DNA of 64,000 bases from Meiothermus ruber DSM 1279. Lineage in GTDB: Bacteria > Deinococcota > Deinococci > Deinococcales > Thermaceae. Positions within the stretch are counted from its first letter, which is position 1. Each line of letters begins with the position of its first letter. The stretch lies in NCBI RefSeq assembly GCF_000024425.1, contig NC_013946.1:1798001-1862000 (forward strand), read 5' to 3'. Shown piece after piece: positions 1-64,000 of this stretch. The notes below the pieces were generated by a model. It was not told where the DNA came from. It saw nothing but the letters and a program-made list of their open reading frames with translations, and made no database searches. The position numbers were made by a program, and so were the translations under genes.

Positions 1-1
1 C

Positions 2-781
2 GAGCAGGCCATCTGGAACGACCCCAACGACACCATCCGCAGCGGCACGCTGATGGCCCTGGTGCACGAGGGGGCCTTGCTGGCGGGGGCCTATCTCCAG
101 GAGCCCAACGCCCCCGAACGGCTGGTGGGCTTTATCTTTGGCTTTCCCACTAACCGCCCCACCGACCACCACTCGCACATGGCCGGGGTTTTGCCGGAGT
201 TCCAGGGCAGCCAGATTGGGCTGCTGCTAAAGCGCTACCAGCGCGACTGGGCCCTCAGCAAAGGCTACGAGCGGGTGGTCTGGACCTTCGACCCGCTGCG
301 GGGGCTCAACGCCCATTTCAACCTGCGCAAACTGGGGGCCACCTTCCACCGCTACATCCCCAACTGCTACGGGCCCATGGGCGGTATCAACGCCGGGGCC
401 CCTTCCGACCGGGCCTATGCGGTGTGGGAGCTGCGCACCCCAAGGGTGTTTCAGCGGATGTATGCCCCCGCACCCACCCCGGAGGTAGCGGGGCTTCCAC
501 TCGCCAACCGCCTCGAGCAGCAGGTGCCCGTGGAGGCCTACCTGGGCCTGAGCGACCCAAGAATCCTGGTGCAGATTCCCGAAGACTGGGGCCATATTTT
601 GCAAACCGACCCCGCGCTGGCCCTGGCGTGGCGGATGCACAGCCGCGAGGTATTCGGGCATTACTTTGCCCGGGGCTACCGCGCCGTAGACTTTGTGCGC
701 GGCCCCAACCGCTACCTGCTGGAGCGGGTGGCCGGCAACCACCCGCCCAGCCCATCCTTTGGAGGCAACCCTGAACCTTAA
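2..781 (+). CDS. GNAT-superfamily acetyltransferase, 5' truncated by the window
   Basis: The reading frame is open from base 2 with no start in view, so the N terminus lies outside. The visible part resembles the COG3375 group of predicted GNAT acetyltransferases: a core around 'GFIFGFP', 'HSHMAGVLPEFQGSQIGLLLKRYQR' (an acetyl-CoA loop-like segment, shown here split by function rather than as a proven motif) and 'WTFDPLRGLNA'. Substrate is unknown. The 3' end overlaps the probable start of the downstream amidohydrolase, which suggests translational coupling. Family assignment is by pattern only. Confidence 0.75.
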   Translation, partial: EQAIWNDPNDTIRSGTLMALVHEGALLAGAYLQEPNAPERLVGFIFGFPTNRPTDHHSHMAGVLPEFQGSQIGLLLKRYQRDWALSKGYERVVWTFDPLRGLNAHFNLRKLGATFHRYIPNCYGPMGGINAGAPSDRAYAVWELRTPRVFQRMYAPAPTPEVAGLPLANRLEQQVPVEAYLGLSDPRILVQIPEDWGHILQTDPALALAWRMHSREVFGHYFARGYRAVDFVRGPNRYLLERVAGNHPPSPSFGGNPEP

Positions 782-1880
782 ACCCGAAATCTGGACGGCC
801 GACGTGGTGTACGCGGGTTTTGGCACCCCCATGCTCGAGGGCGGCCTGGTGGTGGTGGGCGGCCACGTGACCGCCGTGGGCCCCCTATCCGAGCTACGAC
901 AAAGCCACCCAGACGCGCCGCTTGTGCACAAAGGCAAGGCCCTCACGCCCCCGGTGGTCAACGCCCACACCCACCTGGACTTATCCACGGTGCCCTACTT
1001 TCGCGGAACCTACCCCAACTTTATCCAGCACGTGATTGAGCATGGCCCATGGCGCACCGTGGAGGCGGCCGCACGGGGCCTGGGTGAGCTTCAGGCGCTG
1101 GGGGTGGGTGGCTTTGGGGATATCGCCTACAAGCCAGAGGTTGTGGAGTGGCTGGTAGCGCACAGTTCCCTACCCGGGGTGGTGTATCTGGAAGTGATCA
1201 ACCGCAACCCCGATCAGGCCGATTCGGTAGCGCGCAAAATAGCCGTGCAGTTGTCGAGCTGGCGCCAGCGCAACAGCCTCATCCGGGTGGGCATCTCACC
1301 CCACACGCCCTACAACGTGAGCGCCGGGCTGCTCAAGAAGCTGGTCGAGATCGCCAGGCTCGAGGGCTTTCCCATGCAGATGCACGTGGCCGAAAGCCTC
1401 GAGGAAACGGTTTTGATGACGCAGGGCGCTGGGGCACTACAGGAAATCCCCATGCGGTATGGTTTTCCTGCCTACCAGGAGGTTCCCGGCCTGACCCCTG
1501 TGCGCTACCTGGCCGAACTGGGGGTGCTGGGGCCGCACCTGACGATTGTGCACGGCGTGCAGGTGGACGAGGAAGAGGTGCAGATGCTGGCCCAGTCGGG
1601 CACCCGCATCGTCACCTGCCCGCGCAGCAACCAGGGACTGGCGTGCGGCCAGATGCCCTGGGAACTGTACCTGAAGCACCGCCTCGAGCCCGCCCTGGGT
1701 ACCGACTCGCGCAGCAGCAGCCCCGACCTGGACGTGCGCAACGAGGCCCTTTTCCTGTGGAACCAGGTGGATCCCAGGGTGCTGGTGCGGGCCGCCACCC
1801 GCAACGGCTACCGGGTGCTGGGGCTCGAGCCGCCTCGCATTACCCGCGGAACACCGGTTTCACAGGTACAATCCTGGTAG
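771..1880 (+). CDS. amidohydrolase family protein (cytosine deaminase/chlorohydrolase type)
   Basis: Metal-dependent hydrolase of the TIM-barrel amidohydrolase superfamily, probably acting on an amino- or halo-substituted ring or a related amide; substrate not determinable. An N-terminal composite-domain segment is followed by the metal motif NAHTHLD (about residues 64-70), later metal or substrate residues in HVAES and TIVHG, and the catalytic Asp in LGTDS. The start is unclear: there is no ATG at the expected place. A GGAGG at 761-765 sits 5 nt before a CTG at 771, giving a natural N terminus (NLKPEIW). TTG at 759 and ATG at 693 are alternatives. It overlaps the upstream gene end by 11 nt. 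Confidence 0.8.
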   Translation: MNLKPEIWTADVVYAGFGTPMLEGGLVVVGGHVTAVGPLSELRQSHPDAPLVHKGKALTPPVVNAHTHLDLSTVPYFRGTYPNFIQHVIEHGPWRTVEAAARGLGELQALGVGGFGDIAYKPEVVEWLVAHSSLPGVVYLEVINRNPDQADSVARKIAVQLSSWRQRNSLIRVGISPHTPYNVSAGLLKKLVEIARLEGFPMQMHVAESLEETVLMTQGAGALQEIPMRYGFPAYQEVPGLTPVRYLAELGVLGPHLTIVHGVQVDEEEVQMLAQSGTRIVTCPRSNQGLACGQMPWELYLKHRLEPALGTDSRSSSPDLDVRNEALFLWNQVDPRVLVRAATRNGYRVLGLEPPRITRGTPVSQVQSW

Positions 1881-1919
1881 TGGCCCCGCAGGGCCAGACC
1901 GCCCAACGCGCAGTGCACT

Positions 1920-3251
1920 ATGCAGATCGGTTCGCTCATCCTATACAGCGCCTTCGTCGGAGCACTCACCGGTGTATTCGCCGCCGGGTTCGTGTCCGTG
2001 CTGAAGCTCTTCGAACGTTACTTGATGGGCGAAACCCTGGGCTACCTGCCGCCCGGCCTGCCCGGCGAGGGAGGGTTGTCGCAGGTTTTTCGCGGGCCCA
2101 GCTACTGGTGGCTGGCCCTGCTGTTGCCGCTGGTGTTCGCGGCCTCGAGCTACCTGGGTTCGGGCCGGGGCCTGGGCTGGCTCCTGGCCGCATACCGTGC
2201 GGGCCAACCGGTGCGGGCCAGCCAGTATTTTCGCGGCATCATCGGGGCCTTATTCCAGTTGGGGGCCGGCTCACCCCTGGGGCGTGAAGGGCCCATGGCC
2301 GCCCTGGGTTTATGGGTGGGCAGCGTGCTGGGACGGCGCATCCCCTTAGGGGAGTCGAGCCGGTTTCTGCCATTCGCCGGGATGGCCGCCGGCTTTGCCT
2401 CGGCTTTCCACGCGCCCATGGCCGGTGCGCTTTTAGCCAGCGAGATCGTCTACCGGGGGCTGGCCCTCGAGGTCGGCGCGCTGGCCCCCGCCCTGATTGG
2501 GGCCCTGGCCGGCTTTACCGTTTATGGCCTTTTTCACGGGTATGGGCCGCTGCTCGAGCTACCCCCAGGGCCGCTGGAATGGCCGCAGCTTTTCTTTGGC
2601 CTGGTCATCGGGCTGGTGTGCGCCGGGGTGGGTACGCTCTGGCTCGAGGCCGAGCGGTTCTTGCAGCGATGGTTGCGCCGGCTGACCTTTGGGTTTCGAC
2701 ACGCGCTATTTGGCTTGGTGCTGGCCGGGGTCTTGCTGCTGATGCCCGAAGCCATTGGCAATGGGCTGCCCTGGGTACAGCTCGGCACCTCCCCCATCCT
2801 TACCCTGCCCTTCCTGGGCGGGCTCTTCCTGGTGCAGTTGGCCTTGCTAATCCTGGGCGGCGGTGTGCGCGCCTACGGCGGCCAGCTCACCCCTGCAATT
2901 AGCCTGGGCGGTCTGAGCGGGCTGATTTTAGCGCAGCTTTTAGGCCAGGTTTTTCCCTCCATCGCGCCCGCACCCGAAACTGCTGCCCTGGTGGGTATGG
3001 CCGCGCTGCTGGCCGGTATCGCTCGAGCCCCGTTTGCAGCGGTGGTGCTGGCGGGTGAAATCGGCGGTTATAGCCTGCTGCCGCTCACCCTCATCGGGGC
3101 CTTTGCGGCCTACACCTTCACCAGCCCCCGCGGCAGTTTCGAGGATGTGGAGCTCAGCCAAGATAGGGATGGGCCAGCGGGGTCTCAGACTGAAACCGCT
3201 CCGCAAACTTCACGCCTGCCTCAGCCCCCAGCCTCGAGCGATTCGCCCTGA
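1920..3251 (+). CDS. ClC-family chloride channel or Cl-/H+ exchanger
   Basis: Integral membrane protein of about 443 residues with 10 or more hydrophobic segments, as in the voltage-gated chloride channel family. The anion-pathway motif GREGP is present near residue 123 and carries the gating glutamate; a GQLTP segment near residue 322 matches the GxxxP selectivity motif. There are no CBS domains, so it is a short bacterial type. The last about 35 residues are polar and low in complexity and lie antisense to the end of the convergent deacetylase gene, a 98-bp overlap. Probable role: anion or pH homeostasis (family knowledge). Confidence 0.88.
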   Translation: MQIGSLILYSAFVGALTGVFAAGFVSVLKLFERYLMGETLGYLPPGLPGEGGLSQVFRGPSYWWLALLLPLVFAASSYLGSGRGLGWLLAAYRAGQPVRASQYFRGIIGALFQLGAGSPLGREGPMAALGLWVGSVLGRRIPLGESSRFLPFAGMAAGFASAFHAPMAGALLASEIVYRGLALEVGALAPALIGALAGFTVYGLFHGYGPLLELPPGPLEWPQLFFGLVIGLVCAGVGTLWLEAERFLQRWLRRLTFGFRHALFGLVLAGVLLLMPEAIGNGLPWVQLGTSPILTLPFLGGLFLVQLALLILGGGVRAYGGQLTPAISLGGLSGLILAQLLGQVFPSIAPAPETAALVGMAALLAGIARAPFAAVVLAGEIGGYSLLPLTLIGAFAAYTFTSPRGSFEDVELSQDRDGPAGSQTETAPQTSRLPQPPASSDSP

Positions 3252-3825
3252 AGGCCTCGAGGCTGTACTCCCACTTGTAAAAATCGCGGTAGAAGCTGAA
3301 GACCTTCTCGGCCACCGCCTGCCCGTCCTCGCCCACGTCCACATACACCGTCGGACGGGGAATATCGCTGCGGTGGTAGTGCAAAAGCCGCACCGGCTGG
3401 CGGTGGGCCTCCCCTACCAGCTTGGGAATCCGGCAGAACTTGAGCGCCGAGAGGGTGGCCCAGTAGGCCGCCCGGTGGTCGGGGTGCACATCCTGGGGGT
3501 TCCAGGTGATCACCACATCCGGTTTCCAGGCCGCCACCACCCGGGCGATGGCCAGGGCTTCGTCGCGCCCGCCGGTGAGGCTCGAGTCGGCAAAGTCCAG
3601 GAACTGCGCCTCCGCGCCGATCATCTGGGCCACGGTGTGCCCATGCTCTTCGCGGATGCGGGCCACCTCGTCCGGGGGCGTCTCACCAAACTGGCTGGCC
3701 AGCTCGCCCCTGGTAAGCCAGAGAATCTTGGCCGCGTCGCCCCGCAAAACGTGCTTTGCCAGCGTGCCGGAAACCCCTATCTCGTCATCGGGATGAGGAA
3801 AGACTGCCAGTAAGCGCACGCTCAA
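3154..3825 (-). CDS. PIG-L family deacetylase (LmbE/BshB-like)
   Basis: Zinc-dependent N-acetylglucosaminyl deacetylase-like protein. The metal motif PHPDDE is at residues 10-15 and the second motif HPDH lies near residue 113. The family includes BshB of bacillithiol synthesis and mycothiol MshB; which substrate is used here cannot be told. The first possible start is TTG at 3825, but a TATACT box at 3828-3833 lies only 2 nt away. GTG at 3819 (product starting MRLLAVF) lies 8 nt after the box and fits a leaderless start better. The C terminus overlaps the ClC gene on the other strand by 98 bp. Confidence 0.87.
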   Translation of the reverse strand: MSVRLLAVFPHPDDEIGVSGTLAKHVLRGDAAKILWLTRGELASQFGETPPDEVARIREEHGHTVAQMIGAEAQFLDFADSSLTGGRDEALAIARVVAAWKPDVVITWNPQDVHPDHRAAYWATLSALKFCRIPKLVGEAHRQPVRLLHYHRSDIPRPTVYVDVGEDGQAVAEKVFSFYRDFYKWEYSLEAFRANRSRLGAEAGVKFAERFQSETPLAHPYLG

Positions 3826-3827
3826 AA

Positions 3828-3833
3828 GTATAC
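3828..3833 (-). promoter_or_regulatory. -10 box of PIG-L deacetylase gene
   Basis: TATACT on the minus strand, 8 nt before GTG 3819. No good -35 was seen. Spacing suggests a leaderless transcript. Confidence 0.5.
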
Positions 3834-3902
3834 GCTACCAGCTTGACGCTCCTCAGGCCGCCTTAGTACACTCAACCTTGCCTGCATGAGCAGGCCAAAG
3901 CT

Positions 3903-3993
<91 letters not shown>

Positions 3994-3998
3994 GCAAG

Positions 3999-4022
3999 CC
4001 GCCCGATAACGGGCGGTTTTTT
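3999..4022 (+). terminator. intrinsic terminator of tRNA-Ser
   Basis: Stem CCGCCCG/CGGGCGG with loop ATAA, then six T. It serves the rightward tRNA and abuts the stop of the leftward aminotransferase gene. Confidence 0.93.
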
Positions 4023-5244
4023 ATTGCCAGGCCTCAATGGCCCGGGCCAGGGCCTCCACGTCCTCCAGGGTGTTGTAGACCTGGGCCGATATGCGCACCC
4101 ATAAGCGCCCATTCAGGCAGAGGATAGGGGCTTCGATGCGGTGCTGGTACAGCAGGGCATACTGCAGGCGCACGGCGTCTTCGCGGGTATTCCCCAGCGA
4201 GGCCGGTAGGGGCAGGGTCGCCATACAGCCCAGCATGGCCCTGGGCGCTGGCGGTTCAAATCCCCAGCGCGCGGTCAGCCAAACTGCGGCCTGCCAGGCC
4301 AGGTGGTGGTTGTAGGCCTGCATGGCATCCAGGCCCCAGGCTTGCATGAGTTCCAGCGCCGCCGGCGCGGCCAGAAAGGGGGTGGGGTCTTTGGTGCCCA
4401 CCCAGTCGAACTCCTGTACAAAGCCCCGCCCCAGGCCCCAGGAGATCACCGGCGGGTGCAGGCTTTGCTGCCGCTCGGGGGCCACCCACAAAAAGCCGCA
4501 ACCTTTGGGGGCCAGGGCCCACTTGTGCAGGTTGCCGGTGTAGTAGTCCACCCCCAGGCGGGGGATGTCCAAGGGAATGGCCCCTGGGGCGTGGGCCCCA
4601 TCCACCAGCACCGGCACCCCCGCCGCCCGGCAGCAGGCGGCCATCGCGGCCAGGGGCAGCACCAGCGCGGTCTCGGAGGTGATGTGGTCGAGGATTGCCA
4701 GGCGGGTGCGGGGGGTGAGGGCCTGGGCCAGCCGGTTCACGTAGTCCGCCGGACTGGACACCGGAAAGGGCAGCTCGAGCGTGACCAGGCGGCCCCCCCG
4801 GCGCTCGGCAGCAAACGCTGCAGCGTTGCGCACCGCGCCGTAGGCCAGGTTGGTGATCAGAATTTCGTCGCCTGGTTGCAGCTCGAGCGAGCCCAGCACC
4901 GCATTGACCCCGGTGGTGGCGTTGTCCACAAAAACCAGATCCTGCCCTTCGGCCCCCATGAACCGGGCCACCGCCTGGGCCGCCTCCCGCAGCCGGGGCA
5001 GGGCGCGCTCGGAAGGGCCCGAGAGGGCCGAAAGCTCCCGCAGCAAAAAGCGGGCCGGCTGCTGCTCCATTTCCTCACGCAGGGCCTGCTGTACGGCCAG
5101 CACCTGCTTTGGGGTGGCGCCAACCGTCCCGTGGTTCAGGTAGATGATGCTGGGGTCGAGGAACCAGTGGGCGCGCATGGCCCGGCCAAAGCGGGTTTGA
5201 TTGGCGCTCGGCTCGAGCGCTTCGGTGTCTTGGTCAAAATCCAT
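4021..5244 (-). CDS. class V aminotransferase (isopenicillin-N epimerase-like)
   Basis: PLP-dependent enzyme of about 407 residues. The N-terminal segment YLNHGTVGATP is typical of the isopenicillin-N-epimerase/cysteine-desulfurase-like branch; the cofactor Asp is in VDGAHAPGAI and the PLP lysine is in GNLHKW (about residue 240). The exact reaction is unknown; members act as epimerases, lyases or aminotransferases on amino acids. It is last in a leftward run with the UPF0303 and oxidoreductase genes, 63 nt after the former. No strong ribosome site lies close to the chosen ATG, so a slightly later start (Met23) is possible. Confidence 0.83.
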   Translation of the reverse strand: MDFDQDTEALEPSANQTRFGRAMRAHWFLDPSIIYLNHGTVGATPKQVLAVQQALREEMEQQPARFLLRELSALSGPSERALPRLREAAQAVARFMGAEGQDLVFVDNATTGVNAVLGSLELQPGDEILITNLAYGAVRNAAAFAAERRGGRLVTLELPFPVSSPADYVNRLAQALTPRTRLAILDHITSETALVLPLAAMAACCRAAGVPVLVDGAHAPGAIPLDIPRLGVDYYTGNLHKWALAPKGCGFLWVAPERQQSLHPPVISWGLGRGFVQEFDWVGTKDPTPFLAAPAALELMQAWGLDAMQAYNHHLAWQAAVWLTARWGFEPPAPRAMLGCMATLPLPASLGNTREDAVRLQYALLYQHRIEAPILCLNGRLWVRISAQVYNTLEDVEALARAIEAWQ

Positions 5245-5307
5245 CGCGGGCTGTTCGTCCTTTCCCGTTAGGCCCAGGGTTTCACACGCCGGGATACCGC
5301 GCGCTGT

Positions 5308-5799
5308 TCAGGGATCCAGGGCCAGCTCCTCGTAGGGCAGGCCCAGGTAGCCCGCCAACACCTCCACCACCAGCTCGTGGTCTTCGCGCTGGGGCAGCCC
5401 CGAGACCGTGATGGCCCCAATACACCCCACCCCCTGCACGAAGACGGGGAAACTCCCCCCGTGGGCCGCGTAGTCCTGGGGGTTCAGGCCCCGCGCCTCC
5501 AGGCTGCTCTCCTTTTGCTTGAGCATCAGGCCCACCGCATAGGAGCTGCGGTGAAAACGCTGCACCACGTTGCGCTTGCGCCGGATCCAGTCGGCGTTGT
5601 CGGGGGTGGCGCCGGGCATGGCGTAGAAGAAGAGTGGCTGCCCAAACAGGCTGATGTCCATGGCAATGGCGCTGTGTAGGCCCTCGGCAGCTTCCTTGAG
5701 CCGAACACCCAGCTTCCAGGCCACGGCGGCATCGAAGCGCTCAAAGCGCAGGCGGGCCTCCTGTTCAGCGATCACCTTCAGGTCTTGTTCGGTGTTCAT
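5308..5799 (-). CDS. UPF0303/heme-degrading-domain (HbpS-like) protein
   Basis: A 163-residue protein resembling the UPF0303 family, related to the HbpS/GlcG-type fold. Features include the central KRNVVQRFHRSSY segment and the late AAHGGSFPVF...GCIGAITVSGLPQREDHELVV block, both characteristic. Function in this branch is not established; some relatives bind heme. Its ATG overlaps the stop of the upstream oxidoreductase by 4 nt (ATGA), so the two are probably translationally coupled. Confidence 0.78.
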   Translation of the reverse strand: MNTEQDLKVIAEQEARLRFERFDAAVAWKLGVRLKEAAEGLHSAIAMDISLFGQPLFFYAMPGATPDNADWIRRKRNVVQRFHRSSYAVGLMLKQKESSLEARGLNPQDYAAHGGSFPVFVQGVGCIGAITVSGLPQREDHELVVEVLAGYLGLPYEELALDP

Positions 5800-6836
5800 G
5801 CCTCACCCCCTAGAGCAATCTCGCGGCGCTCGAGCGCGCTCTTCTGGGCGGCCTCGAGCAACTCCATCAGCCGCACGGCCTGTTCGGGCGGCACCGGGTT
5901 GGGCCCCTTACCCTGGATGGCATCCCGCACCCCTTCGTAAAAGCGCCGGTAATCGCCCGGCTCCACCACAACGGGCTCGGGGGCCTGTTCAGGCCGGCGC
6001 AGCCAGGCTTCGCAACCGTCCGGTTTCCAGGCTGGCTCACCTGGGCGCAAGCCCGCCCTCAGGGCCTTTTCCTGTCCGTCCAGGCCGTGGTGCACCAGGC
6101 TGGCCTGGGTGCCGTGCACCACAAAGCGCGGACTGCCCCCTGGTACCAGGGCGCTGGCGTGCAGCACCACCCGGAGCCGGGGGTAGCGCAGCAGCACGTG
6201 GAAGTAGTCGTCGGCCTGGGCCCCATAGCGCTGCATCCCGATATCGGCGTAGACGGCCTGGGGCCAGCCAAACAGCAGCAGGGCCTGATCGGCCAGGTGG
6301 GGGCCCAGGTCGTACCAGAGTCCGCTGCCGGGGCCGGGCTGTTCGCGCCAGCGGTTCTGCACCACCGGGCGGTAGCGGTCGAAGTGCGACTCGAAGTAGA
6401 CCACCTCCCCCAGAGCACCGGCCTCCACAATTTTGCGCAGGGTTATAAAATCGCCGTCCCAGCGCCGGTTCTGGAAGACCGCGAGCACCCGCCCCTGGGC
6501 CTGGGCCAGCGCCTGGAGCGCCCGGGCTTCGTGGGCAAAAAGCGTAAAGGGTTTGTCCACCACCACGTGCTTACCGGCCTCCAGGGCCCGCCGGGCCAGC
6601 TCGTAATGGGTGTTGTTGGGGGTGGCGATCACCACCAGGTCAATCTGGGAGTTCTCAACGATCTCCTCGAGCGAAGCGCTCACCCAGACCTCGGGCCAGT
6701 CTGAATGCACCTTCTGGGGCTGGCTACTCAGAATGGTCACCAGGCGCAGGCCCGGCACCGCCTGAATAACGGGGGCATGAAAGACTTTACCGGCCATACC
6801 ATAGCCGACCAGTGCAACGTGAATGGGCAGGGTCAT
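5796..6836 (-). CDS. Gfo/Idh/MocA family NAD(P)-dependent oxidoreductase
   Basis: 346-residue dehydrogenase with an N-terminal Rossmann fold (GYGMAG, residues 11-16), the nucleotide and substrate segment ATPNNTHYELA, and the conserved catalytic-lysine motif HVVVDKPF at about residues 88-95. The closest pattern is to the YdgJ/IolW-like members acting on sugars or inositols (inference). AGGAGG lies 4 nt before the ATG. It overlaps the UPF0303 gene by 4 nt and probably heads a three-gene leftward unit. Confidence 0.87.
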   Translation of the reverse strand: MTLPIHVALVGYGMAGKVFHAPVIQAVPGLRLVTILSSQPQKVHSDWPEVWVSASLEEIVENSQIDLVVIATPNNTHYELARRALEAGKHVVVDKPFTLFAHEARALQALAQAQGRVLAVFQNRRWDGDFITLRKIVEAGALGEVVYFESHFDRYRPVVQNRWREQPGPGSGLWYDLGPHLADQALLLFGWPQAVYADIGMQRYGAQADDYFHVLLRYPRLRVVLHASALVPGGSPRFVVHGTQASLVHHGLDGQEKALRAGLRPGEPAWKPDGCEAWLRRPEQAPEPVVVEPGDYRRFYEGVRDAIQGKGPNPVPPEQAVRLMELLEAAQKSALERREIALGGEA

Positions 6837-6868
6837 AAGGCCTCCTGGGATGCAAGGCTACCAGTAGT

Positions 6869-8080
6869 CTAGGGTTTTTGCAGCACTTCCAGCACCTGGC
6901 GGGCCACCTGCTGGCCCTGCTCGAGGCCGCCGCGGCCATCCACAAACCAGTGAATCCCCGCGACAACCCTCGAGTACGAGGCTTCTTTGGCCATGGCCTC
7001 CCAGGTCGGGGCTTCCTCAGGGAAGAAATACGTCAGCACCGTCGCGGCCGCCCCGCTGATGGTCGAGTGGCCCGAGGGGTAGGAAGGGTGCTTGGGGGTG
7101 CGCAGGTAGGGCTGCCAGCGCCGGTCGAAGCTGCGCACCCACTGCTCGGGCCGGGCTACATAGTAGGTGAACTTATCGCGCCAGCAGGCGATGTTGGCGT
7201 TGTGCATGGCGATGTTAAGCACGGCCAGAATCCCCACAGCCTGGGTGGCCTCGAGCCGGCGCTGGCGCAGGATCTCCAGGGCCGCCTCCTGCCAGAGGCC
7301 CGCTGGGGTGACGGTGCCGGGGTCGCCGGCCCACTTGTCGGCAATCTGCCGCCCGGCCTCGTCTAGTTTGGCCTGCTCGTCCCAGAATAGAGCCCGCTCA
7401 CGGGCGAACTCGGGTGAGTCCCAGGCCGGGGGTGGCGGGGCTTTGGCCAGGGCCTCGGGGGCCACCCCAATGGGCCGCACCGCCCCCCAGCCCGGCTCCA
7501 CCGCCGGCCGGCCCAGGGGCAGCACCCAGACCCCTGGGGCCGGGGCCGGGTAGGTGGGGATTACCTGGCGAGCGGCCCCATCCTGGCGGCCCCAGGCCAC
7601 CACCTGCAACCCCACCTGGCGGCCCAGGGCCTGGCTGATCCTGAGGTTGGGCTCCGGCCAGCCCTGGGCCTGGGCCTGGCGGTAGATGGCCTGGGCGGTC
7701 TGGCGCACGGCATCCTTGAGGTTGGGAAAGGTGGGGTGCAGGTAGAGCATCACCTCCTGGGCGGCATAAGCCGCCAGCACGTTGGCCTCGACCGGCCGAC
7801 CCTGGGTTAGATAAAGCGCGTCGTGGATGGCGACAGTGAGCAAGGCCAGCGCCCGGGCGGTGCGCAGGGGGGAGAACATCTGGGTCTGGATACCCAGAAG
7901 CTCGAGGCGCTGGAGCTCGCTCAAAGTCTCCCAGCTCAGTGAACTCTCCGGCAGGCCCTCCACCGGTTTGAGTTGCTCCAGCAGCCCGCGCAGGGCCGGG
8001 GTAGGGGTGGCGATCCAGGCCCTGGACTGGCCCAGACCCCAGGAACTCAGCAGCGCAAGCAGCAACGCCAATACACGCAT
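6869..8080 (-). CDS. exported vanadium haloperoxidase/PAP2-type phosphatase
   Basis: About 403 residues with a signal peptide (residues 1-17, ending near GLGQ). The C-terminal third carries the complete acid phosphatase/haloperoxidase signature: KFTYYVARP (KX6RP), YPSGHST (PSGH) and SRVVAGIHWFVD (SRX5HX3D). These residues coordinate vanadate or phosphate. The fold could act as a vanadium-dependent haloperoxidase or as a phosphatase; sequence alone does not decide. It is probably periplasmic. It is transcribed divergently from an FG-GAP/ASPIC protein with facing leaderless promoters in an 87-bp gap. Confidence 0.85.
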   Translation of the reverse strand: MRVLALLLALLSSWGLGQSRAWIATPTPALRGLLEQLKPVEGLPESSLSWETLSELQRLELLGIQTQMFSPLRTARALALLTVAIHDALYLTQGRPVEANVLAAYAAQEVMLYLHPTFPNLKDAVRQTAQAIYRQAQAQGWPEPNLRISQALGRQVGLQVVAWGRQDGAARQVIPTYPAPAPGVWVLPLGRPAVEPGWGAVRPIGVAPEALAKAPPPPAWDSPEFARERALFWDEQAKLDEAGRQIADKWAGDPGTVTPAGLWQEAALEILRQRRLEATQAVGILAVLNIAMHNANIACWRDKFTYYVARPEQWVRSFDRRWQPYLRTPKHPSYPSGHSTISGAAATVLTYFFPEEAPTWEAMAKEASYSRVVAGIHWFVDGRGGLEQGQQVARQVLEVLQKP

Positions 8081-8086
8081 AATTTC

Positions 8087-8092
8087 AGTCTA
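8087..8092 (-). promoter_or_regulatory. -10 box of haloperoxidase-like gene
   Basis: TAGACT on the minus strand ends 6 nt before the ATG at 8080; leaderless layout. Confidence 0.6.
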
Positions 8093-8154
8093 TCGCCGCG
8101 CGCAAAAATTTATCGAGGAGGCACGGGCTACGTTTCTTTTCAGCCAAAGCACCC

Positions 8155-8160
8155 TATACT
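8155..8160 (+). promoter_or_regulatory. -10 box of FG-GAP/ASPIC gene
   Basis: TATACT, 7 nt before ATG 8168, with no ribosome site between them. This is a leaderless layout and supports 8168 as the start. Confidence 0.62.
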
Positions 8161-8167
8161 GCAATTC

Positions 8168-9757
8168 ATGCCCTGGATGTACCGGGTGTGGGTTTTGCTG
8201 GGTATCTGGCTGGGCCCGTGGGCGCCGGCCCAGGTAACGCCCATTTTTGCCGAGGAAACCCAGAGCTCTGGCCTGCAAAGCCGCTTCGAGGGCGACTATG
8301 TGGTGGGGGGTGGGCTGGCCGCCTTCGACTGCAACGGCGATGGCCTACCCGAACTGGTGCTGGCGGGCGGCGCGCAACGGGCCAAGCTCTACCTAAACCA
8401 AAGCCCTGTGGGAGGGCCGCTGCGTTTTCGGGAAGCGAGCGCGGGGGTGGAACTCGAGGGGGTGATGGGGGCTTACCCCCTCGACATTGACAGCGACGGC
8501 CTCCCCGACCTGGCCCTGCTGCGCGACGGCGAGGACGTTTTGCTGCGCGGGCTGGGCAACTGCCGCTTCGAGAACGCCAACCGCCGGTGGGGCTTCCAGG
8601 GGGGGAGCACCTGGACGACCGCTTTTTCGGCCACCTGGGAACAGGGCCAGCCCTGGCCCACCCTGGCCACGGGCGCTTACGTCCAGCGCAACACCACCTT
8701 CCCCTGGGGCACCTGCCGGGGCAACGCGCTGTACCGGCCTGCCCCAGGGGGTAAAGGCTTTGCACCCCCCTGGCCGCTCGAGCCCAGCTACTGCGCGCTC
8801 TCCATGTTGTTTTCCGACTGGAACCGCTCGGGCCGCCCAGCCCTGCGGGTCTCCAACGACCGCGAGTACTACCAGGGCAAAGGCCAGGAGCAGCTCTGGC
8901 AGCTCAGCCCCGGCCAGCCCCCACGGCTTTATACCGAGGCCGAGGGCTGGAAGCGGCTGCAAATCTGGGGCATGGGCATCGCCAGCTACGACCTCACCGG
9001 CTCGGGCTACCCGGTCTACTACCTGACCAGCATGGGCGACAACAAGCTGCAGATGCTCGAGTCGCCCGAGAGGCCCAGCTACGTGGATATCGCCTTCCGC
9101 CGCAACGCCACCGCCCACCGCCCCTATACCGGGGGGGACGTGCACATGTCCACCGCCTGGCACGCCCAGTTCGAGGACGTCAACAACGATGGCCTGATCG
9201 ATCTGTTTGTAAGCAAGGGCAACGTGGGTTTCATGCGCGAGGCGGCAGCCCGCGACCCCAACAACCTGATGCTCGGCAAGCCGGATGGAACCTTTGTTGA
9301 GGTGGGGGACAAGGCCGGGGTGGCCAGCTTTTTGCGGGGCCGGGGGGCCCAGGTGGTGGACTTGAACGCCGACGGCCGGCTGGACATCGTGGTGGTCAAC
9401 CGGCTCGACCGGGCCCAGGTCTGGCGCAACCTGGGGGGGGCCAATGGCCAGCCCCTGGGCAACTGGCTACAGGTCAAGTTGCAGCAGCCGGGCCCCAACC
9501 GCGATGCCGTGGGGGCCTGGCTCGAGGTCGAGCTACCCGGCCGCATCCTGCGGCGCGAGCTGACGGTGGGCGGCGGCCATCTGAGCGGCAGCCTGGGCTT
9601 CGTGCACTTTGGGCTGGGCCAGGCCGAACGGGTGCGCCTGCGGGTGCGCTGGCCCGATGGCGAGCAGGGCGGCTGGCTCGAGGCCCCCAGCAATCGCTTC
9701 GTGGTGCTAAGCCGAAGCCAGGAGCTCCGCACCCACACGCCGGGTAGCGGTTATTGA
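8168..9757 (+). CDS. exported FG-GAP repeat/ASPIC-UnbV (CRTAC1-like) protein
   Basis: 529 residues. The signal peptide ends near residue 20 (GPWAPAQ). Several calcium-type FG-GAP/VCBS blades are visible: [47 protein letters not shown] and [14 protein letters not shown]. The C-terminal region (about residues 430-510) matches the ASPIC/UnbV domain. It is predicted to be a secreted or periplasmic beta-propeller; the partner or ligand is unknown. The start is set by a TATACT box 7 nt upstream. Head-to-head pairing with the haloperoxidase/PAP2 protein may mean a shared extracellular role (inference). Confidence 0.85.
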
Positions 9758-9782
9758 CAGGGCCGTTGCGCAGTGGTACTTT
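9754..9782 (+). promoter_or_regulatory. xylFHG promoter
   Basis: TTGACA (9754-9759), 17-bp spacer, TACTTT (9777-9782). The expected start of transcription is near 9789, giving a 5' leader of about 65 nt before xylF. It overlaps the stop codon of the upstream gene. Confidence 0.7.
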
Positions 9783-9800
9783 TTTTTCGAGTCGAAAAAA
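9782..9800 (+). promoter_or_regulatory. palindromic operator candidate on xylF promoter
   Basis: TTTTTTCGAGTCGAAAAAA is a perfect odd palindrome (9-bp arms around one G) spanning the end of the -10 and the predicted start site. The position suits a sugar-responsive repressor; no repressor gene is in the window. Confidence 0.55.
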
Positions 9801-9854
9801 CCAGGGCCTTCCATGCTCCTGAGGTCGTATCGGCTCGTCATAGGAGGAGGAAAC

Positions 9855-10892
9855 ATGAAGCCATTCACCAAGGTAATGGTGTTGTTGTGGTTTGCACTGG
9901 CCGTGCCAGCTTTCGCCCAGCAGATCATCGTGGGGGTAAGCTGGGCCAACTTCCAGGAGGAGCGCTGGAAGATTGACGAGCGGGCCATCCGCGAGCAGTT
10001 GGGCCGCATGGGCGCAACCTACATCAGCGCCGACGCCCAAAGCTCGTCCGAGAAGCAGCTCAACGACATTGACGCCCTGATTGCGCGCGGGGCCAAGGCC
10101 CTGATCATCCTGGCCTGGGACAAAGACGCCATCCTGCCCGCCATTGACAAGGCCAAGGCTGCGGGCATCCCGGTGGTGGCCTACGACCGCCTCATCGAAA
10201 ACGACTACGCCTACTACATCACCTTCGACAACGTGGAGGTAGGCCGGATGCAGGCCCGCGAGGTCTATAAGGTTCGGCCCAAGGGCAACTACGCCTTCAT
10301 CCTGGGGGCCAACACCGACCCCAACGCCGACTTCCTGCATAAAGGGCAGCTCGAGGTGCTCGATGCCGCCATCAAGCGCGGCGACATCAAGGTGGTGGGC
10401 AAACAGTACACCGAGGGTTGGAAGCCCGAGGTAGCCCAGCGCAACATGGAACAAATCCTCACCGCCAACGGCAACAAAGTGGACGCGGTGGTGGCCTCCA
10501 ACGACGGCACCGCCGGCGGTGTGGTGGCTGCGCTGGCCGCGGTGGGCCTGGCCGGCAAGGTGCCGGTCTCGGGCCAGGACGGCGACCAGGCCGCCCTCAA
10601 CCGGGTGGCGCGTGGGCTGCAAACCGTTAGCGTCTGGAAGGATGCCCGCGAGCTGGGCCGCCGCGCTGCCGAGGCCGCGGTGCTGCTGGCCCGTGGTACC
10701 CCCATGGACAAACTGCCGGGCCGCACCATCTTTGCCGATGGGCCCAATAAAGTTCGCATGAACGCCCTGCTGCTCAAGCCTATCCCCATCACCCGCCAGA
10801 ACCTGGATGTGGTGCTGCGGGCTGGCTGGATCACCAAGCAAGCCCTCTGCCAGGGGGTGAGCGGCGCCAACGCCCCGGCGGCCTGCCGGTAG
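9855..10892 (+). CDS. xylF: xylose-type ABC transporter substrate-binding protein XylF
   Basis: 345-residue periplasmic binding protein of the ribose/xylose (PBP type 1) class. The signal peptide ends near VPAFAQ. The body has typical blocks [19 protein letters not shown] and [16 protein letters not shown]; the C terminus includes [10 protein letters not shown]. Xylose is the most likely ligand by resemblance; other pentoses are possible. The start is fixed by AGGAGGAGG at 9842-9850, 4 nt before ATG 9855. It is first gene of xylFHG and is followed by a hairpin with a T run that could raise binding protein over permease levels. Confidence 0.9.
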
Positions 10893-10909
10893 GACGAGCC
10901 ATCTGCTAA

Positions 10910-10935
10910 GGGTGGGCGTGTTGCCCACCCTTTTT
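10910..10935 (+). terminator. terminator/attenuator between xylF and xylH
   Basis: GGGTGGGC/GCCCACCC stem with loop GTGTT, then TTTTT. Placed inside the operon, it would lower downstream expression, a common device after binding-protein genes. Confidence 0.85.
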
Positions 10936-10964
10936 ATAAGCCAAACAAGCCTCAAATCGCACGG

Positions 10965-10970
10965 TATAAT
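10965..10970 (+). promoter_or_regulatory. possible internal -10 box before xylH
   Basis: TATAAT, 33 nt before the xylH ATG. The -35 region is weak. Confidence 0.4.
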
Positions 10971-11003
10971 CGGGTTCAACAAAAAAAGAGCGGAGGACTT
11001 TTG

Positions 11004-12224
11004 ATGCAGATGCAAAGCACGTCGAGGGCCCGCGCAAACCTGGTGCAAAGCCTGGGGGTGGATGGGCGCATCCTGACCATGCTGATTGTGTTGGCGGTGG
11101 TCTGGACGGTCTTCCAGCTTCTCACCATGCAGCAGCCGGGCCAGTTTTTGAGTCCGCAAAACCTCTGGAACCTCTCGGTGCAGACCGCGGTGGTGGGCAT
11201 CATGGTGGGGGGTATGGTCATGGTGATCGTAACCCGCCAGATCGACCTTTCGGTGGGCTCGATCCTGGGCTTCACCGGGATGATCATGGCCCTCATCCAG
11301 ACCGTTCCGCCGCTGGGCTGGGGCAGCCACTGGCTCCTGGCGCTGCTGGCCGGGCTGGCGCTGGGCGCGCTGATTGGGGCCTTTCAGGGCTACTGGGTGG
11401 CCTACTGGGGGGTGCCGGCCTTTGTGGTCACCCTGGCCGGGCTGCTCATCTTTCGCAACGCCACCTTCATCGTGGCCAGCGGACGCACCATCGGGCCTCT
11501 GAATGACAACTTTAAGGTGCTGGGTGGGGGGCTCAACGGCTCCATCGGGGAGTTCTGGACCTGGGTGGTGGGGCTGGCGGTGATGGCTTATGTGGTTTAT
11601 CAGGCCCTCTCCAACCGCAGCCGCCGTCTTAAAAATGGCCTGCCGGTGCGCCCGGTCTGGGCCGAGGGGCTGGTCACCGGCACCCTGCTAGTCCTGATTC
11701 TGGCTTTCGTGCTGGTCATGAACGCCTTCCCCTACCCCGGCACCAACATCCCTCGAGGCATGCCGGTACCGGTGCTGATTACCCTGGGGGTGCTGTTCGT
11801 GCTCAACTGGGTGGCCCTCAACACCCGCTTTGGCCGCTATGTGTTTGCCATTGGGGGCAACCCCGAGGCCGCGCTGCTGGCCGGCATCAACGTCAAGCGC
11901 ATGCTGGTGGCGGTTTTTGCCCTGATGGGCATGCTGGCGGCCCTGGCCGGCGCGGTGCAGGCGGCCCGGCTCAACTTTGTGACCAACAGCATGGGCAACC
12001 TGCTCGAGCTCGACGTGATCGCCGCGGCGGTTATTGGCGGCACCGCCCTCTCCGGCGGCAGCGGCACCATCGTGGGGGCGGCCTTGGGGGCCCTGCTGAT
12101 GTCCTCCCTGCGCAGCGGGATGGTGCTGATGGGCCTCCCAACCGAGTGGCAGAACGTGGTGCTGGGCCTGGTGTTGCTGGCCGCGGTCATCTGGAACACG
12201 GTCTACCTGAGGAACCGGAGGTAA
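11004..12224 (+). CDS. xylH: xylose-type ABC transporter permease XylH
   Basis: 406-residue permease of the ribose/xylose branch with about 10 or more membrane segments. Landmarks are [18 protein letters not shown] (about residues 70-87), the [16 protein letters not shown] block and the late [11 protein letters not shown] loop, all typical of BPD_transp_2 permeases. Start choice: GGAGG at 10992-10996 lies 7 nt before ATG 11004; a TTG directly upstream is less likely. Its stop lies 2 nt before the xylG start. Confidence 0.92.
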
Positions 12225-12226
12225 GC

Positions 12227-13000
12227 ATGACCCCACTGGTCGAAATGCGCAATATCAGCCTGCGCTTTGGGGGCAACCAGGCGCTGGACAAGGTGTCGGT
12301 CAACCTCTACCCCGGCGAGGTGGTGGGTCTGCTGGGCCACAACGGAGCGGGCAAGTCCACCCTGATCAAGGTGCTCTCCGGGGCCTACCAGGCCGACGCG
12401 GGCCAGATTTTCGTAAACGGGCAGGAGGTCAGCATCCGCACCCCCCAGGACGCCCAGGCCCTGGGCATCGAGACCATCTACCAGAACCTGGCCCTGGCCG
12501 ACAACCTCGACGCCGTGGCCAATGTGTTTTTGGGGCGTGAAAAAGTGCGGGGCGTGGTGCTGGACGAAGACTTCATGGAGCTCGAGGCCCGCAAAACCCT
12601 GGATCGGCTCAAGGTCAAGATTCCCTCCTTGCGGCTGCCGGTGGCCCAGATGTCCGGCGGCCAGCGCCAGACCGTGGCCATTGGCCGGGCCATCTACTTC
12701 AAGGCCCGCTGCCTGATTATGGACGAGCCCACCGCCGCGCTGGGGCCGGAGGAAACCGCCAAGGTGGGCGAGCTGATCAAAGCCCTCAAGGCCGAGGGGG
12801 TGGGCATCTTCCTGATTAGCCACGACCTGCACGACGTCTTCGACCTGGCCGACCGCCTCACGGTTATGAAAAACGGGCGGGTGGTGGGCACCGTCTACAC
12901 CCAGGACGTGAGCCACGACGACGTACTGGGCATGATTATCGGCGGGGTGATGCCCAAAAACGCCCGGCCCGCCCAGGTACCCTTGCCCCAAAGGGAGTAG
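12227..13000 (+). CDS. xylG: sugar ABC transporter ATPase, single-domain (XylG/FrcA-like)
   Basis: Nucleotide-binding subunit that powers uptake with XylFH. Walker [10 protein letters not shown], signature MSGGQRQT, Walker B CLIMDEP and switch His in LISHD are all present. At 257 residues it holds only one ATPase domain, whereas E. coli XylG has two in about 510 residues; it is thus FrcA-like and should work as a homodimer. The start is ATG 12227 with CGGAGG at 12216-12221 overlapping the xylH stop. Confidence 0.9.
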
Positions 13001-13121
13001 TGCGTTGGCCGTCCCGTGTCGTTCAAGGGCTATTGGACAGAAAGGTGCCGGCTAAGGGAGAGCCACGATTCTCAAGACATCCCTAGTCTCTTTAGTAGAG
13101 CTTCCTTAGAAAGGAATCCAT

Positions 13122-14165
13122 ATGCGAATCGGAATCGTAGGTGCAGGCTGGTGGGCCGGGTTTGCCCACCTGCCCGCCTTCAAAGAGGCCGGGGCCCAGA
13201 TCGCCGGCATCTACAGCCGCACCCCGGCCCATGCGCAAAAACTGGCCAGCGCCCACGGAACCCAGGCCTTCGAGCGGTACGAAGACCTGCTGCAACACTG
13301 CGACGCCGTGGCCATCTCCACCACCGACGACACCCACGCCCCCCTGGGTCTGATGGCCCTGCAGGCCGGCAAGCACCTCTTCATGGACAAGCCCCTGGCC
13401 CGCACCCTGGCCGAGGCCCAGGCCCTGCTCGAGGCCGCCCAGCAGCAAGGGCGCATCGGCCTGACCGCCTTCACCAGCCGGGGCGACCTGGCCGCCGAGA
13501 CCGCCCAGGCCCTGCTGCGCGCGGGCGAGATTGGGGAGGTGCTCTACCTGCGGGGCTCCTTCCACGGCGGCTACATGGGCGACCCGGCCGGCCCCACCAC
13601 CTGGCGGGCCAAAGCCGAGACCGGGGGGGCCGGGGGGGCGGTGGCCGACCTGGGGGCCCACCTCTTCGACCTGGTGCGCATGGTCACGGGCCTCGAGTTC
13701 ACCCAGGTGATGGCCCAGGCCCATATCCACCTGCAGCGGCCCGACCCGGTCACCAACTACGACGAAGGCGCGGTGCTGGCCCGGCTGGGCGGTGCGACCG
13801 GGGTTTTCTCGCTCTCGAGGGTGCACATCGGCGCCGACCAGCGGCTCGAGCTGGAAATCCAGGGCACTAAAGGCGCCCTCAAGCTCTCCCCGGCCCTGTG
13901 GGGCCAGGGCAAAAGCGCACAGCTCTGGCTGGCCCCGCGCCCCGGCTTTTACCGGCAAGTCCCCCCCGACCCGGGCTTCCTGCGGGGGCGCAACCCCGAG
14001 ACCTCCTGGGGGCATTTCCAGTTCACCGAGCTGGCCCGGCGCTTCCTCGAGGGCATCGCCCAGAACCGCCCGCCCACCCCGAGCCTCGAGGACGGCCTCG
14101 CCGCCCAGCGGATCATCGAGGCCGCGGTCGAGAGCAGCCGGCAAAACGCCTGGGTGTCGGTCTAG
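13122..14165 (+). CDS. Gfo/Idh/MocA family oxidoreductase
   Basis: 347-residue NAD(P)-dependent dehydrogenase. N-terminal Rossmann motif GAGWWA (residues 7-12), the segment [14 protein letters not shown], the catalytic-lysine motif LFMDKPLA (about residues 87-94) and the [17 protein letters not shown] stretch are typical. A GAAAGGAA element is 8 nt before the ATG. Position after xylFHG suggests a role in metabolism of the imported sugar (inference); the 122-nt gap may contain its own promoter, which I could not place. Confidence 0.87.
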
Positions 14166-14223
14166 AACCCCGCCCCCACCCTTGGGTCTTATGCGGGATG
14201 CGGTGTATTCTTTGCATATTGGC

Positions 14224-16599
<2,376 letters not shown>

Positions 16600-16634
16600 C
16601 CCCAGCATCAGAAGCTGCCAGCCAGTTTGCATGA

Positions 16635-17861
16635 TCAGGGGCTTTCCACCTGCCCCTTATACCAGATGCGGTAGATGCGCCCCCCCTGGGCATCCGAGAC
16701 ATACATTGCACCATCAGCCCCTATCACCAGCCCCACCGGGCGGCCCCAGGCCTCGCGGCACATCTGCCCGGGCAGTCGCCAACCGGTGGCAAACGTTTCC
16801 GAGCGCACCGGCAGGCCGTTTTGTATCACGAAGCGCTCAACCTTGCAGTCGCGGTACTTGGCCGGGTCTTGCACGCCCAACGAGCCGTGGTAGGCGACAT
16901 AGAGGCTATCGCGGTAGGCCGGTGGGAAATGGCTGTTCCGGGCCCAGGTCATGCCCAGGGGGGCCGAATGGGCCGGGGCGGTGAAGAGGGCCGGAACGGC
17001 TTTTCGGCAGTCGAAACCCTGGGTGCGGGAGTCAGGCACCTCGCTGCGTTCGGCCTTCAGGTTCAGACCCAAGCCCGGCGTGTAGCAGTAGGGCCAGCCG
17101 TGAAAACCTCCGGGTTGTACTGCCACAATCACCTCTTCCGGGGGGAGGTCGTCGCCCAGGTGATCGGTGCCGTTGTGGGTGGCCCAGAGTTCGCCCCGGG
17201 GTGTCCAGGTAAAGTCCACGCTGTTCTTGAGGCCCTCTGCCCAGATCACCCGGCGGCGGGGATCGGGGTCGCCTGCAAAGGGGTTATCTTCAGGCAGACT
17301 ACCATCGGGGTTAAAACGCAGGATGGCCGCGCGGCGGGGGTCGCGCTCGGGGCCAAAGTTGGTCTCGGAGCCCACCGAAACATAGAGCCTGCCATCCGGC
17401 CCAAAATGCAGCGTGCGGGTGAAATGCCCCGAGGGGCCGGGGATGTCCGTGATGACGGTTTCCCGTTCCCAACCGCTTCGCCCCGGCCGCAATCGAATCA
17501 CCGCCGTACTTACAGCCACATACAGCCAGCCCCGGTGCCACTCGAGGCCGTGCGGCAGTTCCAGGCCCCCCGTCACCACCTCCACCCGGTCGGCCCGGCC
17601 ATCGCGGTTCAGATCAGGTAGCCGCACCACCTGCCCCCCGTACATCAAGCTCGCATAGAGCTGTCCATCCGGCCCCACGCTCATCATGCGGGGGGCGCCC
17701 TCGAGGCCCTCGGCAAAAATCCGAATAGCAAAACCCGGCGGCAGGCGAATTCGGCGGCTGGCCTCATCCAGCTCAGTGGATGGCTCCAGGCGCGTGACCG
17801 TCCAATAGGCCCCGGCCACAACCAGCACAACCCCCAGCACCACCCGGCTCAGATGGATCAT
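16635..17861 (-). CDS. membrane-anchored PQQ-type sugar dehydrogenase (sorbosone dehydrogenase-like)
   Basis: 408 residues. An N-terminal hydrophobic segment (residues 4-22, HLSRVVLGVVLVVAGAYW) anchors or exports the protein. The rest is a six-bladed propeller of the glucose/sorbosone dehydrogenase type: LPPGFAIRIFAEGLEGAPRMM, HGLEWHRGWLYVA, GHFTRTLHFGPDGRLYVSVG, FDFTW-like VDFTWTPRGELWATHNGTDHLGDD, and GRPVGLVIGADGAMYVSD. Substrate and PQQ use are not proven. Met at 17861 is preferred because 26 extra upstream residues have no signal character. Confidence 0.84.
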   Translation of the reverse strand: MIHLSRVVLGVVLVVAGAYWTVTRLEPSTELDEASRRIRLPPGFAIRIFAEGLEGAPRMMSVGPDGQLYASLMYGGQVVRLPDLNRDGRADRVEVVTGGLELPHGLEWHRGWLYVAVSTAVIRLRPGRSGWERETVITDIPGPSGHFTRTLHFGPDGRLYVSVGSETNFGPERDPRRAAILRFNPDGSLPEDNPFAGDPDPRRRVIWAEGLKNSVDFTWTPRGELWATHNGTDHLGDDLPPEEVIVAVQPGGFHGWPYCYTPGLGLNLKAERSEVPDSRTQGFDCRKAVPALFTAPAHSAPLGMTWARNSHFPPAYRDSLYVAYHGSLGVQDPAKYRDCKVERFVIQNGLPVRSETFATGWRLPGQMCREAWGRPVGLVIGADGAMYVSDAQGGRIYRIWYKGQVESP

Positions 17862-17986
17862 CTGGGGCTTAGGGTAACAAAGCCTCTGCAGCTTTAATGT
17901 AAGCCCAATTCTGCCAGGCCCCAGGCTTTGCGCACACATCTCATCGTCTGGGTGCTACACTGCTCTTCAGGCATTGCCCCAAGACT

Positions 17987-18643
17987 ATGAAAAATACCCA
18001 TCCTATACCCCGCCTGGCTGTTCGTGAGCCTTTTAATACCTATTCCCACGCGGTTGGGGTGGTGCTGGGCCTGATCGGCACAGTTGTGTTGCTGTTCTTC
18101 ACCCAGGGCAACCCGGCCAAAATCGCCGGCGCGCTGGTATTCGGCCTGACCATGATCCTGATGTACACCTCCTCGGCCCTGTATCACGCTTTACGGGTCT
18201 CAGAGCGGGCCTTGCTGTGGCTGCGCAAGCTCGACCACGCGGCCATTTTTCTCTTTATTGCCGGAACCTACACCCCAGTGTTGTTGCAAGCACTCGAACC
18301 CAGTTGGCGGCCCTGGGCGCTGGGGCTGGTCTGGGCGCTGGCGGTGCTGGGCGTGGGCCTCAAGCTAATCACCCTCAAAGCCCCGCGCTGGCTCTACACC
18401 ACCACCTACCTGGGCATGGGCTGGCTCTCTGTCTTTTTCCTGCCCAAGCTGGCCCTCAACCCCTGGGCCCTAGCCTTCCTGATTGCAGGTGGGGTGGCCT
18501 ATAGCCTGGGGGCGGTGGTCTACGCCGCCAAGTGGCCCAACCCGCTGCCCCGGCTGGTGGGTTTTCATGGCATCTGGCACGTGTTTGTGTTGCTGGGCAG
18601 CCTGGGCATGTACGGTGCGGTGGTCACCCTGTACCTGAGCTAA
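17987..18643 (+). CDS. hemolysin III family (PAQR-like) membrane protein
   Basis: 218 residues with seven predicted membrane segments. Family marks are EPFNTYSHAVGVVLG near the N terminus, SALYHAL, the RKLDHAAIFLFIAGTYTP block (about residues 80-97) and a late HGIWHVFVLLGS, whose His and Asp residues form the conserved metal site of the HlyIII/adiponectin-receptor family. Physiological role in bacteria is unclear; the hemolysin name is historical. Confidence 0.9.
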   Translation: MKNTHPIPRLAVREPFNTYSHAVGVVLGLIGTVVLLFFTQGNPAKIAGALVFGLTMILMYTSSALYHALRVSERALLWLRKLDHAAIFLFIAGTYTPVLLQALEPSWRPWALGLVWALAVLGVGLKLITLKAPRWLYTTTYLGMGWLSVFFLPKLALNPWALAFLIAGGVAYSLGAVVYAAKWPNPLPRLVGFHGIWHVFVLLGSLGMYGAVVTLYLS

Positions 18644-18767
18644 AACACGCACCGGTAGGCAAAGCACCGCACCGCGGTTCACCCGCCGCTAAAAATTACG
18701 CGCGGTCTTTGCCCGAACACCCAGGCAAACAGACCGCACTTAAACGCGCCTCGCAGGGTACAGCCCG

Positions 18768-18977
18768 CTAGAAGCTGATATTAACGCTACCCAGCTTACC
18801 CAGTATCAGCATCGAGGCCACCGTGGCTGCCGTGAGGATAATCAGCAGCAAAGCCATCGCAACGTAGCGCAGGTCAGCGCCTTCGCTTTCGACCTCGAGG
18901 GTGCGGGGGCGCAAAGCCAGGTACAAGAGCCAGGTGACCAGAATCGAACCGATGGTGAACAGGATGGCAAACAGCAC
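18768..18977 (-). CDS. small two-span membrane protein, unknown
   Basis: 69 residues. A first membrane helix at about residues 3-22, a short charged link (RPRTLEVESEGADLRY), and a second helix at about residues 39-60. GTG start 18977 has AGGAGG (complement of 18986-18991) 8 nt upstream, separated by a run of eight A. I do not recognise the family. Layout suggests a small inner-membrane accessory protein; function unknown. Confidence 0.65.
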   Translation of the reverse strand: MLFAILFTIGSILVTWLLYLALRPRTLEVESEGADLRYVAMALLLIILTAATVASMLILGKLGSVNISF

Positions 18978-19005
18978 TTTTTTTTCCTCCTATACCCTCT
19001 ACCGG

Positions 19006-19686
19006 TTAGCACAAACGCCAGGCTTCCAGTAGGGACTGCAAACTCCTATCTAAGCCTACCAAACCCAGGCCGTACGTGGGTATACCCCGCTCCCAGCCCA
19101 CCGCGCCAACCGGGGGGCCTGCAAAGGTGGGTAGCGCAGCCGGAGGGGGGGCCTGCCAGGGGGCATAGGCCCTGGGCTCGAGGTAGCTAAACTCCGGCCT
19201 GAGCACCACCTCGAGCTGTCGAGCCTCACGGGGGTCATCCCAGGACACCCATTCCCCCTCGGCCACCTCTTTGCGCCCAGGGTAGGCCAGGCCCAACCCT
19301 TCGCCAGGGCACACCACCAGCGCCCAGCGGGGGTTGGCCCAGTGCAAGGCCCTGGCAAAAGGCACCGCGTGACCTTCGGAAGCATCCAGACCCAGAACCA
19401 TTCGACCCTTGAACTGCCGGGGCAGTTGTGGCAGCACGCCCGCCAGCATGGAGCGCTGCATCCATAGCAGCAAGGTGCCACCGCCAAAAGAGCCCTCGAG
19501 CCAGGCATAGAAACTGCCGAACTCGTCTATAAAGGTGTGGGTGCGCTCGGCCAGTAAAGTCTCCAGCCAGTCGGCGTCTGAAGCCACAGTCTGCACAACT
19601 GCAGGATACCCACAAACTCCCCACATCGCCACCGGCCTCGGCCTTAGGGGCCCGTGGTGCGCGGGCTTCCCCGTATCCATTAACAA
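19006..19686 (-). CDS. hypothetical protein, possible start at 19626
   Basis: Up to 226 residues, mixed composition, no membrane segment and no motif I recognise. The body (from MWGVCGYPAVVQTV onward) has acidic and aromatic patches such as EFGSFYAWLEGSFGGGTLLLW. The first possible start is TTG 19686 or ATG 19680; ATG 19626 would give a more ordinary N terminus. It faces the phosphoesterase gene across a short divergent gap. Codon use matches neighbours, so it is likely a real gene. Confidence 0.6.
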   Translation of the reverse strand: MLMDTGKPAHHGPLRPRPVAMWGVCGYPAVVQTVASDADWLETLLAERTHTFIDEFGSFYAWLEGSFGGGTLLLWMQRSMLAGVLPQLPRQFKGRMVLGLDASEGHAVPFARALHWANPRWALVVCPGEGLGLAYPGRKEVAEGEWVSWDDPREARQLEVVLRPEFSYLEPRAYAPWQAPPPAALPTFAGPPVGAVGWERGIPTYGLGLVGLDRSLQSLLEAWRLC

Positions 19687-19707
19687 GACTTATCCAGGTG
19701 AGCTGGG

Positions 19708-19713
19708 TATGAT
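19708..19713 (+). promoter_or_regulatory. -10 box of phosphoesterase gene
   Basis: TATGAT, 9 nt before GTG 19723. Confidence 0.5.
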
Positions 19714-19722
19714 AGGGAAAGT

Positions 19723-20490
19723 GTGCGCTACCTAATCGTTTCCGACTTGCATGGCAATTGGCCTGCCCTCGAGGCGGTACTGAAAGAAGCCAGGGGCTAC
19801 GACCAGGTGCTCTTCCTAGGCGATGCCGTAGGCTATTACCCCGATGCCAACCGAGTCTTGGACTGGCTACGCTCGGCAAACGCCCGGGGCGTGATGGGCA
19901 ACCACGACATCTGGCTGCTGGAAATTAAATCCATGCAAATCGATGGCCCGGTGCTGGAAATTTTGTCCTGGCAAGCCGAGCGGATCAGCCCTGAGAACCG
20001 GGCCTATCTATCTAGCCTGCCCTGGACCACCGAGGTTGAAGGGGCCCTCCTGGTACACGGCAGCCCCCTCGACCCCCTGGCTTATCTGGAAGAAATTGAG
20101 CAGGCCCGAGAGGTGTTTGACAAAGTGAAGAACCGCTGGATTTTTCACGGACACACCCACCTGGCCGGCAGCTACCTAACCCTGGAGGCCTCCCCGCGAA
20201 ATACCCCCGGCAGTTCCGAAGGGAGCCCTCAGGGCCGATTGGTGCGCTACAACCGCTATGCCAACGGCGGCGAGCTGATTGTTGCACCCAGGGCTCGAGC
20301 CATTATCAACCCAGGCTCCACCGGCCAGCCTCGAGACGGGGTGGTTGGGGCTGCTTATGCAATTTGGGACTCCAAAGAGGATACGGTGGAGTTTTACCGG
20401 GCCAAGTACAACCTCGAGCACGTGCTGGCCCGCTTGCATCATGAGCAGTTCCCTATGTGGCTCTACGAGCGGCTGGTGCTGGGTAAGTAG
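19723..20490 (+). CDS. calcineurin-like metallophosphoesterase (YfcE/MJ0936 type)
   Basis: 255-residue hydrolase with the two-metal phosphoesterase motifs in order: SDLHGNW (residues 7-13), FLGDAVGYY, GNHD (about residue 58-61), LVHGSP and GHTH (about residue 141-144). It likely acts on phosphodiesters or small phosphomonoesters in the cytoplasm; the substrate is unknown. GTG start is supported by the TATGAT box upstream and by the canonical beginning RYLIVSDLHG. Confidence 0.9.
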   Translation: MRYLIVSDLHGNWPALEAVLKEARGYDQVLFLGDAVGYYPDANRVLDWLRSANARGVMGNHDIWLLEIKSMQIDGPVLEILSWQAERISPENRAYLSSLPWTTEVEGALLVHGSPLDPLAYLEEIEQAREVFDKVKNRWIFHGHTHLAGSYLTLEASPRNTPGSSEGSPQGRLVRYNRYANGGELIVAPRARAIINPGSTGQPRDGVVGAAYAIWDSKEDTVEFYRAKYNLEHVLARLHHEQFPMWLYERLVLGK

Positions 20491-20535
20491 CCATAAAAGC
20501 GGCCCGGGCTCAATTTGCGCTTCTCAGAGATCGGT

Positions 20536-21414
20536 ATGAACATACTCGGACATCAGCGTATTCTCGAGCTTTTACCCAAAATTAAGGCGCAAACCTTCCT
20601 GTTCACCGGCCCTGAGGGCGTGGGGCGCCGACTGGTGGCCCGCTGGTTTACAGCCGGCCTCAACTGCGAGGTGGGGTTTCCGCCTTGCGGTAATTGTGCC
20701 TCCTGTCGGCTGGAAGCCCACCCAGACTACCTAGAAATCGCTCCGGAGCACGAGACCAAAACCGGTCGAAAGGCCCGCCTGCCGCAAATCCGCCTCGAGC
20801 AAATCGCTCCCCGCGAATCCGAGGAGCCGAATCTGCTGGACTGGATCACCACCTACCCTCGCTTCAAAACCAAGGTCGCAGTGGTGGACGGGGCGCATTT
20901 TCTGGGGGAAGCCGCCGCCAATGCCCTGTTGAAGGTTCTGGAAGAACCCCCCTCCTTCGCCCGCATCATTCTGATTGCGCCCAGCCGCGAGCTGGTGCTA
21001 CCCACCCTGGTGAGCCGGAGCCTCGAGGTCGGCTTCGCGCCGGTACCCGAAGCCCTGCTGCAACAACTGACCACCGACCCCGAGGTGCTGGCCTATGCAC
21101 AGGGCGCGCCCGGCCGGGTGCGCTGGGCCCTGGAACATCCCGCCGAGTTCAACCGCCTGGTCAGCCGCACCCAGGGCCTGCTGGAAGCATTGCAGGCCGG
21201 CCCCGCCCAGACCTTAGAGGCGCTAAAGCTGCTCAGCGAGGTGGAAGGGGCCCTGCCCTACCTGGGCCAACGGCTACAGGCACACTTTGCGGTAGAAAGC
21301 CCAGCCTACAAAGCCGCGCTCGAGGCCCTTGCCCGTGCACAGGACGCGCACTCTGCTTATGTTAGCGAGGATCTGGTTCAAACCTGGCTGGCCCTTAAGC
21401 TATCCCAACTCTAG
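20536..21414 (+). CDS. holB: DNA polymerase III delta-prime subunit
   Basis: Clamp-loader subunit that opens the beta clamp with DnaX and delta. P-loop-like GPEGVGRR (about residues 25-32), the four-Cys zinc module CxxxxxxxxxPPCGNCASC, and the ANALLKVLEEPPSFARIILI block (sensor region; SRC motif replaced by SRS at VSRSLEV) identify it. The start at ATG 20536 gives MNILGHQRILELL; TTG 20515 would add seven residues. It precedes ricT, an arrangement also known in Firmicutes (holB-yaaT). Confidence 0.9.
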   Translation: MNILGHQRILELLPKIKAQTFLFTGPEGVGRRLVARWFTAGLNCEVGFPPCGNCASCRLEAHPDYLEIAPEHETKTGRKARLPQIRLEQIAPRESEEPNLLDWITTYPRFKTKVAVVDGAHFLGEAAANALLKVLEEPPSFARIILIAPSRELVLPTLVSRSLEVGFAPVPEALLQQLTTDPEVLAYAQGAPGRVRWALEHPAEFNRLVSRTQGLLEALQAGPAQTLEALKLLSEVEGALPYLGQRLQAHFAVESPAYKAALEALARAQDAHSAYVSEDLVQTWLALKLSQL

Positions 21415-21535
21415 ATTTGTAGACATACCTTGCCTTAGGCTAGGGACAGGCTGGGAGCTTCGGCCATCTGAAGCAAGGGCAGCAGCCCGCCCGGGCTTAA
21501 TCCTGTAGGGTAGATCTCTGTTCGGGAGGTTTGAA

Positions 21536-22315
21536 ATGGAATGCGTAGGCGTGCGATTTGCGCACAGCCCCAAAATCTACGATTACCGATTCGGTAGCCA
21601 GGCCCCACCCGTGGATAGCTGGGTGGTGGTCAAAACCCCGCGCGGGCTGGAGCTGGCCAAAGTGCGAACCGAGCCGCGCCTGGGGCATGCCGTGGGCGAG
21701 ATTGTGCGCATCGCCACCCCGGCGGATCTGGATCAGCACAGTAAGCTCAAAAACCGCGCTGAGGAGATCTATTGGTGGCTCAAGGCCCGTTTGCGCCGGG
21801 AGGGCGTGCGGGCCAAGGTGCTGGGCTGCGAGTTTACCCTGGACGGCAATCATATTTCTGTGCAATACTCCGCTGAACAGCGCATCGACCTGCGACGCTG
21901 GGTGAGCGAGCTGAACAGGCTGGCCGGGGCTCGAGTGGAGTTCGTGGCCCTGGGCCCCCGCGACCAGACCGCCTATCTTGGCACCCTGGGGGCCTGCGGC
22001 ATGGAGTCGTGTTGCTCAAAATGGCTCCAGGACTTCGCCCAGGTTTCCATTAAGATGGCTCGAGACCAGCAGCTACCGCTCTCGCCCGAGAAAATCTCGG
22101 GCCCTTGTGGGCGCTTGCTGTGCTGTTTGCAGTACGAACACCAACAGTACCAAGAACTCCTGGCCGAGCTACCCCGCAAAAACAGCAAAGCCTGCAGCCT
22201 CCAGGGCACCTGCGGCAAGGTAGCCAAGCTAAACCCGCTGGCCGGAACTGTGGATCTGCTTACCGAAGAGGGCAGCACAGTAACCGTGCACAAAAGTGAG
22301 CTTAAGTGGGAGTAA
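21536..22315 (+). CDS. ricT: PSP1/RicT (YaaT) family protein
   Basis: 259 residues. In Bacillus RicT works with RicA and RicF in an Fe-S-containing complex linked to RNase Y and mRNA maturation (family knowledge). The sequence shows the PSP1 core and the conserved cysteine-rich signature GACGMESCCSKW ... SGPCGRLLCCLQYEH (about residues 157-200) plus CSLQGTCGK near the end. GGGAGG at 21524-21529 precedes the ATG. Whether it does the same job here depends on partners not in this window. Confidence 0.9.
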   Translation: MECVGVRFAHSPKIYDYRFGSQAPPVDSWVVVKTPRGLELAKVRTEPRLGHAVGEIVRIATPADLDQHSKLKNRAEEIYWWLKARLRREGVRAKVLGCEFTLDGNHISVQYSAEQRIDLRRWVSELNRLAGARVEFVALGPRDQTAYLGTLGACGMESCCSKWLQDFAQVSIKMARDQQLPLSPEKISGPCGRLLCCLQYEHQQYQELLAELPRKNSKACSLQGTCGKVAKLNPLAGTVDLLTEEGSTVTVHKSELKWE

Positions 22316-22365
22316 TGGGCCAGAGCGCTTTCAGCAAACGGTGGGGTCAATCTCTGAGGTAATCG

Positions 22366-22980
22366 GTGCTGGATATTGCCAAGGTTCTTAGCCACAGCTT
22401 TGGGTTGTTGGCGCGGCATCCCGTCGGTATTGTCTGGCTACTGGTACAAGCCCTGCTGGTGAGTATCTTTACCCTTGGTTTTCTTGCCGGACCGATGCAG
22501 GTGGGGATCTATACCGTCCTGGTTCGCTATGCCCGCACCGGTGAGTGGAACCCCGAGGCCCTTTGGGGACACACAACCGGGCATAACATCGTGGCCGGTG
22601 TGGTGTTTGTAGCCAGCGCACTGGCCGCGTTTATTGTGGGCCTTCCCACCTCTGTGCCCAACCCCTGGCTGGCCTCCCTGCTGAGCTACCTTGGGCTTGC
22701 GGCCATCAACCTGCTGTGGTTTTACACCTTCCAGATTATGGTAGACGACGACCAGACCTGGCCCAGCGCCATGCGCAAAGGCTGGGATCTGATGCAGCAG
22801 GGTGGATTGCTCAACCACCTGTGGCTGATCGCCATCCTGGAGTCGCTGATACTGGTCTCGACCCTTTCCACCTGGATACCCCTGCAAACCAGCATGTACC
22901 TGCTGTTGCTTGGTTTTTCCACGCTGGCCCGGGCCGTGGCCTATGTGCAACTGGTTCCCACCCGGGCCTTTGAGCCGTAG
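22366..22980 (+). CDS. integral membrane protein, unknown
   Basis: 204 residues with four to five hydrophobic helices (about 20-40, 75-95, 105-125, 155-180) and short polar loops. A mid-loop WPSAMRKGWDLMQQGG resembles the repeated amphipathic unit of bacterial glycerophosphoryl-type or DUF975-like membrane proteins, but I cannot assign a family. GTG start has GAGGT 5 nt upstream. It follows ricT by 50 nt. Confidence 0.75.
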   Translation: MLDIAKVLSHSFGLLARHPVGIVWLLVQALLVSIFTLGFLAGPMQVGIYTVLVRYARTGEWNPEALWGHTTGHNIVAGVVFVASALAAFIVGLPTSVPNPWLASLLSYLGLAAINLLWFYTFQIMVDDDQTWPSAMRKGWDLMQQGGLLNHLWLIAILESLILVSTLSTWIPLQTSMYLLLLGFSTLARAVAYVQLVPTRAFEP

Positions 22981-23032
22981 CCAGGGCCATATCGTTGCAG
23001 AACCACACTTTCTTTGCAGCAGAAGAAAGCGG

Positions 23033-24412
23033 TTACTGGGTCTCCCCCCGCTTGCGTTTCACATAGCCCTCAATGTTGCGCTGACGTTCACGGGCAATAG
23101 CCAGCGCCCCCGCGGGTACATCCTGGTTAATGCCGCTGCCACCCGCTACAAAAGCATCATCTTCTAGCGTGATCGGCGCGATCAGAACGCTATTCGAACC
23201 CACGAACACCCGTTTCCCAATGATGGTCTTGTGCTTGCGTTGACCATCGTAGTTGGCCGTGATCACCCCAGCCCCGATATTGGACTCCTCCCCCACCTCG
23301 GCATCACCCAGGTAGGCGAGGTGGCCGGCCTTGGCTCCCCTGCCCAGTCGGGCATTCTTGAGTTCTACGAAATTGCCCACGTGGGCACCGGGCTCCAGAT
23401 GGGCTTTGGGCCGCAAGCGCGCAAACGGCCCGGCATCGGCCCCGCTCGAGACATAAGCTTCTTCACAGACCGTATGCGACTTGATCTTCCCCCCGGCCTC
23501 AACCACGGTATCGATCAGCACCGCATAGGCCCCTACCTCCACCCCTTCGCCCAGGCGGGTACTGCCCCGCAGAATCACCCCCGGCCACAGGGTGACATCG
23601 GGGGCCAGTTCTACACTGGGTTCGATGTAGATGGTCTCGGGCTGGATCATCCGCACCCCCTGCGTCATCCAGTGCGACCGTAAGCGCTCGAGCAACACCC
23701 GCTCCACCTGGGCCAGTTGAGCTCGAGAGTTCACCCCGAGCAGTTCGCCCGTGTCTTTCGACTCGATGGAGGCGATTTTTTGCCCGGCCTCGCGGTAGAT
23801 GCGGATTAGATCGGGCAGGTAGTACTCTCCCGCCGCGTTGCGGTTATCCACCAGCTTCAGCTTTTCCCAAAGGCTGCCATCAAAGCAGTACACCCCGGGG
23901 TTAATCTCCCGGATTGCCAGCTCGGCTGGGGTGGCGTCTTTTTGTTCCACATTGCCCAGAATTTGGCCCTGCTCATCGCGCAGGATCCGGCCATAGCCGG
24001 TGGGATCCTCGAGCCGCATGGTCAGCAGGGCCATTCCGGCCCGCTCCTTTTGCATGGTGTCCACCAGGCCGGTGAGGGTCTCGACCCGGGTGAGGGGGGT
24101 ATCGCCCTGGGTGACCACAATAGGGCCCTGGAAATCCGCCAAAACCGGCTGGGCCTGGGCCAGGGCATGGGCGGTGCCCAGTTGCTGCTCCTGCACTACA
24201 AAGCTCAGGTTGGGGTACCCCGCAAAGGTCTGTCGTACCTGTTCGGCCCCGTGTCCAATCACCACCACCACTTTCTCGGCCCCACTGGCAAACGCCGTGT
24301 CGATGCAGTAGCCCACCAGGGGCTTGCCCAGCAAGGGGTGCAAGACCTTGGGTAGCCTCGATTTCATGCGGGTTCCCAGACCCGCTGCGAGAATTACCAC
24401 AGCATGCGCCAT
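23033..24412 (-). CDS. glmU: bifunctional UDP-GlcNAc pyrophosphorylase/GlcN-1-P acetyltransferase
   Basis: 459 residues. Makes UDP-GlcNAc for peptidoglycan in two steps. The N-terminal uridylyltransferase has LAAGLGTRMKSRLPKVLH (residues 8-25), QLGTAHA and the metal Asp in TQGDTPL. The C-terminal half is a left-handed beta-helix acetyltransferase with hexapeptide repeats, RLRP (about residue 334), KNARLG, ANYDG and GSNSVLIAPI. Length is normal. A TACAAT box lies 9 nt before the ATG with AGAAGGA between. Confidence 0.97.
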   Translation of the reverse strand: MAHAVVILAAGLGTRMKSRLPKVLHPLLGKPLVGYCIDTAFASGAEKVVVVIGHGAEQVRQTFAGYPNLSFVVQEQQLGTAHALAQAQPVLADFQGPIVVTQGDTPLTRVETLTGLVDTMQKERAGMALLTMRLEDPTGYGRILRDEQGQILGNVEQKDATPAELAIREINPGVYCFDGSLWEKLKLVDNRNAAGEYYLPDLIRIYREAGQKIASIESKDTGELLGVNSRAQLAQVERVLLERLRSHWMTQGVRMIQPETIYIEPSVELAPDVTLWPGVILRGSTRLGEGVEVGAYAVLIDTVVEAGGKIKSHTVCEEAYVSSGADAGPFARLRPKAHLEPGAHVGNFVELKNARLGRGAKAGHLAYLGDAEVGEESNIGAGVITANYDGQRKHKTIIGKRVFVGSNSVLIAPITLEDDAFVAGGSGINQDVPAGALAIARERQRNIEGYVKRKRGETQ

Positions 24413-24421
24413 ATCCTTCTG

Positions 24422-24427
24422 ATTGTA
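24422..24427 (-). promoter_or_regulatory. -10 box of glmU
   Basis: TACAAT on the minus strand, 9 nt before ATG 24412. Confidence 0.5.
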
Positions 24428-24473
24428 TTCCCAAAAAGGGGGCTCGAGGGCTGGTTGTAACCCGCAGGGCGGT

Positions 24474-25379
24474 TCATCGCTTGATTTTTTTGCTTTCAGC
24501 AGACCCGCTCAGCATAGGCGAAGGCGCCGGCTGCTCGCGCGGCCCCTTCCAGCGCGTGAGGAAATAGATGGAGAGTGCAATGAGCGGGATGGAGATGATC
24601 TGCGTTGCGGTGAAAAAGCCGATACCAGCCTGCTCGTTGAGGTACACCTTGACCCACAGCGGATTAAGGCGGAAGGTTTCCTCGAAAACCGAGCGCAACA
24701 CGCTGTACCACAAGACAAACTGCCAAAATACGTAGCCGTAGGCCCGGTTCTGCCGCAGCCAGTAAAGCGAAAGCAGCAGCAAAGCCAGGCCAATCAAAAC
24801 CCCATACAACTGGGTGAAGTGAACCGGGCCCCGCACGAGCGTCTCGGGAGCGCAGCGCACCACCTCGCTGATATCCTGGATGCCCGGACAAACCCCCGGG
24901 AAACCGCTGGCCGAGGCAGGCCAGGTGAACCCGATGGGCCAGTTGGTCAGGCGCCCCACGGTATCCGAGCCGTTCATTATGTTGCCCAGCCGGCCTGCCA
25001 TAATGCCCAGCGCTACACCGGGCACCACCGCATCAAGGTAAGCCCAGATGGGTATTTTATTGCGGTGGTAGTGGTAGACAAAGGGAATCAGGCCGCCGAT
25101 GATGGCCCCATGAAAGGAAAGGCCGCCCTGCCATATGTACAGGGCCGCAGCCGGGTTGCCGCTAAATTCCCCCGGGCTGGTGATCACATAGCCCACCCGG
25201 GCCCCGACAACCCCCCAAATCACAGCCCAGAAGGCAATTTGCTCGAATTGCTCGGGGTTGTAGCCCCATTGCTTCAGGATGCGCTTGGCAATTTCGAAGG
25301 ATGCAAAGATCGCCAGTACCAAAAACAGACCGTACCAGCGTATCTGTAGCGAACCGATCTCGATTAGGATTGGATCCAT
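24474..25379 (-). CDS. lgt: prolipoprotein diacylglyceryl transferase
   Basis: 301 residues, seven membrane spans. Transfers diacylglycerol to the lipobox cysteine of prolipoproteins at the membrane. Signature [15 protein letters not shown] (about residues 135-149) follows the Lgt GRxGNFxNxE pattern with Ser-Asp in place of Glu; earlier SFHGAIIGG carries the catalytic His region and the C-terminal RSVFEETFR the conserved Arg. It follows the glutaredoxin gene by 14 nt and shares its transcript. Confidence 0.95.
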
Positions 25380-25393
25380 TCAAAAGCCTCCGG

Positions 25394-25615
25394 CTACAAA
25401 GATAGTTTCTTGGATAGGCGCTCGAGGGTAAACTTGCCCTCGAGCACCACCCGCCCCCTCCACAGGAGTACCGGAACCCGGAAGGTATACAGCTTTTTGA
25501 GGCGCTCGTCGGCATCTACATCCTGTAGCGTGTACGACACACCCTGGGCTTGCAGGAGCAGCTCGGCCTCCTCACAGAGGTGGCAGCCTTTTCGGCTGAT
25601 CAGCACATAGTCCAT
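25394..25615 (-). CDS. glutaredoxin-like (DUF836) protein
   Basis: 73 residues with a thioredoxin fold pattern: beta strand YVLISRKG, redox motif CHLC (residues 11-14), and the cis-Pro segment FRVPVLLW. Small cytosolic thiol-disulfide protein; partner unknown. It is first in a short operon with lgt. A TATACT box lies 10 nt before the ATG. Confidence 0.88.
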   Translation of the reverse strand: MDYVLISRKGCHLCEEAELLLQAQGVSYTLQDVDADERLKKLYTFRVPVLLWRGRVVLEGKFTLERLSKKLSL

Positions 25616-25625
25616 CTGCCCCCCC

Positions 25626-25631
25626 AGTATA
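25626..25631 (-). promoter_or_regulatory. -10 box of glutaredoxin-lgt unit
   Basis: TATACT on the minus strand, 10 nt before ATG 25615. Confidence 0.55.
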
Positions 25632-25663
25632 GCCCGGGCTTCACCGGGTGCACGCGGGCCACC

Positions 25664-26887
25664 TTACCTAGCCGCCTGCAAAATCCCTAACACTTCATCC
25701 ACATCGGCCCGGGTGTGTTCGGCGGAAATCTGGAAGCGTATGGAGGCCTCCCCCTTGGGCACCACTGGGTACACGATGGCCGTTGCCAAAACGCCTTGCT
25801 CACGCAAGAAGGCAGCCATACGGTTGGTTTGACTTGCCTCACCCAGCACCAGCGGAACCACCGGATGAACCCCCGCAAAAGACGCGTAGCCCAGCGCCCT
25901 CAACCCCTGGCGAAAACGCTCTGTCATGGCCGTAAGGTGTTGCAGGCGCTGCTGGCCTTCCTCGGTCTGGAGTAGGTTCAAAGCAGCCAGGGCAGCAGCA
26001 GCCTCGCCTGGCGTGATGGGATTGGAGTAAATGTACATGGGGGCGGTTTCGCGCAAATAGGTAATGAGGTCGCTCGAGCCCACCACGTAACCACCGTTCA
26101 CTCCAAAAGCCTTGCCCAGGGTTCCAATCAGGATGTCTGCCTGCGCCCCAGTGTACTCCTCGGTGCCGCGACCCGTAGCGCCAAAGGCCCCCACCCCGTG
26201 CGAGTCGTCCACCACCAGGATCGCGTTTTCGGCAAACTGGGGGTCATAGTGGTTCACAAGCTGTGCAATTTCTGCCAGAGGGGCGTGCGACCCCCGCATA
26301 CTGAACACGCCATCGGATATAACCAGCACCCGCCGGGCCCCCATGGCTGCGGCTTTTTGCAGGGCCTGCTCGAGGCTCTCAAGGTCGAGGTGTTTGTAAA
26401 TTAACTTCTCCAACGGTCGGGCCAGCCGCACCGCATTGATAATGCAGTTGTGGTTTAGCTCGTCGCTAATGAGGACGGTTTGGTCGGTGGTGAGGGGCAC
26501 CACCACACTCAAAACCGTGGCATAGGCCGAGGAAAAAATCATGGCCGCCTCGCGCCCATGAAAAGCGGCGAGGCTGCGCTCGAGTTCCACGTGGGGCGCG
26601 TAGGTTCCACTGATAAAACGCACCGCCCCGGGCCCAACGCCAAAGCGCTCGATGGCCTCTTCTTCGGCCTGTTTGAGGCTGGGGTGGCGGGACAGGCCCA
26701 GGTAACTGTTGGAGTTCATGCGAATAAAGGGCTTATCACCATAGCCTGCCAGCAAATAGCGCGGCCCGCGCTCGCCCTCTGGGGGCAGCACCCCCACCAC
26801 CACAGCCTCAGCCCCCTTCCTGCGACCTTCCTGTTCCAGCGCCCCTACGCTCTGGCGCAAAACGTCATTCAAGCGGTTCAATGCCAT
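25664..26887 (-). CDS. kbl: alpha-oxoamine synthase (glycine C-acetyltransferase / KBL-AONS type)
   Basis: 407 residues, PLP-dependent. With threonine dehydrogenase it converts threonine via 2-amino-3-oxobutyrate to glycine and acetyl-CoA. Marks: NSNSYLGLSRHP (about residue 50), VDDSHGVGAFGATGRG, and the PLP lysine in IGTLGKAFG (about residue 246). A Thermus homologue is known to have broad specificity, so pimeloyl-CoA use (BioF) is possible. Start 26887 has AAGGAGG inside the end of tdh; the two genes are 2 nt apart and coupled. Confidence 0.92.
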   Translation of the reverse strand: MALNRLNDVLRQSVGALEQEGRRKGAEAVVVGVLPPEGERGPRYLLAGYGDKPFIRMNSNSYLGLSRHPSLKQAEEEAIERFGVGPGAVRFISGTYAPHVELERSLAAFHGREAAMIFSSAYATVLSVVVPLTTDQTVLISDELNHNCIINAVRLARPLEKLIYKHLDLESLEQALQKAAAMGARRVLVISDGVFSMRGSHAPLAEIAQLVNHYDPQFAENAILVVDDSHGVGAFGATGRGTEEYTGAQADILIGTLGKAFGVNGGYVVGSSDLITYLRETAPMYIYSNPITPGEAAAALAALNLLQTEEGQQRLQHLTAMTERFRQGLRALGYASFAGVHPVVPLVLGEASQTNRMAAFLREQGVLATAIVYPVVPKGEASIRFQISAEHTRADVDEVLGILQAAR

Positions 26888-26889
26888 TT

Positions 26890-27849
26890 CTAAGCCTCCT
26901 TCAAGGCGCGTTCGGCCAGTTTTTCTAGCATGTCTTTGGTCATGGCCGCCAGGTCGTACTGGGGCCGCCAGCCCCATTCCTCCCTGGCCGCGCTATCATC
27001 CAGCGTGCGCGGCCAGGAGTCTGCAATGGCCTGCCGCAGTGGGTCGACTTCGTAGTGCATCTTGAAGCCGGGCCGGTGCTTCTGAATTTCGGCCGCCAGC
27101 TCGGCGGGGGTGCAGCTAAAGGCCGTTAGGTTAAAGGCGTTGCGATGCCGCAGCCGGGCCGGATCGGCCTGCATGAGCTCGAGGGTGGCCCGGATGGCAT
27201 CCGGCATGTACATCATGGGCAGCCGGGTATCCGGTGCCAAAAAGCAGGTGTACCGGTCGTACCGCAGGGCGTGGTGAAAAATCTCCACCGCATAGTCGGT
27301 GGTACCCCCACCCGGCGGTGCGGTGTACGAGATCAAGCCAGGGTACCGCAAGCCCCGCACATCCAGGCCAAAGCGATGGGCATAGTAGTCGCACAGCAGC
27401 TCACCAGCCACCTTGGTCACGCCGTAAAGGGTGTTGGGACGTTGAAGGGTGTCCTGGGGGGTGGGGTCGCGCGGTGTGCTGGGGCCAAAAGCCGCGATGG
27501 AGCTGGGGACAAATACCTGAGCCCCAACCTGCCGCGCCGCCTCCAGCACGTTGTGTAGGCCCTCGATGTTGACCTGCCAGGCCAACTGGGGCTCGGCCTC
27601 AGCCCGTGCCGAAAGGATGGCCGCTAGGTGATAGACCACACCCACACGATGACGAACGAAAAACTCCAGCAAGGCCGGCCCGTTGGTGCAGTCTAGCTGT
27701 TCATAAGGCCCCTCCAGCGCAGGATGCCCTGGGGGCGCCCGCCGAATATCGGTCGCCAAGACTTCTTCGCTTCCGTACAAACCACGCAAAGCCGGAATCA
27801 GTTCGGAACCCACCTGACCCAGCGCACCGGTCACCAAAACTCTGGTCAT
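26890..27849 (-). CDS. tdh: SDR-type L-threonine 3-dehydrogenase / NAD-dependent epimerase
   Basis: 319 residues, extended short-chain dehydrogenase. NAD motif GALGQVG, the conserved VVYHLAAILSARAE, catalytic YGVTK (about residue 142) and RYPGLISYTAPPGGGTTDYAVEIFHHAL, the latter characteristic of SDR-type threonine dehydrogenases. Product 2-amino-3-oxobutyrate would feed the kbl enzyme encoded directly after it. ATG 27849 is chosen; GTG 27855 is an alternative two codons up. Confidence 0.88.
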   Translation of the reverse strand: MTRVLVTGALGQVGSELIPALRGLYGSEEVLATDIRRAPPGHPALEGPYEQLDCTNGPALLEFFVRHRVGVVYHLAAILSARAEAEPQLAWQVNIEGLHNVLEAARQVGAQVFVPSSIAAFGPSTPRDPTPQDTLQRPNTLYGVTKVAGELLCDYYAHRFGLDVRGLRYPGLISYTAPPGGGTTDYAVEIFHHALRYDRYTCFLAPDTRLPMMYMPDAIRATLELMQADPARLRHRNAFNLTAFSCTPAELAAEIQKHRPGFKMHYEVDPLRQAIADSWPRTLDDSAAREEWGWRPQYDLAAMTKDMLEKLAERALKEA

Positions 27850-27973
27850 ATGCACCTAGGCTTGTTCTCATACGCCGGGGCTTCTCACCCGCTGCACCGC
27901 TCAGCGGCCAGCAGGCCCGGCCACACGCCAGTCTAAATGTAAAGCCGGTTTCCCATAACGGCAATGCCTGGGG

Positions 27974-27979
27974 TATCGT
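27974..27979 (+). promoter_or_regulatory. -10 box of CobW GTPase gene
   Basis: TATCGT, 7 nt before ATG 27987; leaderless layout. Confidence 0.5.
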
Positions 27980-27986
27980 AGGGCCC

Positions 27987-28928
27987 ATGGCCCAGTTTCA
28001 AAAGCGCATTCCCGTAGGCGTTATCGGAGGGTTTCTGGGCGCAGGCAAAACCACCCTGGTCAACCATCTGGTGGCGAGCGGAGCCCAAAAGTTTGGCATC
28101 ATCGTCAATGAGTTCGGCGAAACCGGCATCGACGGCTCGCTGATTGAGAACGTAGACACCGACGGCATCGCCGAGCTATCCAATGGCTGTTTATGCTGTG
28201 TGGGGCGTGAGGACTTGGTCTCGGCCTTGTTCAAGCTCATCTCGCGCAAGGACAAGCCCGATTACATCCTCATCGAGCTCTCGGGCCTGGCCGACCCGGT
28301 GCCGGTGGCCCAGACCGTGTTGGATCCGTTTGCGCGTACCAGGTTCGAACTCGACAGCATCATTGGTGTAGCCGATGCCCGCAACCTCGAGCAAACCCTG
28401 CGCGACGGCCCCGAAGGCGCGGTGCAGCTTGCTTATGCCAGTGTCATCGTGCTCAACAAAACCGACCTGGCCAGCCCAGAACAGGTAGACGAGGCCGAGG
28501 CTTTGATTCGCAAAATCAACCCCCTGGCCCAGGTCTTCCGCACCGCCCAGTCGCGGGTCAACCCCCATGACCTACTGCATCTGCGCGCTTTTAGCCTGGA
28601 CTGGCGGCCCCAGAACTACCAGCACCTGCACACGCCCAACCTGCAGAGTTTTACCCTCAGCACCGAGGGCCTGCTCGAGCGCCCCAAGGTCAACGAGTTT
28701 ATTGACCAGTACCTGATCTCCCGGCCCGACGCGGTTTTCCGCGCCAAGGGTTTTCTGAGCGTCAAAGGCTTCGACAAGCAGGTGCTATTCCAGTCGGTGC
28801 GGGAGATTTTCAGCCTCGAGCTCTCCCAGGAGCCGCTGCAAGCCCGCTCGAGGCTGGTGGTGATTGGCCGGGGCCTCAATCAGTTCGAATATGAAGAGGC
28901 CTTCCAGGCCCTGAAGGCCCGTCTGTAA
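27987..28928 (+). CDS. G3E family GTPase (CobW/COG0523, metal chaperone type)
   Basis: 313 residues. Walker A GFLGAGKTT (residues 14-22), the invariant metal-binding CLCC (about residues 70-73), the Asp/Glu switch regions and the NKTD guanine motif (about residue 156) are all visible, followed by the CobW C-terminal domain. Members insert or deliver Zn, Co or other metals; a specific client cannot be told. Long upstream extension of the frame is ignored because a TATCGT box lies 7 nt before this ATG. Confidence 0.92.
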   Translation: MAQFQKRIPVGVIGGFLGAGKTTLVNHLVASGAQKFGIIVNEFGETGIDGSLIENVDTDGIAELSNGCLCCVGREDLVSALFKLISRKDKPDYILIELSGLADPVPVAQTVLDPFARTRFELDSIIGVADARNLEQTLRDGPEGAVQLAYASVIVLNKTDLASPEQVDEAEALIRKINPLAQVFRTAQSRVNPHDLLHLRAFSLDWRPQNYQHLHTPNLQSFTLSTEGLLERPKVNEFIDQYLISRPDAVFRAKGFLSVKGFDKQVLFQSVREIFSLELSQEPLQARSRLVVIGRGLNQFEYEEAFQALKARL

Positions 28929-30643
<1,715 letters not shown>

Positions 30644-30649
30644 CCGCCT

Positions 30650-31039
30650 ATGGTACGCCCTGACCGCCGCATAAGCCAAACCCTGGCCTGGGGCGATGCT
30701 TTGTGCATCGTGCTGTTTGCCGTTATTGGCCTGCAAACCCACGGCGAGCCCCTCAGTCTGGCCGGAATCATCCGCAACGCCCTGCCCATCCTGCTGGTCT
30801 GGTGGCTGGTTTCGCCGTTTTTGCGCACCTACACCCGGCCCTCCTGGCAAAACCTGCTCTACACCTGGGCCATTGCCGTAAGCGCCGGGGTCTGGCTGCG
30901 CTTTATGGTGCTGCAAAAGCCGTTCGACCTGGGCTACCTGATCTTCTGGGCGGTTGCGCTGGGAGCCACCCTGGTGTTGCTGCTGGCCTGGCGGGGGCTG
31001 GCGCTGGCGTGGTTGCGCCAACTGCGCAGCAAACCCTAA
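30650..31039 (+). CDS. DUF3054 family membrane protein
   Basis: 129 residues with four predicted membrane helices. The pattern [20 protein letters not shown] near the N terminus and the [21 protein letters not shown] block fit the DUF3054 family. Function unknown. It starts 6 nt after lipA and so probably belongs to the same transcript. Confidence 0.85.
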
Positions 31040-31045
31040 CCACGC

Positions 31046-31051
31046 TACACT
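31046..31051 (+). promoter_or_regulatory. -10 box upstream of RidA gene
   Basis: TACACT, 6 nt before ATG 31058, but that ATG is out of frame with the RidA coding region (see the RidA entry). Confidence 0.5.
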
Positions 31052-31070
31052 GGGATCATGCGAGTCAACA

Positions 31071-31427
31071 TTGCGGGCGCCCTACGAGCTGGTGGTGGGT
31101 TATAGCCGAGCGGTGCGGGTAGGGTCGTACATTCACGTAGCCGGAACCACCGCCACCGATGCCAGCGGACAGGATGACCCCTACATCCAGACCGTACAGA
31201 TTTTGCGTAATATCGAGGCTGCCCTTAAAAGGGCCGGAGCCAGCCTCGAGCACGTGGTTCGCACCCGCATTTATGTGGTCAATATCGAGCGCAACTGGAA
31301 GGAGATAGGCCGGGCCCACGGGGAGTTTTTTGTCCACATCCGCCCAGCCTCAACCATGCTCGAGGCCAGCCGGCTGGTCGAACCCGAGATGCTGGTGGAG
31401 ATCGAGGCTGATGCAATCGTGTCCTAA
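31071..31427 (+). CDS. RidA/YjgF family protein with displaced start
   Basis: About 118 residues. Family blocks [23 protein letters not shown] and [29 protein letters not shown] identify a RidA-like imine/enamine deaminase, usually trimeric. The in-frame start here is TTG 31071. An ATG at 31058 stands 6 nt after a TACACT box, as in other leaderless genes of this window, but is one frame off; dropping one G near 31073-31077 would join it as [16 protein letters not shown]. Either a recent frameshift, a sequence error, or true use of TTG. Confidence 0.75.
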
Positions 31428-31474
31428 AGGAATGGTAGACAGTGGCCTTTACCGCTAGGGGTGTGTACAGCTTG

Positions 31475-31480
31475 TAAAGT
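31475..31480 (+). promoter_or_regulatory. -10 box of MOSC gene
   Basis: TAAAGT, 7 nt before ATG 31488. Confidence 0.45.
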
Positions 31481-31487
31481 GTGGATT

Positions 31488-32117
31488 ATGCGCCTCGTTT
31501 CCATCAACCTGGGCCGCCCAGAGCCCCTGCAAATCGGCCCCCGCCCCACCACCACCGGCATCTACAAAAACCCGGTTGAAGCCGCTCAAATTTCCACTCT
31601 GGGGCTGGTGGGCGACCACGTCGCCGACCAGGAGCACCACGGCGGCCCCGACCAGGCGGTGTATGTCTACAACGCCCAGGATTACGACTGGTGGATGGAA
31701 CAGTTGGGCGAGGCCTTGCTGCCCGGTACGTTTGGCGAAAACCTGACCTTTTCAAGCTTCGGCGAAGAGCCCGTGCGCATTGGCGACCGCTTTAGGGTGG
31801 GTGAGGTTCTGCTCGAGGTCACCGCCCCCCGCATCCCCTGCTCGACCCTGGCCGCGCGCATGAACGACCTGGAGTTTGTAAAGAAGTTCCGCCAGGCCGC
31901 GCGGCCTGGTTTCTATGCCAGGGTACTGGAGGCGGGCCGGGTGCAGCAGGGCGACCCCGTTCAAAAAATTGCAGCCCCCACGGCCTTCCCTACCCTAGCC
32001 GATGTATTTCACCTCTGGTACGACAAAGCCCCCGAGACCGCCCGGCTTCGCTGGATCCTCACAGCACCCCTGGCCGAGCGAGCCAGGGCGGTTTTGGCCG
32101 CGCGATTGCCCATATAG
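31488..32117 (+). CDS. MOSC domain protein (YiiM-like)
   Basis: 209 residues. MOSC domain features: GLVGDHVADQEHHGGPDQAVYVY (about residues 41-63), PGTFGENLTFSSF, and the strictly conserved molybdopterin/sulfur-carrier Cys in PRIPCSTLAARM (about residue 120). YiiM-type proteins reduce N-hydroxylated base analogues with a molybdenum cofactor. The C-terminal extension is of the YiiM type. Cytoplasmic. Confidence 0.9.
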   Translation: MRLVSINLGRPEPLQIGPRPTTTGIYKNPVEAAQISTLGLVGDHVADQEHHGGPDQAVYVYNAQDYDWWMEQLGEALLPGTFGENLTFSSFGEEPVRIGDRFRVGEVLLEVTAPRIPCSTLAARMNDLEFVKKFRQAARPGFYARVLEAGRVQQGDPVQKIAAPTAFPTLADVFHLWYDKAPETARLRWILTAPLAERARAVLAARLPI

Positions 32118-32142
32118 AAAAAACGCCGCCCAATTGGGCGGC
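32118..32142 (-). terminator. intrinsic terminator of the rpsF-ssb-rpsR-rplI operon
   Basis: Minus-strand stem GCCGCCC/GGGCGGC, loop AATT, followed by G and six T. It lies just past the rplI stop and the convergent MOSC stop. Confidence 0.9.
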
Positions 32143-32162
32143 ATCGCGAGTACCTCGAGCGG

Positions 32163-32612
32163 TTATGCCTTGTCGGCCACCACCGAGACCTTCAGGGTCA
32201 TGGGCACCTCGGGGTGGGGCTTGTAGGCCAGGGCGTAATCGCCCAGGTCTTTAATGGGCTTTTCCAGGGCCAGCTTCTTGGGGTCAATGGTGATCTGGTG
32301 CTGGGCTTCCAGAGCAGCGGCAATCTCGCGGCTGGTCACCGAGCCGTAGATCTTCTGGTCGCCGGCCTTCACCTTGAGCACCAGGGTAATGGGCTCGAGG
32401 AGCTCCTTGAGGCGTTCGGCCTCGGCCTTGCGCTCGGCAGCTTTTTTGGCCTGGGCGCGGATTTTGGCCTCCAAGGTCTTGAGGTTGCTCTCGGTGGCCA
32501 GGGTGGCAAGGCCCCGCGGTAGCAGATAGTTGCGGGCGTACCCTGGCTTCACGTTGACCACTGCCCCCACGTCGCCGAGGTTTTCCATAGGTTCAAGCAG
32601 AATCACTTTCAT
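32163..32612 (-). CDS. rplI: 50S ribosomal protein L9
   Basis: 149 residues. N-terminal L9 domain with MKVILLEPMENLGDVGAVVNVKPGYARNYLLPRGLA pattern, a long basic helix (residues about 40-75) and the C-terminal RNA-binding lobe. Last gene of the S6-SSB-S18-L9 operon, in the order common to many bacteria. Length matches Thermus L9. Confidence 0.98.
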   Translation of the reverse strand: MKVILLEPMENLGDVGAVVNVKPGYARNYLLPRGLATLATESNLKTLEAKIRAQAKKAAERKAEAERLKELLEPITLVLKVKAGDQKIYGSVTSREIAAALEAQHQITIDPKKLALEKPIKDLGDYALAYKPHPEVPMTLKVSVVADKA

Positions 32613-32624
32613 CTTCCACTCTCC

Positions 32625-32918
32625 CTATTTCCGTACCAGCTTTTCGGTAAAGGGCAGCAAACCCAGCATGCGCGCGCGCTTGATGGTACGCGCCAGTTTA
32701 CGCTGTTCCTGGGCGTTAAGTCCGGTACGACGGCGGGGCAGAATTTTCCCGGTCTCGGACAAAAAGCGCCGCAGAACCTCTACATTCTTGAAATCGGTAA
32801 GGTCGAAAGCCCCAACGGCGGCAGCCACTTTGGGTTTGCGGCCACGGCGCACACCGCGCTCGCGATCCTGGCGGTCGCCCTTAGGGTTTGCACGATTGGA
32901 CATCTTCTTGGTGCTCAA
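32625..32918 (-). CDS. rpsR: 30S ribosomal protein S18
   Basis: 97 residues. Core [25 protein letters not shown] and C terminus [13 protein letters not shown] are diagnostic. The start is TTG 32918 (product MSTKK..., as in Thermus S18, which begins MSTK); it overlaps the ssb stop (TTTTGA) so translation is likely coupled. ATG 32903 is an alternative but has no ribosome site. Confidence 0.97.
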
Positions 32919-33748
32919 AACGGTAAATCCTCCTCAGGTGGGAAATCGTCTTCTAAGCCTTCTTCAATATCTACCTTGCCCGCACGGCCTTTGGCTGCGG
33001 AAGCCATCTGGGAACCGTTTCCACCTGTGCTCTGTCCGGTTCCACGGGCAAGTCGCTCGAGGCGGCTTAGCTCCACACGGGTGGTGTAGCGCCTCGTGCC
33101 GTCCTGAGCAGTCCAGGAGTCGTTCACCAAGCGTCCCATTAAGAACGCCCCGTCTCCTTTTTTGAGTTCTGCCGCATACTCGGCCAGCTCACGCCAGGCC
33201 TGAGCCTCCACATAGTGCACCTTTTCCTGCTCACCCCCTTGGCGGGTGGTGAATTTTTCGTTCACCGCCAGCGATATCCGGGTAACAGCGGTACCCTGGG
33301 GCGTGTAGCGCAGCTCGGGGTCACGGGTCAGGTTACCGACCAGCATCACCTGGTTAAGGCCGTCCTTGAGGCGTTCCTGCCCGCGGGCATCGGTGACGGT
33401 TACCTGGCCTCGCTTACCCTCCAGGCTCACGATCTCCATCCGGTCGGCGCGAATATCCAGGCTGCTTTTTTTCTGACCGTCTTGCTCCCAGGCCCGGTAC
33501 TCCAGCTTGCCATCCACAAACAACGCCATGCCCGCTTTCAGGGTATCGCCCCAAAATTCTGCGCTCTTGCCCAGCAGTTTCACGCGGTGGTACCAGGCCG
33601 GTTCACGGGTCTGGCCCTGTTCGTCTGTTACCACATCGTTGCCGGCCAGGTTAAGCTCCATCACCGCCAGCCCACCTGGGGTGTAGCGCAGTTCGGGGTC
33701 TTGGGTTAAGGTGCCTACTAGGGTTACGCGGTTGAGGCCTCGAGCCAT
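32915..33748 (-). CDS. ssb: single-stranded DNA-binding protein, two OB folds
   Basis: 277 residues, about twice the usual bacterial length, with two repeats: residues 1-110 ([21 protein letters not shown]) and 125-235 ([21 protein letters not shown]). This duplication is a hallmark of Deinococcus-Thermus SSB, which works as a homodimer. The acidic C-terminal tip EEDLPF binds partner proteins. AAAGGA precedes the ATG. Confidence 0.97.
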
Positions 33749-33857
33749 GCTAATCAGTCCTTTATCGTTACGGTCTTTGGTTCTAAGTTTAGTACCGTTT
33801 GCGCGCTTGCGTTCCGTTGATGGTCTTGGCCTCAGAACTCAGCTTAAGGCCAGCAGC

Positions 33858-34172
33858 CTACTTCTTCTTCTGGCTGTTTCGCCATTCGGGACGGTCGCGG
33901 ATGATGGTTACACGACGCACGTGGTCGCGCAGGCGCAGTTCGCGCTCGAGCGCAGCGTTGTTGTTACCGGCCATCTCCACCGTGTAAAAGACCACGTTGC
34001 CTTCAGGGTCTTTCTGGATGGGGTAGGCCAGGCGGCGGTTGCCCCAATCGTCGACGTTTTTGATGCTAGCGCCGTGACGCTCGAGGGCAGCTTTGATGAC
34101 ATCTTTCTCTAGCGCGGCCTGGGCCCCGTCGAGGTTGGGGTTGAGGATGATACCAATCTCGTACTGTGGCAT
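33858..34172 (-). CDS. rpsF: 30S ribosomal protein S6
   Basis: 104 residues. Begins MPQYEIGIILNPNLD and has RRLAYPIQKDPEGNVVFYTVEM, the S6 core. First gene of the operon. AAAGGAGG ends 5 nt before ATG 34172, so the GTG six bases upstream is less likely. Confidence 0.97.
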   Translation of the reverse strand: MPQYEIGIILNPNLDGAQAALEKDVIKAALERHGASIKNVDDWGNRRLAYPIQKDPEGNVVFYTVEMAGNNNAALERELRLRDHVRRVTIIRDRPEWRNSQKKK

Positions 34173-34199
34173 GTTCACCTCCTTTCTGGTTGGCGTTTA

Positions 34200-34227
34200 C
34201 CCATCGCGTTTTGCAAAGCATGATGGG
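34200..34227 (-). promoter_or_regulatory. rpsF leader hairpin (candidate S6:S18 control element)
   Basis: Minus-strand stem CCCATC/GATGGG just upstream of the ribosome site, preceded by ACCGG and a small GATCC-GAGA-GGATC hairpin. S6:S18 autoregulation through an rpsF leader RNA with a CCG element is known in many bacteria; the match here is inference. Confidence 0.4.
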
Positions 34228-34270
34228 GCACAACTCCGGTAGGCGATCCTCTCGGATCACGCAAGGTGAG

Positions 34271-34300
34271 AGTATAACAGATGAGCCTGGGTAGGGCCAA
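34271..34300 (-). promoter_or_regulatory. promoter of rpsF operon
   Basis: Minus strand: TTGGCC (34295-34300), 18-bp spacer, TATACT (34271-34276). Leader of about 90 nt. Confidence 0.65.
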
Positions 34301-34328
34301 TTAATAAAGCTTATGGGCCGGGGGAGGC

Positions 34329-35432
34329 TCAGCGCACCATCACCGCCCCAGGCATCCGGCTTCCCTGTAAAGCCCAGGCCGCCTCACGCCCCAGTAAGGC
34401 CCCCAGCACATTTCCGGTTCCGCTGTAGGCCCCAACTGCCCATACCCCCGGCCGCACCTCTTCCGCCACCGGGAGCCCGCTGCTGGTGTAGCCAACCGAG
34501 GCCGCCCAGCGGTGGGTGACCGGGGCCTGGACGCCAAGCTGACGCAGAAGCGCCTCCAGACGGTGCTGGATCGCTTCGGTAGGCTCGGCCTGGGTCGTCC
34601 ATTCGGCCTCGCCGCCGGCGTCACGCATCCCCCCCAGGGCAATCCGGCCATCGGGTAGCTGCTGCCAGTAGTCGTAGCCCCAGCGGCGATACACCGGCCG
34701 CTTAAAGCGCATCGCCACCGGGGCCGTGGCTAGCATCTGCAAGCGGGCCGTGCGCACACGTCCTTTTAATTCGGGCAGCAGGTACTCCAGCCGCCCATCC
34801 ACCGCCACCAGCACCTTCTGGCAGTGCACCCGCCCTTGGGGGGTCTGCACCATCCGACCCGCAATGCTCAGGGCGGGGGTGTTTTCAAAGAGCCTGGCCC
34901 CAGCCTGCAGCGCTTGCCGGGCCAGTGTTCTGCACCGCTCGAGCGGGTTGAAAACCCCATCGCTGGGTATCAGCAAGCCCTGCCCCTCCGGGCCTTCGTA
35001 GGGCTCCGCCTCGAAGCCATCGGCCCGGAGGGCCTCGAGGTGCGCCATGCAGTCTTGTAATTCCTCCTCCGAAGCCGCGATGCGTAAGGAGCCCACCGGC
35101 CGGATGGCCTCGGGCGTTTCTTCTTTCATTCGAGCGATCTGATCAAGGGTGGCCTGGTACACGCACCGGGCAAAGTCGCGCCCGTACTCAGCCACGCTCT
35201 GGTGATAGAACCTGGCCAGCCCAGCCAGCAAAAACCCACCGTTGCGGCCTGCCGCCCCGCCCGCTACAAAGCCTGCGTCAATGCCCACCACGCTTCGACC
35301 CAGCCGCAACAACTCGTGGATTGCCGCCAGGCCCGAACCGCCCAGCCCTACCACGCACACCTCGGCCTCGAGGTCGCCTTGCAGGCTGGGCAAACCCGGC
35401 CAATTGCCGTCGTCCCAAACCGGCGTATTCAC
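34329..35432 (-). CDS. FAD-dependent oxidoreductase (DAO family, PuuB-like)
   Basis: 367 residues. FAD-binding GLGGSGLAAIHELL (near residue 32) with VVGIDAGFVAGGAAGRNGGFLLAG, and a C-terminal VGYTSSGLPVAEEVRPGVWAVGAYSGTGN typical of D-amino-acid oxidase-like enzymes such as gamma-glutamylputrescine oxidase. Substrate unknown. The frame is open far upstream but that part runs through tRNA-Ala and its terminator. GTG 35432 is 6 nt after a TATGCT box, so it is the likely leaderless start. Confidence 0.86.
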   Translation of the reverse strand: MNTPVWDDGNWPGLPSLQGDLEAEVCVVGLGGSGLAAIHELLRLGRSVVGIDAGFVAGGAAGRNGGFLLAGLARFYHQSVAEYGRDFARCVYQATLDQIARMKEETPEAIRPVGSLRIAASEEELQDCMAHLEALRADGFEAEPYEGPEGQGLLIPSDGVFNPLERCRTLARQALQAGARLFENTPALSIAGRMVQTPQGRVHCQKVLVAVDGRLEYLLPELKGRVRTARLQMLATAPVAMRFKRPVYRRWGYDYWQQLPDGRIALGGMRDAGGEAEWTTQAEPTEAIQHRLEALLRQLGVQAPVTHRWAASVGYTSSGLPVAEEVRPGVWAVGAYSGTGNVLGALLGREAAWALQGSRMPGAVMVR

Positions 35433-35438
35433 CCCATC

Positions 35439-35444
35439 AGCATA
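35439..35444 (-). promoter_or_regulatory. -10 box of FAD oxidoreductase gene
   Basis: TATGCT on the minus strand, 6 nt before GTG 35432, directly behind the tRNA-Ala terminator. Confidence 0.6.
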
Positions 35445-35447
35445 ACT

Positions 35448-35476
35448 AAAAAAGAGCTGGACACCAGAAGTCCAGC
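35448..35476 (-). terminator. intrinsic terminator of tRNA-Ala
   Basis: Minus-strand stem GCTGGAC/GTCCAGC with a 7-nt loop, then TCTTTTTT. Confidence 0.9.
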
Positions 35477-35492
35477 CCGCACCTGGGTTCCT

Positions 35493-35567
35493 TGGTGGAG
35501 GCGGAGGGATTTGAACCCCCGACCTTGTCCTTGCAAAGGACCTGCTCTCCCGCTGAGCTACGCCCCC
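35493..35567 (-). tRNA. tRNA-Ala (TGC)
   Basis: Acceptor GGGGGCG pairs with CGCCTCC, including the G3-U70 wobble that marks alanine tRNAs. D arm GCTC/GAGC, anticodon loop TTTGCAA (TGC), T arm with TTCAAAT. CCA is encoded at 35493-35495. Base 27-43 is a mismatch. Confidence 0.97.
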
Positions 35568-35580
35568 AAGCCAGGCATGA

Positions 35581-35609
35581 AGTATAGCAACCATCGGGGC
35601 TTCCGTAAA
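35581..35609 (-). promoter_or_regulatory. tRNA-Ala promoter
   Basis: Minus strand TTTACG (35604-35609), 17-bp spacer, TATACT (35581-35586), about 13 nt ahead of the mature tRNA after the start site. Confidence 0.7.
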
Positions 35610-35629
35610 GAGTCTCCCTCGGTTATACT
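35601..35629 (+). promoter_or_regulatory. rpsB promoter
   Basis: TTCCGT (35601-35606), 17-bp spacer, TATACT (35624-35629). Its -35 overlaps the -35 of the divergent tRNA-Ala promoter. Leader of about 105 nt to rpsB. Confidence 0.5.
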
Positions 35630-35739
35630 CCAACGTTGGGTGTGCTGGCGCGCAGCCTGGGGTTAGGGAACGGTGCCCAGGGGAAGAGTGCAGCCCGCAC
35701 AATTCAACGCCCACTCCAACCGTCCCGTAAGGAGAAACC

Positions 35740-36471
35740 ATGGCAAACGTAAGCATCAAGGAACTGCTCGAGGCCGGTGTGCACTTCGGTCACGAGACCA
35801 AGCGCTGGAACCCCAAGATGAAGCGCTACATCTATGCCGAGCGCAACGGCATCTTCATCATCGACCTGCAAAAGAGCATGGTCGAGCTCGAGCGCACCTT
35901 CAAGTACGTGCAAGACCTGGCCATGCGGGGGGCTACCATCCTGTATGTGGGCACCAAAAAGCAAGCCCAGGAGATCATTCAGCAGGAGGCCGACCGGGCC
36001 GGGATGCCCTACGTCAACCAGCGCTGGCTGGGCGGCATGCTCACCAACTTCCGCACCATTACCGCTCAGGTCAACCGCCTCGCGGAGCTCGAGGCCCTCT
36101 TCGCCTCCGATGAGATTAAAGAGCGGGTCAAAACCGAGCAGGTCAAACTCCAGCACGAGCTCGAGCGCCTTCAGAAAAACCTGGGGGGTTTCCGCAAGCT
36201 GCGCCGCCTGCCCGACGCCATCTTCGTGGTAGACCCCACCAAAGAAGCCATCGCGGTCAAGGAAGCCCGCAAGCTGGGCATCCCGGTGATCGCCCTGGCC
36301 GACACCGACTCCGACCCCGACGTCTGCGACTACATCATCCCCGGCAACGACGATGCCATCCGCTCGATTCAGCTCATCGTCAGCCGTATGACCGACCTGA
36401 TTGTGGAGGCCCGTGGCGGCGGGCGTGAAGTGCCTGCTCAGGCCGTCGAAGCCGAAGTAGCAGAGGCATAA
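35740..36471 (+). CDS. rpsB: 30S ribosomal protein S2
   Basis: 243 residues. [29 protein letters not shown] at the N terminus, [13 protein letters not shown] and [38 protein letters not shown] are diagnostic. AAGGAG lies 5 nt before the ATG. It heads rpsB-tsf-pyrH-frr, a conserved translation and lipid/isoprenoid block. Confidence 0.98.
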
Positions 36472-36498
36472 GCGGGAGCCCGCCTCGAGGTGAAAACA

Positions 36499-37089
36499 AT
36501 GACCCAACTTGAGCAGATCAAAAAACTACGCGAGCAAACCGGCGCCGGCATGAGCGACGTTAAAAAAGCGCTGGAAGACGCCGGCTGGGATATGGAAAAA
36601 GCCACCACCCTGCTGCGCGAGCGGGGGGCCCTCAAGGCCGCCAAGAAAGCCGACCGCGAGGCCCGCGAGGGCATTATCGGCTCGTACATCCATCACAACC
36701 TGCGGGTGGGGGTGCTGGTGGAGCTGAACTCCGAAACCGACTTTGTGGCCCGCAACGAGGAGTTCCAGCGCCTGGCCAAGGACATCGCCATGCACATCGC
36801 CATGGCCAACCCCCGGTACGTGAGCGTTGAGGAGGTCTCGCCGGAAGACCTCGAAAAAGAAAAAGCCATCTACATTCAGCAGCTTCTGAACGAAGGCAAG
36901 CCGCAAAACATTGCCGAGAAAGCCGCCGAAGGCCGCCTCAAGAAGTTCTATGAGGAGATGGTGCTCCTGGAGCAGCCTTTTGTGAAGGATGAAAAGGTCA
37001 AGGTCGGCGATCTGATCAAGGCCGCCATTGCCAAGATTGGCGAGAACATCCAGGTCAAGCGCTTCTGCCGATTTGAAGTAGGGGCGTAA
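36499..37089 (+). CDS. tsf: elongation factor Ts
   Basis: 196 residues, the short Thermus-type EF-Ts that exchanges nucleotide on EF-Tu. [22 protein letters not shown] (residues 12-33), [19 protein letters not shown] and [13 protein letters not shown] are characteristic. ATG 36499 is chosen by GAGGTG 8 nt upstream and by matching Thermus EF-Ts; GTG 36490 is upstream alternative. Terminator-like hairpin follows. Confidence 0.97.
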
Positions 37090-37102
37090 GCGATGCGCAG
37101 TC

Positions 37103-37151
37103 AGGGTCGAGAGTCGAGAGGCTTTCGACCCTTTCCTTTTTGGGGCGAGGA
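37103..37151 (+). terminator. terminator/attenuator between tsf and pyrH
   Basis: AGGGTCGA/TCGACCCT stem (37103-37110, 37135-37142) with a 24-nt loop, then TTCCTTTTT. Readthrough would couple pyrH to rpsB-tsf. Confidence 0.7.
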
Positions 37152-37177
37152 AATTTAAGAGCAGTAAAGGGGGCTAG

Positions 37178-37882
<705 letters not shown>

Positions 37883-37987
37883 TTGGGGTGCTGGGAGCTA
37901 TCTGGCCCAATCAGAAACAGTCTGTTTTTGAATCCTAGAGGGCTCTCTTCTGTAGAGTTAGAGAGCGCTCAACTCATCCAAATCTGG

Positions 37988-37995
37988 TATAAGCT
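37988..37995 (+). promoter_or_regulatory. possible frr -10 box
   Basis: TATAAGCT, about 23 nt before ATG 38018. No clear -35. Confidence 0.35.
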
Positions 37996-38017
37996 ATCAC
38001 AAATATAGGAGGGAACT

Positions 38018-38575
38018 ATGCTCAAAGAGCTCTACAACGAGACCAGACAGCACATGCAAAAATCCCTGGAGGCCCTCGAGCACCACCTCACCACCATGCG
38101 CACTGGAAGGGCCAACCCTGCCATCCTCAACAACATCAAGGTTGAATACTACGGTTCAACCATGCCGCTCAACCAAGTGGGGACGGTCTCCTCTCCCGAC
38201 CCCCGCACGCTGGTGGTACAGTCGTGGGATCCCAACATGCTCAAGGAGATCGAGAAGGCCATCCGCGACTCCGACCTGGGCCTGAACCCCACCAACAAGG
38301 GCGATGCGCTGTACATCAGCATTCCCCCGCTTACCGAAGAACGCCGCCGCGACCTGGTCAAATCGGTGAAGCAGTACGCGGAAGAGGCCCGCATTGCGGT
38401 GCGAAACATCCGACGTGAAGCTTTGGACAAGGCCAAAAAACTAGAAAAAGAAAAGCACCTCTCCGAAGACGATATCAAGCGCGCCGAGGCCGAAATTCAG
38501 AAGATTACCGACGAGTTTGTGCACAAAATAGACGAGGCCCTGCACAAAAAGGAGCAGGAAATCCTGAAGGGCTAA
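38018..38575 (+). CDS. frr: ribosome recycling factor
   Basis: 185 residues. Splits post-termination ribosomes with EF-G. LTTMRTGRANPAIL (about residues 26-39), VEYYGSTMPLNQVG, LNPTNKGDALYISIPPLTEERRRDL and the long C-terminal helix are diagnostic. AGGAGGG sits 5 nt before the ATG. A terminator follows. Confidence 0.98.
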   Translation: MLKELYNETRQHMQKSLEALEHHLTTMRTGRANPAILNNIKVEYYGSTMPLNQVGTVSSPDPRTLVVQSWDPNMLKEIEKAIRDSDLGLNPTNKGDALYISIPPLTEERRRDLVKSVKQYAEEARIAVRNIRREALDKAKKLEKEKHLSEDDIKRAEAEIQKITDEFVHKIDEALHKKEQEILKG

Positions 38576-38598
38576 GGATTTCAAGCACCCCCACCCAT

Positions 38599-38652
38599 AA
38601 GCCGCCCAGCCGGTGGGCTGCTGGTTTGAGCCTCGCTGCCGGGCGGCTTTTT
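38599..38652 (+). terminator. intrinsic terminator after frr
   Basis: AAGCCGCCC/GGGCGGCTT stem with a 33-nt loop that can fold itself, then TTTTTA. The next promoter follows at once. Confidence 0.8.
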
Positions 38653-38663
38653 ATGCCCGCTGC

Positions 38664-38669
38664 TATGCT
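38664..38669 (+). promoter_or_regulatory. -10 box of cdsA unit
   Basis: TATGCT, 6 nt before GTG 38676. Confidence 0.6.
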
Positions 38670-38675
38670 TTAATC

Positions 38676-39536
38676 GTGATACCCAACGCCCGACCCGACC
38701 CTTCATTGCCGACCCGCATCATCTCTTCGCTGATCGGGGTGCTGGTCTTATTCGTGGTGCTGTGGGAAGGCCGCATCTTCATGCTGCTGGCCCTGATGTT
38801 GATTCTGGTGGTGGGCTCCTTTGAGCTGCGCTACATGCTGCGCAACAAAGGCATCGAGCTGAACATGGCCTTTTTGATTGGGGGAGGGCTGGTGATGCTT
38901 TTGTTCAGCCTACCCCAGCTCCACGACGTTTACCCAGGCGTGCCCTGGCGGGAAATTGCCCTGGGGTTGGTGCTTATTGGCGCGTTCAGTTCGGAGCTAA
39001 TCGTGGGCGCCAACATCCAGCGGTTTGCCTATAGCCTGATGGCCTTTTTGTACCTGCCCTGGACGCTGGGGTTCTTTCTGCTGCTGCGCCACTCACCCGA
39101 CGGCAACGTGGGGCTCTGGATCCTGGCACTGCCGCTCATCACCAGCTTTGCTAACGACATCGGGGGCTATTTTGTGGGGCGCTACTTTGGAAAACACAAG
39201 CTGGCCCCCACCATCAGCCCCGGCAAGACCGTGGAGGGCTCGATTGGTGGGATTGCCACCAGCTTACTGCTGCTTTTTCTTTTTACTACCATCGTGCGCT
39301 CGGCCTATCCCGAGAGCCCTTTTGCCCTATTCAGGCCGGTGGAGCTGTTTGTGGTCAACCTGGTGCTCTCGTTTGCTGCCCAGCTCGGCGACCTGACCGA
39401 GTCCATGCTCAAGCGCTACTGCGGGGTCAAAGACTCGGGCTACTTCCTACCCGGCCACGGGGGGCTCCTGGATCGGCTGGACTCGCACCTGTTCACGGTT
39501 CCACTTACGTACTACCTGCTCACCATCTTTATCTGA
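38676..39536 (+). CDS. cdsA: phosphatidate cytidylyltransferase
   Basis: 286 residues, about eight membrane spans. Makes CDP-diacylglycerol from phosphatidate and CTP. The C-terminal signature LKRYCGVKDSGYFLPGHGGLLDRLDS (about residues 246-271) is diagnostic. GTG 38676, 6 nt after a TATGCT box and before any ribosome site, is the likely leaderless start (MIPNARPD); the frame continues upstream into the frr terminator and so was trimmed. Confidence 0.94.
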   Translation: MIPNARPDPSLPTRIISSLIGVLVLFVVLWEGRIFMLLALMLILVVGSFELRYMLRNKGIELNMAFLIGGGLVMLLFSLPQLHDVYPGVPWREIALGLVLIGAFSSELIVGANIQRFAYSLMAFLYLPWTLGFFLLLRHSPDGNVGLWILALPLITSFANDIGGYFVGRYFGKHKLAPTISPGKTVEGSIGGIATSLLLLFLFTTIVRSAYPESPFALFRPVELFVVNLVLSFAAQLGDLTESMLKRYCGVKDSGYFLPGHGGLLDRLDSHLFTVPLTYYLLTIFI

Positions 39537-39572
39537 GGCCGCAGGATAGCCAGACTGACCTGCACAAACCAG

Positions 39573-39578
39573 TACACT
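39573..39578 (+). promoter_or_regulatory. -10 box of dxr
   Basis: TACACT, 9 nt before ATG 39588, with AGGAAG between. Confidence 0.5.
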
Positions 39579-39587
39579 AGCAGGAAG

Positions 39588-40715
39588 ATGAACGATAATC
39601 CCAAACGCGTTGTGGTGCTGGGCTCAACCGGTTCTATTGGCACCCAGACCCTGGATGTCTGCCGCTGGCGGGGCTACCGGGTGGTGGGGTTGGTGGCCGG
39701 TAAGAACCTGGAGCTTTTGACCCAGCAGATTGCTGAGTTTCGACCCGAGGTAGTGGCCGCCGACCCTTCCATCCTCCCCGAACTCGAGTCCCGCTTTCCC
39801 GGTTTGCGCACCGCCGACGCCCTCGAGGTGGCCGCCTGGCCGGCCGAGGTGGTGGTGGGAGCCATACCGGGCCTGGCGGGCCTGCCGGGGGTGCGGGCAG
39901 CCGTACAGCAAGGCCGCCGCCTGGCCCTCGCCAACAAAGAGAGCATGGTGGCCGCCGGGCCGCTGCTGTGGCAGGAGGCCGAGCAGAGCGGGGCCGAAAT
40001 TATCCCGGTGGACTCAGAGCACTCGGCCCTGTTCCAGAGTCTTTTGGGCGAGCCGTTGGACGACGTAGCCGAGCTGATTCTCACAGCTTCTGGCGGGCCT
40101 TTTTTGCGGGAACCGGCCGACCTTTCCAGCGTTACCCCCCAGATGGCCCTCCAGCACCCCCGCTGGAAGATGGGGCCCAAGGTGACCATTGACTCTTCGA
40201 CGCTTTTCAACAAGGGCCTCGAGGTGCTGGAAGCCGTGCAGTTGTTCAAAGTGCCCATCGAGAAGGTCAAGGTGCAGATTCACCCCCAATCGTATGTGCA
40301 CTCCATGGTGCGCTTCCAGGACGGCAACCTCAAGGCCCAGCTCGGCCCCACCGATATGCGGCTGGCTATCCAGTACGCCCTCACCCACCCCCAGAGGCCC
40401 CCTTCCCCGCTGCGCGAGGCCCCCATCCCCGAGCGGCTGGAGTTTTACCCACCGGATACCAGGCGCTTCCCAGCCCTGGCCCTGGCCTATGAGGCCGGAC
40501 GGATGGGGGGGCTGGCCCCGGTGGTGCTCAACGCTGCCGACGAAATCGCGGTGGAGGCCTTTTTACAAGGGCAGATTGGTTACCTGGAAATCCCAAGGGT
40601 GCTGGAAAAAGTGTTACAGCAGACTCCTGCAGGCGCACTAACCTGGGACAATATCGCTTATGCCGACCTCGAGGCCCGCCGGTGGGCCCGTGAGTACCTG
40701 AAGGTAAAGGTCTGA
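39588..40715 (+). CDS. dxr: 1-deoxy-D-xylulose 5-phosphate reductoisomerase
   Basis: 375 residues. Second step of the MEP isoprenoid pathway. NADPH motif GSTGSIGTQ (residues 12-20), [10 protein letters not shown] (about residue 116), metal ligands in [11 protein letters not shown] and the TASGGPFL block, followed by [24 protein letters not shown]. All key residues visible. cdsA, dxr, rseP order is conserved in many bacteria. Confidence 0.97.
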
Positions 40716-40735
40716 GCATAATTGCGGAGCAAAGC

Positions 40736-41749
40736 ATGAGCATCCTCTGGTTTCTACTGATTATCTCCATCAGCATCTTCGTACACGAGCTGGGCCACTA
40801 CCTGGCCGCCCGTGTGCAGGGAGTGGGGGTCAAGAACTTTGGGGTGGGTTTTGGCCCTACCCTGCTCAAGTTTGAGCGCTGGGGCACCACCTGGCGGCTC
40901 AATGCCATCCCGCTGGGCGGCTACGCCGAGATCGAGGGCATGATGCCCGGCGACACCCACGGCTACGCGCGGCTCTCGAGCTGGGGCAAATTTCTGATTC
41001 TGGTGGCCGGCGTGGTCATGAACCTGCTCCTGGCCTGGGGGGTGCTGGCCGCCCTCGCCTCTATTCAGGGCATCCCTCAGACCCGCGCCGAGGTCACCGA
41101 GGTGCTGCCCGGCAGTCTGGCCGAGCAGGCGGGTTTTAGGGTGGGCGACCGCATCCTCAGTTTGAATGGGGAGAAGCTCACCGCCTACGACCAGGTCACC
41201 CGCTTCCGCCAGAGCACGGGCGAGAAGGTGTTCGTGGTGCTGCGCGATGGCGCCGAGGTGACCCTACGTTTCAACTGGGACAACACCCAGGCCCGGCTGG
41301 GCATCGTCTACCGGCCCGAGCTGGTGGGCTACACCCGCATCAACTTCTTCCAGGGGTTCGCTCGAGCCATCGGCGAGACGGTGGTGGCGGTTCCGCGCTT
41401 CGTGCAGGAGTTCGCGGGCAGCATCGCCCGCATCCTCTCAGGGCAGCAGGCCCAGGGGGTGGCGGGGCCAGTGGGCATCGTTAACATCACCGGGCAGGCT
41501 GCCGAGCAGGGGCTGGGCACGCTGGTAGGACTGCTGGCGGCCATCAACCTCTCGCTGGCCGTGTTCAACCTCCTGCCCATCCCTGGGCTGGATGGGGGGC
41601 GCATCCTGGTGCTCGTAGCCAACGTAATTAGCGGCGGCCGCATCAAGCCCGAGACCGAGGCCCGGCTCTCGTACGGAGGGTTCATCTTTTTGATTCTCCT
41701 GATTGTGCTGGTGACCATCAACGATATTCGCAACCTGGTGGGCGGCTAG
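40736..41749 (+). CDS. rseP: RIP metalloprotease RseP/site-2 protease
   Basis: 337 residues. Intramembrane zinc protease. HELGH at residues 17-21 in the first membrane helix, one PDZ domain (about residues 110-190, with GSLAEQAGFRVGDRILSLNGE), and NLLPIPGLDGGRI (about residue 278) with the third metal ligand Asp. Short one-PDZ form. Likely substrates are anti-sigma or signal-peptide remnants (family knowledge). Confidence 0.95.
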   Translation: MSILWFLLIISISIFVHELGHYLAARVQGVGVKNFGVGFGPTLLKFERWGTTWRLNAIPLGGYAEIEGMMPGDTHGYARLSSWGKFLILVAGVVMNLLLAWGVLAALASIQGIPQTRAEVTEVLPGSLAEQAGFRVGDRILSLNGEKLTAYDQVTRFRQSTGEKVFVVLRDGAEVTLRFNWDNTQARLGIVYRPELVGYTRINFFQGFARAIGETVVAVPRFVQEFAGSIARILSGQQAQGVAGPVGIVNITGQAAEQGLGTLVGLLAAINLSLAVFNLLPIPGLDGGRILVLVANVISGGRIKPETEARLSYGGFIFLILLIVLVTINDIRNLVGG

Positions 41750-41781
41750 CATCGGGCGCTACCTTGCAGGCAAAACCGCGA

Positions 41782-41787
41782 TAGAAT
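41782..41787 (+). promoter_or_regulatory. -10 box of glycosyltransferase gene
   Basis: TAGAAT, 8 nt before ATG 41796; leaderless layout. Confidence 0.5.
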
Positions 41788-41795
41788 AGCCGCCA

Positions 41796-42428
41796 ATGGA
41801 CGCCACGGTGCTCATTCCGGCCTACAACGAAGCAGCCCATATCGGGGCGGTGGTGGCGGCTGCACGGGAGGCCGGTTTTCCGGTGCTGGTGGTGGACGAC
41901 GGTTCAAGCGACGCAACCGCCCAGGCCGCCGAAGCCGCCGGGGCCAGGGTGCTGCGCTTGCCTGAGAACCGCGGTAAAAGCGAGGCCCTGGCCTTCGGAC
42001 TGGCCCACGTGCAAACCCCCTATGTGCTGCTCTTGGACGCCGATCTGGTGGGGCTAAAATCCCAGCACCTGCTGAACCTGCTCGAGCCGGTGCGAAGCGG
42101 CCAGCTGGACATGGCCATTGGGGTCTTCAAGTCCGGGGGCCTGATGACCGACTTCGGCAACCGCGCCACCCCGTTTCTCTCGGGGCAGCGGGCCTGCACC
42201 ACCCAGTGGCTCCGCAGCGTGCCCAACCTGACCGAGCGGCGCTGGCCCGAGCCCGCCATCACCGACCACCTGGCCCGCACCCAGGCCCGCTGGGCCTACG
42301 TTGAACTCCACGGGGCCGGCCAGGTCATGAAAGAGCAAAAACGCGGTTTCTGGAAGGGGCTGAGCATGCGCCTCAAGATGTACGCCGAGCTGCTCAAGTA
42401 CCGCTTTGGGCGAAAGACTCGAGCTTGA
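41796..42428 (+). CDS. family 2 glycosyltransferase
   Basis: 210 residues. GT-A fold with the N-terminal LIPAYNEAAHIGAVV (residues 6-20), VVDDGSSDATA and the metal motif LLLDADL (DxD, about residues 77-83). Short for the family and without clear membrane helices; a basic C terminus (KRGFWKGLSMRLKMYAELLKYR) may associate with membrane. Donor and acceptor unknown. Confidence 0.88.
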   Translation: MDATVLIPAYNEAAHIGAVVAAAREAGFPVLVVDDGSSDATAQAAEAAGARVLRLPENRGKSEALAFGLAHVQTPYVLLLDADLVGLKSQHLLNLLEPVRSGQLDMAIGVFKSGGLMTDFGNRATPFLSGQRACTTQWLRSVPNLTERRWPEPAITDHLARTQARWAYVELHGAGQVMKEQKRGFWKGLSMRLKMYAELLKYRFGRKTRA

Positions 42429-42476
42429 ATTTCCCTGACCATAGAAGCATAGCTTTGAGGCCACATGGAGGTGGCT

Positions 42477-42692
42477 ATGCGAATCGAAGTGGCGGTGGTG
42501 ATGCAGGTGCGCGTTCCCGAAGACACCGACCTCGAGGATCTGAGCCTGGAGATTGACGAGGAGGGCCTGCGCTTCGTGAGCAAGGGTCAGGTGGTGGCCG
42601 GGGCCAGCCAGATCGAGGACTACTACATCGACGGCATCGGGTCGGAAGAAGACGACAAGGACAACTGGGAAGAGGAAGAAGACGAGCAGTGA
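42477..42692 (+). CDS. small acidic protein, unknown
   Basis: About 71 residues with a beta-rich N-terminal half (RIEVAVVMQVRVPEDTDLEDLSLEIDEEGL) and a strongly acidic tail (GSEEDDKDNWEEEEDEQ). I do not recognise the family. GGAGG at 42467-42471 lies 5 nt before ATG 42477; ATG 42465 would add four residues. Predicted soluble, perhaps a nucleic-acid-mimic or chaperone-like acidic protein (inference only). Confidence 0.6.
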   Translation: MRIEVAVVMQVRVPEDTDLEDLSLEIDEEGLRFVSKGQVVAGASQIEDYYIDGIGSEEDDKDNWEEEEDEQ

Positions 42693-42831
42693 GCCTTCAA
42701 ACACCTGCCATCGCATTTTCCTCATCCAGGGGCCCCGGGGGAAATTGGCTTTGTCAGACACAGAGCTGTTCGCGGGGTTCACAACGATAGGCAGGGGTTA
42801 TTTGTCCTACTTTTTCCAAAAAGCCAGTGGG

Positions 42832-42837
42832 TAGAAT
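42832..42837 (+). promoter_or_regulatory. -10 box of mqnC
   Basis: TAGAAT, 6 nt before ATG 42844. Confidence 0.55.
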
Positions 42838-42843
42838 AAGCGC

Positions 42844-43973
<1,130 letters not shown>

Positions 43974-43977
<4 letters not shown>

Positions 43978-45161
43978 TTTCTGAAAACCACGTCTTCCCG
44001 CTGGAAATTGCGATAGGCCAGGTGCAGGGCCAGCGCGCCATAGGCCAGGGTAGAGGCCCAGGTAATAAGTAGTTGGGTGGCAGTGGCCGCACCTTTGACA
44101 ATCGCGTCCAGCGCCAGCATTACGTTTACAAGGGGCAGGGCGAAATACCAGTCTTGCAGCTTTAGAAAATCGGAGAACTGCAGGAAGAGCAAAGGGATAA
44201 GCATCACCAGCGATAAGGGGCTCAAATAACTCTGGGCCTCCTTGAAACTGCGGGCGTAAAGGCCCAGGGAAATCATGATGGCAATGATGAGCAGGGCAAA
44301 CAATACTGCCGTTACCAAGATGGCCAGGTAGCCCAGCGGGTCGAGGGCCAGGGCACCCCCTAACTGGGCCTGATTCTCTCCGTTCTGCACGGCTTGAAGC
44401 TGGGCGGCAAAAAGGTTGCGGAACACCCCGCCGCCCAGCAAGAGCCCGGCCACGGCCGCAAAGGTCGAGAGCAGCGACATCACAAACACCGCCAGCCCTT
44501 TGCCCAGCAGAACCTGGATGAGCGGGACGGGGGCGGCCAGAAGGGCCTCGAGCGTCCCCTTTTCTTTCTCCCCTGCCGTGGCGTCTACCGCAACCGGCAT
44601 ACCGCCCGCCTGAATGAACGAAACCAAAAAGAAAGGGATCAGGAAGGCAAAGAGGCCGGCGGCCCGCTCCTGCTCGCGCGAGGCGTCCTGGGTCTCGACG
44701 CTGAAGGGCTCCAGAATATCGGTTCCAATCCCCCGGGCTCGCAGTTGCTCGGCCACCACCTGGTCTTTGTAAGCGCGCAGCGCAGCCTGCACCTTCTCCA
44801 CCACCAGCGCACTCTGGGTGGCCCCGCTCGAGAGCCGGCCATAGATAATGTAGCGCCCATTCTCGAAGACCAGGGCCGCCTGCACCTCGCGGTTCTGCAC
44901 GGCCTCCTGGGGGTTGGCTACCTCGATGGGCTCGACCCTGGCTTTGCGGAGTTCCTCCAGTACCACCGTCGGAACCCCCACCACCCCCACCTTCTGCACC
45001 GACTCCTGGGTCTGGCGGGCGGCGTTGCCGAAGAGCAGGATGGGCCCGAACATCAATAGCGGCATGATCAGGATGGGCAGCACCAGGGTGGTAAAGAGCA
45101 CCCGGCGCTCGCGCACCACGCTAAGCAGCTCTTTTCGGGCGATGATCAGGATTTCGTTCAT
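43974..45161 (-). CDS. ABC-2 type permease (NatB-like)
   Basis: 395 residues. N-terminal membrane helix, a large extracytoplasmic part (about residues 50-170) and five or six C-terminal helices, as in NatB/ABC-2 exporters. GEKEKGTLEALLAAPVP (about residue 210) is the family hallmark. It works with the ATPase encoded 14 nt upstream. NatAB exports Na+ in Bacillus; the substrate here is unknown. Confidence 0.88.
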
Positions 45162-45175
45162 GGGGCACCCAACCT

Positions 45176-45898
45176 TTAGGCGGCCTCTTCCAGGCGACGG
45201 ATAAAGGCCCGCTCGAGGTTGCCCGAGCCAAGCTCGAGGGCCTCCTGCAAGCTGCCCTCAAAAACCAGCAAGCCATGGTCAATAAAGCCCACCCGGTCGC
45301 AGACCTCCTCGGCCTCGCTCATCACGTGGGTGGAGTAGACAAGGGTCTTGCCCAGCCCGGCGTACTGCTTGACGAAATCCAGCAAAGCCCGGCGGGCGAA
45401 CACATCCAGACCGGCGGTGGCCTCGTCCAGCAGCAAGACCTGGGGCTGGTGCAGGATGGCCCGCGCGATGACGATTTTCTGCTGCATACCGGTGGACATC
45501 TGCCTGACCTGCTTGGAGAGCACAGACGGCTCGATGTGCAAAAGTTCGGCGGCCCAGGCGATGCGTTCCTTGAGTTTGGGCCCCCACAGGTCGTAGAAGC
45601 TCCCGAAGAAGTCCAGCACCTCGTAGCCGGTGAGCTTGTCGTAGACCTTCATCCCACCGTTGACGATGCCCAGGTTGCGGCGCACCTCGAGGGGTTGCCT
45701 TAGCACATCAAAACCTGCCACTTTAGCGCTGCCCCCGGTGGGCTTGAGCAGGGTGGCCAGCATCCGCAGGGTGGTGGTTTTGCCGGCCCCATTGGGGCCC
45801 AAAAGGCCATACACCTCACCCGGCTGCACCCTGAAGGAGATGCCCCTGACCGCTTGCGTCTTCTGGTAGCTTTTTTGTAGGTTGATAGCTTCGATCAT
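45176..45898 (-). CDS. ABC exporter ATPase (NatA-like)
   Basis: 240 residues. Walker A LLGPNGAGKTTT (residues 33-44), signature MSTGMQQK, Walker B VLLLDEATAGLD and the switch His in STHV. The unusual STG signature is typical for NatA/CcmA-like exporters. GGAGGT precedes the ATG. Paired with the permease directly downstream. Confidence 0.92.
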   Translation of the reverse strand: MIEAINLQKSYQKTQAVRGISFRVQPGEVYGLLGPNGAGKTTTLRMLATLLKPTGGSAKVAGFDVLRQPLEVRRNLGIVNGGMKVYDKLTGYEVLDFFGSFYDLWGPKLKERIAWAAELLHIEPSVLSKQVRQMSTGMQQKIVIARAILHQPQVLLLDEATAGLDVFARRALLDFVKQYAGLGKTLVYSTHVMSEAEEVCDRVGFIDHGLLVFEGSLQEALELGSGNLERAFIRRLEEAA

Positions 45899-45914
45899 GT
45901 AACCTCCGGCAGTG

Positions 45915-46742
45915 CTAGCCCGTCCGCTTGAGCTTGCCGGTGCGCTTGGCCCACATCTCGGCGGTGTGGAAAACCCACAGGCCCAGCGGTATCAGCACCA
46001 CCCCCATCAGCAACAGGATACCCAGTTCCGGCAGCACCGAGGAAAGCGGGGCCCCCACCAGCCGCTCCGGGGTGGAGTCGGGGTGGTTGATGCCCATCAG
46101 CTTGCGGCAGGCCTCGAGGGCATAGGTGGCCGGGCTCAGGTAGGCCAGGGGCTGCACCCAGCTCGGCAGCACGCTAACTGGATAGTAGATGCCCGAGACC
46201 AGAAGCAGAATGCCCTGGAAGATGTTGGTGGCCTGGGCCCCGTTCTCCGGCGACATCACCGGCAGAATGGCGGCCATCAGGCCCAGCCCCATGAAGGCCA
46301 GGCTGGCTACCAGCAACACCACCAAGACCCCCAGCAGGTTGGCCCCGTTCACCGAGACCTGGATAAAAAGCACCAGGCCCACCAGGATCACGATGGTGCG
46401 GATCACGCTGAACATGACCGCAAAGAGCGAGACCCCCGAGAGGTGGATGAGCCTCGAGACCGGAGCCATAAAGGTGTACTCTAGCGTCCCTTCCCAGCGC
46501 TCGTAGGAGATGGAGTTGGCGATCTCGTTGTACATGGCCGATAAAAAAGACCACAAGAGCACGCCCAGCAACAGCGTCAGGGTCAGGCGGAAGTCGTCCT
46601 GGGCCTTGCCAATCAGGGCAATGGTGGCCGAGTTGACGATGGCGTAAAACACGAACACCACCACCCAGCTCATGTAGCGCCGGGTCAGGTGCCAGTCGCG
46701 GAAGACAAAAGCCCACATGGGGCGGATGTAGCGTTCAAACAT
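45915..46742 (-). CDS. ABC-2 type permease (second exporter)
   Basis: 275 residues with six membrane helices and no large external domain. Segments NEIANSISYERWEGTLEYTFMAPVSRLIHL and GIYYPVSVLPSWVQPLAYLSPATYALEACR match the ABC-2/DrrB-like permease group. It is encoded between two ATPase genes; order and spacing suit pairing with the upstream ATPase (46772-47584). Confidence 0.88.
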   Translation of the reverse strand: MFERYIRPMWAFVFRDWHLTRRYMSWVVVFVFYAIVNSATIALIGKAQDDFRLTLTLLLGVLLWSFLSAMYNEIANSISYERWEGTLEYTFMAPVSRLIHLSGVSLFAVMFSVIRTIVILVGLVLFIQVSVNGANLLGVLVVLLVASLAFMGLGLMAAILPVMSPENGAQATNIFQGILLLVSGIYYPVSVLPSWVQPLAYLSPATYALEACRKLMGINHPDSTPERLVGAPLSSVLPELGILLLMGVVLIPLGLWVFHTAEMWAKRTGKLKRTG

Positions 46743-46771
46743 AGGGTTCCCTTAGGTTCTGCGAACAACAA

Positions 46772-47584
46772 TTATCTTTCGAGCTCTTCCTCATCGAAGG
46801 CCTCGCCGGTGAGGGCGATGAAGGCCTCCTCGAGGCTCTCGGTTCCGGCTTTTTGCTTGAGTTCGTTGGCGGTGCCCTCGGCCACCAGGCGGCCATGGGC
46901 CAGGAAGCCGATGCGGTGCGAGAGGCGCTCGGCCTCGGCCATGTCGTGGGTGGTGAGCAGGATGGTGGTGCCCTCGCGGGCCCGCAGATCTTCCAGGAAG
47001 GCCTGCACGTCGCGGCGGCTTTTGGGGTCGAGGCCGGTGGTGGGCTCGTCCAGTAGCAGGAGGGGCGGGTTGATGAGGAGGGCCCGGGCAATGGCAATCT
47101 TCTGCTGCATGCCGCGGCTCATCTCCTCGATGGGGTCGCCGAAGCGGCGCGACTCCAGGCCGAGTTGCTCCAGAATCTGCATGGCCCGCTTTTCGGCTGT
47201 GCGGGGCTCGAGGCCATAAAGCTGCGCGGCGTAGAGCAGGTTCTCGCGCGGCGAAAGCTTCTTGTAAAAGGCCGCGTCCACGCTCACCCGGCCCATCTTG
47301 CGCCGCAGCTCGCGCTCACCCTCGGGCAGGGTATGGCCCAGCATCCGCACCGTGCCGCCATCGGGGGTGAGCAGGGTGGATAAAATGCGGATCAGGGTGG
47401 ACTTGCCCGAGCCGTTGGGGCCCAGTAGGCCGTAGGTCTCCCCTTCCCGCACCTGGAAAGACACCCCCTTGAGGGCCCATTCCTCCCTGAGGGGCGCGCG
47501 CAGTCCGTCGCGCTTGCGGAAGACCTTTTTAAGGTTGGAGACCTCGATGGCGAGTTGGGTTTTGGTGGGCTCGAGGGTCAGCAT
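46772..47584 (-). CDS. ABC exporter ATPase (second exporter)
   Basis: 270 residues. Walker A LLGPNGSGKSTL (about residues 53-64), signature MSRGMQQK, Walker B LLLLDEPTTGLDPKSRRDVQ, switch TTHDM and a C-terminal DrrA-type tail. It leads a four-gene leftward block of two ATPase/permease pairs. Could export lipids, drugs or polysaccharide; not determinable. Confidence 0.92.
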   Translation of the reverse strand: MLTLEPTKTQLAIEVSNLKKVFRKRDGLRAPLREEWALKGVSFQVREGETYGLLGPNGSGKSTLIRILSTLLTPDGGTVRMLGHTLPEGERELRRKMGRVSVDAAFYKKLSPRENLLYAAQLYGLEPRTAEKRAMQILEQLGLESRRFGDPIEEMSRGMQQKIAIARALLINPPLLLLDEPTTGLDPKSRRDVQAFLEDLRAREGTTILLTTHDMAEAERLSHRIGFLAHGRLVAEGTANELKQKAGTESLEEAFIALTGEAFDEEELER

Positions 47585-47943
47585 AACAGGCTCTGCCTTT
47601 CAAAAAAGTTGAGGGTTAGGGCTGTGGGGACGTTCACGCTTGGTAAAAGCATCTCTGGTTCTCCAAACAAACCGGCGGCCCGAAGGCCGCCGAGGAACGC
47701 AAAAAGCGCGACAAATGCGGTTCGGGAGAGGTTTGGGTTCAGGCGCAAGGCCTGGCCATACGAATGATCGCGCGGCTGCTCATGGCTCACCTACCAGGCC
47801 TAAGTGTACGCTCTGGTCAGCCCAGCGCGCAAGCCTGCGAACGGTCGGTGCGGCGCTTCAAAAGCGGGCTGCGTGGGTCTGCGAACGGAGCATCGGTTCT
47901 CAACCCGAGTCCAACACGTTAAGCTACTACATGAGGTCAAAGC
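47585..47943 (+). other. 359-nt stretch without a convincing gene
   Basis: Contains an 8-bp perfect hairpin CGGCGGCC/GGCCGCCG at 47673-47692 (loop CGAA on the plus strand, UUCG on the minus strand). A minus-strand frame of 70 residues from GTG 47790 to 47578 overlaps the ATPase start; a TACACT box lies 12 nt before that GTG, but the protein has no recognisable features. GAGGT before ATG 47944 serves the cupin gene. Confidence 0.4.
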
Positions 47944-48276
47944 ATGGACGTCTTCCCCGCTTGGTTCAAGGCCTTCAAACAGGTGGAAATCTGGCCCGGC
48001 ATGGATATGGCGGTGCTCTCCGGCCACAAGGGGCAGGTAGGGTTTGCCCAGGTTGCCGAAGAAACCTTTGTACCCGAACACGCCCACGACGGCCAGTGGG
48101 GGGTGGTGCTGGAAGGCCAGGTCGAGTTCGTAATCGGCGGCGAGACCCGGGTCTTCCGCAAGGGCGACTACTACCACATTCCCGCCGGCGTTCCGCACAG
48201 CGCCCGGCTGGCAGCGGGCACCGCCTTTATTGACGTCTGGGAAAACGAGCGCTTCCCAGCCGACCGCCTTAAATAG
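47944..48276 (+). CDS. cupin domain protein
   Basis: 110 residues, single beta-barrel. Cupin motif 1 is HAHDGQWGVVLEGQVEF (His46, His48) and motif 2 is GDYYHIPAGVPH (His about 85). Metal-binding residues are thus mostly present. Function undefined; could be an isomerase, dioxygenase or regulator. It starts a rightward run with two crotonase genes. Confidence 0.85.
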   Translation: MDVFPAWFKAFKQVEIWPGMDMAVLSGHKGQVGFAQVAEETFVPEHAHDGQWGVVLEGQVEFVIGGETRVFRKGDYYHIPAGVPHSARLAAGTAFIDVWENERFPADRLK

Positions 48277-48292
48277 GGCTCGAGGGGGTTTT

Positions 48293-49063
48293 ATGTACGA
48301 GAACATTCTGGTGGAGACCCAGGGGGCAGTCGGGCTGGTGCGGCTCAACCGCCCCAAACAACTCAACGCCCTCAACAGCGCCACCCTGCGCGAGCTGGCT
48401 ACCGCCATTGCTGCGTTTGAGCAGGATGCCGCCATCGGGGCCATGGTCATTACCGGCAACGAGCGGGCCTTTGCCGCCGGGGCCGATATCGCCGAGTTCC
48501 AGCAAACCAGCCTGGCCGAGCTGATGAAGGGCCTGCGGGCCGACCAGTACGAGACGCTGCGCAAGGTGCGCAAGCCGCTGGTGGCCGCGGTCTCGGGCTT
48601 TGCCTACGGGGGTGGCTGTGAGCTGGCCATGCTCTGCGACCTGATTGTGGCTTCCGATACCGCCAAGTTCGCCCAGCCGGAAATCAACCTGGGCATCATC
48701 CCCGGCGGCGGGGGCACCCAGCGCCTCACCCGGCAGGTGGGCAAGTACCTGGCCATGGAGGTGATTCTGGCCGGGCGGGTGCTCTCGGCCTGGGAAGCCT
48801 TGCAGCACGGCCTGGTGAACCGCGTGGTGCCGGTGGAGCTGTATCTGGAAGAGGCCCTCGAGCTCGCCCAGACCCTCGCCGAAAGGGCCCCCCTGGCCGC
48901 GCGGCTGGCCAAGGATGCCGTCAACCGGGCCCAGGATATGAGCCTGGAGCACGGGCTGGGCCTCGAGCGCAGCAATTTTCTGATTGCCTTTGGCAGCGAG
49001 GACAAGCAAGAAGGCACCACCGCCTTTTTGGAAAAACGCAAGCCCCAGTGGAAAGGGCGCTAG
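48293..49063 (+). CDS. enoyl-CoA hydratase/isomerase family protein
   Basis: 256 residues. Crotonase fold with the oxyanion segment AAGADIAEFQ (about residue 63) and SGFAYGGGCELAML, plus both catalytic glutamates in the positions of short-chain enoyl-CoA hydratase (CELAML and QPEINLGIIPGGGGTQRL). This suggests true hydratase activity in fatty acid or phenylacetate oxidation. GAGGGGG precedes ATG 48293; longer frames upstream overlap the cupin end. Confidence 0.92.
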   Translation: MYENILVETQGAVGLVRLNRPKQLNALNSATLRELATAIAAFEQDAAIGAMVITGNERAFAAGADIAEFQQTSLAELMKGLRADQYETLRKVRKPLVAAVSGFAYGGGCELAMLCDLIVASDTAKFAQPEINLGIIPGGGGTQRLTRQVGKYLAMEVILAGRVLSAWEALQHGLVNRVVPVELYLEEALELAQTLAERAPLAARLAKDAVNRAQDMSLEHGLGLERSNFLIAFGSEDKQEGTTAFLEKRKPQWKGR

Positions 49064-49072
49064 GGAGGAAGC

Positions 49073-49840
49073 ATGGAGGTACTTCTACGCGAACAAAGCA
49101 ATGGCATTCTAACCCTCACCCTGAACCGGCCCGAGGCCATCAACGCCCTTACCACCGAGATGCTGCGGGAGCTTAGCCAAGCCCTCAAAGAGGCCGCCGC
49201 CCCGGAGGTGCGGGTGGTGGTGCTGCGAGGAGCAGGGCGCGGATTTTGCTCGGGTCAGGATCTGCGCGAGTTTGCGGGGCAGCGCATCTCGTACAAAAAC
49301 CACCTGCGCAACTACCGCGCGGTGGTGGAGGGTCTGGCCGGTCTGGAAAAGCCGGTAATCGCCGCCATTCACGGGGCCGCCGCCGGGGCCGGCCTGTCGC
49401 TGGCCCTAGCCTGCGACCTGCGTATTGCTTCTTCCGATGCGGTGCTGACCACCGGCTTCAGCAGGATTGGCCTGATTCCCGATGCCGGCATGAACTACCA
49501 CCTGCCGCGCATGGTGGGCTACGCCAAGGCCTTCGAGCTCGAGGTGCTCTCGGAGCGCCTCAAGGCCGAGGAGGCCCTGGCCCTGGGCCTGGTGAACCGG
49601 GTGGTGCCCGCCGAAAGCTTTGCCGAGGAGGTGGCCCGGCTGGCGGGTGAGCTGGCCCAGGGGCCCACCAAAACCTACGGCCTGATTAAGCGGGCCCTGC
49701 GGCGCAGCGCGGGGGCCAGCCTCGAGGAGATGCTCGAGTACGAGGCCCTGCTGCAGGAGGTGGCGGGCCGCACCGAGGACCACCAGGAGGGCGTGCAGGC
49801 TTTTTATGAGAAGCGCCCCCCGCGCTTCCAGGGCAGGTAG
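49073..49840 (+). CDS. enoyl-CoA hydratase/isomerase, PaaG-like
   Basis: 255 residues, crotonase fold. GRGFCSGQDLREF (about residue 57) and IHGAAAGAGLSLALACD form the CoA and oxyanion sites; the second region FSRIGLIPDAGMNYHLPRMVG has Asp (PDAG) rather than two Glu, as in PaaG isomerases of phenylacetate breakdown. Encoded 9 nt after the other crotonase with GGAGG in between, so they act together probably in beta-oxidation-like degradation. Confidence 0.9.
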   Translation: MEVLLREQSNGILTLTLNRPEAINALTTEMLRELSQALKEAAAPEVRVVVLRGAGRGFCSGQDLREFAGQRISYKNHLRNYRAVVEGLAGLEKPVIAAIHGAAAGAGLSLALACDLRIASSDAVLTTGFSRIGLIPDAGMNYHLPRMVGYAKAFELEVLSERLKAEEALALGLVNRVVPAESFAEEVARLAGELAQGPTKTYGLIKRALRRSAGASLEEMLEYEALLQEVAGRTEDHQEGVQAFYEKRPPRFQGR

Positions 49841-49849
49841 ACTAGCGGC

Positions 49850-50431
49850 GTGGTTCGCTACCTCAAGGGAACGGTACTGAAGAAAAGCCCCAGCAGTGTG
49901 GTCTTGCTGGTGGGGGGGGTGGGCCTCGAGGCGAGCTGTCCGGCCTCGACGCTGGCCCAGCTCAGCGAGGGCCAGGAAGCCGCTTTGCACACCAAGCTGG
50001 TGGTGCGCGAGGACGACCTGTCGCTTTTTGGCTTTGCCGATGAGAGAAGCCTCGAGCTATTCGAACTGTTGCTCTCGGTCTCGGGGGTGGGGCCCAAAGT
50101 GGCCCTGAACCTGCTTTCCTCTCAGACCCCCGCCCTGCTGGCGCGGGCCCTGGCCGAAGGCGACCTGCGCCTGCTCACAGCGGCCCAGGGGGTGGGTAAG
50201 AAGCTGGCCGAACGCATCGCGCTCGAGCTGCGCGGCAAGGTGCCGGCCCACCTGATGGGCGAAGGGGGCCGCCTGGTGCACAGCAGCCAGACCGAGGAGG
50301 CCGAGTTGGCCCTCATCACCCTGGGTTTCCGCGAGGGCCAGGTGCGCAGCATCGTGGCCGAGATCGCCCAGAAGAACCCCGGGGCCGGCACCCAGGAGCT
50401 CATCAAGCTGGCCCTGAAAGCCCTGCGCTAG
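49850..50431 (+). CDS. ruvA: Holliday junction branch migration protein RuvA
   Basis: 193 residues. OB fold N terminus (residues 1-60), double helix-hairpin-helix with VSGVGPKVALNLLS (about residues 72-85) and AQGVGKKLAERIALELRGK (about residue 108-126), and a C-terminal RuvB-contact domain. GTG start 49850. The stop overlaps the end of the convergent small gene by 4 nt. Confidence 0.95.
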   Translation: MVRYLKGTVLKKSPSSVVLLVGGVGLEASCPASTLAQLSEGQEAALHTKLVVREDDLSLFGFADERSLELFELLLSVSGVGPKVALNLLSSQTPALLARALAEGDLRLLTAAQGVGKKLAERIALELRGKVPAHLMGEGGRLVHSSQTEEAELALITLGFREGQVRSIVAEIAQKNPGAGTQELIKLALKALR

Positions 50432-50667
50432 AAATAGCGCTCGCGCATCTGGCCCAAAAAATCCTCGGTGATCTGGGCGCCCGAGGCCGAGCCCAGCACC
50501 GCATCGAGGCCACAGTAAGGGCAGAGGGCGGTCTGGCCCTCGTCTATCCACTCTTCAATCCCGCTTGGTGGGAAGATGCGCAGATAGTAAAAGCAGCCGC
50601 ACTGCTCGCTTTGCAGTATCTCGGCGCGGTGGCGGCTGGCGTGCTGGTGGGCCTCGTGGTAGGTCAT
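50428..50667 (-). CDS. small conserved cysteine protein of unknown function
   Basis: 79 residues from ATG 50667. Core SEQCGCFYYLRIFPPSGIEEWIDEGQTALCPYCGLDAVLG resembles a conserved uncharacterised family with a CGCFYC...CPxCG zinc-like motif; here the third Cys of the first half is Tyr (CGCFYY). A perfect 16-bp inverted repeat (50677-50724) lies 9 nt before the ATG, so its translation or transcription may be controlled by a hairpin. GTG-type longer starts would begin inside the repeat. Confidence 0.7.
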   Translation of the reverse strand: MTYHEAHQHASRHRAEILQSEQCGCFYYLRIFPPSGIEEWIDEGQTALCPYCGLDAVLGSASGAQITEDFLGQMRERYF

Positions 50668-50676
50668 ACCCTTTTC

Positions 50677-50724
50677 GCTTGAATCCTTCACCGTTGGACG
50701 CAGTCAGAGGTGAAGGATTCAAGC
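50677..50724. repeat. perfect 16-bp inverted repeat A
   Basis: GCTTGAATCCTTCACC (50677-50692) and its exact complement GGTGAAGGATTCAAGC (50709-50724) with a 16-nt loop. It is upstream of the small Cys-protein gene on the minus strand. No T run on either side, so it is not a plain terminator. Confidence 0.9.
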
Positions 50725-50744
50725 CGACCGAAGGGAGTAGAAAA

Positions 50745-50798
50745 GCATTTCGGTAGTATCGTTTAGGCTTGCCGAAGTGAACGATACTGCCGAAATGC
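50745..50798. repeat. 19-bp inverted repeat B, possible HAD-gene terminator
   Basis: GCATTTCGGTAGTATCGTT (50745-50763) and AACGATACTGCCGAAATGC (50780-50798), one G-U/T-C difference, again with a 16-nt loop. On the minus strand it follows the HAD stop by 3 nt and is followed by TTTTC, so it could terminate that gene, but the stem is unusually long. Confidence 0.88.
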
Positions 50799-50801
50799 GT
50801 A

Positions 50802-51581
50802 TCATAACGCCTCCAGCCAGGGGAGCATCTGGAGCAGGTTGGTGACCTCGAGGTCGGCGGGGTACCGGGGGTCTTTGGCTTTGAAACCGCGCTCGACCCA
50901 GACCGCTTTCATCCCGGCGGCCGCGGCCCCCGCCACATCGCGTTCGGGGTTGTCGCCCACCATCACGCAGGCCGAGGGTTCGACTTCCAGGGTTTTGCAG
51001 ATGTGGTCGAAGATGCCCCGCTCGGGCTTGCCAATATCGAGCTCGCCCGAGATCACCACAGCCTGGAAGCGATCCAGCAGGCAGGAGCCTTCGAGCTTCT
51101 CCCGCTGCAAGTCGGGCACCCCATTGGTGACGATACCCAGCTTATAGCCCGCGAGGGCCCCCAGCAGTTCGTCAATCTCCGGATAGCGCGGATACAGCCG
51201 CCGCTCGCCCGGGTAGCGGTGGGCCAGGGCCTCGCTGAGGGCGTCGTCGTGAATGTTTTGCCGGGCCAGGGCCTCGTCCCACACGGCCACACGAAAGGAA
51301 GGAGCCCAGTCGTGCAGAATTTGCAGGGCCGGGTGGGTCTGCACCGTGTAGCGCGCCCACAACCCCTCCCCGGCGCTGTGGCCGATGCGCTGGGTGTAGT
51401 CAAACACCGGCGAGGCCTTCCACAGCCGCACCGCGGCTTCCTCGGCATCCTGAATGAGCCGTGGGATGTCCAGGCTGTACCAGGAGGCCGCATAAAAGGC
51501 GCAGCTTCGCAGGGCGTGCAGCGAGACCGGGTGATCCAGAATCAAGGTTTCGTCAAGGTCGAAGAGGATCGCTTGAATCAC
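50802..51581 (-). CDS. HAD-superfamily hydrolase
   Basis: 259 residues. HAD motif I DLDETL (residues 8-13; nucleophile D8), motif II in VTNG (about residue 152), motif III Lys in IGKPE and motif IV MVGDNPERDVAG. A C1-type helical cap lies between motifs I and II. Substrate unknown, commonly a phosphorylated metabolite. GTG start 51581 is 6 nt after a TAAGAT box, as for leaderless genes. Confidence 0.9.
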   Translation of the reverse strand: MIQAILFDLDETLILDHPVSLHALRSCAFYAASWYSLDIPRLIQDAEEAAVRLWKASPVFDYTQRIGHSAGEGLWARYTVQTHPALQILHDWAPSFRVAVWDEALARQNIHDDALSEALAHRYPGERRLYPRYPEIDELLGALAGYKLGIVTNGVPDLQREKLEGSCLLDRFQAVVISGELDIGKPERGIFDHICKTLEVEPSACVMVGDNPERDVAGAAAAGMKAVWVERGFKAKDPRYPADLEVTNLLQMLPWLEAL

Positions 51582-51587
51582 CCTACA

Positions 51588-51593
51588 ATCTTA
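51588..51593 (-). promoter_or_regulatory. -10 box of HAD gene
   Basis: TAAGAT on the minus strand, 6 nt before GTG 51581. Confidence 0.5.
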
Positions 51594-51619
51594 CGGGAAG
51601 TTCGGCTCTGGTACTGGCT

Positions 51620-52171
51620 TCAGCGGGCTTTCTCCAGCAGCACCCGCGCCCCTTCCACCAGGGCCGCCCGCTCGTCGCGGGTGTACTTGAGCCCCTCCGT
51701 CAAAGCATTCAGATAGCTTTCTTGCATGAGGGCAATCTCGATGGCCATGATCTTCTCAAAGGCGGTCATGGCCGCCAGAATCTCGGGCCCCCGCAGGGCG
51801 TTGCGCAGGTGCTCGAGGGTCAGTTCCTGCACGATGCCCACCGCTGGAATGTAGTGGCTGGGACGCACCCCCACCCGGGCGTGCACCAGTCCGATGTGCA
51901 TCCGCCGCTCGGCGTAGCGTTCGTCGTACTGCCCCGAAAAAAGCTCGCGGTACCAGGCTGCAAACGACCGGTACAGCCGCTCCACCCGGCCCGGCACGCT
52001 CCAGAGAATTTCGTGCATCTCGGGGTCGCGGCCCAGGTAGTCGTAGAAGGCCAGGGCCACCTCGGGCGCCAGTGGGCTGGCGATGGGCTCGAGGCTCCGC
52101 AGAGCTTGCTGGTACGGCTCGCTCAGGCCCGTGCGGCGCATCAGAACTTGCAGCAGCTCACCGGCTTTCAC
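51620..52171 (-). CDS. protoglobin-like heme protein, copy 1
   Basis: 183 residues. Resembles the protoglobin/globin-coupled-sensor globin domain: helices around FYDYLGRDPEMHEILWSVPGRVERLYRSFAAWYRELF and the HIGLVHARVGVRPSHYIPA segment, where His97 is the likely proximal heme ligand. No output domain follows, so it is a free single-domain globin. It could sense or bind O2, CO or NO. GTG 52171 is 7 nt after a TACAAT box. Confidence 0.82.
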   Translation of the reverse strand: MKAGELLQVLMRRTGLSEPYQQALRSLEPIASPLAPEVALAFYDYLGRDPEMHEILWSVPGRVERLYRSFAAWYRELFSGQYDERYAERRMHIGLVHARVGVRPSHYIPAVGIVQELTLEHLRNALRGPEILAAMTAFEKIMAIEIALMQESYLNALTEGLKYTRDERAALVEGARVLLEKAR

Positions 52172-52178
52172 TCAAGTG

Positions 52179-52184
52179 ATTGTA
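52179..52184 (-). promoter_or_regulatory. -10 box of protoglobin copy 1
   Basis: TACAAT on the minus strand, 7 nt before GTG 52171. Confidence 0.6.
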
Positions 52185-52218
52185 CTGTAGACAACCAAGG
52201 CCGGCCAAACCACCGGGT

Positions 52219-52776
52219 TCAGTTGGCTTTTTCCAGAATGGCCCGCGCCCCCACCACCAGGGCCTGTTCTTGGTCGGCGGCTGCGCCCAGGCGGTAGCCG
52301 CAGGCCATGGCCTGCATGTAGCTGTCCTGCATGATGGCGGCCTCAATGGCCATGATTTTTTCGAAGGCTTCCACCGCGCTTAATACCTCCGGCGAACGCA
52401 GGGTGTTGCGCAGGTGCTCGAGCGAGAGCTCTTGCACGATGCCAAAAGCCGGCATGATAAAACTAGGCTTAACCCCCACCGCCGCGTGCACCAGGCCAAT
52501 GCGGGCGCGCTTTTCTGCATATTCTGCGTCGTATCGCCCACAAAAAAGGCCCCGGTACCAGTCGGCAAAACTTTGATACAGACGCTCGACCCTTCCCGGA
52601 ACCTCCCACAAAATGGCCCGCATCTCCTCATCCCGGCCCAGGTAATCGTAAAAAGCCAGGGCAATTTCCGAAGCCATGGGGGCCATCAGGGGCTCGAGCT
52701 TGCGCAGTGTTTGGATATGCAGCTCGAGCAGGCCGGTACGGCGTAGCAATTTGTCCAACAACACCCCTGCTTCCAT
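52219..52776 (-). CDS. protoglobin-like heme protein, copy 2
   Basis: 185 residues, by eye roughly 60% identical to the downstream copy, with the same helices and His97 (RIGLVHAAVGVKPSFIMPA). Differences concentrate at the ends and around the distal side (SHYI versus SFIM), which may alter ligand affinity. ATG 52776 is 8 nt after its own TACAAT box, so the two copies are separate transcripts or nested. Tandem duplication is evident. Confidence 0.82.
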   Translation of the reverse strand: MEAGVLLDKLLRRTGLLELHIQTLRKLEPLMAPMASEIALAFYDYLGRDEEMRAILWEVPGRVERLYQSFADWYRGLFCGRYDAEYAEKRARIGLVHAAVGVKPSFIMPAFGIVQELSLEHLRNTLRSPEVLSAVEAFEKIMAIEAAIMQDSYMQAMACGYRLGAAADQEQALVVGARAILEKAN

Positions 52777-52784
52777 GAGGGGCC

Positions 52785-52790
52785 ATTGTA
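52785..52790 (-). promoter_or_regulatory. -10 box of protoglobin copy 2
   Basis: TACAAT on the minus strand, 8 nt before ATG 52776; same box as copy 1. Confidence 0.6.
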
Positions 52791-52868
52791 CCCCAGCGTT
52801 CAGGCATCCCAGCCCCAAAGGGGGTGTGCTAGCCGAAAAACCTCGTCGCGAAGCTCATATCTACCAGC

Positions 52869-52898
52869 AAAAAAACGGGTGGCGCTTAAGCCACCCGT
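52869..52898 (-). terminator. intrinsic terminator of gltB
   Basis: Minus-strand stem ACGGGTGGC/GCCACCCGT with a 6-nt loop and a run of seven T. Confidence 0.93.
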
Positions 52899-52912
52899 GC
52901 TGGAAAGCGCCG

Positions 52913-55900
52913 TTACTCGGTGCTGACCTCCTGGGCCACCTGCTGGTTGACGGGCAGCACCATGCGGAAGTGGGCCGCGGGGTCGGCCAAGAGCCGGAGC
53001 AGCCGCTCAGCTTTGTCCTCCCGCTCCGCCGCCCGCAAAGCGTCGAGGTAGGCGCTCATCAGTTCGCGCACATCGGCAATACCCCGCTCATCCAGCTTCT
53101 GGATGACCACCCTGGCCCCTTTGGCCAGCCGGCGTTGCATGGCCTCTTCGTTCAGGCCCATCTCAGGCCAGTAGCGCAGGTAGACCCGCCCGCCGGTCAT
53201 ACCCGAGCAGATCCAGGGGCCGGGGTCGCCCAGCACCACCGCCCGACCGCGGGTCATGTACTCGAAGGCGAAACCCTTGGCCTGGGCCCGGGCCGCGATA
53301 TTACCCAGCTCGTCCTGCACCGGACGGTCGGGCTCGCCGGCCAGCACCACATCGGCCCCGGAAAGGCGGATGCAGAAGCGGCTGTCGGCCTGCCCTTCCA
53401 CAATCAGCAGGCCGCCGATGGCCCCATAGGCAAAGGATTTGCCCACCGAGCCGTCCACGTACTGCCCAAAGGGGTTGCGGCCCTTCAGGATGGCCACCTT
53501 GCCGCCGTAGGCGTTCTTGGCGATGCCGTCCTGGGCGCCCCCTTCCACCACAATCTCGATCCCCTCCACATTGAACGCGGCCACCCCGTTGCCGGCCACA
53601 CTACCAGCATCGAAGCGAATCTCCACCTTGGCGTCCCAGCCCTTGCCATACAGGCGGCGGCGGGCAATTTCCCCGGCCAGGTGGGTGCCCAGGGCCCGGT
53701 CGGTGGAGCCCACCGGCCCTTCCTGGAACAACAGCTCACGCCCACCCTCGGCATAGGCCTGGGTGATCACCTCGGTAATCGAGCGGGTGAGCTGGTTCAG
53801 GGGCTTGCGCAGCACATGGGCCGAACGCTCGCCCAGCCACTCCGGGGCCGAGACCGGCTCAAAGAAGTAGCCCAGGTCGAGTTCGTCAGTATGGCTTTCC
53901 TGCAAAAGCAGGTCGCTGCGACCCACCAGCTCGCGCAGGCTGCCGGCCCCCAGGGCTGCCACCAGCCGCCGCAGCTCCTGGCCCTTGGCCCCAAAAAAGG
54001 TGGTGAGCTGCTCCACGGCCCGCTCGAGCTCTTGCGGCACAAAGCGCTTGAGCCCGTGGGCCTGGGCCTGTTCCACGGTTTCAATCTGGGTGGCGATGCC
54101 CACGTGGCAGGTGTCCATCTGGCACTGGCGGCAGATGGTACAGCCAATCGCCACCATGGCCATGGTCGCCATGCCCACCCGGTCGGCGCCCAGCAGCACC
54201 ATGCGGAGGGTGTCGTAGGCGGTTTTGAGGCCGCCATCGGCCCAGATTTCGACCCGGTCGCGCATACCCGCCCGCACCAGCGCCCGATGGGCCCGGCGCA
54301 CCCCAATCTCCACCGGCAGACCGGCGTACTTGAGGGCGTGCCAGCGGGCCGCCCCGGTGCCCCCTTCGAAGCCCGACAAGGCGATGACATCGGCCCCGGC
54401 CTTGGCGATACCCACCGCAATGGTACCGATACCCGGGATCACCGGCACCTTGACCGAGACCTTGGCCTTGGGGTTGACGGTTTTGAGCTCCTCGATGAGC
54501 TGGGCCAGGTCTTCGATGGAGTAGAGGTCGTGGTTGTTGGAGGGTGAGATGAGGTCTACGCCCGGTACCGCGTTGCGGGCTGCGGCCACCTTAGCGGTAA
54601 CTTTTTTGCCGGGCAGGTGGCCCCCTTCACCGGGCTTAGCCCCCTGGCCGATCTTGATCTCGATGAAGCCCGCCGAGTTGAGCATGTAGGCGTGCGCCCC
54701 AAAACGGCCCGAGGCCACCTGCTGGCCGCGCCAGTGGGTGTACTTGCCCAGCATATCGGGGATTTCGCCACCCTCGCCGTTGATGCAGACCATATTGAGC
54801 TTTTTGGCGGCCTCGATGTAGGCCCGGAAGCTGGCCTCACCCTGGGAGCCGAAGCTCATGGCGGTGATCACAAAGGGCAGCGAGTGTCCACCCACGCTCA
54901 GGTCTACTTCTTCGGGGTTGACCCCAGACTTGCCCGGGAACTTAATCCCCAGCAGCTGCCGGGCCGCCACCGGTGATTCGCGCTCGAGCCCCCGTACTTT
55001 TTCCTGGAAGTGCTCGTAGGGCGACTGGCCCGAGGAGACATCCATGGCCGCCTTGAAGATGCGGGAGTTGAAGCGGAAGTCCTTGGCCGGAACTACTTTC
55101 TCGGCGTTGAGCAGGTTGAGCCGCTCCAGCAGGGTGCGCTCGAGCTCCAGCAGGCCATAGCCCGCCCGCTCGGAACCCAAAAAGTTGCGGATGCCAAAGT
55201 ACTCGGCCAGCTCGGGCTTGAGACCAATGGCGCTGAAGATGCGCCCATAGCCCCGCACCTCGTGGATGCCCATGGTGGAGATCACCTTCTCCAGGCCCTT
55301 CTTGAGGCCCTCGAGCAGGTTCTGCAAACCCAGCGTACCCTTGGACGCCTGGGCTTTGTGCTGCATCAGCCAGGGGGCCACCGCATCAGCCCCCAGCCCC
55401 AGACAGACCGCCAGGTCGTGCAGGTTGCGCACCCCGCCCGAGTGCACCAGCACCGAGGTGCGCCGGCGCAATGAGATTCCTTCCTCGTCGCGGGTCTCCT
55501 CCAGGGCCCGGCCCACCGCTGCTAAAGCCAGGTACACGTCCAGCCAGACGCCCCCTTCAAAAGCCCCCCGATCCGAGAGCACCAGGAGCTCCGCACCGCC
55601 GCGAACCGCTTCAATCGCTGCCTCCTGGAGGCGCTTAAGCCCGGCGGCGATTCCTTCCTCTACCGAAAACTGCAACGGCAAAACAGCGTGCTGGAAGCGG
55701 CGCAGGGCCTCCTCGTAGGTCAGGGTACCGTGCTTCTGGGCGATGGCCCCCAGCGAGGGCGCGGTCTCCTCGAGCAGCAGCGGCACCACCAGCTCTTCCA
55801 CGTGGCCCGCCCCGCGCCCATCGGGCAACGGGCGGCGGCCCAGGATGCTGCGGGTGGAGAAGTGCTCGATCTCGCGCTCGCGGTCAATGGCCGGGTTGGT

Positions 55901-57409
55901 CACCACCGCCACGGTTTCCTTGAAGAACTCCGAGAGGTTGGGTTTCTCGGGGTTCAAGGCGGCGATGGGGCCGTCGTAGCCCAGCGAGCCGATGGGCTCG
56001 TTGCCGTTTTCGGCCAGGGCCTCGAGGTAGCCCGCATCCCAGCGATCCCAGCCGTAGGCCCGCTCGAGGTTCAGCGAGGGCGGGGCAGGCCTGTCCTCCA
56101 CCTGGGCCTCGCCACCCCCTGCCAGCGGGGGCACCGCGGTGTAGCGGGGCCCGGCCAGGTGGGCGGCGTAACCCTCGAGGTGGTGGGACTTGGTCAGGAT
56201 GCGCTCGAGCACCAGCCGCTGGTGGCGGTCGAAGGGGAAGAGCCGGGCCCCGTCGGGGGTCAGGCGCAGGTACATCTTCTCGCCAGGAGCAAAAGGGCGC
56301 GGCTCCGAGACAAACTCCTCTACGGTAAACACCCCCCGCTCCGAACTAAAAACGTACTCCGACTCGGTCTCAACAAACCACAAAGGACGCAACCCCATGG
56401 CATCGGTGGCAAACACCGCCTCCTCGCGGTGGCGGGTCACCAGGGCCGCGGGGCCCTGGGCCAGCGGACCAAAACGCTGGCGCAGGTTCATGTACAGATC
56501 CTGCAAGGCCGGGGAGTAGTTCTTAATCTCACCCAGGATGGGAGGGAAAGCCACATCCATGGCTTCCGGCAAGGAAAGGCCAAAGCGGTAAAGCAAGCCC
56601 TCCAGAATCCGGTTCAGATCCTGCGAGTCGGAGCCGCCGGTGAGCGGGATGCCCAGAAAGCGCCCCTCGCGCCGCAGACGCTCGATGGTGTTGATCTCGC
56701 CGTTGTGGCCCAGGAGGCCAAAGGGCTGCACCGCCTCGAAGGTGGACATGGTGTTGGTGGAGTAGCGGTTGTGGCCCAGGGTGATGGTGGACTTGTACTC
56801 GGCCCGGGAGAGCTCCGGAAAGTAGCGCTTGAGAATCTCGGCCGAGCCGCGCACCTTGTAAACCACGGTGGCGGTGGAGAGGGAGACCACGTGCACCGGG
56901 AAGCGCTGCTCGAGCAAGAGGCCCAGCTCCCACAGGGGGCCGTCACCGTCGGTGGAGAGGCCTGCCACCTGGTAGAAAAGCGGCTCGGTGCGCCTGCCCA
57001 CCGGCCCCAGCACCCGGCTGTTGGTCTCCCCTTTGCGCTCCAGAAGGAGCTTGATGCCCCGCTTGGAGCCCTCTACCCGGAACAGGTCGAACAGCTCCTG
57101 AATGCGCGCCCCCTCGGACTTGGGGATAAACAGGTGTCCCACAAAAAAGCGGGGGTTCTGCGCCAGGTTGCTGTCCAGACCCGCCTCATAGAGGTAGCCG
57201 GCCCAGAGCTCACGCGGTAGGTCGGTCTGGATACCTGTGCCATCGCCTTCCCCCCGAATCAAACCGGCCCGGTGCGCCATCCTGTAGAGGCTTTCGATGG
57301 TGCGTTGCACGTTGGCGTGACTTGGACGTGCACTTTTCTCGACGATGGCGATAATTCCGCAAGCGTCGTGACCATTTGGTATACCAGGGTATGCCTCACT
57401 AAATCTCAT
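52913..57409 (-). CDS. gltB: glutamate synthase large subunit
   Basis: 1498 residues. Makes two glutamates from glutamine and 2-oxoglutarate. The N-terminal class II glutaminase begins at Cys17 (HDACGIIAI), so a 16-residue propeptide is removed. The central domain, FMN site and 3Fe-4S ligands (CTICRQCQMDTCHVGIATQ) and the C-terminal beta-helix (GANGVAAFNVEG-type repeats, VVVLG) are all present. Start ATG 57409 has GGAGGTC 7-8 nt upstream; the open frame further up is leader. The small subunit gene gltD is not adjacent. Confidence 0.96.
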   Translation of the reverse strand: MRFSEAYPGIPNGHDACGIIAIVEKSARPSHANVQRTIESLYRMAHRAGLIRGEGDGTGIQTDLPRELWAGYLYEAGLDSNLAQNPRFFVGHLFIPKSEGARIQELFDLFRVEGSKRGIKLLLERKGETNSRVLGPVGRRTEPLFYQVAGLSTDGDGPLWELGLLLEQRFPVHVVSLSTATVVYKVRGSAEILKRYFPELSRAEYKSTITLGHNRYSTNTMSTFEAVQPFGLLGHNGEINTIERLRREGRFLGIPLTGGSDSQDLNRILEGLLYRFGLSLPEAMDVAFPPILGEIKNYSPALQDLYMNLRQRFGPLAQGPAALVTRHREEAVFATDAMGLRPLWFVETESEYVFSSERGVFTVEEFVSEPRPFAPGEKMYLRLTPDGARLFPFDRHQRLVLERILTKSHHLEGYAAHLAGPRYTAVPPLAGGGEAQVEDRPAPPSLNLERAYGWDRWDAGYLEALAENGNEPIGSLGYDGPIAALNPEKPNLSEFFKETVAVVTNPAIDREREIEHFSTRSILGRRPLPDGRGAGHVEELVVPLLLEETAPSLGAIAQKHGTLTYEEALRRFQHAVLPLQFSVEEGIAAGLKRLQEAAIEAVRGGAELLVLSDRGAFEGGVWLDVYLALAAVGRALEETRDEEGISLRRRTSVLVHSGGVRNLHDLAVCLGLGADAVAPWLMQHKAQASKGTLGLQNLLEGLKKGLEKVISTMGIHEVRGYGRIFSAIGLKPELAEYFGIRNFLGSERAGYGLLELERTLLERLNLLNAEKVVPAKDFRFNSRIFKAAMDVSSGQSPYEHFQEKVRGLERESPVAARQLLGIKFPGKSGVNPEEVDLSVGGHSLPFVITAMSFGSQGEASFRAYIEAAKKLNMVCINGEGGEIPDMLGKYTHWRGQQVASGRFGAHAYMLNSAGFIEIKIGQGAKPGEGGHLPGKKVTAKVAAARNAVPGVDLISPSNNHDLYSIEDLAQLIEELKTVNPKAKVSVKVPVIPGIGTIAVGIAKAGADVIALSGFEGGTGAARWHALKYAGLPVEIGVRRAHRALVRAGMRDRVEIWADGGLKTAYDTLRMVLLGADRVGMATMAMVAIGCTICRQCQMDTCHVGIATQIETVEQAQAHGLKRFVPQELERAVEQLTTFFGAKGQELRRLVAALGAGSLRELVGRSDLLLQESHTDELDLGYFFEPVSAPEWLGERSAHVLRKPLNQLTRSITEVITQAYAEGGRELLFQEGPVGSTDRALGTHLAGEIARRRLYGKGWDAKVEIRFDAGSVAGNGVAAFNVEGIEIVVEGGAQDGIAKNAYGGKVAILKGRNPFGQYVDGSVGKSFAYGAIGGLLIVEGQADSRFCIRLSGADVVLAGEPDRPVQDELGNIAARAQAKGFAFEYMTRGRAVVLGDPGPWICSGMTGGRVYLRYWPEMGLNEEAMQRRLAKGARVVIQKLDERGIADVRELMSAYLDALRAAEREDKAERLLRLLADPAAHFRMVLPVNQQVAQEVSTE

Positions 57410-57448
57410 CCAACAGACCTCCGGGTTCGCACATGATGTAGGGGGAAG

Positions 57449-57470
57449 TCTTCGCAAACTTATGCGAAGA
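57449..57470 (-). promoter_or_regulatory. palindrome at the gltB transcription start
   Basis: TCTTCGCA/TGCGAAGA with a 6-nt centre, directly after the expected start site (about 57472). It could be a repressor operator or an RNA hairpin in the leader. Confidence 0.55.
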
Positions 57471-57478
57471 TTTGAAGC

Positions 57479-57507
57479 AGTATACGAATCCCTCTTGCTT
57501 GCGTCAA
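57479..57507 (-). promoter_or_regulatory. gltB promoter
   Basis: Minus strand TTGACG (57502-57507), 17-bp spacer, TATACT (57479-57484). Near consensus. Leader of about 60 nt. Confidence 0.82.
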
Positions 57508-57802
57508 TACAATAGGCGCTGCGGAAATCTACAATATAGAGGTTCAAAAACCCAGACGTCGACAGCCTGGTACATAGGCCCTGGCGGGCTGCAGCAAACC
57601 CCTCAACAATCCCAACAAGGACGCATTTTCTTGACACTGCCTTACCTTTACTTCTACAATGCAAGCAGGCCGATAGCGCCCGTGGTGTAGTCGAACCCCC
57701 TTGGGGTAAAAGTGGGGCCGAGCATGGAACACAGCCAGCAGCTTTCGTATATTTGAGTAAAGGTTCCTACCCGAATCCGTGGACGGTGTACTAGGAGGTT
57801 TT
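57508..57802. other. gltB-spoVS divergent intergenic region
   Basis: Part of a 393-nt gene-free gap (57410-57802). It holds the spoVS-side promoter (57631-57660) and about 135 nt of leader ahead of that gene. GC content is lower here than in the genes. I see no further RNA gene; a CCCCTTGGGG palindrome at about 57697-57706 is the only extra structure. Confidence 0.5.
57631..57660 (+). promoter_or_regulatory. spoVS-family gene promoter
   Basis: TTGACA (57631-57636), 18-bp spacer, TACAAT (57655-57660). One of the strongest promoters in the window. Confidence 0.8.
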
Positions 57803-58075
57803 GTGGAAACGCTGCGTGTATCCGGCAAGTCACGTCCCAACTCAGTGGCCGGCGCGATCGCTGCGCTATTGCGCTCCCAGAGTGAGGTTGAGGTGCAGGC
57901 CATCGGCCCCGAGGCGGTTAACCAGGCGGTCAAGGCCATCGCAATTGCCAGGGGTTACATCGCCCCTGACAACCTCGATTTGATAGTAAAACCGGCTTTT
58001 GTTAAGCTAGAGCTCGAGAGCGAAGAGCGCACTGCACTTCGCTTCACCGTACGCAGTCAACCCTTGCAACCGTAG
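57803..58075 (+). CDS. stage V sporulation protein S (SpoVS) family protein
   Basis: 90 residues. METLRVSGKSRPNSVAGAIAALLR and the KAIAIARGYIAPDNLDLIVKPAF block are typical of the SpoVS/Alba-like fold. Thermus relatives are known and the host does not sporulate, so the role is not sporulation; nucleic-acid binding is possible (fold-based inference). GTG 57803 has AGGAGG at 57793-57798. Long leader from a strong promoter. Confidence 0.92.
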   Translation: METLRVSGKSRPNSVAGAIAALLRSQSEVEVQAIGPEAVNQAVKAIAIARGYIAPDNLDLIVKPAFVKLELESEERTALRFTVRSQPLQP

Positions 58076-58204
58076 CCCTCAACTCGATGAACCCAGCCTT
58101 CCAACCGATGCTTGGGTGGGTTGCGGTAGCAGACCGTTAGCAAGTAACCCAAGTCTCAGAGAGCCCATAGGGAATCTGATACCTTGTACGTATAGGAGGG
58201 AGGA

Positions 58205-58879
58205 ATGACCATAACGTTCGTACTGATGATTGCGGTTTTTGTAGCCACGCTGTTCATACAGTTCTGGCTCCAGCGCACCTATGCCCGTTATAGCCGGGTC
58301 GCCAACAGCCGGGGGGTGACGGGAGAACAGGTTGCCCGCGCCATCCTGGATGCTTACGGCTTGCATAACGTTCGGGTCGAGATGGTACCAGGGGCCCTGA
58401 CCGACCACTACGACCCCATCGCCAAGGCTGTGCGTCTGTCGGAGCCTAACTTTCACTCGCCTTCAGCGGCGGCGCTGGCCGTGGCCGCCCACGAGGTGGG
58501 GCATGCTATCCAGGACGCCAAAAGCTACGCCTGGTTGCGGGTGCGGCACAGCATCCTGCCGGTTGCCAATATCGGCAGCATGTTTGGCCCCTGGATTTTC
58601 ATTCTGGGTATGTTCATGGGCGCAACTGGGCTGATGAACATTGGTATCTGGCTCTTTGCAGCGGCCGCGCTGTTCCAGCTCGTAACCCTGCCGGTGGAGT
58701 TCGACGCCTCCAACCGGGCCCTGAACATCCTCAAAAAGATGAACTTCCTCGACAAAAGCGAGATGGATGGCGCCCGGGCCGTTCTGACGGCGGCGGCCAT
58801 GACCTACGTGGCGGCTCTAGCCAACTCGCTGGCTACCATTTTGCACTATGTAGCGATCATGACCTCGCAGCGCGAGTAG
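58205..58879 (+). CDS. zinc-dependent membrane peptidase (YugP/COG2738 type)
   Basis: 224 residues. N-terminal membrane helix (residues 4-22), then the catalytic zinc motif HEVGH (about residues 97-101, in AVAAHEVGHAIQDA), two further membrane helices (about 115-160), and a conserved EFDASNRAL segment with the third ligand. Function of this widespread family is not established. AGGAGGGAGG lies 2-11 nt before the ATG. Confidence 0.92.
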   Translation: MTITFVLMIAVFVATLFIQFWLQRTYARYSRVANSRGVTGEQVARAILDAYGLHNVRVEMVPGALTDHYDPIAKAVRLSEPNFHSPSAAALAVAAHEVGHAIQDAKSYAWLRVRHSILPVANIGSMFGPWIFILGMFMGATGLMNIGIWLFAAAALFQLVTLPVEFDASNRALNILKKMNFLDKSEMDGARAVLTAAAMTYVAALANSLATILHYVAIMTSQRE

Positions 58880-58889
58880 GCTGCTCCAG

Positions 58890-58923
58890 GCGAAAAGGCC
58901 CCGCGTACGCGGGGCCTTTTCGC
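58890..58923. terminator. bidirectional terminator between yugP-type gene and cysS
   Basis: 15-bp perfect palindromic stem GCGAAAAGGCCCCGC/GCGGGGCCTTTTCGC with loop GTAC. T-rich on both strands, so it serves both converging genes. Confidence 0.9.
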
Positions 58924-58924
58924 T

Positions 58925-60370
<1,446 letters not shown>

Positions 60371-60411
60371 CCGGATCTCCTAAGCGACAAACAGCTTGCA
60401 GGCAGCAGGCC

Positions 60412-60459
60412 TAAGAAAAACGCCGGGCTGGTGGCACACGGCACACCATGACCCCGGCG
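60412..60459 (-). terminator. attenuator terminator in cysS leader
   Basis: Minus strand: outer stem CGCCGGG/CCCGGCG (60453-60459, 60421-60427), inner stem TGGTG/CACCA, then GTTTTTCTT. It stands about 50 nt before cysS. A competing hairpin GATCCC-GCC-GGGGTC (60450-60464) uses the same 5' arm. Confidence 0.85.
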
Positions 60460-60470
60460 GGATCGTCTGC

Positions 60471-60491
60471 TTAACATCGGAGAGCAAACAT
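60471..60491 (-). CDS. putative cysS leader peptide MFALRC
   Basis: Six codons then TAA: ATG TTT GCT CTC CGA TGT. The only Cys codon (60474-60476) directly precedes the stop. The ATG is 6 nt after TATACT, the layout used by leaderless genes throughout the window, so it should be translated without a ribosome site. It ends 11 nt before the terminator stem. Role by inference: sensing charged tRNA-Cys to control cysS readthrough. Confidence 0.6.
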   Translation of the reverse strand: MFALRC

Positions 60492-60497
60492 AGCTGG

Positions 60498-60503
60498 AGT
60501 ATA
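60498..60503 (-). promoter_or_regulatory. -10 box of cysS leader
   Basis: TATACT on the minus strand, 6 nt before the leader ATG at 60491. No good -35. Confidence 0.65.
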
Positions 60504-60508
60504 GCACC

Positions 60509-60946
60509 TCAAGCCGCGGTGCAGCGCTCCTTGAGGCCGCGCAGTAGATCGTCGACGTTTTCTTGCATGAGCTTTTTGACCAGTTTTTGCAGCAAGCCGC
60601 CAAAGATGGGGATGTTGAGTTCGTACTCGAGCTTCAGCACCGCCCGGGTGCCCTCCCCCTCGGGCAGGAAGGTCCAGGAGCCCCGGTAGACATCAAAGTC
60701 GCCCTCTTTGCTGTCGAACTCGTTGCGCAGCTCGGCGTCGAACCAGCGCTCCTCCTCGATCCAGTGCACCTTTTTGCCCATCGCCACGGCCACGAAGCGG
60801 GTGCGCGAGGTGCTGCCGTGGTCTTCCAGCACCTCGAGGGTCTCCACGTCCTTGAGGTAGGGCTTAAGGCCGGCCAGGTCGCGCGCGGCGGCATAGACTT
60901 CCTTGGGAGGTTTGGGGATGTAGAGTTCGGAGATCACTTCTGGCAT
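60509..60946 (-). CDS. SRPBCC (polyketide cyclase/START-like) family protein
   Basis: 145 residues. Helix-grip fold pattern: ISELYIPKPPKEVYAAARDLAGLKPYLKDVETLEVLE at the N terminus and SWTFLPEGEGTRAVLKLEYELN ... LLQKLVKKLMQENVDDLLRGLKE at the C terminus. Likely binds a lipid or hydrophobic ligand, or acts in coenzyme Q/carotenoid-type roles as in CoxG/YfjG relatives. ATG 60946 lies 6 nt after TAAACT; an IS abuts this promoter. Confidence 0.85.
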   Translation of the reverse strand: MPEVISELYIPKPPKEVYAAARDLAGLKPYLKDVETLEVLEDHGSTSRTRFVAVAMGKKVHWIEEERWFDAELRNEFDSKEGDFDVYRGSWTFLPEGEGTRAVLKLEYELNIPIFGGLLQKLVKKLMQENVDDLLRGLKERCTAA

Positions 60947-60952
60947 AGCGCT

Positions 60953-60958
60953 AGTTTA
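60953..60958 (-). promoter_or_regulatory. -10 box of SRPBCC gene, at IS border
   Basis: TAAACT on the minus strand, 6 nt before ATG 60946. The IS5-type target duplication TTA (60956-60958) forms half of this box. Confidence 0.55.
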
Positions 60959-60994
60959 GAAACTGTTGTAAAAGTCCGCAATACTGGAAGGGTG

Positions 60995-61378
60995 ATGCCT
61001 ACACGTAGATTTTACCCCAGCGACCTCTCGGACGCAGAGTGGGCCTTGCTGGAACCCTTGATCCCCGCCCCCAAGCCCGGCGGCCGACCCGCCAAGGTGC
61101 CCAGAAGGGAAATAGTGAACGCCATACTCTACGTCCTGGAAAACGGCATCAAGTGGCGGGCTATGCCCCATGACCTGCCCCACTGGTCTACGGTCTACCA
61201 CTACTTCCGCAAGTGGCAGAAGGAGGGGGTATGGGAGAGAGCCGTCCAAACCCTGGCCCGCCGGGACCGGGAACGAGAAGGGAGGTATGCTTCCCCCAGC
61301 GCCTTGGTCCTAGACAGCCAGTCCGTCAAGACCACGGAAAAAGGGGGCCCCGGGGAAACGACGGGGCAAAGAAAGTAA
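60995..61378 (+). CDS. IS5-type transposase, first frame
   Basis: 127 residues. N-terminal part of an IS5 (DUF4096-type) transposase: SDAEWALLEPLIPAPKPGGRPAKVPRREIVNAILYVLENGIKWRAMP and the first catalytic Asp in LVLDSQSVKTTEKGG. It ends shortly after an A5G5 run (61338-61347), where a -1 shift continues into the second frame to give one full transposase. Alternative start GTG 60992. Confidence 0.9.
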   Translation: MPTRRFYPSDLSDAEWALLEPLIPAPKPGGRPAKVPRREIVNAILYVLENGIKWRAMPHDLPHWSTVYHYFRKWQKEGVWERAVQTLARRDREREGRYASPSALVLDSQSVKTTEKGGPGETTGQRK

Positions 61379-61836
61379 AAGGGAGGAAACGGCAGATTCT
61401 GACGGACACCGGGGGGCGTCTTTTGAAGGCCTTTGTCCATCCGGCTAACGAGCACGACAAGAGGGGTGGGCAGGCCTTGCTTTTGGGGATGGACCTTTCC
61501 TTGTGGCCCCGGGTGCGCAAGCTTTTCGTGGACTGGGGGTACCGGGGTCTTGCGGGACTGGCTTCCTCCCTGGGGTTGGAGATGGAGGTGGTGGCTCGTC
61601 CCTACGCGGGGGTGCGAGGGGTCTGGGTGCGGGAAGGAGAGGAGACGCCGGAGATTCCGCGGGAGAGTGGGTTCAAGCCTTTGCCCAAGCGGTGGGTGGT
61701 GGAGCGGACCTTTGCCTGGCTGGGGCGGAACCGACGGTTGGGGAAGGATTACGAGTACCATCCTGAGGCAACGGAGGCCTGGATGTACTTGGGCATGATA
61801 CGCTTACTGGTGAAGCGGCTGGCCAGGGCCGCGTAG
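61213..61836 (+). CDS. IS5-type transposase, second frame
   Basis: Only the part after the slip site (about 61339 onward) is the transposase C terminus: RGNDGAKKVKGRKRQIL, second catalytic Asp in FVDWGYRG and third, Glu, in VVERTFAWLGRNRRL. It is read after a -1 shift at AAAAAGGGGG. An ATG at 61213 is in this frame but makes no sense as a gene start. Confidence 0.85.
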   Translation: MAEGGGMGESRPNPGPPGPGTRREVCFPQRLGPRQPVRQDHGKRGPRGNDGAKKVKGRKRQILTDTGGRLLKAFVHPANEHDKRGGQALLLGMDLSLWPRVRKLFVDWGYRGLAGLASSLGLEMEVVARPYAGVRGVWVREGEETPEIPRESGFKPLPKRWVVERTFAWLGRNRRLGKDYEYHPEATEAWMYLGMIRLLVKRLARAA

Positions 61837-61894
61837 CCTCTCGTGGAGGGCTTTTACGACAGCCTCTTATATGAAATCCTTTTGATTCATTCCC

Positions 61895-62455
61895 CTAACA
61901 TCCCCCCGGCCACCAGTGAAATAGGGTGTAGCTCTGGATAAGCGCGGGCTGGGTTTGTAGGTAAGCGCACCGGGCTTCCACCTTGGCCCACAGCTCCTCT
62001 TCATCCTGCACCTGCCCATTGGCCACGACCGCGTCGATGAGCCCCCAGACTCGTTCTACCGGCTGCAACTCGGGCGAGTAGGATGGCAGATAACACAGCC
62101 CCAAGCCCCTGGCTGGCTCCACCCGCCCCGAGGTGTGCCAGCCAGCCTGATCCAGCACCACCAGTACCAGCTTGCCCGCCCCCGCCCCCCGTAGCCGGGC
62201 AAAGGCCTCCAACACCAACTGGAACCCCTCCACCGAGACCGAGGGCAGCAGCCAGTACTCGCTTTCCCCCGTACCCGGCCTTATGAAGGCGTACACATAC
62301 AGCCAGCGATAGCGGGGCCGCTCCTGCGCTAGCGGCGTCCTCCCTCGCAAGGCCCATACCCGTCGGCGGATGGGCTTCAGCCCTATTCGGTGCTCATCAA
62401 AGCCCCACACCTCCAACTCCAGTTCAGGAAAGAGCAGCCTGAACAGGAAAACCAT
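61895..62455 (-). CDS. IS630-type transposase, DDE domain frame
   Basis: 186 residues. DDE_3 catalytic domain: first Asp in VWGFDEHRIGLKP, second in LVVLDQAGWHTS, Glu in YSPELQPVERVWGLI. Joined to the upstream frame by a shift at an A7 run (T7 at 62466-62472) or by reinitiation at TGATG, where this ATG overlaps the stop of the first frame by 1 nt. Confidence 0.88.
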   Translation of the reverse strand: MVFLFRLLFPELELEVWGFDEHRIGLKPIRRRVWALRGRTPLAQERPRYRWLYVYAFIRPGTGESEYWLLPSVSVEGFQLVLEAFARLRGAGAGKLVLVVLDQAGWHTSGRVEPARGLGLCYLPSYSPELQPVERVWGLIDAVVANGQVQDEEELWAKVEARCAYLQTQPALIQSYTLFHWWPGGC

Positions 62456-62967
62456 CAGAAAGAGCTTTTTTTGAAAGCCTCCTGCCGCTTCGCATCCGCC
62501 TCCCGGTGGCGCGGCCGGGGGCGCAGCGGGGCCAGGCCCAGGCGACGCATCCAGTACCAGGCCCGCCGCCCATCCACCGGACGTCCCAGCCTTTCAGCCA
62601 GCCACTCCGCCGCGTGGCGTATGCTCCAAAGCCCGTCCCTGGGATGGGGCTGGAGGAGGGCCTGGCGGAAGGGTTCCTGGAGTTCGGGCGGTACGAGGGG
62701 GGCCCGGCCTTTGTTCTCGTGCCGCAGATTCTTCATAGGCAGGCCCTGATTGTAGCGGTGGATCACCTGACGCACCCAGCGATCGGTATAGCCCAGATTC
62801 CTGGCTACCTCGGGGATGCTCTGACCCCTGGCCAGCAGCCAGAGAGCGTGCCAGCGGGCGCGTTCGGTCTGGTCTTGGGACTCCCGGTAGAGGGCGTGGA
62901 GGTGATCCGGATGGTGTCGCAGTTGGAGTTCCAACCGGGGGCGGCGCTGATGTTGGGCCAGTTGCAT
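62455..62967 (-). CDS. IS630-type transposase, DNA-binding frame
   Basis: 170 residues. Helix-turn-helix region: ERARWHALWLLARGQSIPEVARNLGYTDRWVRQVIHRYNQG, followed by a second winged-helix unit (RDGLWSIRHAAEWLAERLG). The frame ends in EAFKKSSF, encoded by the A7 run, where it should join the catalytic frame. A TAAAAT box lies 6 nt before the ATG. Confidence 0.88.
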   Translation of the reverse strand: MQLAQHQRRPRLELQLRHHPDHLHALYRESQDQTERARWHALWLLARGQSIPEVARNLGYTDRWVRQVIHRYNQGLPMKNLRHENKGRAPLVPPELQEPFRQALLQPHPRDGLWSIRHAAEWLAERLGRPVDGRRAWYWMRRLGLAPLRPRPRHREADAKRQEAFKKSSF

Positions 62968-63045
62968 GGCTCCATTTTAGTAGAAAGAGTCTTGGAGATT
63001 TCTTATGAGTTCTCATTGATGAGGAACGGGCGGTATGCGGGAGGC

Positions 63046-63051
63046 TACAAT
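63046..63051 (+). promoter_or_regulatory. -10 box of lipoprotein gene
   Basis: TACAAT, 7 nt before ATG 63059; leaderless layout. Confidence 0.6.
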
Positions 63052-63058
63052 AAAGCTG

Positions 63059-64000
63059 ATGAAACGATTGCTGCTTCTCACCATGGCCGCTTTACTGCTC
63101 GGTACCAGCTGCAACAACCGCCCCGCTGCCCCGCCGCCCCCGCCGGTGATCGATCCGCCCACGGACGGGCCGCTGGTCTTCAAGTACGACGCGGCGGAGG
63201 GGTATCTGGACTACTGGTATAAGGACAATGCGTTCGGCATTGGGCTCCATACCTACGTGGAGGGCCTGGATGGCAGCTGGCGGGTCATGACCCTGCCCAC
63301 CCTGCCTTACGATAACAAGGTCGCCCCCGCCTTCTACCGCGTGCAGGGCCTGGTCACCACCGAGGGCTACCTGGTGCACTACGGGCTGGACCAGACGCTC
63401 AACAAGATCTACGGCGGGCGCAAGTTCCGCTGGAAGTACCGCTTCAAGCTGCACACCCAGGAGAACCCCTGGCGCTTCGAGGCCCCCATCGGGCCGGTGG
63501 AGTTCGAGGTGCTGGAGCGGTTTCCGTGGGAGCCGGGGGTGCAGGCCGCTATCATTGATACCAGAAACCTTTTTCTTCACAACGCGATCGCCACCTCCCC
63601 CATCGGCGCGCCCCCCTTCATCGGCTGCTTGCAGGAGGACGTACCCGGCATCTTCAACGCTAAGAAGGGCATCTACATCGCTTCCTGGCACCGGGGGGTG
63701 ATCCAGTGGCGGGACGAGGATGTGGACGTGACCTGGCCGGGGCCGGGGAATCCGCCGTGGAGCTATACCCGCAACTGGTACTGGATTGACGGGGAGTACG
63801 AGGCCTACGTGGCCACCAGCAACTCCAATCCGATATACATCACCAACGGCATCCAGTACAACCCCCGCTTCCCCTCCCTCTCCAACCGCACCCACGAGGT
63901 GATCCTGCTCTCCTACGCCGACGGGGTGGGGCCCTACCCCAAGTCCTGGGAGAAGCGCTACTTCCGCCTGGCCGGGCGGGGGGCGGGGGCCTTCCTGAAC
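63059..64000 (+). CDS. putative lipoprotein, 3' truncated by the window
   Basis: 314 residues are visible and the frame is still open at the end. A signal segment KRLLLLTMAALLLGTSC ends in a lipobox-like Cys18, followed by a Pro-rich stretch (RPAAPPPPPVIDPP). The rest is rich in Trp, Tyr and Gly (WRVMTLPTLPYDNK, YGGRKFRWKYRF, VIQWRDEDVDV), suggesting a secreted beta-sheet protein. Family not recognised. It lacks CTCGAG and writes Leu-Glu as CTG GAG, unlike host genes. It uses a leaderless TACAAT promoter. Confidence 0.75.
   Translation, partial: MKRLLLLTMAALLLGTSCNNRPAAPPPPPVIDPPTDGPLVFKYDAAEGYLDYWYKDNAFGIGLHTYVEGLDGSWRVMTLPTLPYDNKVAPAFYRVQGLVTTEGYLVHYGLDQTLNKIYGGRKFRWKYRFKLHTQENPWRFEAPIGPVEFEVLERFPWEPGVQAAIIDTRNLFLHNAIATSPIGAPPFIGCLQEDVPGIFNAKKGIYIASWHRGVIQWRDEDVDVTWPGPGNPPWSYTRNWYWIDGEYEAYVATSNSNPIYITNGIQYNPRFPSLSNRTHEVILLSYADGVGPYPKSWEKRYFRLAGRGAGAFLN

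Follow-up and report, generated by a model that had tools for sequence, protein, structure and literature searches.

Leaderless transcripts are common in Deinococcota, and in 2014 de Groot and colleagues reportedly described 5′-AUG small ORFs in Deinococcus deserti, some of them predicted to encode leader peptides. In mycobacteria, leaderless short ORFs with runs of Cys codons act as cysteine-responsive attenuators (Canestrari et al., 2020, summarized in PMC9031893; first noted in PMC4633059). Rhodobacterales carry uORFC-8-2, a predicted cysS attenuator composed of a leader peptide with Cys codons and a terminator (PMC8632094). Leaderless leader peptides precede leuS, thrS, and trpS in Streptomyces lividans, and some of these are accompanied by terminators (PMC8079986). 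Here we describe a short leader upstream of cysS in Meiothermus ruber, which is very probably a leader-peptide attenuator that senses charged tRNA-Cys.

The window, a 64-kb stretch of M. ruber DNA, carries the controlled gene, cysS (cysteinyl-tRNA synthetase; Pfam tRNA-synt_1e, E = 1.9e-110), on the minus strand at 58925–60370; its nearest named relatives are those of Meiothermus sp. KatS3mg071 (99%) and M. taiwanensis (97%). All elements of the leader lie on the same strand. An extended −10 element, TGC-TATACT (60498–60506), adjoins the 3′ end of an SRPBCC (Polyketide_cyc) gene (60509–60946; stop codon 60511–60509). TATACT itself (60503–60498) is followed, after 6 nt, by the start codon (60491) of a six-codon, predicted leaderless ORF, ATG TTT GCT CTC CGA TGT TAA (60471–60491; MFALRC and stop), within which the CGA-TGT (Arg-Cys) pair, the proposed sensor site, occupies 60474–60479. 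A spacer of about 12 nt (60459–60470) leads from the stop codon to the arm of an intrinsic terminator, whose hairpin (60421–60459) is formed by CGCCGGG...CCCGGCG with an inner stem TGGTG...CACCA and is followed by the U-tract TTTTT (60416–60420). Counted from the start codon through the U-tract, the whole leader measures about 76 nt; a further 45 nt separate the U-tract from the cysS start at 60370, which is served by the ribosome-binding site AGGAGA (60381–60376). Nowhere else in the window do these three features, an extended −10 element, a short ORF spaced as for a leaderless start, and a terminator, occur together.

An earlier note on this DNA had described TATACT, the 6-nt interval, and the ORF with its terminal Cys codon ahead of cysS, and all of them are present at the minus-strand coordinates claimed. 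Its terminator is there too, with both stem and inner stem, except that the hairpin and U-tract end at 60416 and not at 60412. A second hairpin, GATCCC-GCC-GGGGTC (hairpin 2, 60450–60464), likewise exists in M. ruber and is a candidate antiterminator for the M. ruber group only. Missing from that account were the CGA before the Cys codon, an alternative hairpin, CGCCG:TGGTG, in the 5′ half of the terminator (60444–60459) that is mutually exclusive with it, a hairpin in the ORF (GUUUGCU:AGCAGAC, 60489–60483 with 60471–60465), and the spread of the leader through the phylum.

The SRPBCC gene ends 50 nt ahead of the hairpin on the same strand, and the hairpin might serve as the terminator of that gene only, with cysS transcribed from its own promoter and the short ORF incidental. 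We consider this extremely unlikely. The sole promoter-like site found precedes the terminator, and inspection of the M. ruber sequence by eye revealed no −10-like site between terminator and cysS. In addition, conservation extends to the ORF, its Cys codon, and its reading frame, all of which are retained in Marinithermaceae and in most Trueperaceae even where there is no terminator. Immediately upstream of the SRPBCC gene and the cysS unit are ORFs whose translations, judged by eye, resemble broken transposase genes (60563–61836, plus strand; 61895–62967, minus strand).

Conservation of the leader was assessed in the cysS upstream regions of 18 Meiothermus genomes, 2 Calidithermus genomes, and 2 from a third genus, making 22 Thermaceae outside Thermus. 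The full unit of promoter, Cys ORF, and terminator is kept in 19 of them, so its arrangement is not due to chance. The leader peptides comprise six or seven codons (MFALRC, MYFAPRC, MMFVPRC, MLLARRC, MWRAQRC, MVLMERC, and others), and all 19 end in CGA TGT and a stop codon (TAA in 13, TGA in 4, TAG in 2). Each, including that of M. ruber, has a single Cys codon at position 6 or 7, and none has a contiguous Cys cluster. CGATGTT is invariant, the 5′ half of the terminator is almost so, the outer stem GCCGGG:CCCGGC is identical in all 19, and the inner stem stays paired through a few changes. The distance from stop codon to stem is 12 nt in 17 homologues and 13 nt in the other two, a constancy that fits readout by ribosome position.

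The unit is altered or gone in three Meiothermus genomes. Two have lost the Cys ORF (L012 and L014), and the third (L016) retains GTG...CAA TGT TAG, with no terminator detected. These three genomes constitute a natural experiment on the loss of control. In Thermus and a relative (L023–L049), a Cys leader ORF was found in none of 27 loci; cysS appears to be leaderless there, with a TATAAT-like element a few nucleotides before its start codon. The sequence upstream of cysS in this group is unrelated to its Meiothermus counterpart. Loss or alteration in three Meiothermus genomes, together with absence from Thermus, indicates that the unit is dispensable. Comparison of Meiothermus and Thermus leaders, as called for in the earlier note, bears out the frame, the Cys codon, and the terminator in 19 of 22 non-Thermus genomes; it does not bear out hairpin 2, which is broken or weak in several relatives, and Thermus lacks the unit.

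The wider distribution was examined with a rule blind to cysteine: the best −10 element upstream of cysS plus a start codon 4–9 nt away. None of the 111 genomes searched was recognizable as Deinococcus. Family names beyond those of named records are our reading of genome groups f1–f5. Among 76 non-Thermus Deinococcota cysS upstreams, 61 have a short ORF that is leaderless by this rule. The counts do not represent independent events, since the genomes share ancestry, although position, flanks, and peptide length do differ between families. All but one of the 61 ORFs contain Cys, which makes up 84 of their 782 codons (the long ORFs of the window have 0.75%), and CGA-TGT is present in frame in 50. 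When the same upstreams were shuffled with dinucleotides preserved, the averages fell to 11.6 ORFs, of which 4.4 had Cys and 0.05 had CGA-TGT; 60 cysS genes from other phyla yielded 20 ORFs, two with Cys and none with CGA-TGT. The −10 element lies 4–9 nt, mostly 6–7 nt, before the predicted start codon in the 61 genomes, and the TGn of an extended −10 is kept in 51. By eye, at least four more genomes that the rule overlooked carry such an ORF (L167, L180, L181, and L182). Judged from these sequences, a leader with a Cys ORF is common to Meiothermus and most other Deinococcota outside Thermus.

The form of the leader varies between families. The peptides MKRPARRC and MRPARRCRR are examples from Marinithermaceae; in other families RC or Cys runs are seen, as in MNFLQALISRCCCLYS and MNALLLCCCPRVRVA (a stop codon follows in all four examples). 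Cys clusters occur only in some leaders of f2, f3, and f5. An intrinsic terminator was not found in any of the 11 Marinithermaceae leaders or in most Trueperaceae leaders, which suggests that the sensing ORF predates the output device or is more stable than it.

The strongest evidence that the ORF is translated comes from the position of CGATGT. Every one of the 50 such hexamers that lie after the leaderless start and ahead of cysS keeps the reading frame of that start, at codons 5–34, which argues for translation from there and for a role of the pair as codons. This points to selection acting on the translation of CGA-TGT. Of 60 leaders, 58 use TGT as their first Cys codon, and in 47 CGA precedes that first Cys codon. 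When the preceding codon encodes Arg, it is CGA in 47 of 49 cases, compared with 14 of 128 for the other Arg codons of the same ORFs (Fisher p = 1e-27). CGA is rare in the long ORFs of the window (6.9% of Arg codons), TGT accounts for 26% of their Cys codons, and CGA-TGT does not occur in frame in any of them (0.16 expected). Leaders that lack CGA before the first Cys more often have adjacent Cys codons (7/13 versus 3/47 of those that have it; p = 4e-4).

The tRNA complement offers a reason why this pair might be slow to decode. M. ruber has 47 tRNA genes, with the Arg anticodons ACG, CCG, CCT, and TCT, and the same four were found in one Trueperaceae genome, so CGA must be read by tRNA-Arg(ACG) through inosine:A pairing. 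Reading of CGA in this way is inefficient (PMC3711424). TGT is read by a single tRNA-Cys (GCA). We infer that CGA-TGT is a sensitized stall site, at which one Cys codon can replace a run. A more far-reaching proposal, which we hold with slightly more doubt than belief, is that CGA-UGU is a dedicated hungry-codon sensor: the weak inosine-A pair in the P site would make a single Cys codon as sensitive as a Cys run, so that selection would have fixed the codon pair, rather than the peptide or an RNA structure, across the phylum.

The invariance of CGATGTT in Thermaceae, and the near invariance of the terminator 5′ half, could also be expected of a nucleic-acid signal, either an RNA motif or a protein site, in which case the ORF would be the by-product of an RNA regulatory element. 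The hexamer (60479–60474) furthermore holds an out-of-frame ATG, which in many homologues opens an overlapping frame into the terminator. A second ORF starting there was considered and rejected, as it closes after three or four codons in several homologues. A nucleic-acid signal is very improbable as the explanation for the hexamer, which keeps frame in all 50 cases, at distances of 4 to 33 codons from the start, while the flanking RNA is not conserved between families and the leaders without CGA-TGT have Cys runs instead. Nor did Rfam supply a match that would account for it. No T-box was detected in 58000–62500 even at an E value of 10; the one weak hit, to an SAH riboswitch (E = 2.7), lies mostly before the promoter and was discarded, and no other Rfam element was found.

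Among the searched genomes the leader element was found only at cysS; GCCGGGGTNATGGTGTGCC was likewise seen only there. Additional matches to the element elsewhere in the genomes proved not to be regulatory leaders (L204, for example, opens a HAD-like ORF in frame), and no comparable leader was found at Meiothermus thrS. Meiothermus trpS (L305–L319) is itself leaderless and starts 7 nt after TGn-TANNNT in most genomes, which supports that spacing as the mark of a leaderless start.

Taken together, the comparison strongly supports the proposal of the earlier note that a leaderless Cys leader peptide is coupled to an attenuating terminator (unit kept in 19/22 Thermaceae; Cys in 60/61 ORFs; CGATGT in frame in 50/50). 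As far as comparison of sequences can establish them, the ORF, its frame, its Cys specificity, the CGA-TGT pair, and the terminator are secure. In the mechanism that we envisage, the first transcribed base would be the A of the leader ATG or one adjoining it, and a 70S ribosome would load at the 5′ end without a Shine-Dalgarno sequence and translate the short peptide as far as CGA-TGT. When Cys-tRNA is scarce, the ribosome would wait with its P site on CGA and its A site on TGT, a state favored by the weak inosine-A pair at CGA and by G-U wobble at TGT. When Cys-tRNA is plentiful, it would proceed to the stop codon and come to lie almost flush with the terminator. In Meiothermus, the position of the ribosome would thus decide whether RNA polymerase stops at the hairpin or reads into cysS, and most likely cysS is switched on when cysteine-loaded tRNA is short. 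The output would be translational or factor-dependent in Marinithermaceae and most Trueperaceae, because their leaders have no terminator.

If the leading edge of the ribosome is taken to reach 15 nt beyond the P site, 5–6 nt of the spacer stay bare when the ribosome is at Cys and 2–3 nt when it is at the stop codon. It counts against the model that the two critical positions are only one codon apart. The earlier note had proposed that GATCCC:GGGGTC competes with the terminator as the switch, which the comparison does not support. The terminator hairpin is far more stable (−21.4 kcal/mol at 37°C and −13.6 at 60°C) than hairpin 2 (−6.5 and −2.9). Three pairs of hairpin 2 show two-sided changes among homologues, but covariation is within the range of the controls, and the free spacers of Meiothermus pair with the terminator arm no better than shuffled spacers do. 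With free-spacer energies and covariation that do not exceed controls, and with the helix broken or weak in several relatives, hairpin 2 was rejected as a general antiterminator. The CGCCG:TGGTG hairpin (−4.2 kcal/mol at 37°C and −1.3 at 60°C) keeps its pairs in at least 95% of homologues, and nothing ties it to ribosome position. The ORF hairpin, present in M. ruber, was set aside because the alignment contains no such conserved helix.

In four leaders with Cys runs and terminators (L144, L151, L152, and L153, from f2 and f3), the RNA freed by a ribosome at the first Cys codon could pair with the 5′ arm of the terminator at −12.8 to −15.9 kcal/mol. This RNA would be masked by a ribosome that has reached the stop codon (+0.3 to −7.0). 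Shuffled sequences did as well in 8, 9, and 25 of 300 trials for three of these leaders; L152 was not clearly better than its shuffles (59/300), and in a further f3 leader (L154) the pairing was no better than shuffles (216/300). A competing fold, as modeled here, can be proposed for the poly-Cys leaders of f3 and of one f2 genome.

In Meiothermus, G60452 and T60443 take no part in the pairing of the terminator, yet they are kept in 17 and 15 of 19 homologues, respectively. They fall within a pause-like element, GG..TGT/G (60442–60453), that appears to match the consensus of the elemental pause, G-11 G-10 T-3 G-2 Y-1 G+1, with G60452 at G-10 and T60443 at Y-1. A pause near these bases would set RNA polymerase just ahead of the ribosome.

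The regulation could also run with the other polarity. In many homologues, the ORF and spacer of untranslated RNA can pair with the 5′ half of the terminator, and a parked ribosome might mask RNA that otherwise holds the terminator off. Alternatively, the main output could be cysS translation, by reinitiation or by masking of the ribosome-binding site, as the lack of a terminator in all 11 Marinithermaceae leaders and most Trueperaceae leaders might suggest. We regard either version as unlikely, if somewhat less so than the alternatives discussed above, since the Meiothermus terminator is strong and invariant, the classical polarity fits the poly-Cys sister leaders, and uncharged tRNA is believed to raise the output of the predicted cysS attenuator of Rhodobacterales (PMC8632094). 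In four Marinithermaceae upstreams (L137–L140), GGCCGGGG just after the leader stop codon could pair with CCCC downstream, and in some of these the CCCC overlaps CUUUCC or CUUCC, which is able to pair with the cysS ribosome-binding site. A translational attenuator is possible in this set, judging by the predicted pairings.

Attenuation at a stalled leader ribosome, the reading that we prefer, would mean that a synthetase gene in Deinococcota is controlled by leaderless attenuation. The codon counts show that a regulatory leader is under selection for codon choice and not for the amino acid (CGA in 47/49 versus 14/128), and they suggest how one codon could stand in for several regulatory codons in a row. 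At about 76 nt, the leader would rank among the smallest attenuators and could be used to study how ribosome and polymerase are coupled in thermophiles.

The proposed logic, in which the choice of terminator or antiterminator depends on where the ribosome stands among the regulatory codons, is that of the enterobacterial trpL-type attenuators. trpL, however, has a Shine-Dalgarno start, a 14-codon peptide, and clear 1-2-3-4 segments, whereas the present leader spans about 76 nt and no conserved antiterminator was found in it. The small ORFs of D. deserti belong to the same phylum and follow the same leaderless logic. The S. lividans leaders resemble the Meiothermus locus, as predicted here, in placing a leaderless leader peptide before an aminoacyl-tRNA synthetase gene; they differ in their amino acids, their longer peptides, and their 1–3 cognate codons, and no CGA pair has been reported for them. 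With uORFC-8-2 the locus shares a predicted Cys-codon leader peptide and a terminator ahead of cysS. That alphaproteobacterial element has tandem Cys codons at positions 14–15, mostly UGC, inside a structured stem, whereas the Thermaceae leaders are predicted to be leaderless and have a single UGU, at codon 6 or 7 behind CGA, that does not lie in a conserved stem. The mycobacterial ORFs are alike in being short, with Cys codons, and in their leaderless start and cysteine-responsive control of what lies downstream (both predicted in our case). They use Cys runs, precede cysteine-metabolism operons, and are described as translational attenuators; here there is usually a single Cys after CGA, the gene is cysS, and in Meiothermus the device is an intrinsic terminator.

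No cysS leader from Deinococcota was found in the full texts searched, which did not take in the D. deserti study with its possibly related predictions. The novelty is narrower than the earlier note suggested, as other phyla have already yielded leader peptides of the leaderless kind, leaderless attenuators with Cys runs, and an attenuator at cysS. As far as could be checked, what is new is the phylum-wide single-Cys form with its invariant CGA-TGT pair, within a class of attenuator that is itself known.
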